Source: a virus | Length of the DNA: 32,872 nucleotides | Strand: one strand, 5' to 3' | IMG/VR virus record: IMGVR_UViG_3300017773_000069 | Location: 1 to 32,872 of that record | Part shown: piece by piece, positions 1-32,872 of the stretch | How positions within the stretch are numbered: the first letter of the stretch is position 1 | Layout: the number at the start of each line of letters is the position of its first letter | The notes under the pieces: model-generated | Database searches by the model: none | Told to the model about the DNA's origin: nothing | Seen by the model: the letters and a program-made list of their open reading frames with translations, nothing else | Position numbers and translations under genes: made by a program

Positions 1-18
1 AAAATTGGAAAATATTCG

Positions 19-46
19 AGAGAGGTTGAAAAACCTCTCTTTTTTT
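19..46 (+). terminator. Rho-independent terminator
   Basis: A 9-bp perfect stem AGAGAGGTT/AACCTCTCT (19-27 with 32-40) closes a GAAA tetraloop, and an unbroken T run follows (40-46). It ends a transcript entering from upstream of the window, whose gene is not visible here. Confidence 0.9.
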
Positions 47-178
47 ATACTTATGTAAAAAAGAAACAAATGTTAGTGAATTAACACAAACAGAACTATA
101 TAATATAGAATTAGGAAAAAGCATATGAAGTGAAAAATATGCTTTTGTTATAAAAAAAATTAAATTGCGAGAGATGAA
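47..178. other. Short intergenic region with an AT-rich hairpin
   Basis: There is no convincing gene in this gap. An inverted repeat AAAAGCATAT/ATATGCTTTT (117-126 with 137-146, 10-nt loop) could be a weak terminator; its flank is T-rich on the minus strand. A TATAAT lies at 99-104 but lacks a well-spaced -35 box, so no promoter is assigned. Confidence 0.4.
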
Positions 179-358
179 ATGCATGATCGACTATCTCGTA
201 ATCAATTAGCGGAGTGGCATCATTTTGAGGAAACCGTAGACAGATGTAATGACGAATTAGATCTGATAAATGATTACTTCGATTGTCTAATTGAGTGCGA
301 TGAAGACCAAGGAACTTGTAAAAGAATTTGCAAAATTTTACTTAATACGGGGGGTTGA
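179..358 (+). CDS. Small acidic conserved cyanophage protein (59 aa)
   Basis: An open frame of 59 codons from ATG 179 to TGA 356-358. The protein is strongly acidic, rich in Asp/Glu, with four cysteines (about residues 23, 36, 40 and 47) and the segment AEWHHFEETVDRCND near the N-terminus. GAGAG lies 5 nt upstream of the start. It resembles small uncharacterised proteins that I recall from cyanophage genomes; no function can be assigned. The paired cysteines could bind a metal or form disulfides, but that is inference. Its last codons (GGT-stop) form the -35 box of the next promoter. Confidence 0.7.
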   Translation: MHDRLSRNQLAEWHHFEETVDRCNDELDLINDYFDCLIECDEDQGTCKRICKILLNTGG

Positions 359-374
359 CTACCCCTCTTTTTTT
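351..374 (+). terminator. Short hairpin plus T run nested in a promoter
   Basis: GGGGT/ACCCC (351-355 with 361-365) around the loop TGACT, followed by CTC and a seven-T run. It looks like a short intrinsic terminator for the 59-aa gene, with the stop codon in the loop. It overlaps the -35 element and spacer of the promoter at 355-383, so it may separate the two transcription units. Confidence 0.5.
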
Positions 375-383
375 GTGTAAAAT
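355..383 (+). promoter_or_regulatory. Host sigma70-type promoter
   Basis: TTGACT (355-360), exactly 17 nt, then TAAAAT (378-383). The transcription start should fall near 390, so the ATG at 406 is the first usable start. The -35 box overlaps the TGA stop of the preceding gene. It probably serves the small acidic gene and thyX. Confidence 0.75.
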
Positions 384-405
384 GGACAAATGCTATTCTA
401 TTTTT

Positions 406-591
406 ATGGAGAAGGAAAGACTTAAACTGATAGTTAGAAATTTAGAACTATTGGTTGACTCTCTTAAAGCAGAAGTTTATTCTGATACTGATGCATATAT
501 TGATAAGAGAGAAAATTTTGACGATCCTCCAGAATCTAAATATGGAGATTATGATGAAATTTTTAATGATGATGACGGTTACCCAGACTAA
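406..591 (+). CDS. Small acidic conserved protein (61 aa)
   Basis: Start placed at ATG 406. The in-frame ATG at 382 overlaps the -10 box, and a TTG at 355 lies in the -35 box, so neither would be on the transcript. The N-terminal half (EKERLKLIVRNLELLVDSLK) is predicted to be an amphipathic helix; the C-terminal half is very acidic and Tyr/Asp-rich, ending in DDDGYPD. There is no membrane segment. It is the first gene after the promoter at 355-383 and is followed after 6 nt by thyX. No known function; a small regulatory or binding protein is possible but unsupported. Confidence 0.65.
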   Translation: MEKERLKLIVRNLELLVDSLKAEVYSDTDAYIDKRENFDDPPESKYGDYDEIFNDDDGYPD

Positions 592-597
592 GGACTT

Positions 598-1236
598 ATG
601 ACAGTAAAACTTATTAGTATCACTCCTGATGCAGAGAAAATGATGGCATATGTTGCTCGTGTGAGCAACCCTTCAAATCAGGATAATGAAAAGTATTCTG
701 GTCTTCTGAAGTATTGCATCAAGCACAATCACTGGAGTGTGTTTGAACAAAGTTTCATGACTCTGGAGATTGAAACTACAAGAGCAATCGCAGCTCAAAT
801 ACTACGCCATAGGAGTTTCACATATCAAGAGTTTTCCCAACGGTATGCTGATTCGTCTTTGCTAGGGTTTGACAAGATTCCTCTGCCTGAGATGCGTCGT
901 CAAGACACCAAGAATCGTCAAAACTCTATTGATGATCTTGATCCGTTTGTGGTTCAGAATTTAGAATTACAAATGCAAACTCTGTTTGATTCTGCCATGG
1001 CATTGTATCAGCAGATGTTGGATCGAGGAGTGGCAAAGGAATGTGCCAGAAATGTGCTTCCTCTCTGCACTCCTACTAAAATCTATATGACAGGATCGTG
1101 TCGCTCATGGATTCATTATATCAATCTGAGGTCTGCAAACGGCACTCAGAAGGAGCACATGGACGTTGCACTGGCATGTAAGGAAGTGTTCAAAGAGCAG
1201 TTCCCGTCTGTTTCAGAGGCACTGGAGTGGATCTAA
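598..1236 (+). CDS. thyX: Flavin-dependent thymidylate synthase ThyX
   Basis: Converts dUMP to dTMP using methylene-tetrahydrofolate, FAD and NADPH, supplying thymidine nucleotides for phage DNA synthesis. The ThyX signature is clear: RHRSFTYQEFSQRY at residues 70-83, matching the family pattern RHR-x5-6-S-x-R-Y that binds FAD and dUMP. It also has NHWSVFEQ (about 44-51) and the C-terminal substrate-binding region with the LRSANGTQ stretch. At 212 aa it is near the family's usual size. AAGGA at 590-594 is a short-spaced ribosome binding site. Base composition is richer in G+C and C-ending codons than the tail genes. A late-type promoter motif overlaps its stop codon. ThyX in place of T4 Td is usual in marine cyanophages. 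Confidence 0.95.
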   Translation: MTVKLISITPDAEKMMAYVARVSNPSNQDNEKYSGLLKYCIKHNHWSVFEQSFMTLEIETTRAIAAQILRHRSFTYQEFSQRYADSSLLGFDKIPLPEMRRQDTKNRQNSIDDLDPFVVQNLELQMQTLFDSAMALYQQMLDRGVAKECARNVLPLCTPTKIYMTGSCRSWIHYINLRSANGTQKEHMDVALACKEVFKEQFPSVSEALEWI

Positions 1237-1240
1237 ATAC
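1233..1240 (+). promoter_or_regulatory. T4-type late promoter motif CTAAATAC
   Basis: CTAAATAC overlaps the thyX stop (TAA 1234-1236) and lies 20 nt before the next ATG. It is related to the T4 late consensus TATAAATA and identical to the motif at 7486-7493. It probably drives the small protein and phoH late in infection. Confidence 0.55.
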
Positions 1241-1260
1241 GTTATATTGAATTCATAGCA

Positions 1261-1506
1261 ATGGCAACATACCCTGTAAAACATAAAGAGACTGGTGAAA
1301 CGAAAGATGTTGTAATGAGCATTCATGACTGGGATCAGTGGAGAGAAGACAATCCTGAATGGGAAAGATACTATACTCCTGAAAACTCACCATCTTTTGG
1401 CGAAGTTGGTGAATGGAAGGATAAACTTCGCAAGAAAAATCCTGGTTGGAATGATGTATTATCAAAAGTGAAAAAAATGCCCGGTTCAAATATAAACAAG
1501 ATTTAG
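1261..1506 (+). CDS. Small conserved protein upstream of phoH (81 aa)
   Basis: An 81-aa protein starting MATYPVKHKETGE, with MSIHDWDQWREDNPEWERYY in the middle and a basic Lys-rich C-terminal third (KDKLRKKNPGWNDVLSKVKK). The arrangement resembles small proteins seen beside phoH in T4-like cyanophages, some of them loosely annotated FmdB-like. There are no cysteines, so a zinc ribbon is not possible in this copy. It lies 1 nt before phoH (stop 1504-1506, next ATG 1508), so the two are likely co-translated. Function unknown. Confidence 0.75.
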   Translation: MATYPVKHKETGETKDVVMSIHDWDQWREDNPEWERYYTPENSPSFGEVGEWKDKLRKKNPGWNDVLSKVKKMPGSNINKI

Positions 1507-1507
1507 T

Positions 1508-2269
1508 ATGGCAAGAAGAAAAAGAAGTTCATCTGCAGAGCAACCCATTGGAGTTGGTCTTACTGCAAAACAGATGAAGCGTAAAAAACCATTGAGTCAA
1601 GAATATCTTGTAGATATTGAACCACTTTCTGATAATCAAAAAAGACTTTTTGATTCGTATAAAGATGGGAAGCACATTGTCGCCTATGGATGTGCCGGAA
1701 CAGGTAAAACTTTTATTACTCTGTATAATGCACTAATGGATGTTCTTTCCGAGAACACCCCATATGAAAGAATCTACCTTGTACGTTCTCTTGTGGCAAC
1801 TAGAGAAATTGGATTTCTCCCTGGTGACCATGAGGATAAGGCAGACATTTATCAGATTCCTTATAAGAATATGGTAAAGTACATGTTCCAGATGCCTAGT
1901 GATGCAGACTTTGAAATGCTTTATGGTAATCTCAAATCGCAAGATACAATTAAGTTCTGGAGCACATCATTTCTTCGTGGAACAACACTTGATAATTCTA
2001 TTGTCATAGTTGATGAATTTCAGAATCTCAATTTTCATGAATTAGATTCCATTATCACTCGTGTCGGTGAAAATACCAAAATTTGTTTCTGTGGAGATGC
2101 ACGTCAGTCTGATTTAACAAAATCAAATGACAGAAATGGTATTGTTGACTTCATGAACATCTTGAGAAAAATGGAATCTTTTGATATAATAGAGTTTGGT
2201 GTCGATGATATTGTTCGATCTGGATTAGTCAAAGAATACATCATAGCAAAAATGGAAGCAGGTTTTTAA
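1508..2269 (+). CDS. phoH: PhoH-like P-loop ATPase
   Basis: Member of the PhoH family of predicted ATPases, related to the core of superfamily 1 helicases. Walker A GCAGTGKT is at residues 61-68, Walker B VIVDE at 166-170, the sensor-type GDARQSD at 196-202, and the conserved arginine segment DIVRSGLVKEYI near 234-245. The first 35 residues are basic and Lys/Arg-rich. At 253 aa it is a typical single-domain phage form. PhoH is common in marine phages and belongs to the phosphate-starvation regulon in some hosts, but its phage role is unresolved (RNA or phosphate metabolism proposed). It shares one base with the next gene (TAATG). Confidence 0.93.
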   Translation: MARRKRSSSAEQPIGVGLTAKQMKRKKPLSQEYLVDIEPLSDNQKRLFDSYKDGKHIVAYGCAGTGKTFITLYNALMDVLSENTPYERIYLVRSLVATREIGFLPGDHEDKADIYQIPYKNMVKYMFQMPSDADFEMLYGNLKSQDTIKFWSTSFLRGTTLDNSIVIVDEFQNLNFHELDSIITRVGENTKICFCGDARQSDLTKSNDRNGIVDFMNILRKMESFDIIEFGVDDIVRSGLVKEYIIAKMEAGF

Positions 2270-2949
2270 TGTTTAATCATGTTGATATTGGTCTCCCACA
2301 ACTTGAAAGGGAGACTATTGATGGGGTAAGGTATTACTCTGTGCCTGATGAAGAAGAACTCCTCCGACTGGTCTCCATCACTTCGGTGACCAGTCATTTT
2401 AATAAGGAGATTTTTGTCAAGTGGCGTAAAAAAGTTGGTAATGAGGAAGCAGATCGTATCACGAAAAAGGCAACAAGTCGTGGTACGGACATGCACACTC
2501 TTACTGAACATTTCCTAAAAAATGAAGATCTTCCGACTGTTCAACCTATTTCTGATTTTCTCTTTAAGATTTCAAAAACAGACTTAAACAAGATTGACAA
2601 TATTCATGCTTTGGAAAGTTCCCTATATAGTAAACAACTTGGTATTGCCGGAACGGTTGATTGTATTGCCGAATATGAAGGCGAACTAGCAATAATTGAT
2701 TTCAAAACATCCAAGAAACCGAAACCACGAGAGTGGATCGATAACTATTTTGTACAGTGCATGGCATATGGTTGTATGCTGTACGAACTGACAGGAATTT
2801 CTGTCAAAAAACTTGTAATTATTATGGCCTGCGAAAATGGAGAATGCGTCGTCTATGAAGAACGAGACAAATCAAAGTACATCAAACTTCTTACCCAATA
2901 CATTAGAAAGTTTGTTGCAGATAAACTGGAACTCTATGGAACCAAATAA
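2269..2949 (+). CDS. PD-(D/E)XK exonuclease, RecB/Cas4-like
   Basis: A nuclease of the PD-(D/E)XK superfamily as found in many T4-like cyanophages. Visible elements: MHTLTEHFL around 75-83, ESSLYS near 116-121, GTVDCIAEY with Asp131, IIDFKTSKK with Asp144 and Lys146, and the QCMAYG motif (Gln163, Tyr167) typical of RecB/Cas4-type nucleases. It likely acts on DNA ends during recombination, replication or host DNA breakdown. This role is inferred from family and from its neighbours gp33-gp59-gp32. It starts at the overlapping TAATG after phoH and overlaps gp33 by 14 nt. Confidence 0.85.
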   Translation: MFNHVDIGLPQLERETIDGVRYYSVPDEEELLRLVSITSVTSHFNKEIFVKWRKKVGNEEADRITKKATSRGTDMHTLTEHFLKNEDLPTVQPISDFLFKISKTDLNKIDNIHALESSLYSKQLGIAGTVDCIAEYEGELAIIDFKTSKKPKPREWIDNYFVQCMAYGCMLYELTGISVKKLVIIMACENGECVVYEERDKSKYIKLLTQYIRKFVADKLELYGTK

Positions 2950-3196
2950 GGAACTAGAAAAAGCAATCGAAAAGAAATTTTTAACTCCATCAAAATTTGC
3001 TCAAGAAATTGAGTCTATTGTTGCCACAGAAAAACTCAACTATATTGATGCAATAATATACTATTGTGAAATTAATGAACTTGAGATAGAATCTGTGACA
3101 AAGTTAGTGTCAAAACCACTGAAAGAAAAACTAAAGTGGGATGCGACTCAACTTAATTTTATGAAAAAAACTTCAAGAGCAAAACTTCCTTTATGA
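2936..3196 (+). CDS. 33: gp33-like late-transcription coactivator
   Basis: An 86-aa helical protein with the pattern of cyanophage gp33: KKFLTPSKFAQEIE, LNYIDAIIYYCE and the C-terminus KKTSRAKLPL. In T4, gp33 binds the RNA polymerase flap and the sliding clamp gp45 and couples late transcription to replication. The ATG at 2936 is preferred because it aligns with the usual protein start and gives a modest 14-nt overlap with the nuclease gene. The longer frame from 2837 would lie inside that gene. It overlaps gp59 by ATGA (3193-3196). The order 33-59-32 matches the T4 cluster. Confidence 0.8.
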   Translation: MEPNKELEKAIEKKFLTPSKFAQEIESIVATEKLNYIDAIIYYCEINELEIESVTKLVSKPLKEKLKWDATQLNFMKKTSRAKLPL

Positions 3197-3789
3197 CCGT
3201 GACTCCCTTTGAAACTTATCAACATTATTTGTCACTTAAAAATCACTTTACAAATCCAAAATATGACTTCTTTCGTTACGGTGCAAAAACACGAGCTACT
3301 GTAACATCTTTTAATAAAAGGAAAGATAAGTATTGGTTTGAAAAAACCTCCCGAAAATATTCGGATCAAGAAGTTGTTCAATTTCTTGTATCTAATTTTA
3401 TTTCTGCAGACAACCCACAAAACCTATGGATTGGAGAAATTATCAATTCTGGAGAAAGAAACTACGCCGAATGGATGAAACGACAGCAGAGTTTGAGTTA
3501 CTTGTTCAAAGAACAAATGAACGAATTGTTATCGGAAAACGAATTAGAGAGTGTCTTCAACTGTTCCAAAGGACATCCACTAATTCTAAAAAAATATTTG
3601 GCAGGAGACGTGAGTATTGAAAATGTAGTTATCTGTGAAAAGATTTTTTCTTTTCGTGAAAAATTTGATAAAAAACTGGATGACCCCGTGTGGGAAACCG
3701 TCAGTCTAAAAATTAAAAAATATCTACCCTTTCTAAATATTGATGTGTTCCATTACAAAAAACTTCTAAGGAAAATTGTAAATGAGTGA
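3193..3789 (+). CDS. 59: gp59 loader of the DNA helicase
   Basis: A 198-aa basic protein matching gp59, which in T4 binds fork DNA and gp32 and loads the gp41 helicase. Diagnostic stretches are FETYQHYLSLKNHF (residues 6-19), YDFFRYGAKTRATVTSF near 24-40, RKDKYWFEK, and a C-terminal half with a conserved PLILKKYLAG. T4 gp59 is 217 aa, so length fits. It overlaps gp33 by 4 nt (ATGA) and the following gene by 8 nt, indicating tight translational coupling. Confidence 0.88.
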   Translation: MTVTPFETYQHYLSLKNHFTNPKYDFFRYGAKTRATVTSFNKRKDKYWFEKTSRKYSDQEVVQFLVSNFISADNPQNLWIGEIINSGERNYAEWMKRQQSLSYLFKEQMNELLSENELESVFNCSKGHPLILKKYLAGDVSIENVVICEKIFSFREKFDKKLDDPVWETVSLKIKKYLPFLNIDVFHYKKLLRKIVNE

Positions 3790-4114
3790 ATTTTTTAATT
3801 CTGAAATTATTCAGGAAGAATTAACTAAAATCAATAGTCTTCAAGAAGCACTGTATTCTGATGCAGCATCTTTCGGGATGATGGATACTGAAGAAAAATT
3901 GGAACATATTGATATGATGATTGAACTTCTTGAAAAACAACGAGTCATGTATGCAAGATTGTCACTTTCTGATGATCCTGCTGCCGTTGAAATGAGAGAA
4001 AACTTGAAAAAATCTGTGGTTCTGATGGGATTCCCACCAGGAACAGATATGAACGTCTTGTTCTCGACTATGGAACAAACTGTCCAATCCCTCAAGGACT
4101 ATATTGACGCCTGA
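3782..4114 (+). CDS. DUF1825-type protein shared with cyanobacteria
   Basis: A 110-aa acidic helical protein beginning MSEFFNSEIIQEELTKI, followed by a segment with LEHIDMMIELLEKQRVMYARLSLSDDP and a C-terminal GFPPGTDMNVLF part. This arrangement matches DUF1825 proteins, conserved across cyanobacteria and found in cyanophages in this position; I assign it from memory of the family. Function is unknown. Its place between gp59 and gp32 suggests expression with replication genes. Its last codons contain the -35 box of the gp32 promoter. It is good evidence for a cyanobacterial host. Confidence 0.7.
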   Translation: MSEFFNSEIIQEELTKINSLQEALYSDAASFGMMDTEEKLEHIDMMIELLEKQRVMYARLSLSDDPAAVEMRENLKKSVVLMGFPPGTDMNVLFSTMEQTVQSLKDYIDA

Positions 4115-4132
4115 GAGCAACCTTGCTATAAT
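4104..4132 (+). promoter_or_regulatory. Strong host sigma70-type promoter for gp32
   Basis: TTGACG (4104-4109), 17 nt, then TATAAT (4127-4132). The start of transcription should lie near 4139, giving a leader of about 39 nt to the gp32 ATG. The -35 box sits in the last codons of the DUF1825-type gene. Confidence 0.85.
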
Positions 4133-4160
4133 ATCTAAGTCAACCAAATTAATCTAACAA

Positions 4161-4177
4161 AATCCGAGGTAATCCGA
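4161..4177 (+). promoter_or_regulatory. gp32 ribosome binding site flanked by a direct repeat
   Basis: GAGG at 4166-4169 lies 8 nt before the gp32 ATG, the clearest Shine-Dalgarno in the window. A direct repeat AATCCGA (4161-4167 and 4171-4177) brackets it. The leader is unstructured and A-rich, the kind of sequence through which T4 gp32 represses its own translation. Whether the repeat is an operator is inference. Confidence 0.45.
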
Positions 4178-5101
4178 ATGTCTTTTGCTGATCTTAAAAA
4201 GCAATCTAAACTTGGCTCCCTGACTGCCAAACTGGTCAAGGAAGTCGAAAAGATGAACACTACCAATACAGGTGATGAACGTCTCTGGAAACTGGACGTT
4301 GACAAAAGCGGCAATGGTTATGCCGTTATCCGTTTCCTCCCTGCTCCTAACGGTGAAGATCTGCCGTTTGTGAAGCTGTACTCCCATGCCTTCCAAGGTC
4401 CTGGTGGTTGGTACATTGAGAACTCTTTAACCACTCTTGGTCAGAAGGATCCCGTGTCCGAATACAACACCATGCTGTGGAACAATGGCACAGATCTTGG
4501 AAAGGAGACTGCACGTAAGCAGAAACGTAAACTGACCTACATCAGCAACATCTATGTGGTCAAGGATCCTGCCAATCCCGAGAATGAAGGTAAGGTCTTC
4601 CTGTACAAGTATGGTAAGAAGATCTTTGACAAACTGACTGCAGCAATGCAACCTGAGTTTGAGGACGAGGAAGCAATCGATCCGTTCGACTTCTGGCAAG
4701 GTGCCAACTTCAAACTGAAGGCAAAGAACGTTGCCGGTTATCGCAACTATGACTCTTCTGAGTTTGCACGTCAAGATGCACTTCTTGATGACGATGACGC
4801 AATGGAAGCAATCTGGAAAGGTCAGTATTCTCTGCAGGAGTTTGTCGCAGCAGATCAGTTCAAGGACTATGATGCCCTGAAGAAGCGTCTGGACTATGTT
4901 CTTGGTAACAAGGGCACTCCTTCCTTCCAAGATCAGGAAACTGTCGAGGAAGAAGAGAACTTCCGTCGTGACAACCGTGGTGAAAACCTTGATGACCTAA
5001 GTGAGGGTCGTGGCAAGTCCTTTAACTCTCCCGACATCATGCCTTCAAGCACTGAAGATGATGACGATGCACTGAGTTACTTTGCTAAACTTGCCGAGTG
5101 A
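4178..5101 (+). CDS. 32: gp32 single-stranded DNA binding protein
   Basis: A 307-aa ssDNA-binding protein that coats single strands in replication, recombination and repair. N-terminal basic segment SLTAKLVKEVEK corresponds to the T4 cooperativity domain; the core carries LPFVKLYSHAFQGPGGWYIE (62-81). The C-terminus is highly acidic with EDDDDALSYFAKLAE, the protein-interaction tail that recruits gp59 and polymerase. The T4 zinc-binding His64 has an equivalent at His70, but the T4 cysteines have no counterpart: the protein has no cysteine at all. Codons are richer in G/C than in surrounding genes, as for a highly expressed gene. It has its own promoter and terminator. Confidence 0.95.
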   Translation: MSFADLKKQSKLGSLTAKLVKEVEKMNTTNTGDERLWKLDVDKSGNGYAVIRFLPAPNGEDLPFVKLYSHAFQGPGGWYIENSLTTLGQKDPVSEYNTMLWNNGTDLGKETARKQKRKLTYISNIYVVKDPANPENEGKVFLYKYGKKIFDKLTAAMQPEFEDEEAIDPFDFWQGANFKLKAKNVAGYRNYDSSEFARQDALLDDDDAMEAIWKGQYSLQEFVAADQFKDYDALKKRLDYVLGNKGTPSFQDQETVEEEENFRRDNRGENLDDLSEGRGKSFNSPDIMPSSTEDDDDALSYFAKLAE

Positions 5102-5105
5102 TATG

Positions 5106-5133
5106 AAAGGAGGGTTAATACCCTCCTTTTTTT
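5106..5133 (+). terminator. Strong intrinsic terminator after gp32
   Basis: AAAGGAGGG (5106-5114), loop TTAATA, CCCTCCTTT (5121-5129), then more Ts to 5133. It begins 4 nt after the gp32 stop. Its T run touches the stop codon of the convergent gp53 gene, so it sits exactly between the converging units. It would be weaker in the minus direction. Confidence 0.93.
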
Positions 5134-5782
5134 ATGATATTCTAGTATTTTGTGTTCTAATCAAATTCTTATTAATATATTGAGATGAATTGTCATATGC
5201 CATCTCAGTTCTCATATCATTTAAGAACTGTTGTAAGTAAGATGGTCTTAAGATATAAATGGTTTCTTTCTTTTCATTTTCTTTCATTTCATAAACATAG
5301 TTAGAAATCGTAGTTGTAACATTTAATCTTTCAATATAAGTTGCTCCATTTTTAAATCTGATAGAAAAATCTTTATCAACAATTCGACCTTTTGGTAAAA
5401 TTAAATTGCCATCAGAATTTTTAACTTCTTTTGTTTCATAGTGATGAACATTATTAATATTTTCTAGTCCATATTTACTTACAGTATATTCATACAAGTC
5501 TTTACTAGACAGTGGCCATTGATCTCTGACATTGATGATATTGGCAGAAAGTAAAACAACCCAATCTAAATCTGATTTGCCATAGATTTCTTCTGCGATT
5601 GTATCAGGTCTTGCACCCTCTCTAATTTCGTATTTGTTAAAAATAGTAAAAATATTTTGAAGATCATCTCGAATCTTCATTCTACGGAAAATATTCTTTG
5701 CCTGAACATAACTAGAACTTGATATCCTAGTGGCAAATGGTGATTCATATTCTAAGTTTGGAAGTTCTCTAAAATAACTCAT
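5132..5782 (-). CDS. 53: gp53 baseplate wedge protein
   Basis: A 216-aa protein matching T4 gp53, which completes the baseplate wedge by joining six wedges around the hub. Diagnostic parts are the start MSYFRELPNLEY, RMKIRDDLQNIFTIFNKYEI (about 34-53), RPDTIAEEIYGKSDLDWVVL and INVRDQWPLSSKDLY. The RPDxIAeexYG-LDWVVL segment is the usual small LysM-like fold of gp53. T4 gp53 is 196 aa. Its ATG shares one base with the gp48 stop (TGATG), implying coupled translation; the gene ends at the terminator shared with gp32. Confidence 0.9.
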   Translation of the reverse strand: MSYFRELPNLEYESPFATRISSSSYVQAKNIFRRMKIRDDLQNIFTIFNKYEIREGARPDTIAEEIYGKSDLDWVVLLSANIINVRDQWPLSSKDLYEYTVSKYGLENINNVHHYETKEVKNSDGNLILPKGRIVDKDFSIRFKNGATYIERLNVTTTISNYVYEMKENEKKETIYILRPSYLQQFLNDMRTEMAYDNSSQYINKNLIRTQNTRIS

Positions 5783-6657
5783 CAGAATCCTACTCCGTCT
5801 TCTTCTGTTAATTCATTATATTCTTCGGCATATACAGGGTTCAGTTCTTGGAATTGAAGTGAAAGTTGCATATGAACTGGTGTTGTATCATCATATGTCG
5901 CATAAGTTCCAGAACCGGTATAATTCACTGCCATATTCAATAATGCCATAGGTTTAAATTTATTCAAAAACTTATGATCGTTACTTCCTGTCTTATAAGC
6001 AAGTTGAAATACATCTGGAGATGCTATGAACAACCCTTCAGCTCCTACAGTTCCACTATTTTTGGCATTCATACTTCTTTTAAAAGTTCGTATAATATTT
6101 TTAATCACTCTACTTTCATTTTTATTTCTAGGTGCCAAATCAAATTGAAAGTTAAAAGATCTCAAAGTCACATTATTAAATAACAATTCCATATTTGGAT
6201 TCAATACTTGTCCGGTTTGTCTTGAAATAACTCCCTGTGCATTGACGTTTGTAAATGCTCCAACTGCCTTTGCCGCAATAAATGAATTTCTTATTGTTCC
6301 GGGTATATTCATTACATCTCCAGCGAAACTTGCTGCTTCAGTAGCAAGTCTTTTTGTTGCATCAATAATATTTCCATTGTCACCAATAACGCGTATTCCC
6401 GAACCAATAGCTCTGGCGGCAAGTCCATTCAAACTATCATCACCCCAATTAACTGCATTGCTATCCTGAATATTTTCGGGAATTGGAAGAAAAATAGTTG
6501 CAAGTGGTGTTTCTATATTTGCTGCTAAAGCATCTGAAGATGTTGGTTGCTGAAATTGTGTTATAAATCCAGGCGCCTCATACTTTACGACTTTTATCTG
6601 CAAATAGTCGGTGTCATCTGTTATCTGAGCTATTGGATATCTATATTCGTCAGCCAT
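5782..6657 (-). CDS. 48: gp48 baseplate tail-tube cap
   Basis: A 291-aa protein of the gp48 type, which in T4 sits on the baseplate hub and nucleates tail-tube polymerisation. It starts MADEYRYPIAQITDDTDYLQ, a start I recognise from cyanophage gp48 entries. A central region with ELLFNNVTLRSFNFQFDLAPR and a C-terminal MQLSLQFQELNPVYAEEY belong to the tube-like beta fold. T4 gp48 is longer (364 aa). Lies 16 nt downstream of the 125-aa gene and one-base overlapped with gp53. Confidence 0.82.
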   Translation of the reverse strand: MADEYRYPIAQITDDTDYLQIKVVKYEAPGFITQFQQPTSSDALAANIETPLATIFLPIPENIQDSNAVNWGDDSLNGLAARAIGSGIRVIGDNGNIIDATKRLATEAASFAGDVMNIPGTIRNSFIAAKAVGAFTNVNAQGVISRQTGQVLNPNMELLFNNVTLRSFNFQFDLAPRNKNESRVIKNIIRTFKRSMNAKNSGTVGAEGLFIASPDVFQLAYKTGSNDHKFLNKFKPMALLNMAVNYTGSGTYATYDDTTPVHMQLSLQFQELNPVYAEEYNELTEEDGVGF

Positions 6658-6669
6658 TATTGTTTTTAG

Positions 6670-6678
6670 CTATTTATT
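6670..6678 (-). promoter_or_regulatory. Possible late promoter motif AATAAATAG before gp48
   Basis: On the minus strand AATAAATAG overlaps the stop of the 125-aa gene (TAA 6676-6674). It is only 12 nt before the gp48 ATG, which is tight for promoter plus leader, so it may be chance. Confidence 0.25.
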
Positions 6679-7051
6679 GGAAATTGTTGGTTTTTTTACC
6701 AAAAGGTATTTCACGAACATCTGCAAGTTCATCTGGATAGATTTCATACAAGTTCCCTTGAAGTTCTTCCCATGTATATTGACGAACTTGTCCCCAGTGA
6801 TAATTAAACCCACGAAATCCCCAACGAAAAATGTCTGTCACCGCAACAAGAGGATTCTGATCATATTGTATGTTTGGTGTTTTAGGTATGTATATAAAAA
6901 TATAGTATTTTCCGACTTCAGGAATAGTTTCATAAGAATCACTCACGGCATCCATCAATTCAACCATTAAGTCATCAGGATCTTCACCACCTATCAAACC
7001 ATTTACGACACCTCTGACACGATTATCATTATCATCGGTTGGAAACATCAT
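6674..7051 (-). CDS. Unknown protein between gp4 and gp48 (125 aa)
   Basis: A 125-aa acidic protein with no family I can name. It starts MMFPTDDNDNRVRGVVNGL; the middle has a hydrophobic strand KYYIFIYIPKTPNI and an aromatic-rich block RWGFRGFNYHWGQVRQYTWEEL. No membrane segment or signal peptide is evident. It overlaps gp4 by ATGA (7048-7051) and precedes gp48 closely, so it is made with head- and tail-completion proteins and is probably a structural or assembly component (inferred from context only). The start could be either of the two adjacent ATGs. Confidence 0.75.
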   Translation of the reverse strand: MMFPTDDNDNRVRGVVNGLIGGEDPDDLMVELMDAVSDSYETIPEVGKYYIFIYIPKTPNIQYDQNPLVAVTDIFRWGFRGFNYHWGQVRQYTWEELQGNLYEIYPDELADVREIPFGKKTNNFQ

Positions 7052-7485
7052 TGACGGATACCTAAATCATCCTCTGTCATGATCTTAAATTTCCACTGAC
7101 GATCTTCACAAAACTCTTGTGCAGATTTCCACTTTGCCTGATTCTTTACATATTCCTTCACTTCATAGATGTAACCCTTTGTCTTTCTCTTCGGAACTTT
7201 TGGTTCCAAAACTTGTCTTTTGGGTTTTATCTCTACCAAATATTTTTGTATTTTGTTTCCTTCTTTGACCTTTATATAAAAGTCTGGGAAGTAACGATGA
7301 ATTCTATTGTCAAGAGGTGATTTATATGGAAGAGCAATTTCTTCACTACTCCATTCCAAAACATTTTCATTCTTATCACAATAAACCATAAACTTTCTTT
7401 CCCACAAAGAACGATAAATTACGTTTGTTGGGTCACCTTTGTATTTCTTAGGATATGAAGGTTTATATTTTCCTTTATATGACAT
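7048..7485 (-). CDS. 4: gp4 head completion protein (nuclease-like fold)
   Basis: A 145-aa protein matching T4 gp4 (150 aa), which acts after DNA packaging to finish the head so that the tail can join. It contains GKYKPSYPKKYKGDPTNVIYR (split across residues 5-25), SLWERKFMVYCD near 26-37 and VLEWSSEEIALPY. The nuclease-like residues are HRYFPDFY with Asp68 and LVEIKPKRQ with Glu85 and Lys87. This PD-(D/E)XK arrangement resembles TnsA-type endonucleases. It is the first gene of the minus-strand block, behind a late promoter motif at 7517-7524. Confidence 0.92.
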   Translation of the reverse strand: MSYKGKYKPSYPKKYKGDPTNVIYRSLWERKFMVYCDKNENVLEWSSEEIALPYKSPLDNRIHRYFPDFYIKVKEGNKIQKYLVEIKPKRQVLEPKVPKRKTKGYIYEVKEYVKNQAKWKSAQEFCEDRQWKFKIMTEDDLGIRQ

Positions 7486-7493
7486 CTAAATAC
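7486..7493 (+). promoter_or_regulatory. Late promoter motif CTAAATAC (rightward)
   Basis: CTAAATAC, 31 nt before the ATG at 7525. It is identical to the motif at 1233-1240 and close to the T4 late consensus TATAAATA. It is the likely main late promoter of the long tail operon. Confidence 0.7.
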
Positions 7494-7516
7494 TTAATAA
7501 TCTAAGTCGGCATATT

Positions 7517-7524
7517 TTATTTAG
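7517..7524 (-). promoter_or_regulatory. Late promoter motif CTAAATAA (leftward)
   Basis: On the minus strand CTAAATAA, 31 nt before the gp4 ATG at 7485. It forms a mirror-image pair with 7486-7493 in the 39-bp divergent gap and likely drives gp4 to gp53. Confidence 0.7.
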
Positions 7525-8280
7525 ATGACGGTATCAAGAAAGAGAATAACTGAATACATTTCAAAAATAGCAAACTCTGCCCAAACATCTCACTATCAAG
7601 TATTTTTTGATGGGTTGAGTGTTGACCTGACAAAATTTTTGGGTGGTAAAGGAGTAGATAATCGATTTATTATTGAGGAAGCTGGTCTTCGTTGCAGTAG
7701 TGCCTCTATTCCTGGTAGTTCTCTTGCCACTGCAAATATTGCCGGTAATTATATGGGTGTCCAAGAAAAAATGGTACACTCTAGAATTTTTACCGAAATG
7801 AGTTTAGAATTTTATGTTGATCGAGATTATAAAATAATTAAATTATTTGAATTTTGGATGGACTATATTACAAATGGATCAGAAAATGATAATATTAGAA
7901 AAACAAGGGAAGGATATTTTTATAGAATGAGATATCCCAGAGAATCTGATAGTGGATATAAGTGTGATAAAATTAAAATTATAAAATTTGAACCAAGTCA
8001 AGGAAAAGAACTAGAGTATACATTTTATGGTGCCTTCCCTATAAATTTCTCATCCACACCTGTTCAATATGGTGGTTCTGATGTTTTGAGAGCAAATGTG
8101 ACTTTTAACTATGAAAGATATATTGCCGGAAAAGAAACAAGTATTGCCGAAAAACAAGAAAAGTCTGAAGAAAATTCGGATGCTGCGACAAATAGTAATA
8201 TTTCAGGAACCACCAGTCTTGGATTGACTGGAGCAGGAACACGTAGAGAATTAAATCAATTAAATCAAAATATAGGTTAA
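7525..8280 (+). CDS. Tail-tube-like protein (gp54/gp19 superfamily)
   Basis: A 251-aa protein with the beta-sandwich look of tail tube proteins: YQVFFDGLSVDLTKFLGG, then GLRCSSASIPGSSLATA with the conserved ASIPG, VHSRIFTEMSLEFYVDRDYKI, and TFYGAFPINFSSTPVQYGG. The ~60 C-terminal residues are a polar linker. Such proteins build the tail tube (gp19) or its baseplate adaptor (gp54). Position next to gp26 and the baseplate genes, rather than beside a sheath gene, favours a gp54-like tube initiator, but a tube subunit is not excluded. It follows its own late promoter motif. Confidence 0.72.
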   Translation: MTVSRKRITEYISKIANSAQTSHYQVFFDGLSVDLTKFLGGKGVDNRFIIEEAGLRCSSASIPGSSLATANIAGNYMGVQEKMVHSRIFTEMSLEFYVDRDYKIIKLFEFWMDYITNGSENDNIRKTREGYFYRMRYPRESDSGYKCDKIKIIKFEPSQGKELEYTFYGAFPINFSSTPVQYGGSDVLRANVTFNYERYIAGKETSIAEKQEKSEENSDAATNSNISGTTSLGLTGAGTRRELNQLNQNIG

Positions 8281-8287
8281 TAAATAC
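8280..8287 (+). promoter_or_regulatory. Late promoter motif ATAAATAC before gp26
   Basis: ATAAATAC starts on the last base of the upstream stop codon and lies 25 nt before the gp26 ATG. It differs from the 7486 motif only in its first base. Confidence 0.6.
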
Positions 8288-8312
8288 TCACAACTGAACT
8301 ATTTGGATTGTC

Positions 8313-9035
8313 ATGCCTTTACCAAAGATTGCAACGCCGACATATGAGTTGGAATTACCATCAACCGGAAAAAAGATAAGATATAGACCTTTTTTAGTGA
8401 AAGAAGAAAAGGTTCTTATTATTGCAATGGAATCTGAAGATCAGAAACAGATTACGAATGCCATTAAAACTGTAATTTCAAACTGTATTCTAAGTCGAGG
8501 AGTGAAAGTAGAGCAGTTATCAACTTTTGATATTGAGTATTTATTTTTAAATATTAGAGGTAAGTCTGTGGGTGAGCAGGTTGATGTTCTCATTACATGT
8601 CCTGATGATGAAGAAACACAAGTTCCTGTAACAATTCCTCTTGATGATATTAGAGTCCAAAAAGATCCTGAGCACAGTCGAGATATTAAACTTGATGATG
8701 CTTTGATTATGAGAATGCGATATCCATCCATGTCAGAATTTATTAAATCTAATTTTAGTATTTCTGATGGATCTCTTGGTGTAACTGAATCCTTTGATTT
8801 GATTGCATCATGTATTGAACAAGTCTATAATGAAGAGGAATCTTGGAGTGCCTCTGATTGTACCAAAAAAGAACTTGTGGACTTTATCGAACAATTGAGT
8901 TCTAAACAATTTAAAGAAATTGAAAAATTTTTTGAAACAATGCCAAAATTGTCTCATACAATTACTGTGATGAATCCTAAGACAAAAGTCAAAAATGAAA
9001 TCGTATTAGAGGGTCTGGCATCTTTTTTCGCGTGA
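8313..9035 (+). CDS. 26: gp26 baseplate hub subunit / tail-chaperone-like
   Basis: A 240-aa acidic protein of the T4 base-plate family (T4 gp26, 208 aa). Diagnostic parts are LPSTGKKIRYRPFLVKEEKV (15-34), a helical region with ILSRGVKVEQLSTFDIEYLFLN, and IRGKSVGEQVDVLI (81-94). In T4, gp26 is needed for hub assembly. The last codons carry a slippery heptamer T TTT TTC followed by a hairpin, so a fraction of ribosomes probably shift to -1 and make a fusion of about 301 aa with the next ORF. Its place after a tube-like gene and before a hydrophobic long protein parallels gpG of lambda. Confidence 0.9.
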   Translation: MPLPKIATPTYELELPSTGKKIRYRPFLVKEEKVLIIAMESEDQKQITNAIKTVISNCILSRGVKVEQLSTFDIEYLFLNIRGKSVGEQVDVLITCPDDEETQVPVTIPLDDIRVQKDPEHSRDIKLDDALIMRMRYPSMSEFIKSNFSISDGSLGVTESFDLIASCIEQVYNEEESWSASDCTKKELVDFIEQLSSKQFKEIEKFFETMPKLSHTITVMNPKTKVKNEIVLEGLASFFA

Positions 9036-9065
9036 GTATGGCGCATATTGATCTTGCGTCATACT
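9023..9065 (+). promoter_or_regulatory. Predicted -1 programmed ribosomal frameshift site
   Basis: Slippery heptamer T TTT TTC at 9023-9029, in register with the gp26 codons (TTT 9024-9026, TTC 9027-9029). A 5-nt spacer follows, then a 10-bp stem AGTATGGCGC/GCGTCATACT (9035-9044 with 9056-9065, one G-U pair) with an 11-nt loop. The gp26 stop TGA (9033-9035) lies in the spacer. A -1 shift enters exactly the frame of the ORF at 9032-9217. The stem also buries the ATG at 9038. Confidence 0.7.
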
Positions 9066-9217
9066 ATAAAATTAATTTTTCTTTGATGCAGCACCATAAA
9101 TATTCATTAACGGAGATAGAAAATATGATTCCGTGGGAAAAGGATGTGTATGTGGCACTTCTTCAACAATATATTGAAGAAGAAAACTTAAAACAGCAGC
9201 AAAGAAGTGGCATTTAG
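9032..9217 (+). CDS. Small gp51-like hub assembly ORF, likely -1 extension of gp26
   Basis: A 61-aa ORF (GTG 9032 overlapping the gp26 stop, or ATG 9038) with IDLASYYKINFSLMQHHKY and the conserved-looking IENMIPWEKDVYVALLQQYI. Comparable short ORFs after gp26 in cyanophages are annotated as gp51 baseplate hub assembly catalyst. It is much shorter than T4 gp51, so the name is tentative. There is no ribosome binding site of note, and its candidate ATG lies inside a stable hairpin. Together with the slippery site this suggests it is made mainly as a gp26 fusion through -1 frameshifting, though reinitiation at the GTGA overlap is possible. Overlaps the next gene by 11 nt. Confidence 0.75.
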   Translation: MSMAHIDLASYYKINFSLMQHHKYSLTEIENMIPWEKDVYVALLQQYIEEENLKQQQRSGI

Positions 9218-10877
9218 TAGTCAGGCATTTAAGGCACCACAATTAGGAAGAAAAAGAGTTTCTTTTAAGAAAACTCTTGGTGATGTCGCTCAGTCTGGAG
9301 TAAATCCATCATCAGGAGAATATTTAACCTCAGAAGATAGAAAAGCACTTTTTAGATCAAGAAATATAGATGCTCAGAAAGTTTTTGGAAAATCTGGAGC
9401 ACTTGTAAAATTAGATAATCTCGGACCAATTGTAAAGACAGATCAAGATGAAGATCAGCAGAGTGGATCACAAACAAATGCAGAATCATTAGGATCAAGA
9501 GTCACTGCTCTCGAAAAATCTGTTATCACCATACAGGAATCAGTAAAGAAACTATCAGAATTTCTAGTCGATGATGCAAAGAAAGAACAGCAGTTATTAT
9601 TAAAAGGACAGAAAACTGAAGATATTGCAAAGGAAAAGGAAAAGAGAAGAAGAAAAGAATCTGGATTAGAATCTGTTGCTAGAGGAATTGGAAATACTCT
9701 TATGGCACCAATTAAAGCAATTGGTGGTAAAGTAAAAGGTATTCTGTCTAGAGTATTAGAATTTCTTAAAATTCTTTTTGTCGGTTGGTTGACAGACAAG
9801 GGGGTAAAAGCTTTCAGATCTTACATGAACGGTAATAAAGAAGAATTTGAAAGAATTGGAAAAAATATATTAGGAGCACTCGGTATTGTTATGGGCATTA
9901 TTGCCGGTGTTAATGTTGGTCTGGCAGCAATTCCAGGATTGATTTTAGGTATTCTTCCTACCATTGCCACTCTCGGTGCTGCGATAGTAGGATTTTTATT
10001 ATCTCCTGCTGGATTGACTACACTAGCATTTTTGGGTCTTGCCGGACTTGCTGGGATGGGAATACAGTCGATAGATAAACAAAAATTAAAAAGTGCCTAT
10101 GGCGATAAACAAGAATATATGGATGAAGGTGCCTTTAGTCAAAAACTTTTACTACAATATGGTGGTTCGGCAACCGAAAAGGAAAGGGAAGAAAATCTAA
10201 CACCCAGTGAGAAAAATGAATATGCTTTTCTCAAGGAGTATAATTTAGATCTTCAAAGAAGAGGAGATGCTTTTGATAGAATCAGGGAATTAGAGAAAAA
10301 ACTTCCTGAACTAAAAAAAGCAGCAGATGAAGGTAAAGGAAAACCAGGAGCAGCTATAAAAACAAATAGTTATAATACTGCAAAAACTGATCTTATAAAA
10401 CAAAAGAGAATTTTTAAAAATTCTGATAATAGAGTACAACAGATTAAAAATCAACTTACACTGAAAGGAAAAACTTTAGGAGAGGTAAAAACTGATTTTG
10501 ATTCGGGTAGAATAATACAGACAGGAATAAGTCAGGCTGGAACACCAAGAAGTGCTTATGGTTTAGGGTATTCAATAAAACAAAAAGTAGAACCACAAGA
10601 AGTAACACCAACTCCCACACCAACTCCTCCACCTACACCAACTTCTATAGAGACCCCTATAACATCACCAGTAACCAGTCTTGCTCAGACAAGACAAATT
10701 CCCACACCAGAACCAAAGAAAGAACCAACAGTAATTTTTAGACCTAATCCCCAGGTTCAACAAAAAGAACCTGCATCTGTGACAAATGGAAATAGTGAAA
10801 CTCCAAATATTTCATCATCAAATCCAAATAATTTTTATACCATGTATTCACAAATACAATATAACGTGGTAAGATAA
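9207..10877 (+). CDS. Hydrophobic structural protein, tape-measure candidate
   Basis: A 556-aa protein started by GTG 9207; no earlier ATG fits. Order of segments: basic N-terminus (1-60); predicted coiled coil with SRVTALEKSVITIQESVKKL (97-116) to about 150, with KEKEKRRRK; a hydrophobic helix VLEFLKILFVGWL (183-195); a long Ala/Gly/Ile/Leu-rich block (about 221-286) able to form two or three membrane helices; a charged helical region; and a Pro/Thr-rich stretch (463-480). Coiled coils plus membrane-like helices directly after a tail-chaperone-type gene are the hallmarks of tape measure proteins; T4 gp29 is 590 aa. I infer a tape-measure or hub role but see no direct sequence match. Confidence 0.6.
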   Translation: MAFSSQAFKAPQLGRKRVSFKKTLGDVAQSGVNPSSGEYLTSEDRKALFRSRNIDAQKVFGKSGALVKLDNLGPIVKTDQDEDQQSGSQTNAESLGSRVTALEKSVITIQESVKKLSEFLVDDAKKEQQLLLKGQKTEDIAKEKEKRRRKESGLESVARGIGNTLMAPIKAIGGKVKGILSRVLEFLKILFVGWLTDKGVKAFRSYMNGNKEEFERIGKNILGALGIVMGIIAGVNVGLAAIPGLILGILPTIATLGAAIVGFLLSPAGLTTLAFLGLAGLAGMGIQSIDKQKLKSAYGDKQEYMDEGAFSQKLLLQYGGSATEKEREENLTPSEKNEYAFLKEYNLDLQRRGDAFDRIRELEKKLPELKKAADEGKGKPGAAIKTNSYNTAKTDLIKQKRIFKNSDNRVQQIKNQLTLKGKTLGEVKTDFDSGRIIQTGISQAGTPRSAYGLGYSIKQKVEPQEVTPTPTPTPPPTPTSIETPITSPVTSLAQTRQIPTPEPKKEPTVIFRPNPQVQQKEPASVTNGNSETPNISSSNPNNFYTMYSQIQYNVVR

Positions 10878-10878
10878 G

Positions 10879-12420
10879 ATGGCACTAGCAGCAGTCGCGG
10901 CAGGAGCAGTAAGAATAGGATCAATGGTAGGTAAAACTGCCATTGGAGTCACTAAAGTTGCCGGATCTACGATAAGATCCGGTGCTAGAGTTGGAAGTCG
11001 TGCTACTGCAAAAGGTGCCAAAAAAGTAAATGCCGGACTTAAAAAAGCAATACTTCAAAGAAAGAGAGTTCAAAGAACTACTTTTTTAAAGAATCAGAGA
11101 AGAAAAAGAAGAGATGTTGAGTTACAAAAAAGAAATGCAAGGGAACAAGAATTAGAAAGAAGAAGTGTAAGTAAAGGTAGAAAGGGTATTAAAGTTCCTA
11201 CTGTTGCAAAAAATCCTTTACAGGCACTGATTGAGTTTCTATCTACAATACTTATTGGTTGGTTAATAAATAAACTTCCTCAAATTATAGAATGGGCAGA
11301 AAAACTTATTGCGTTTGTCAAGAAAACTGTCAAGATAATTGGAAGTTTTTTCAGTAACTTAAAAGATGCTCTGTCTGGTGTTGTTGACTTATTCAAAAAT
11401 ACTGCCGAAGCAATCAAAAATTTTGATTTTGCCGATAAAGACAAAAAAATACGAGATTCCTTTGATAAATTAAAAGAATCTTTTAACAAGATGGGAAAAG
11501 ATATTGAAGATGGTAAAAAACTTTTAAAAGAAACCACACAGAAAAATCCTCAAGAAATAATGAGTCAAGAAAGATCTGAACTAATGTCAGATCCCGATCA
11601 AGTAAAATCTGAAATAGAAAGAGTGCGAACTGGTGAAACTCCAACAGTGCAACCTCAAACTCCAATGACTGGAGATTTATTCAGCACTATTGCTGGTGGT
11701 GAAGGTGGAGTAAACTCTATCAATAGAGGAAATGCTGGTGATACTCCTGGTGGTGCAAAATCTATCTTTGGTAAAAATCTCACCGATATGACTATTAGTG
11801 AAATTTATGCTGCCCAACAATCAGGAAAAGTATTTGCTGTAGGTAAATATCAAATAATTCCGAGTACGATGACAGGATTTATTAATTATTTGAGAGGACA
11901 AGGTATTAATCCTGACAAAACAAAATTTACAGAAAAAATACAAGATTTTTATAAACCATATACTGTTAATGTAAAGAGACCTGCTGTTGGAAATTATCTT
12001 AGGGGTAAGGCAACTATTAATGATGCAAATTTAGCACTAGCTGCCGAATTTGCATCTATAGGTGTTCCTTATGATATGAAGAAAGGTTCTTATAATGGAA
12101 CTTGGCCTAAGAGTGATATTAAAAAAGGTGATAGTTTATATTCAGGTGTAGGTGGAAATAAAGCATCAATTTCACCAGAAGAAATACAAGCATCTCTCCG
12201 TGGATCTAGTGGAGAAAAAAATATTTCTCCTTTACCGAGAACAGAAACTAACTTAACAATGGATACAACCTCTGAAGATATTATTGTAATTGATGATCAA
12301 CCAGTTCCAGTTGCCTCAACAACAGTTAGAGGTTCTTCATCGGTTATTCTTGTTCCTGTCGGACCTTCATTAAATAGTATGTTAAGACAACAACTACTTT
12401 TAGATTTAGCATATACTTAA
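10879..12420 (+). CDS. Tail/hub protein with muramidase-like domain
   Basis: A 513-aa protein. Residues 1-60 are Ala/Gly-rich and basic; 60-105 are very basic (RKRVQRTTFLKNQRRKRRD). A hydrophobic helix EFLSTILIGWLI (119-130) resembles that of the preceding protein. Helical charged region to about 225. Residues 265-400 look like a lysozyme/transglycosylase-type domain: IAGGEGGVNSIN with candidate catalytic Glu275, then FAVGKYQIIPSTMTGFI (319-335), the G-x-YQ-x-IP motif of phage muramidases. It would open peptidoglycan during DNA entry, replacing the lysozyme domain lacking in the gp5 found here. Lies 1 nt after the previous gene and abuts gp27. Confidence 0.7.
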   Translation: MALAAVAAGAVRIGSMVGKTAIGVTKVAGSTIRSGARVGSRATAKGAKKVNAGLKKAILQRKRVQRTTFLKNQRRKRRDVELQKRNAREQELERRSVSKGRKGIKVPTVAKNPLQALIEFLSTILIGWLINKLPQIIEWAEKLIAFVKKTVKIIGSFFSNLKDALSGVVDLFKNTAEAIKNFDFADKDKKIRDSFDKLKESFNKMGKDIEDGKKLLKETTQKNPQEIMSQERSELMSDPDQVKSEIERVRTGETPTVQPQTPMTGDLFSTIAGGEGGVNSINRGNAGDTPGGAKSIFGKNLTDMTISEIYAAQQSGKVFAVGKYQIIPSTMTGFINYLRGQGINPDKTKFTEKIQDFYKPYTVNVKRPAVGNYLRGKATINDANLALAAEFASIGVPYDMKKGSYNGTWPKSDIKKGDSLYSGVGGNKASISPEEIQASLRGSSGEKNISPLPRTETNLTMDTTSEDIIVIDDQPVPVASTTVRGSSSVILVPVGPSLNSMLRQQLLLDLAYT

Positions 12421-13761
12421 ATGTCAGCAGCAGAAGCCTCTCTTTACGAAACCCTAGCAATTCAATCAAATGATGGGGAAAGAACAGTTGATATTCGACT
12501 GGGAACTATTTCTGTTGATTATTATGAGGATATATTTTCCCCAACAGTAACTGCGAAAATTAAAGTCGTAAATACCGGAGATACTATAGGAGATGATCTC
12601 AATAAACAATCTCTCTATAATGGACTACCTCTTCGTGGAGGTGAACGTATTGCAATGAAAATATTAGACAGGGGAAAAGGAAAAACCGGACTTGATTTTG
12701 CCACAGATCCAAATGATTATCTTTATGTTTCTAGTATTACTGATGTTGTTTCTGAAACTCAAAGAGAAAGTTTTAATCTACATTTAGTTTCAAGAGAAGC
12801 AATAACAAATGAGACGACAAGAGTTGTAAAAAAATATCCAACAGGTTTATCAATTAGTGATTCTGTTCAAAAAATATTGAAAGATGTATTAAAAACAAAT
12901 AAATTTAGCGAAACATCTATTGAAAAATCTCAAAATCCATATGGATTTATTGGAAACCTTAGAAAACCTTTTACAGTATTAGTTTGGTTGGCATCAAAGG
13001 CAGTGCCTGTAAGTTCTGGTGATGCTACTGCAGGATTTGTTTTTTATCAGACACAAGATGGATTTAATTTTAGATCAATTCAAAATTTAATTGATGATGG
13101 AGTTAAAAAGGCAAAAGAAAATCAAGTTCCTGAGTATGTATATACGGAAATTAATCAATCAAGTATTGAGAGAAATAATGACTTTCAAATTACTGCATAT
13201 ACTACTGATAGAAATCAAAATTTGATTGAAAAGTTACGTCTTGGAACTTATGCAAGTCAGAGAATGTTTTTTAATCCATTGACATTTAATTTTACCACAC
13301 CAGAACAAGGATTATTCCAATATAGTAATTATGGAGATAAGGCAGGAAATCTTGGAGATCCAATCGATTTACCTCCTCTTAGTGAAACATCTGAAAAAAC
13401 ATTAGGACAAACACCTACGAGAATATTATCTTCTGTTCTTGATATTGGAACGATGGAGAAAGATGTATCTATTGATGAAAATGCCGATCCTAGTAAATAT
13501 CAGGCACAATCCATTATGAGATATAATGTTTTGTTTACACAAACTGTAAGCATGACTGTTCCCTGTAATACTAATTTGAAAGCAGGAGATGTTATTAAAT
13601 GTGAGTTCCCTAAAATTTCTAGAACAGATGGTCAACGTCCAGACCCTGAGCAAAGTGGTCTATATATGATAAAAGAACTGTGTCATCATTTTGATAAAAC
13701 AAGATCTTTTACATCTATGTTGTTAGTTAGAGATACTTTCGGATTATACACTGGAAAATGA
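12421..13761 (+). CDS. 27: gp27-like baseplate hub protein
   Basis: A 446-aa protein of the gp27/gpD type that forms the trimeric ring at the base of the tail tube and holds the gp5 spike. The N-terminal half has LGTISVDYYEDIFSPTVTAK, GGERIAMKI and VSSITDVVSETQRESFNLHL, a tube-like beta pattern; the middle contains NPYGFIGNLRKPFTVLVWL; the C-terminal half ends in LYMIKELCHHFDKTRSFTS. T4 gp27 is 391 aa. It overlaps the gp5-like gene by ATGA (13758-13761), consistent with a stoichiometric hub complex. Confidence 0.78.
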   Translation: MSAAEASLYETLAIQSNDGERTVDIRLGTISVDYYEDIFSPTVTAKIKVVNTGDTIGDDLNKQSLYNGLPLRGGERIAMKILDRGKGKTGLDFATDPNDYLYVSSITDVVSETQRESFNLHLVSREAITNETTRVVKKYPTGLSISDSVQKILKDVLKTNKFSETSIEKSQNPYGFIGNLRKPFTVLVWLASKAVPVSSGDATAGFVFYQTQDGFNFRSIQNLIDDGVKKAKENQVPEYVYTEINQSSIERNNDFQITAYTTDRNQNLIEKLRLGTYASQRMFFNPLTFNFTTPEQGLFQYSNYGDKAGNLGDPIDLPPLSETSEKTLGQTPTRILSSVLDIGTMEKDVSIDENADPSKYQAQSIMRYNVLFTQTVSMTVPCNTNLKAGDVIKCEFPKISRTDGQRPDPEQSGLYMIKELCHHFDKTRSFTSMLLVRDTFGLYTGK

Positions 13762-15851
13762 TAGAAGAATCACTATTAAAAAGTAATTTTATAGGGAGAG
13801 ACGGATTTCGTTGGTGGATTGGTCAGATTCCTCCTGGAGAATCTTTAGGTGCTCAGAATAAGGGTGAAGGATGGGGAAATAGATTTAAGGTTAGAATTTT
13901 AGGTTATCATCCTTACAGTAAAGAAGAATTACCGGATGAAGATTTGCCATGGGCAGGTTGTTTATTACCGGCGACATCAGGAACTGGTGCAAGTAATTTT
14001 GCAGAAAGTGTAAAATATCGTCCCGGTGATGTTGTCGTCGGTTTCTTCATGGACGGGGATAACGCACAAATTCCCATGATCATGGGTGCATTTGGTAGAA
14101 CAAGTCAAGTTCCACAGCAAGCAGCATCAGGTGCATTTGTTCCTTTTACCGGATATACTTCTAATATTGATATTCCTGATGGAACACTAGTTCCGGATGA
14201 ATCTAACGAACAGAATAAAGATAGTCAACCAACTCCAAGAAGTCTTAGTGATAAGCAAGCAAAAAAGATAAATTCTAATAATAATGGTGGAAAGGAAGAA
14301 ATAGCAGCATCAAAGGCAGACGGACAAGTAATTTCACCTGCTAGTGCATGTGATGATAACTTCATGGATGAAGTATCTAATGTTCTTGAAAATTTTCTTG
14401 GAGGTATTCCTAAGAATCCATTAGGTGGAATTGTCGGCGAGGCATCAGATTTTCTTGGTGATGTTCAAGCGGTTACTAAAAAAATACAAAGATTAACTAA
14501 TAATCCAGTATCGGCAATGATGGACTCTCTTTATAGGGAAATGATACCATTATTAAGAACGGGTTTAAATGGTTATTATAATGCTATTGAAAAAGCAAAA
14601 GGAACTCTTGAAGCTATTGAGGCCGTCAAAACACTAGTTCCTGTCGTAGTTGGAATTCAAGATCAACTTGGATGTTTAGGTGGAAAAATTATTAGTGGTC
14701 TTGGCGATACCATTAAAGGAATGCTAGAAGATACATTAATAAACATTGTTAATTTTGGAACTTGTGTCGTCGAACAATTTGCAGGAGATTTATTGAATAC
14801 AATAACCGATAAAATTTCTGATGGAATGTCTAGTGTATTAGATGGCATATCACCAATATTGGAGTTTATTAATGGTGGTTCTGGATTTAATGTTAGGGAT
14901 ATACTTTCCGCATCTGCCGATACTATAGCATCTGCGGCAGGATTTTTTGATTGTAATCAAGATAAAGGAAAATGCACAGGTAGAGTCAGAAAATGGACTT
15001 TTGGTTATGGTGCCGATGGATCATTTGATCTGCAGAAAACATATGATAATGTCATGGATCAAATAAATGTCCAAAATGCATTGGGATTACTTAATATCGA
15101 TGTTCCGCAAGGAGTTAATTCTCCGTTCACCAAACCTGATTGTGCGACTCCATCGACATGTGGTGGTCCCACAGTTAAGATATTTGGTGGTGATGGAATT
15201 GGCGGTGCAGGTAGGGCAATACTTGGTGGAATTGTTCAAAACTCACCAGATCTCGATGACTTGTCAAGAAATATCACCAAAACTGCAAGTATTATTGGAG
15301 TCGAATTAACTGATCCTGGTTCCGGATATTTTTATAAGGAACCATTAATTAGTTTTAGTGATTCTTGTGGATTAGGATATGGTGCTGTTGGAAAAGCAAT
15401 TGTTAATTTTGAAACGGGAGAAATTGAAAATGTTGTAATGATATCTGAGGGAGAAAATTATCCTGCTGCTTTTGGAACTATAATTCCTGAGGATGAAACC
15501 GAAACAACTGATTCAGATGATTCGGGAGATAATAATGGACCAATTGATACAGAAATTCCTGTTGGTATTATTGATGTCGAAATAATAGATGGTGGAGAGG
15601 ATTATCCTGAAGACACTGAGATTATTACAGACCTTATTCCTGAGGATGATGATGACGAAATTGAATTTGATGTCATCATTGATGAGGGAAGAATAATATC
15701 GGTGAAACCAATAAATATTATTCAGGTGAATATTTTACCAAAATTACGTGCCACTGGTGGTTCTGGAGCATTACTGAGACCAATTATCGGAAGAATACCA
15801 GAATCAAAACCAGGACAAAAAGTAATACAAGTCATCGACTGCATAACATAA
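13758..15851 (+). CDS. 5: gp5-like hub protein with OB-fold, no lysozyme domain
   Basis: A 697-aa protein. Residues about 14-125 form the gp5 OB-fold: FRWWIGQIPP, NRFKVRILGYHPYSKEELP, DLPWAGCLLPATSG, and RPGDVVVGFFMDGDNAQIP. The middle (about 190-400) is helical and Cys-containing. The C-terminal third holds repeat-like beta segments (DPGSGYFYKEPLISF; EGENYPAAF; DGGEDYPEDTEI) with acidic linkers. Unlike T4 gp5 (575 aa) there is no lysozyme domain and no beta-helix; these functions appear in adjacent genes. At least eleven cysteines, including CATPSTCGGP, are unusual for a baseplate protein. Overlaps gp27 by ATGA. Confidence 0.8.
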   Translation: MIEESLLKSNFIGRDGFRWWIGQIPPGESLGAQNKGEGWGNRFKVRILGYHPYSKEELPDEDLPWAGCLLPATSGTGASNFAESVKYRPGDVVVGFFMDGDNAQIPMIMGAFGRTSQVPQQAASGAFVPFTGYTSNIDIPDGTLVPDESNEQNKDSQPTPRSLSDKQAKKINSNNNGGKEEIAASKADGQVISPASACDDNFMDEVSNVLENFLGGIPKNPLGGIVGEASDFLGDVQAVTKKIQRLTNNPVSAMMDSLYREMIPLLRTGLNGYYNAIEKAKGTLEAIEAVKTLVPVVVGIQDQLGCLGGKIISGLGDTIKGMLEDTLINIVNFGTCVVEQFAGDLLNTITDKISDGMSSVLDGISPILEFINGGSGFNVRDILSASADTIASAAGFFDCNQDKGKCTGRVRKWTFGYGADGSFDLQKTYDNVMDQINVQNALGLLNIDVPQGVNSPFTKPDCATPSTCGGPTVKIFGGDGIGGAGRAILGGIVQNSPDLDDLSRNITKTASIIGVELTDPGSGYFYKEPLISFSDSCGLGYGAVGKAIVNFETGEIENVVMISEGENYPAAFGTIIPEDETETTDSDDSGDNNGPIDTEIPVGIIDVEIIDGGEDYPEDTEIITDLIPEDDDDEIEFDVIIDEGRIISVKPINIIQVNILPKLRATGGSGALLRPIIGRIPESKPGQKVIQVIDCIT

Positions 15852-15852
15852 T

Positions 15853-16497
15853 ATGGGAACTAGACCGAACGAAAACTGGGAAGCAAGGACTATTGATAGT
15901 AGAAGTCCAAAGTTTAGAATTGATGTCGCCAATCCAGAAATGGGTGCCGAGGGTGCCGATGTCTACAAAATTTATGCAGTCACAGACAATAAAGATGTAA
16001 ATTTATGTGCTTTAAGTGAAGGTGGAAAATATAAAATTCATAACGATAAATCTCTAGAGATTGTGGCAGGGATGACCAACACCGAGGGTGCTGTTGATAT
16101 TGTTATTGCCGGAATGAAAGGTGATGTTGTTATTACCGCAATGAGAGATGGTCAGGTCAAAATTAAGGGTGCCAATATTGTTCTTCAGGCAGATGAGGAT
16201 ATTGACTTAATTGCAGGTAGAAACATTAATGTTAATGGTAAGGCAAAAGTTATGTTGAAGGGTAATAAAGTTCAGGCGGATGGATTATTGGGTAATTTAG
16301 TTGAAGAAACCAGTGGAAGTTTTGTTATGAGAGTCTTTGAGGGAGTTGCCGGTGGAGCAGTTGGTATGGATTATCTCAGAGGATCTGATGAACTTAAAGA
16401 TGCCTTGGGTGGAGTAACTGCTGTCGCTGGTATTGGTAATCCTTCCCTTGGTCTAGCCGCAAATGTTCTAGGTAAGTTTTCTACAAGTTTAGTTTAA
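15853..16497 (+). CDS. Beta-helical spike-tip protein
   Basis: A 214-aa protein with short alternating strands at residues 75-145: VVITAMRDGQVKIKG, ANIVLQADEDIDLIAGRNI and NVNGKAKVMLKGNKV. This is the pattern of the intertwined beta-helix that ends gp5 of T4 and gpV of P2. It starts MGTRPNENWEARTIDSRSP and ends in a Gly/Ala-rich part. It lies 1 nt after the gp5-like gene, which lacks its own beta-helix, so it probably forms the membrane-piercing spike as a separate chain. There is no obvious HxH iron-binding tip motif. Confidence 0.65.
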   Translation: MGTRPNENWEARTIDSRSPKFRIDVANPEMGAEGADVYKIYAVTDNKDVNLCALSEGGKYKIHNDKSLEIVAGMTNTEGAVDIVIAGMKGDVVITAMRDGQVKIKGANIVLQADEDIDLIAGRNINVNGKAKVMLKGNKVQADGLLGNLVEETSGSFVMRVFEGVAGGAVGMDYLRGSDELKDALGGVTAVAGIGNPSLGLAANVLGKFSTSLV

Positions 16498-16499
16498 AA

Positions 16500-19400
16500 A
16501 TGTCATACGAACAGGTATTCGGACTATCATCTCAATTTAATGAAGACGTAATCTTTCTGAAAGACGTTAAGATTAATGGTCAAATATCCTTTGGGACTAA
16601 CATATCATTTAATGTTCCTGTAACATTTGATGAAAATGTTTTCTTCAAGAAAAGTATTACTGTTGATGAGAACGTAAGTGTCGGTGGCATTAGTACATTT
16701 ACTGGTTTGATTGATGCAAATGATAGTATAGATGTTGCCGATACACTAACTGTTAGACAAAGATTAAATGTTGGTACTTCTGGAACAGTTATAAGTGCCG
16801 ATACCAATACTGAAAAAATAGGTTTTTTTAATCAAAATCCTACTCATACAAGATTTCAATTTAACTCTACCGAAAATCAATCAGTTTTCATTGATGATCA
16901 AGGTAGAATTGGAATTGGAACAGCTTCTGTTGGTGTATATGTTGAAAGTTTAGATGATAATAATCAAGGAAAACTAAAACTTGAAATTGATGGAAGCGTT
17001 GCTATAAATCGAAACATTTATGATAGTAGTGGTGCTCCTGGACAAAATAACTTCTTTCTTTCGAGAGATGAAAATGGTATTCGATGGGTAAATATTGTTC
17101 CTAAGGATCCTGTCGGTATTTTCTTACAGGATGAAGGAGTATTTGTTCCCACAGTTGGTGTGGCACAATCATTTACAACCTTAAATTTTGTTCAACAGAA
17201 TAGTGGTGGACAAGGCACCGATACAGTTATACCAACTGCGGCTAGCACTGAAACTGCCATAGGACTTTCTACTATATTCACACAAGATTTGTGGGGATAT
17301 GTAGGATCGGGTAATAATGCCCCTGTTTATAGAATGAGTAAGGTTGGTATCAATAATGCTTCTCCAAGTGCTCAATTAGATATTACTGGAGATGTTCATG
17401 CAACAGGAAATGTTGATTTTGATTCTAACTTAAATGTGGATGGTGATACAACACTTGATGCAACCACCACCGATGGTCTTCTTGATATAAATGCTGGTGG
17501 TCAGGCAAATACCTTCATTGTTGAAGATCTAACAAATGATAGAGTTGTTATTGCCGGTTCTGGTGGTGAAATTGAAGATGATGCAAATTTAACATTTGAT
17601 GGATCTACTCTTGCAGTTGGTGTTGCTTTAGATGTAGATGGATTAGTTACATTTGATAATACAACACAGGCAACTAGTACCACTGATGCAGCTGTTGAAA
17701 TTGCCGGTGGTGTTGGAATTGTTAAAAAATTATTTGTCGGTAACGATACAAAAATAGAAAGTACTACAAGTTCTCCCAATAAAACATCAGGAGCATTAGT
17801 TGTTGGTGGTGGTCTTGGTCTTAACCAAAACCTTAATATGGGAGGTAATTTTGATGCTGAAGGGAGCGGAAGATTTGGTGCTTTATTGGAATTAGATGGA
17901 CCGTTAAAAGATTTTAATAATAGTGTTGCTACCGGAAAAACAGATTATCGTTTATCATCAATTTATCATACTTCTGGAAGCGGAATAGGTGTTTCATGGA
18001 GACCATCAGGTGTTCAAACTAAGAAAACTATCTGGGTTTCTAAGAATGGTAGTGACTTGAATAGTGGTCTACTTGAAGGTGATGCAAAGGCAAGTCTTGG
18101 TGGTGCTGCCGATGTGGCACAAGAAGGAGATACAATTAAAATAAGACCTGGTAAGTACCTAGAAAATAATCCTGTTGGATTAAGAACTGATGTATCAGTT
18201 ACCGGAGAAGATTTGAGATTGGTAACGATAGTCCCTGAAAATAAAAATGATGATGTCATTCATGTTCGTCGTGGTTGCTTAGTCGAAAACTTAAGTTTTG
18301 CCGGTGGTGTTGTTGGAAGTGGTGTAGAAATAGGTTGTGATCGTGCAGGTGCGGTTGCATTCCCACCAACACAAACTGATATTGATGCCGGTATATCTGT
18401 ACAAGCTAGAAGTGGATTTACGGGTCTTGGACCTGCCGATGAGGGTTCTTCTGGTAGATGGAGATCTCCATATATTCGTAACTGTACCAATTTCATGACA
18501 GGAAGTATTGGTATGAAAATTAATGGTGATCATGCTACTTCATCAGATCCGGATTCTGGATCTGATTTAAAATCTATGGTTTGTGATTCATTTACTCAAT
18601 ATAATGAAGCTGGTATTGGCGTATCTCTTTCTAATGATGCATATGCACAGTTAGTTTCTATCTTTACAATTAACTGTGACATTGCGATATATGCCGAAAC
18701 CGGAGGTCAGTGTGATCTTACAAACTCAAACTCCTCATTTGGTAATTTTGGATTAGTTGCAGTTGGTCTTGGTGCCACCCAGTATACAGGATTTACGTCC
18801 AATACAAACTCTTCTGGAAATATTATTACTGAAACTGCATCAGAAACTGATACTATTGTTGCTTATGGAGTGACAGATTCTGATAATGATGATCAGAGAC
18901 CATTTGATGGTCAAGCTCTATATTTTAAAATCAATAATGTTGGACAACAGAATTATCCATCAATTCCGGCATTTGATCAACTTGACGCACCAATGAAAGA
19001 GTTGAGTGCTATTAATATTATTCCAGGATCAGATGTGACAGGATATACTGCAGCAAATCCACCATCTGTTACTATTATAGATGCAGATACTGTTAATAAT
19101 CCTACCGGAGGACCTTTGGGACCAGAAGGAATTATAGCAGAAGGATCTGCGACAGTGGATCAAACTGGGACTATAACGGAATTCAACGTAATTGCTAGTG
19201 GAAGAAATTATCTACCAACACAAAATCTTATTGTGAGTGTAGATGGTGATACTGGAATTGCAACTGCCGTTACAGAACCAATTTTCTACACTATTTTTGA
19301 AGCAACTCCAAATACAGGGTATTATAATAAATTAACAGAAAGTGATCCCGGAATAGTTGGCATCACGACAATTACTTTTAATGAATTTATACCTTATCCA

Positions 19401-19712
19401 GTATTTCCTGATGATCCATTTACTCTTCAAAGAATTAGTCGTATCCTGACCAGTTCCCATTCATTTGAATATGTCGGTACGGGCACGGACATAAATAGAT
19501 CGACACCTCTTGTTGGTGGTGTCACTATTAAAGCGAATGAAGTTGTAGCTCGTGAAGGAGCACAAATTCCTTTCACATCTACAGATCAAAAAGGTAATTT
19601 TGATATTGGTGAGGGTCTCCAAATTGATCAAACTACATCTACAATTCGTGGTCGAGATTTTAGTAGAGCAATTCAGGTAGAAGTTACTCCATTAATATTA
19701 GCACTGAGATAA
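16500..19712 (+). CDS. Large modular tail fibre/structural protein (1070 aa)
   Basis: Begins MSYEQVFGLSSQFNEDVIFL and carries fibre-type beta repeats in residues 20-480, including DAAVEIAGGVGIVKKLFVG and SGALVVGGGLGLNQNL, the same repeat type as in the 2333-aa fibre. A second part (about 505-760) resembles a right-handed beta-helix (IWVSKNGSDLNSG, DTIKIRPGKYLENNPVGL, CLVENLSFAGG). It matches the partial giant protein at the window end: TNSNSSFGNFGLVAVG and the C-terminal SHSFEYVGTG. It ends FSRAIQVEVTPLILALR. Likely a virion surface or baseplate-associated protein; an exact T4 counterpart cannot be named. Confidence 0.75.
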   Translation: MSYEQVFGLSSQFNEDVIFLKDVKINGQISFGTNISFNVPVTFDENVFFKKSITVDENVSVGGISTFTGLIDANDSIDVADTLTVRQRLNVGTSGTVISADTNTEKIGFFNQNPTHTRFQFNSTENQSVFIDDQGRIGIGTASVGVYVESLDDNNQGKLKLEIDGSVAINRNIYDSSGAPGQNNFFLSRDENGIRWVNIVPKDPVGIFLQDEGVFVPTVGVAQSFTTLNFVQQNSGGQGTDTVIPTAASTETAIGLSTIFTQDLWGYVGSGNNAPVYRMSKVGINNASPSAQLDITGDVHATGNVDFDSNLNVDGDTTLDATTTDGLLDINAGGQANTFIVEDLTNDRVVIAGSGGEIEDDANLTFDGSTLAVGVALDVDGLVTFDNTTQATSTTDAAVEIAGGVGIVKKLFVGNDTKIESTTSSPNKTSGALVVGGGLGLNQNLNMGGNFDAEGSGRFGALLELDGPLKDFNNSVATGKTDYRLSSIYHTSGSGIGVSWRPSGVQTKKTIWVSKNGSDLNSGLLEGDAKASLGGAADVAQEGDTIKIRPGKYLENNPVGLRTDVSVTGEDLRLVTIVPENKNDDVIHVRRGCLVENLSFAGGVVGSGVEIGCDRAGAVAFPPTQTDIDAGISVQARSGFTGLGPADEGSSGRWRSPYIRNCTNFMTGSIGMKINGDHATSSDPDSGSDLKSMVCDSFTQYNEAGIGVSLSNDAYAQLVSIFTINCDIAIYAETGGQCDLTNSNSSFGNFGLVAVGLGATQYTGFTSNTNSSGNIITETASETDTIVAYGVTDSDNDDQRPFDGQALYFKINNVGQQNYPSIPAFDQLDAPMKELSAINIIPGSDVTGYTAANPPSVTIIDADTVNNPTGGPLGPEGIIAEGSATVDQTGTITEFNVIASGRNYLPTQNLIVSVDGDTGIATAVTEPIFYTIFEATPNTGYYNKLTESDPGIVGITTITFNEFIPYPVFPDDPFTLQRISRILTSSHSFEYVGTGTDINRSTPLVGGVTIKANEVVAREGAQIPFTSTDQKGNFDIGEGLQIDQTTSTIRGRDFSRAIQVEVTPLILALR

Positions 19713-19713
19713 T

Positions 19714-20715
19714 ATGGCAATCGCACCACTTAATAAATTTCTTACAAAAGCAGTCCCAGTCACTCCAAGTAATCAACAAGTTTATGAAACTTCGCAAGGA
19801 ACAAGTGCGATTATACTTTATGCTGCAGTGGCAAATGTCGGCATTGGACAATCTTATCCATTAGTTAGTTTCAGTCATAGAAGAACGAGCAAGGCAACCG
19901 CAACCAATGGAAATATTAGAGATATAAGACTTGTCAAAGATATTGAAGTTCCACCAAATGATGCTGTTATTATTATTGATGGAAGGTTAGTATTAGAAAG
20001 AGATGCGACAAAAATAGACTCTGTTTTTGTGAGAGGATATCAGTCCGGTGTAGGAACTGTTTATAATGCTCAATATGATTATGTAACAGGATTAACTACC
20101 ATAACTACCTATGATCCTCATGGATTTAATGTGGATGATGAAATTGTATTAGATGGATTGGTATTTGATTGTCCATCTACGGGAGGTATTACAAGTTCAA
20201 TTTTTCCAAATCCACAAACAACTTTTAAGGTAGAAACTGTAGGAACATCCACAATATTTACGACAAATACAGGAGTTGTGGCTAATTTACCACACACTTT
20301 TAGACCATCAGAACATCGATTTATCCGTGCTAATCCGGATCCTATTACTATCGTTTCGGGTGCAAATGTTGCGGCAGGAACAAAAATACAGGTGATAAAA
20401 GGAACCACATATGATTCTGTTACAGGAATACTTTCAGTTACGGCATCTGCACCACACAATCTAACAACAAATGATACTATTCGATTTACCAATGATTCTT
20501 TAGTTTTTAAATGCTCTCAGGACAATTATTCAGACGAGAAAAAGTATCCGAGATCAACTGATCCTGCCAATAATTCAAATACACTCGGTGTCACAACTTT
20601 TATAGGAATCGGAAACACTTTTACTGTAAATGTTGGAGTTCAAACTGGTGGTGGGACTGCATCACCGGTACAAATGGAACTCATTATGAGTATTCTGGAG
20701 ACTAGCAAGGTATAA
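19714..20715 (+). CDS. Structural protein with HGF/HNL beta modules (333 aa)
   Basis: A 333-aa protein starting MAIAPLNKFLTKAVPVTPSN. The first 110 residues form a compact beta domain (ILYAAVANVGIGQSYPLVSF; VVSF-type strands; DAVIIIDGRLVLERDATK). Two related modules follow: TYDPHGFNVDDEIVLDGLVF with FDC, and SAPHNLTTNDTIRFTNDSLV with FKC and YPRSTDP. Similar H-(G/N)-(F/L) modules recur in the giant protein at 28535. No enzyme motif. It lies between two fibre genes in the same operon (1 nt and 6 nt gaps), so a fibre-attachment or baseplate role is likely but inferred. Confidence 0.7.
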   Translation: MAIAPLNKFLTKAVPVTPSNQQVYETSQGTSAIILYAAVANVGIGQSYPLVSFSHRRTSKATATNGNIRDIRLVKDIEVPPNDAVIIIDGRLVLERDATKIDSVFVRGYQSGVGTVYNAQYDYVTGLTTITTYDPHGFNVDDEIVLDGLVFDCPSTGGITSSIFPNPQTTFKVETVGTSTIFTTNTGVVANLPHTFRPSEHRFIRANPDPITIVSGANVAAGTKIQVIKGTTYDSVTGILSVTASAPHNLTTNDTIRFTNDSLVFKCSQDNYSDEKKYPRSTDPANNSNTLGVTTFIGIGNTFTVNVGVQTGGGTASPVQMELIMSILETSKV

Positions 20716-20721
20716 TAAGTT

Positions 20722-23700
20722 ATGGCAAAGTATTTTAGTAGTTCTGTTTTAAGTGGTAAGAGAAGAAAACCACCCAGAGACCGAATAGACGATCAGAGAT
20801 ACAGATATATAGGATTAGAAAATGCCGAACCAGATCTTGGTGATCCGTTAGTTGGACCATCATCCGAGGGTGTAAATCCCGTAAAATCTGGTGATCAATA
20901 TATTATTGTTGCTGTCGAAGGTTTTCCTGGAGAGAGATTCTGGATTCCTAATCAGGGTGGATTAATACCAGGATCCATTAGTGTTTTTGATGAAACTAAC
21001 TTAGTAGGATCATTAAGTAGTATCACACAATTAGATTTTCTTGGTGCGGGTGTTAAAGCTACTACTCAAACTGTAAAAGCATCCACATTAAATTTGAGTG
21101 GTAATTTTAGTTTTAGTGAAAACCAAGTAATAACACAAGTTGGTAATACGGGAGTTTCTGGTATTGTAGAATTTTCAACGACAAATGCCGGTATTGTAAC
21201 TCTTACAAATGTTAATGGATCTTTCAACACTTCTGGTGCATTATTGCAAAATGGTGCTGCCACAGGAGTAACTCCATCATCAATTTCAATCTTTAATGAT
21301 CCTAGTATTAGAGCACAGATAGAAGTAACACCTGAGTTTTTCTCTGAAAATAGACAATTTATTTTTAATGACAATGATGAGTTTAATGGAGCATTAAATT
21401 TAACATATAATCAGTCAAATAATTATGTTGGTGTAGGCACGACCGCCGCTACACAAATGCTTCATGTTCAGGGTAATCTCAGACTAACCGGAACAGTATA
21501 TGATACTGAAAATTTACCTGGTGTTGATGGTCAACTTTTAGTAAAGGCAAATTCGGGCACAGACCCTGGATTGAAATGGATTGATCAGGGAAGTTTATCG
21601 GTGGATGCTGCCGGGATTCGTGGTAGTGTTCAATATCATAATGCCGCCGGAAAGATAGGTGGAGCATCTAATTTTGTCTTTAATGACATAAGTGGTGTTA
21701 ATAATGTCGGTATTGGAAGCACTTTACCCAAGGTTGATTTGGATGTTGTCGGTGTTGCATCAATCACTGGAAATTTAAAAGTAGGAACACTTAATGTTCA
21801 AGGTATCTCAACATATGGTGGGAACTTAGATATCAATGCAAGTGTCGATATTTCAACTAATTTAGATGTAGATGGAACCTCTACATTTAAGAATCCGGTA
21901 ATTATAACTGATACTACTGAATCTAATAATACAATCACAGGTGCCTTAACAGTTGCCGGTGGTGTAGGTATTGCAAAAACTGTTCATATTGGAGAATCAT
22001 TAAATCTTTTAGATAATAAAAAGATAAACATTGGTGTTGGTAGTGATTTGCAGATTTATCATGATGGAACAAATTCATATATTGATAACAACACCGGTCA
22101 TTTATACATTAGAAACAATGTAGACGATGATGATGACGGAAATATCTACATTCAGGCAAAATCTGGTGAAGATGGAATTATTCTTAATGATGATGGAGCA
22201 ATAGAACTTTATCACAACGGCGGTAACACCCCAAAATTACTGACTAACAGTGGTGGAGTTGAAGTAAACGGCACTTTAACAGCAGATACTTTTAATGGAA
22301 CTGATAGTTCATTTACTGATATTACTATTACCGTAACTGCCTATATTGCTACTGCTGATGTTGAGACATTAAACATCAATACTGGTGCCGCAATAGCAAA
22401 CATTAATGAAATAAATGCAATCCATACTGATACTGATACTTTAAACGTAGGTATTGCCGCCACCATTTCTAAATTAAAGATCGATAACATTGAAATAGAT
22501 GGTAATAATATTACTGCAAAAACAGGAAATTTGGTTATAAGTGCTGATGGCACTAGTTTTGTTACTATTGATAAATTAGAAATTACAGATATTACCGACT
22601 TTGCTGGTGCAAATGCCGCATTAATTGTTAAAGGTGGTGCTGATATTGATAAGAAGTTAAATGTTGATGGTGTTGTTACCTTCACAAAAGATACAGAATC
22701 TACCAGTCCGACTACAGGTGGTTTACAAATTACTGGTGGTGTAGGTATCGCAAAACGATTAAATGTTGCCGGTATTACCTCAATAACAAACACTACAAGT
22801 TCGACCAGTTCAATAACAGGTGCATTTAAGGTTGCTGGTGGTGTTGGTATTCTTGGTGATCTGAATATTGGTGCGGCAGTTGGATTTGGATCGACAGCAT
22901 TACCTTCGGTCAATGATCATCATGATTTTGGTTCATCATCAAAAAGATGGAAAAATATTCATGCCGAAAAATTTATTGGTACTCTTGAAGGAAGTGCAGA
23001 GAAAACTGATATAACGGCAGATAGTACGAATACAAATAGATTTATTTTCTTAAGTGATATATCTAGTGGTAGTGCAACGGCATTTGGTGATACAGATTTA
23101 ATTTACAATCCATCTGTAAATGCTCTTGGTATTGCAACTGATAGATTTGATAGTCCAATAGGTTCGGATAATACTGGAAAAATTGCTGTTGGTATTGTAA
23201 CCGCACATGAACTGTATGGTGCCTTGAAAGGTAATGCAGATACTGCGACAAAATTATTAAATGCACAAGATTTTTCTATTAGTGGAGATGGAACTGCTCC
23301 TACAATAAGTTTTGATGGAACACAAAATGTTCCTTTTGTTTTTACACTGAATACTGTCAATTCAAATGTCGGTACTTTTGGAAATAGTACAGGAACTGCA
23401 TATGCAAAAGTTTCGGTTAATTCCAAAGGACTAGTTACTGCAGCAGAACATGTAGCTATTAATGGTGATGAAATAACTTCTGGTGAAGCAAAGAATGTCG
23501 CAATTACAGAACAGACAGATTCAACTGCAAAGCATTATATTCATTTTGGTGATGTCATTAATACAGATTTGGCAGATAAAACCACATATGACAGAATTAA
23601 TGTAGATAGTGCAGAACTTGTATATGTCCCTAATACTGGTGTCGGTATTGGAAGCACAGCACCAACGACAAAACTTGATGTTGGTGGCGAATCTAGAACC

Positions 23701-26700
23701 ACAACATTGACAGTTACAGAAACATCTACTTTCAGTGGTGATGTTGATATCAATGCCAATGTTGACATTCAAAATGAACTAATTGTTGATGGTGCAACAA
23801 CACTCGCAAATAATGGTGGAATTACCACGACTGGTGGGGATCTTTATGTTGGTGGTGATTTATATGTTCTTGATGATATTTTCTATGATGAAATTAGTGG
23901 TAGAAATATTGTTATTACAGGTATTGCCACAATAAATCAATTAGAACTAGGACAGGCAAGTGAAACTTTAGTTGGTGTTACTTCTATTGTTGATGAAGAT
24001 AACATGATATCTGATAGTGCCACAGCACTTGCCACTCAACAATCAATTAAAAGATATATCGATGATACTAATGCCGGGCAGTTCCTGAAGTTTTCTGATG
24101 GTGTTTCTATTCCTGGTGGAGGAGGAGGATTTGGTCAAATTAATTTGGCAACAGAGGTATTTCAGGTAAAGGGAACTACAAATGAAGTTAGGACAACTGT
24201 CATAGATGTTAATAGTGAAGGTGGAAATTTAGCTAATCAAATACAAATAGGATTGACAACTGACGTTACAATATCTGGTAATTTTACATCCGGTACTGAT
24301 GTTAATGAAGATGTTATAACTATAAATTCCAAATTTAATTCTGACCTTCTTCCAAATGGAAGTCAAGATATTGGTGCTAGCGATAATAAATGGGCAAATG
24401 TTTATGCCACAACAATTCATTTTGACACTGGTAAGGGTAATAGTGATTCTGCATCAAAATTACAAACACCCAGATTAATTACTCTGGGTGATAATGATGA
24501 TACTTATAGTGCCGGAGTTTCTGATGATATTGTTTCTATCGGAAGAACATTTGATGGATTTCAAAATGTCGGATTCGCACTGTCATTAACAGATACTGGT
24601 GTAACTGGAGGCACCTATGGAGATGCAGATACGGTTCCTAAAATTACTGTCGATGCCAGAGGTAGAATTAGTGTTGCTGAAAATATAACTATATCAAATG
24701 ACAGAAATGTTTCTACGGCAAGTTCTTTAGAAACATCAAGAAACATTGCTGCGACAGGTGACATTGTATGGGATGTTGATTTTAAGGGTCATGAAAATGT
24801 AAGTTCTGGTGCGACTCTGGCAACAGTCAATACAAGCTCCGGAGTTCCACAGGCAGGAGACGATGATGAGGATGCCGGTGGATCATTTGGTAACAGCACT
24901 ACTATTCCAGTAGTCACAATTAATAAAAAAGGATTAGTTACTGCCGTAACAACAGAAAATGTCACGACCGTTCCAAATGCAGTAACTGCAAATAGATTAG
25001 CATCGGCTCAAACAATTACTTTAGGTGATGGCACAGAAGATGATATTATTTCTATCGGAAGAACATTTGACGGGTCTCAAAATGTCGGATTCGCACTTAC
25101 TTTAAAGGATGTTGGTCCTGGTGCAGGAAATTATGGTGGAGAGAATAAATTAATATCACTAGATCTTGATGCTAAAGGAAGAGTTACTGGGGTAACAAGT
25201 ACAGCTATTGATTTTAGTCTTGCAACTGTTGCAACTGCAGATGCTCTAACAGTTTCAAGAAAAATTAAAGCAACGAATGACATCTCATGGGAAGTTGACT
25301 TTAAGGGTGATAGTGACGTTGAAGCTGAAGCAACTTTAAAGACTATTGATACATTACCCAATGACCTCACTGCAGCATTTGGTAGTGACACTCAGATTCC
25401 TAAAGTAAAACTTGATGATAAAGGTAGAGTAATTGAAATCGAAAACGTCGGAGTTGACTTTAATACTGCCACAGTTAATCAATCAAAGAAAATAAAAGTT
25501 ACAGAAAGAGATAATAATTCAAAACATTTTCTCACGTTTATTAGTAGTGACTCAGAACCTCTTCCCACTGCCTATTATGATTTATATGGTGATGATGGAC
25601 TGGAATATAATCCTTCTTCTAACTTATTGAGCGTAGGTAACCTTAGTTTATTTGGAACTAACTTAAATCCTAGTCTTTCGGTAAACGGAAATACACAATT
25701 AAATGGAAATACCACTCTTGGAGATGCTGATAGTGATACAGTAACCTTTACGGCAAAAGTCAACAGTAGTATTCTCCCATCTCATAATGCTGATTCAGAT
25801 ACTGATACTGATGGATTAGATATTGGTGGTGCGGACGACAACTTCCGTGTCGTTTATGCTAAAAAATTTGAAGGTGTTCTCCTTGGTAATTCAGAATCAG
25901 CTTCAAAATTAGATCCTGGTAAAAAAATAAATCTGGGTGGTGATGTAACTGCCACAATGACGGCACCTTTTACTGGTGAATCTGATATTACTCTTAACAC
26001 CACTTTGAGTAGTATATCAGGTTTGACACAAGGACCGTATCCTGGCAATCCTACTTTAGGAGATACAGGACTTGTTCCGACATTTACTGTTGATTCAAAA
26101 GGAAGAATAACTGTGGCAGGTAGTTATACTCCGACACTTCCTTCTAGTAATTTGCAATTAAATGGAAGAAATACAGCTATCTTATTTAATGATAATAATT
26201 CTGTCGGATATGCTGGTGGTTTTAGTGTAATAGAACGCACAAGTGGTGGATTGATTGGTACGACATTTCAAATAGATACTGTCGCTCTTACACCGATAGG
26301 GGGAGGAAATCCAGGAACTCTTCCAGCAATAAGATATCATGGGAAACTTCAAAATTCCACAGTATTAAGAATTTCTGGCAATAACAATCATTATTATGCT
26401 GATGATGGATTTAGTATCCTCTATATGGGAGCAAGATCTGATAATGCTGCTTCTCTTTCAATTTTTTCAGATAATCAAAATTTTGCGAGTCAAATAGAGG
26501 CAGTCAATATTCTTCAAAATGGAAATATTGGATTTGGAGTTGTTCAAACTGATGGATCTGTTGCTGAACATGCTATTCCAGATGATGGTGGAGGTGTCAT
26601 AACCGCAGGTAAAGTAAAGGCAAGAGAGATAGAAGTAACTGGTGATATTAAGGTCACAAATGTTACTGAACTTGCCGGAATTGGTTTTACTAATCTATCT

Positions 26701-27723
26701 GATACCCCAACAACTTATAGTGAATCTAATGGATATTATGTTAAGGTAAGTGGAACTGAATTGGTATTTGATGAACTTACGGCAACTGATATTAATCAAT
26801 CGAGTTTAACAAGTTTCATCAATGGTGCAAATGGATATACTGTCACACAGAATGATGTTACTCAACATCAATCAAGTCTATCCATAGGTGGATCTCAAGT
26901 TACTAATATTCCCACTAGTAATATTACAGATTTCAATACTGATGTAAACAATTTAATTGAATCTAATACTAATATAGATGGAAATAATATTAGTAATTTA
27001 GAAACAATAATTAATAATACAGTTGAAGATACTAATACAACATACGACTTATCAGTTTTATCTGGAACAACTAAAATTAGATTATCGGGAACTAATAGTA
27101 CAAATGATGATGTCGAAATTGCTGCTGGAGGTGGAATATCTGTAACTAGAAATAATTCTGGTAAATTAACAATTACAAATACTGATAAAGGATCTTCTGT
27201 TACGTCAGGACTTCAAAATGGCGATAACGCTCTATTTACATCAATAGAATTGAAAAGAGCCGATGGATCTTTTATTGACTGGAAAAATACTGATGGAGAT
27301 AATGCTGATGATTATGATATTAGACTAGATAATTTTAGTGAATACGTTCTTAACCTTTCAGGTTATGGTGGTAATACTGCTCAATTAAAAGTAGAAGGTA
27401 ATATTACCGCATTTACTTCTGACATTAGACTGAAGACAGATATAGAACCAATTAAAAATGCTCTTGAAAAAGTTCAATCAATTCGTGGATTTACATACTC
27501 TCATAATGAAACTGCCAAAGAATTAGGATTTAAAGATGAAAGAAGATGGTCTGGTGTATCTGCACAAGAAATTGAAAAGGTATTGCCAGAGGCAGTGTTC
27601 CCGGCTCCTGTCGATGATAAGTATTTGACGGTTCAATACGAAAAACTTGTTCCTCTCCTGATTGAAGCGATCAAGGAACTCAAGGAAGAGGTCAATGACC
27701 TGAGGTCTCAGATTGGGGGTTGA
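20722..27723 (+). CDS. Giant tail fibre with S74 self-cleaving chaperone (2333 aa)
   Basis: N-terminal ~90 residues are a non-repetitive adaptor (MAKYFSSSVLSGKRRKPPRD). The shaft has several repeat types: three GGVGI blocks (about 411, 674, 711), an IYHDGTNSYIDNN segment near 445, RW/KW-x-NxxA modules near 735, 1215 and 1703, and six modules with VP-x-I-x-VD-x-KGRI between about 884 and 1800. The end is a Peptidase_S74 intramolecular chaperone: SDIRLK with Ser2233 and Lys2238, GVSAQEIEKVLPEAV, YEKLVPLLIEAIKEL, and a terminal coiled coil. The chaperone trimerises and folds the fibre, then cuts itself off before the Ser, leaving about 2232 aa. Probably host-receptor binding. Confidence 0.9.
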   Translation: MAKYFSSSVLSGKRRKPPRDRIDDQRYRYIGLENAEPDLGDPLVGPSSEGVNPVKSGDQYIIVAVEGFPGERFWIPNQGGLIPGSISVFDETNLVGSLSSITQLDFLGAGVKATTQTVKASTLNLSGNFSFSENQVITQVGNTGVSGIVEFSTTNAGIVTLTNVNGSFNTSGALLQNGAATGVTPSSISIFNDPSIRAQIEVTPEFFSENRQFIFNDNDEFNGALNLTYNQSNNYVGVGTTAATQMLHVQGNLRLTGTVYDTENLPGVDGQLLVKANSGTDPGLKWIDQGSLSVDAAGIRGSVQYHNAAGKIGGASNFVFNDISGVNNVGIGSTLPKVDLDVVGVASITGNLKVGTLNVQGISTYGGNLDINASVDISTNLDVDGTSTFKNPVIITDTTESNNTITGALTVAGGVGIAKTVHIGESLNLLDNKKINIGVGSDLQIYHDGTNSYIDNNTGHLYIRNNVDDDDDGNIYIQAKSGEDGIILNDDGAIELYHNGGNTPKLLTNSGGVEVNGTLTADTFNGTDSSFTDITITVTAYIATADVETLNINTGAAIANINEINAIHTDTDTLNVGIAATISKLKIDNIEIDGNNITAKTGNLVISADGTSFVTIDKLEITDITDFAGANAALIVKGGADIDKKLNVDGVVTFTKDTESTSPTTGGLQITGGVGIAKRLNVAGITSITNTTSSTSSITGAFKVAGGVGILGDLNIGAAVGFGSTALPSVNDHHDFGSSSKRWKNIHAEKFIGTLEGSAEKTDITADSTNTNRFIFLSDISSGSATAFGDTDLIYNPSVNALGIATDRFDSPIGSDNTGKIAVGIVTAHELYGALKGNADTATKLLNAQDFSISGDGTAPTISFDGTQNVPFVFTLNTVNSNVGTFGNSTGTAYAKVSVNSKGLVTAAEHVAINGDEITSGEAKNVAITEQTDSTAKHYIHFGDVINTDLADKTTYDRINVDSAELVYVPNTGVGIGSTAPTTKLDVGGESRTTTLTVTETSTFSGDVDINANVDIQNELIVDGATTLANNGGITTTGGDLYVGGDLYVLDDIFYDEISGRNIVITGIATINQLELGQASETLVGVTSIVDEDNMISDSATALATQQSIKRYIDDTNAGQFLKFSDGVSIPGGGGGFGQINLATEVFQVKGTTNEVRTTVIDVNSEGGNLANQIQIGLTTDVTISGNFTSGTDVNEDVITINSKFNSDLLPNGSQDIGASDNKWANVYATTIHFDTGKGNSDSASKLQTPRLITLGDNDDTYSAGVSDDIVSIGRTFDGFQNVGFALSLTDTGVTGGTYGDADTVPKITVDARGRISVAENITISNDRNVSTASSLETSRNIAATGDIVWDVDFKGHENVSSGATLATVNTSSGVPQAGDDDEDAGGSFGNSTTIPVVTINKKGLVTAVTTENVTTVPNAVTANRLASAQTITLGDGTEDDIISIGRTFDGSQNVGFALTLKDVGPGAGNYGGENKLISLDLDAKGRVTGVTSTAIDFSLATVATADALTVSRKIKATNDISWEVDFKGDSDVEAEATLKTIDTLPNDLTAAFGSDTQIPKVKLDDKGRVIEIENVGVDFNTATVNQSKKIKVTERDNNSKHFLTFISSDSEPLPTAYYDLYGDDGLEYNPSSNLLSVGNLSLFGTNLNPSLSVNGNTQLNGNTTLGDADSDTVTFTAKVNSSILPSHNADSDTDTDGLDIGGADDNFRVVYAKKFEGVLLGNSESASKLDPGKKINLGGDVTATMTAPFTGESDITLNTTLSSISGLTQGPYPGNPTLGDTGLVPTFTVDSKGRITVAGSYTPTLPSSNLQLNGRNTAILFNDNNSVGYAGGFSVIERTSGGLIGTTFQIDTVALTPIGGGNPGTLPAIRYHGKLQNSTVLRISGNNNHYYADDGFSILYMGARSDNAASLSIFSDNQNFASQIEAVNILQNGNIGFGVVQTDGSVAEHAIPDDGGGVITAGKVKAREIEVTGDIKVTNVTELAGIGFTNLSDTPTTYSESNGYYVKVSGTELVFDELTATDINQSSLTSFINGANGYTVTQNDVTQHQSSLSIGGSQVTNIPTSNITDFNTDVNNLIESNTNIDGNNISNLETIINNTVEDTNTTYDLSVLSGTTKIRLSGTNSTNDDVEIAAGGGISVTRNNSGKLTITNTDKGSSVTSGLQNGDNALFTSIELKRADGSFIDWKNTDGDNADDYDIRLDNFSEYVLNLSGYGGNTAQLKVEGNITAFTSDIRLKTDIEPIKNALEKVQSIRGFTYSHNETAKELGFKDERRWSGVSAQEIEKVLPEAVFPAPVDDKYLTVQYEKLVPLLIEAIKELKEEVNDLRSQIGG
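24523..24580 (+). repeat. Direct repeat in the fibre gene, copy 1
   Basis: This 58-bp segment matches 25039-25096 at 54 of 58 positions, exactly 516 bp (172 codons) apart. It encodes DDIVSIGRTFDGFQNVGFA. High DNA identity points to a recent duplication or recombination of a fibre module. Confidence 0.85.
25039..25096 (+). repeat. Direct repeat in the fibre gene, copy 2
   Basis: Second copy, encoding DDIISIGRTFDGSQNVGFA, in frame with copy 1. The sequence between copies is less similar than the copies themselves. Confidence 0.85.
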
Positions 27724-27748
27724 CACCCCTGCCTGGATGCCCTATAAT
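27720..27748 (+). promoter_or_regulatory. Perfect-consensus sigma70-type promoter
   Basis: TTGACA (27720-27725), 17 nt, TATAAT (27743-27748): full consensus with ideal spacing. The -35 overlaps the fibre gene's TGA stop (27721-27723) and is embedded in GGGGT-TG-ACACCCC. Transcription would begin near 27755 and serve the two small genes and the three tRNAs, letting them be expressed early, independently of the late fibre operon. Confidence 0.9.
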
Positions 27749-27777
27749 ATGTGGGTAATCAAGGGAACACCCCTCAC

Positions 27778-27978
27778 ATGAACAGCACCGAAGAGTATCT
27801 GGAAAAGGTTGTCATCGACATCTGTGCCAAGTCCTTCACCCTCTACAGTGACGAAGGCAGCACTCGTATTATTGACTGCGAAACTTCCGAACAATTCATG
27901 AGTGTTTTCCTCCTTGTTCGTGATCGACTTGAAGAGGAGCAAATCAAATACACCGGAGTTTCAGTTTGTCAGGACTAA
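27778..27978 (+). CDS. Small conserved cyanophage protein (66 aa)
   Basis: Start taken at ATG 27778; an in-frame GTG at 27751 is only 3 bases after the -10 box and would be upstream of the transcript. The protein is acidic with TEEYLEKVVIDICAKSFTLY, EQFMSVFLLVRDRL and ending GVSVCQD. It is probably a small alpha/beta fold; two or three cysteines, no membrane segment. It is similar in look to uncharacterised cyanophage proteins. G+C-richer codons than the fibre gene shafts upstream. Function unknown; the strong promoter suggests early expression. Confidence 0.7.
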   Translation: MNSTEEYLEKVVIDICAKSFTLYSDEGSTRIIDCETSEQFMSVFLLVRDRLEEEQIKYTGVSVCQD

Positions 27979-27981
27979 TTT

Positions 27982-28179
27982 ATGGAACAACTAAATAATC
28001 CAACTATTAAATTTTATTCTGTGGAACATTGGGAAAAAAACTGGGAAGAAATGATTAGTAGAGTCGAGAACGGAGAACATATAGGAATAGAGAATGAGAA
28101 TGGAAATAAGGCAGTAATGATACCGGCAGATGATGAACTCATACGAATACATACTGAGTTAAACAACGACGCTCAATAG
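27982..28179 (+). CDS. Phd/YefM antitoxin-like small protein
   Basis: A 65-aa acidic protein with IKFYSVEHWEKNWEEMISR followed by VENGEHIGIENENGNKAVMIP. This follows the Phd/YefM pattern: S-V-x(4)-N-x(3)-L-x-RVE-x-GE-x-I-x-I, then a Gly and a final strand AV-x-IP. In bacteria such proteins neutralise a toxin and repress their operon. No toxin gene is next to it: tRNAs follow on the right. In this setting it could be an orphan antitoxin against a host toxin, or a DNA-binding regulator; both are inference. Lies 3 nt after the preceding small gene. Confidence 0.6.
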   Translation: MEQLNNPTIKFYSVEHWEKNWEEMISRVENGEHIGIENENGNKAVMIPADDELIRIHTELNNDAQ

Positions 28180-28188
28180 TTCATCATC

Positions 28189-28260
28189 GGGAATGTCGCC
28201 TAAAGGTAAAGGCCCTCTGCTTATAACGGAGTGATTTGGGTTCAAGTCCCAACATTCCTA
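28189..28260 (+). tRNA. tRNA-Ile(UAU)
   Basis: Full cloverleaf: acceptor GGGAATG/CATTCCT (one G-U at the end), D stem GCC/GGC, anticodon stem CTCTG/CGGAG with loop CTTATAA (anticodon TAT 28222-28224), 4-nt variable loop, T stem TTGGG/CCCAA with loop TTCAAGT, discriminator A. CCA is not encoded. It reads AUA, a codon frequent in this AT-rich phage. Confidence 0.88.
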
Positions 28261-28263
28261 TTT

Positions 28264-28336
28264 GCTTCCTTAGCAATCTGGTGAATGCAGCAAACTCATA
28301 ATTTGCCTAAGGAGAGTTCGATCCTCTCAGGAAGCA
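28264..28336 (+). tRNA. tRNA with CAU anticodon (elongator Met or Ile2)
   Basis: Acceptor GCTTCCT/AGGAAGC, D stem GCA/TGC, anticodon stem GCAAA/TTTGC with loop CTCATAA (anticodon CAT 28297-28299), T stem GAGAG/CTCTC, discriminator A. The paired G1-C72 and AT-rich anticodon stem exclude an initiator tRNA. CAU may be Met, or Ile if modified to lysidine. CCA is not encoded. Confidence 0.9.
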
Positions 28337-28395
28337 CCTTAAGTTGGTATTCATAGGTAAATGCTTTTATTAGTATTCATTGACTAATACCCTAC

Positions 28396-28480
28396 GCGAG
28401 TATGGTGGAATCGGTAGACACACCAGACTTAAAATCTGTTGACCATCAAGGTCGTGGGAGTTCAAGTCTCCCTACTCGCA
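28396..28480 (+). tRNA. tRNA-Leu(UAA)
   Basis: An 85-nt class II tRNA: acceptor GCGAGTA/TACTCGC, D arm with GGTAGACAC, anticodon loop CTTAAAA (anticodon TAA), long variable arm, T stem GGGAG/CTCCC with loop TTCAAGT, discriminator A. It reads UUA, the preferred Leu codon of the AT-rich structural genes. The 59 bp before it (28337-28395) contain only a weak inverted repeat ATTAGT/ACTAAT. Confidence 0.93.
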
Positions 28481-28495
28481 CTACTTTTAACCTAA

Positions 28496-28505
28496 CTAAA
28501 TAAAA
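28496..28505 (+). promoter_or_regulatory. Late promoter motif CTAAATAAAA
   Basis: CTAAATAAAA, 29 nt before the ATG of the giant structural gene, matching the leftward motif at 7517-7524. It would restart late transcription after the early tRNA unit. Confidence 0.65.
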
Positions 28506-28534
28506 TATAGAAATAGTATAGAAGCAGTAATACA

Positions 28535-31500
28535 ATGCCTCTGAATAAGTTAGAGAACTTTCTTAAGAATGCAGAAGGTCGTATACTATATGTTAGTCCG
28601 GCAGATCTTGACTCTACTGACAGCATATTAAACCAGGGTAATTCCCAAACCAAACCGTTTAAAACTCTGCAGAGAGCACTAATTGAAGCTGCGAGATTTT
28701 CCTATAATGTTGGAAGAAATAACGATACTACAGAAAAAACCACAATTCTTCTCATGCCTGGTGAGCATGAGATTGATAATCGTCCGGGACACACAATACA
28801 AGACGATGGAAGTGGTGCATTTGTATTAAAAACACCTGATGGAAGCACTGTAGGAGATAGTACTTTAAACCTTGAATTAGAGAGCAATTTTGACTTAGCT
28901 CAAGAAGGTAATATTCTTCATAAATTCAATAGTGTGCATGGTGGGGTTATTGTCCCTAGAGGAACTTCTATTGTCGGTCTAGACTTAAGAAAGACAAAGA
29001 TAAGACCTAAATATGTTCCTAACCCAACCGACGATACTGTACCATATTCTGCTCTTTTCAGAATAACAGGTGCTTGCTATTTCTGGCAGTTTAGTATTTT
29101 TGATGGAGATGAATTAGGAAAGGTATACACTGATGACAAAAATTTTGATAATGTAATAAATCAGGTACAACCAACCTTCTCTCACCACAAACTTACTTGC
29201 TTTGAATATGCTGATGGTGTAAATGATGTTGGATCATCAGGTCTTACAGACCTTGATATGTATTATTATAAACTGTCTCGTGCATATAATGCGGCATCCA
29301 ATAGAAATATTCAAGAAAAATTTTTACAGGATGGGGAAGGAACTGGATTGGATGGTTTTGCGAAACAGAGACCGGAATGGGAAATTGTTGGTGCATTTGC
29401 AAATGATCCTATAGTAATTACAAGAATACAATCTGGATCTCTTCCGGGTGTTCCCACCAATCAAATAACAGTTACTACTCAAGGAGCACATAACTTATCT
29501 GTAGGAACTCCAATTAAGATTAAGGGAGTAGGTAGATCAGAATATAATATTTCAACAAAGGTAGCATCAACTGATCCAGTTCGTAATGATAAATTTACTT
29601 ATACACTGCCTGATTTTCCTCTTGATCTTGAAACAGAACCTGCTGTTGATGGTGCCTTAATAACTATCGAAACTGATACGGTTTCTGGTGCCTCACCATA
29701 TATTTTTAATATCTCCTTACGATCTGTATGGGGTATGAATGGAATGCACGCTGATGGTTCTAAAGCATCAGGTTTCCGTTCAATGGTTGTGGCACAATTT
29801 ACCGGTGTCTCACTCCAAAAAGATGATAGAGCTTTTGTAAAATATAATATTAGTTCTAGAAAATATGAAGGTCTTAATCAAGATACAGTAAAAGGAACGA
29901 CACTTGCTTTAGAATCTTCATCTACAAATACTGCTCAGATTTATCATTTAGATTCGGATGCAATTTATAGAAATGATTGGCAGACTATTCATGTTAAGAT
30001 AACAAATGATGCAATCTTACAGATTGTTTCTGTGTTTGCTATTGGATATGCAAAACATTTTGAAGCTAAAAGTGGTGGTGACGCATCAATTACAAACTCC
30101 AACTCCAACTTTGGTCAGTTAGCATTAGTTTCTGATGGATTTAGAAAAGATGCATTTAAGAAAGATGACAATGCATTTATAACTCATATTATTACACCAA
30201 AAGCAATTACAACTGTCGAAGAAGATGTTGAGTGGGTACAACTTAGTGCTACTACTGATGCTAATACTAATAGATTATATCTATTTGGATATGATTCAGT
30301 AAATATCAAACCACCCTCTCTCACACAAGGATTTAGAGTTGGTGCAAGAAATACTGATAAGTTATATGTGAGTATTAATGATGTGGTTTATAAAGCTGAC
30401 ATTAAAATGTCTAATGCCGCAGCATCAAGTGCAAGGAGATCTGTCAATATATCTACGGTTGAAGGAAATACCGGTATTTTTGAATCCTCTTCAGATCATG
30501 GTTTTACGACAGGAGAAAAGGTTATTATTATCGCTGATGATGGTGATTTACCCGAAAAAATTCTTGAACACAAAGTTTACTTTGTCATATCTGGAGGAAC
30601 TTTAACAACTACTCAACTTCAATTAGCATTATCAAAATCTGATGCCGATAATGCTGTTGCGATAAAGAATACTTATATTTCAGATGCAACCAAACTTAAA
30701 GTCATAAGTAGAGTAACAGATAAAGAATCTGGAGATGTAGGACATCCAGTTCAATATGATACCACTAACGGATGGTATATTACAACCAATTCTAATTCTG
30801 ATATTCGTTCTCAAATAGTATTAGGTAATGTCAGCACAAAGACTGAGATATCATTCTTTAAGAGAATTGCTGATACTAGAAGTTTAGATGATAAAATATT
30901 CAAGACAAGAGTATCAATCCCAAAAGAAGTTCAAAATGGAAAGAATATCCAAAATGGATTTATTCTTCAAGAATCTTCTCAGACTGGTGTAAGAACTGAT
31001 GGTGATTTAACCCTTAATAGAACTTTAACTGCATCTGATTTTGCATTTAGTAGAAATCAGAGATTTATTAGTAGTTGTACTTTTAACAATGGAAATGGAA
31101 AAATTACGGTAGTATCAGAACGTCCTCACAATTTACAAACTAATGATTTAGTTAAAATTGATGCAATAAGACATTCTGCAAATACTGAAGGAACTTCTGA
31201 AAAAGGTTATAATGTGGAGGCAAGTGTCACTGTTGTTGACAACATGACATTTACGTATAATGCACCAATAACAATAAGCACACAACCAACTAATGATTTT
31301 ATACTTGATAAAACAACTGTCAGTTCTGCATCATCATTACCTAGATTTACAAGAAAAGATTTAAGATCAAATCTTTATTTCTTCAGAAATGATATAATTT
31401 CAGAATATGATGAAGGTGTAGAAACTGGTGTATATCATGGATATCAATTATTTTCAGATTTTGCTATTCCAGAAGAATTTACTAATAACAAATATAGTCA

Positions 31501-32872
31501 GACAGTTGTTGATTTGTATCCACAATTAGATCGTGACAACACAAATGATACTCCCACTTCTGCAAAATCATTTGCTCTTAGAGCACCTTTAGGAAAAGTT
31601 GTAACCAATGATCTCCAGAAGAGTATTACAAAAGAATCTGTTGATGAATTACTCGTTAAATTTGGATCTGCAATAAAAATATCTTCAGAAACTGGTGGAG
31701 TTATAACACTTGAAAGGAATCATAACCTTTGTGGTATTGCACATGGAGTATTACATAGTAATAACTCTGGAATGAATAATGGAACATATGAAAACGTAAA
31801 AATATTTGAAGGACCGGTTGATTCAGGTATTTGGAACGGATCTCTAGGAAAAGTCACTGTTACTGGTGGAGAAATAACTGCCTATGAAATTACAAATCCA
31901 GGTTCGGGATTTGTGGCAGGTCAATATGGACATTGGGATTATAGACTCATTGGTGGTTCAGATGGTGCCGCTAAATTAGGAACTAGTGACAGTGCGGCAC
32001 TTGCAAATAAAAATTTAACATCTTCACCAGATAATCTTGTCATACAAGTCACTGGTTCTGGCATCACGACCGATGCATATTTTAGAACTACTAATGTACT
32101 CCAACCCAACACAATTAGTATTGCAAAAACCGCAGGTGATCCTGATATTACTTCAGATCAATATGTTTTTGTTGTCGGACGTGCCGTAAAATCTCAGTTA
32201 ACAAATGTTGGAACCGGTTATAATTTTGATGATTATGATAGTATTCCTCACGGGTTAAAAGTAGGAAATAGATTCCAATATAATGATGAAAATAATAATA
32301 AAGTAGGAACATTTATTGTTACTGATTTTGGTAGTGCAAGCAATCCCACTGCTCAATTATCCTCTCTTAAGGCAAAGTTAGAATCTTCAGAAGATGTTGG
32401 TGCTCTTTATCAGAATGGGCATATTCTAAAGCACGGACTATCTGCAAATGATGCCGATTCCGGAAAAGATGATGAAAATCTTGATGTAAGAGGAGTTCCA
32501 CTTCATGGTCTCGAAAATGCTAAACTTACCTCAACTCCTGTTGCCACCAGCACAACAATAAGTTTAGGTTCTCTAGTTACAGGTGCTCAACACGGTATGG
32601 GAGTCAGATTCCCACAAGGAAGTTATATTCAAATTGATGATGAAATATTAAGAATTGCATCTTCCACTAAATCAGTAACCGGTGATGTGTTGAACAATGT
32701 TACCGTTATTCGTGGTGTATTTGGAACACAAGCGACATCACATTTACCAAGTTCCTTGGTTACAAAATTAAGTCCAATACCATTAGAACTGCACAGATAT
32801 TCAATTCTTCGTGCATCTGGACATACATTTGAATATCTTGGATATGGTCCTGGTAACTATTCTACGGCACTT
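28535..32872 (+). CDS. Giant virion structural protein, 3' end outside window
   Basis: An open frame of 1446 codons from ATG 28535 with no stop before the window end, so the true protein is longer. It starts MPLNKLENFLKNAEGRILYV and continues with KPFKTLQRALIEAARFSY and TTILLMPGEHEIDNRPG, a pectin-lyase-like (right-handed beta-helix) opening seen in very large cyanophage structural proteins. Further on are H-N-L/H-G-F beta modules (about residues 318, 651 and 870), TNSNSNFGQLALVSDGF (about 522-538), a GSGFVAGQYG segment, and finally HTFEYLGYGPGNYSTAL at the window end. Parts match the 1070-aa protein. Likely a tail or baseplate surface component. Confidence 0.85.
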   Translation, partial: MPLNKLENFLKNAEGRILYVSPADLDSTDSILNQGNSQTKPFKTLQRALIEAARFSYNVGRNNDTTEKTTILLMPGEHEIDNRPGHTIQDDGSGAFVLKTPDGSTVGDSTLNLELESNFDLAQEGNILHKFNSVHGGVIVPRGTSIVGLDLRKTKIRPKYVPNPTDDTVPYSALFRITGACYFWQFSIFDGDELGKVYTDDKNFDNVINQVQPTFSHHKLTCFEYADGVNDVGSSGLTDLDMYYYKLSRAYNAASNRNIQEKFLQDGEGTGLDGFAKQRPEWEIVGAFANDPIVITRIQSGSLPGVPTNQITVTTQGAHNLSVGTPIKIKGVGRSEYNISTKVASTDPVRNDKFTYTLPDFPLDLETEPAVDGALITIETDTVSGASPYIFNISLRSVWGMNGMHADGSKASGFRSMVVAQFTGVSLQKDDRAFVKYNISSRKYEGLNQDTVKGTTLALESSSTNTAQIYHLDSDAIYRNDWQTIHVKITNDAILQIVSVFAIGYAKHFEAKSGGDASITNSNSNFGQLALVSDGFRKDAFKKDDNAFITHIITPKAITTVEEDVEWVQLSATTDANTNRLYLFGYDSVNIKPPSLTQGFRVGARNTDKLYVSINDVVYKADIKMSNAAASSARRSVNISTVEGNTGIFESSSDHGFTTGEKVIIIADDGDLPEKILEHKVYFVISGGTLTTTQLQLALSKSDADNAVAIKNTYISDATKLKVISRVTDKESGDVGHPVQYDTTNGWYITTNSNSDIRSQIVLGNVSTKTEISFFKRIADTRSLDDKIFKTRVSIPKEVQNGKNIQNGFILQESSQTGVRTDGDLTLNRTLTASDFAFSRNQRFISSCTFNNGNGKITVVSERPHNLQTNDLVKIDAIRHSANTEGTSEKGYNVEASVTVVDNMTFTYNAPITISTQPTNDFILDKTTVSSASSLPRFTRKDLRSNLYFFRNDIISEYDEGVETGVYHGYQLFSDFAIPEEFTNNKYSQTVVDLYPQLDRDNTNDTPTSAKSFALRAPLGKVVTNDLQKSITKESVDELLVKFGSAIKISSETGGVITLERNHNLCGIAHGVLHSNNSGMNNGTYENVKIFEGPVDSGIWNGSLGKVTVTGGEITAYEITNPGSGFVAGQYGHWDYRLIGGSDGAAKLGTSDSAALANKNLTSSPDNLVIQVTGSGITTDAYFRTTNVLQPNTISIAKTAGDPDITSDQYVFVVGRAVKSQLTNVGTGYNFDDYDSIPHGLKVGNRFQYNDENNNKVGTFIVTDFGSASNPTAQLSSLKAKLESSEDVGALYQNGHILKHGLSANDADSGKDDENLDVRGVPLHGLENAKLTSTPVATSTTISLGSLVTGAQHGMGVRFPQGSYIQIDDEILRIASSTKSVTGDVLNNVTVIRGVFGTQATSHLPSSLVTKLSPIPLELHRYSILRASGHTFEYLGYGPGNYSTAL

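Follow-up and report, generated by a model that had tools for sequence, protein, structure and literature searches.

We propose that genes 26 and '51' of a T4-like, cyanophage-type marine virus are one tail assembly chaperone (TAC) gene that is decoded two ways, a reading to which we assign a probability of roughly 0.9. Judging from the sequences of this phage and its relatives, a backward slip of the ribosome by one base is very probable towards the 3' end of gene 26. The proposal draws on gene layout, conservation, covariation, homology and fold similarity, and from these we infer the slippage, its rate and its role in assembly. The main idea, that TACs of T4-like phages are made by frameshifting, is already known from work that later papers credit; the covariation, the internal Shine-Dalgarno (SD) element and the explanation of 'truncated' and 'missing' gp51 proteins are apparently new.

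Gene layout and the proposed frameshift junction

The window, by which we mean the whole stretch of DNA analysed, is a 32.9-kb fragment (32,872 nucleotides) whose nearest named relatives are Synechococcus phage S-SKS1 and Prochlorococcus phage P-SSM2. The features relevant here are as follows.

7525..8280, + strand: tail tube protein gene (PF23849 Phage_TTP_2, E 6.8e-19; phrog_45 tail tube, E 3.1e-38)
8313..9035, + strand: gp26, read as TAC-N, the 240-aa 0-frame product (PF12322 T4_baseplate, E 3.4e-77)
9009..9013, + strand: internal Shine-Dalgarno-like GAGGG, proposed frameshift stimulator (codon-usage excess of GAG)
9023..9029, + strand: putative slippery heptamer T_TTT_TTC in the gp26 register, one codon ahead of the stop (sequence)
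9033..9035, + strand: gp26 0-frame stop TGA (sequence)
9035..9045, + strand: 5' arm of the putative stimulatory stem, AGTATGGCGCA, 5 nt past the heptamer (fold and covariation)
9055..9065, + strand: 3' arm of the putative stimulatory stem, TGCGTCATACT (fold and covariation)
9029..9217, + strand: -1-frame extension, 62 aa plus stop, read as the C-domain of TAC-NC (phrog_634, E 9.4e-29; phrog_150 positions 241-278, E 1.4e-5)
9207..10877, + strand: next gene, 556 aa, candidate tape measure protein (position; hydrophobic block at about residues 217-285)

The product of gene 26 passes the gathering score of Pfam PF12322 (T4_baseplate) with 259 bits against 24.5, and the 3' end of the gene reads GAG GGT CTG GCA TCT TTT TTC GCG TGA. 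The 61-aa ORF at 9032-9217, annotated elsewhere as 'gp51', lies -1 relative to gp26, and its GTG (9032) overlaps the gp26 stop (GTGA). An earlier note on this DNA had described a -1 frameshift signal here, and its heptamer at 9023-9029, in the gp26 register and followed by a 5-nt spacer, was recovered base for base. Its further points, that a -1 slip leads into the frame of the 61-aa ORF, with a predicted fusion of 239 + 62 = 301 aa, and that the hairpin would hide the ATG at 9038, which falls inside the stem arm 9035-9045, also hold. The hairpin itself was correctly placed and has 11 bp (9035-9045/9055-9065) rather than the 10 bp given there, and the inventory of heptamer, spacer and hairpin had missed the SD-like GAGGG.

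The -1-frame extension has its T4 homologue in the final ~48 residues of gp51. By itself, the 61-aa ORF drew only chance matches from Pfam, and Rfam returned no match over its gathering score. Towards the other end of the window, a 1446-aa ORF (28535-32872) runs off the end of the DNA after a 2333-aa ORF (20722-27723); both are probably large tail or fibre proteins.

Conservation of the heptamer

The heptamer alone is no evidence, because TTTTTTC occurs in the window no more often than chance would give (19 against 21 expected). The case for a putative slippery site is instead carried by its register, position and conservation, which we followed through 80 viral contigs near the window, 99 more found via distant queries, and named phages. 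The closest loci (L001-L082) vary neither in the heptamer nor in its register or its distance of one codon from the stop, and each of them has the gp51-like ORF in the -1 frame. Across all single-gene loci an in-register T_TTT_TTY is present in 178 of 179 (T_TTT_TTC in 138, T_TTT_TTT in 40), with the gp51 homologue in the -1 frame and the stop 0, 1, 2 or 8 codons past the heptamer. When the proteins are clustered at 80% identity, 71 of 72 clusters keep it. The in-register heptamer is found in Kyanoviridae, in the Straboviridae KVP40, Aeh1, S13, VmeM-32 and Aswh_1, and also in pf16, Ochrobactrum OC and Stenotrophomonas Yut3. In a marine subgroup (L112, L127, L139-L155) the gp26 stop lies eight codons past the heptamer, inside a hairpin GCCTCT..TAG..AGAGGC.

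This conservation exceeds what the amino acids need. Phe-Phe is invariant in the gp26 alignment (50 rows), and TTT makes up 73% of Phe codons in gp26 bodies; given the amino acids and codon usage, agreement of 71 of 71 clusters has p ~10^-25.6 if the clusters are independent, and as they are partly related, shared ancestry raises the true probability above that figure. Two-gene T4-type phages serve as a control. None of the 12 has T_TTT_TTY towards the 3' end of gene 26, and the seven that keep Phe-Phe (T4, RB69-type, Enterobacter, Klebsiella KP185, Proteus, VR5 and Serratia X20) write it as TTC TTY after GAR. Because two-gene phages with Phe-Phe never use T_TTT_TTY, it is the codons, not the residues, that track the one-gene arrangement.

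One lineage departs from this pattern: Vibrio phage K369 (L090) retains the two ORFs, has no heptamer in register and shows a TAATG stop-start overlap; Vapseptimavirus VP-1 (Vibrio, L201) resembles it in all these respects. Homologues of this kind are what the earlier note had named as evidence against its reading, and they occur in this lineage, set against the 178 of 179 single-gene loci that retain the heptamer. In the K369/VP-1 lineage either the frameshift has been lost or a single-tRNA slip is used. VP-1 carries GTTTTTC, which may be compared with the GTTTTT motif of Vandenendeviridae.

A covarying stem downstream of the heptamer

The stem comprises 11 bp with one G.U pair and a 9-nt loop, and it begins 5 nt past the heptamer. 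The RNA fold of 9030-9090 has an energy of -16.3 kcal/mol (z -2.76), and 2 of 200 dinucleotide shuffles folded at least as well. Across 55 distinct cyanophage-like junctions, a set that excludes a subgroup with a differently built CCCTC/GAGGG-type stem, 90% of cells in the 11-bp stem are paired, compared with 26-43% when the stem is slid. The same junctions contain 24 double-change cells against 7.6 in shuffled data, and none of 500 shuffles reached that number.

The strongest sign of covariation comes from the pair 9043/9057. In the -1 frame, base 9043 is the synonymous, hence free, third base of an Ala codon, and a change in its 3'-arm partner alters the protein. The 5' Ala codon (GCT, GCG or GCA) matches the 3' codon (GAG, GCG or GTG) in 47 of 48 cases, as T-A in 29, G-C in 11 and A-T in 7. 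The G-C type arose repeatedly, the gp26 tree demanding at least 5 changes on branches with good support. Pairing accounts for the way in which the Ala third base tracks its 3' partner; protein constraint does not. These patterns argue for a downstream, putatively stimulatory structure with covariation in the cyanophage-like group.

The hairpin weakens to a median z of -1.0 outside the cyanophage-like loci, where the heptamer and the -1 ORF stay. Distant relatives have other stems (GCCTCT/AGAGGC, GCCTGT/ACAGGC) or none, and the heptamer therefore appears to be the constant part of the signal and the hairpin an enhancer specific to the lineage. An alignment of this junction across relatives, as the earlier note had suggested, accordingly bears out conservation of heptamer and register throughout, and the covarying stem in the cyanophage-like group only.

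An internal Shine-Dalgarno-like element

GAGGG sits 9 nt 5' of the heptamer and 18 nt from the GTG of the small ORF. Of 46 clusters (80% identity), 36 use GAG for its Glu, against a GAG share of 28% in gp26 bodies (binomial p 2e-12). Where Glu is instead encoded by GAA, the next codon is often GGG, which accounts for just 6% of Gly codons elsewhere, so that codon choice at Glu-Gly retains an SD-like GAGG or AGGG beyond what codon usage would give. Signals of the dnaX type have an internal SD 9-14 nt upstream. Because an internal SD can act as a stimulator of -1 frameshifting (PMC5009743), we propose from its placement that GAGGG serves frameshift stimulation, as in dnaX, rather than initiation of the small ORF.

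Probable identity as a tail assembly chaperone

An AlphaFold2 model of gp26 (pLDDT 86.7, pTM 0.79) has as its top PDB match the HK97 tail assembly chaperone 2ob9 (Z 7.9 over 84 residues, model 1-86), followed by YqbN 3klu (Z 7.2) and 5ir0 (Z 5.3), with clearly unrelated structures from about Z 4. A Z of 7.9 is of a size that a common arrangement may produce, and we regard the predicted fold match as one of moderate strength; the best Foldseek hit for the model was not significant (E 0.97), and a sequence search of solved structures gave no real match. A tail tube gene, as found here directly 5' of gene 26, is the canonical neighbour of a TAC gene. Vladimirov, Gautam and Davidson reportedly identified T4 gp26 and gp51 as T4-like TACs. 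In T4 both proteins are listed as hub assembly chaperones, and gp51 is required yet absent from the particle (PMC3004832). Because of the HK97 fold match, the tail tube gene upstream and this chaperone listing, the gp26/gp51 pair is best read as TAC-N/TAC-NC. The suggestion that the pair acts like lambda G/GT, made before these comparisons, is backed by the HK97 match and by the structure of T4 gp51 described below.

The 556-aa product of the next gene found no family match in Pfam or PHROG, and hydropathy gives it a central hydrophobic block; by position and this block it is a likely candidate for the tape measure protein. A route to that identity through T4 gp29 was rejected, as gp29 forms a Pfam family of its own (PF25671), for which no link to the 556-aa ORF emerged.

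The two-gene arrangement of T4

T4 gp26 and gp51 are both full-length members of PF12322 (E 8.8e-64 and 3.9e-52). Residues 1-201 of gp51 match the family, and about 48 further C-terminal residues, absent from gp26, match the family of the -1 ORF; by sequence comparison T4 gp51 is a gp26 paralogue carrying the same extension. T4 shares its arrangement of separate genes 26 and 51 with eleven further T4-type phages. On an unrooted tree, single-gene gp26, two-gene gp26 and gp51 form three groups with the minimum possible number of changes, with the caveat that KP15 sits on long branches. In this Klebsiella phage (L200:1501-2795) genes 51 and 26 are in tandem on one strand, compared with the divergent order of T4, which is possibly an older stage of the duplication; near its end, KP15 gene 26 has an in-register T_TTA_AAG. 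The single-gene form spans cyanophages, KVP40- and Aeh1-type Straboviridae, pf16 and others, and with so wide a spread one duplication on the T4 line is therefore the simplest account.

It seems reasonably likely that in the cyanophage branch a dnaX-like three-part signal of internal SD, T_TTT_TTY and covarying hairpin sets the TAC-N:TAC-NC ratio, that over most of the T4 superfamily only the heptamer forms the constant core, and that an ancestor of the T4 clade swapped the signal once for a gene duplication, after which the heptamer decayed.

Proposed decoding and alternatives

We propose that most ribosomes stop at the TGA at 9033 and yield gp26 (TAC-N), and that a fraction would slip by -1 near the end of gene 26 and add the gene 51 segment to give the long form, TAC-NC. 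The two forms would then bind the tape measure protein in tail or hub assembly and later be shed, as lambda G and GT are.

The main competitor is translational coupling, in which the small ORF would be translated as a protein of its own by re-initiation, either at the GTG (9032) overlapping the gp26 stop or at the ATG (9038). The GTGA overlap itself, an ATG as fourth codon in 50 of 125 distinct -1 ORFs, the present annotation of the small ORF as a separate gene and the TAATG overlap of K369 are all what coupling would predict. Against this, the first 13 codons past the slip contain neither ATG nor GTG nor TTG in 41 of the 125 ORFs, so that initiation in these would cut into the conserved core LSHxSLExYYxTNFALMQHHKYSL. 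At 18 nt from the GTG, GAGGG is also beyond ordinary initiation distance, the ATG would be buried in the covarying stem, an in-register T_TTT_TTY would be unnecessary, and T4 has the same C-terminal domain solely as part of gp51. We therefore consider coupling improbable. The start-less ORFs, together with the conservation of heptamer and register and the stem covariation, support the -1 frameshift that the earlier note had read here.

If protein constraint alone were at work, T TTT TTY would be kept for Phe-Phe, whose invariance across the 50 alignment rows would fit, and the stem would be a chance or coding effect; this is already contradicted by sequence comparison, as the 7 of 12 two-gene phages with Phe-Phe never encode it as T_TTT_TTY and the synonymous Ala third base follows its partner, and we give it hardly any credence. 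Equally implausible is transcriptional slippage, by which the T run would yield mRNAs of varied length and from them the fusion. A run of T6 or T7 exists, but the bacterial cases described involve 9 A or T in a row (PMC5009743). Register, stem and internal SD would moreover be unnecessary, yet all are kept. Frameshifting by the ribosome remains the reading we prefer.

Relation to known systems

The heptamer of lambda G/GT differs from T_TTT_TTC, and the spacings of the elements in E. coli dnaX resemble those of the window signal. Lambda makes short and long chaperone forms by frameshifting (Xu, Hendrix and Duda 2004), as proposed by analogy for the window phage, which differs in its strong covarying stem and internal SD and in a gp26 far larger than its ~86-residue TAC-like domain. 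With dnaX it shares an upstream internal SD (for its role, PMC5009743), a slippery heptamer and a hairpin shortly 3'; the dnaX heptamer is A_AAA_AAG in contrast to T_TTT_TTC, the gene is unrelated, and the shift there shortens the product, whereas the window shift would lengthen it.

T4-like TACs are described as having one short and one long fused form (Vladimirov, Gautam and Davidson 2022, Virology 566:9-15, PMID 34826709, as cited by PRFect, PMC10885494, and in PMC12846349), and poly-T -1 signals in T4-like TAC-N genes are credited to the same work (PMC12846349). The earlier note's statement that it knew of no such report for the gp26/gp51 pair is thus outdated. T4 itself has two forms from two genes and no heptamer; the window phage would have one gene and a frameshift. 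The TAC of Vandenendeviridae (Pseudomonas phage Adele), as presented in PMC12846349, likewise has a poly-T -1 frameshift at the end of TAC-N, an uninterrupted -1 frame and an extension annotated as a separate hypothetical gene; it differs in its GTTTTT motif, and in the parts of that account available to us no covarying stem or SD is described.

Our literature search found no description of the covarying stem or the internal SD, and none linking the reduced gp51 of cyanophages and vibriophages or the 'missing' gp51 of Aeh1 to frameshifting; further papers citing Vladimirov et al. that the search covered held nothing on cyanophage frameshifts. The -1 extension is unannotated in the Straboviridae records of Aeh1 (L202:2274-2450), S13 (L204), VmeM-32 (L205) and Aswh_1 (L088), though heptamer and ORF are present.

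Implications

Cyanophage gp51 has been described as about 20% of the length of T4 gp51, and gp51 as missing in Aeh1 (Sullivan et al. 2010, PMC3037559). Frameshifting would explain both, and the 'truncated' and 'missing' proteins would be annotation artefacts. In many deposited genomes of cyanophages and the T4 superfamily, half of a fused protein would then be annotated as a stand-alone 'baseplate hub assembly catalyst'. If our account of the duplication is also true, T4, with its genes 26 and 51, is a natural case of two genes standing in for the frameshift, and recoding and duplication would offer a clean comparison of two routes by which phages obtain both forms of a chaperone.
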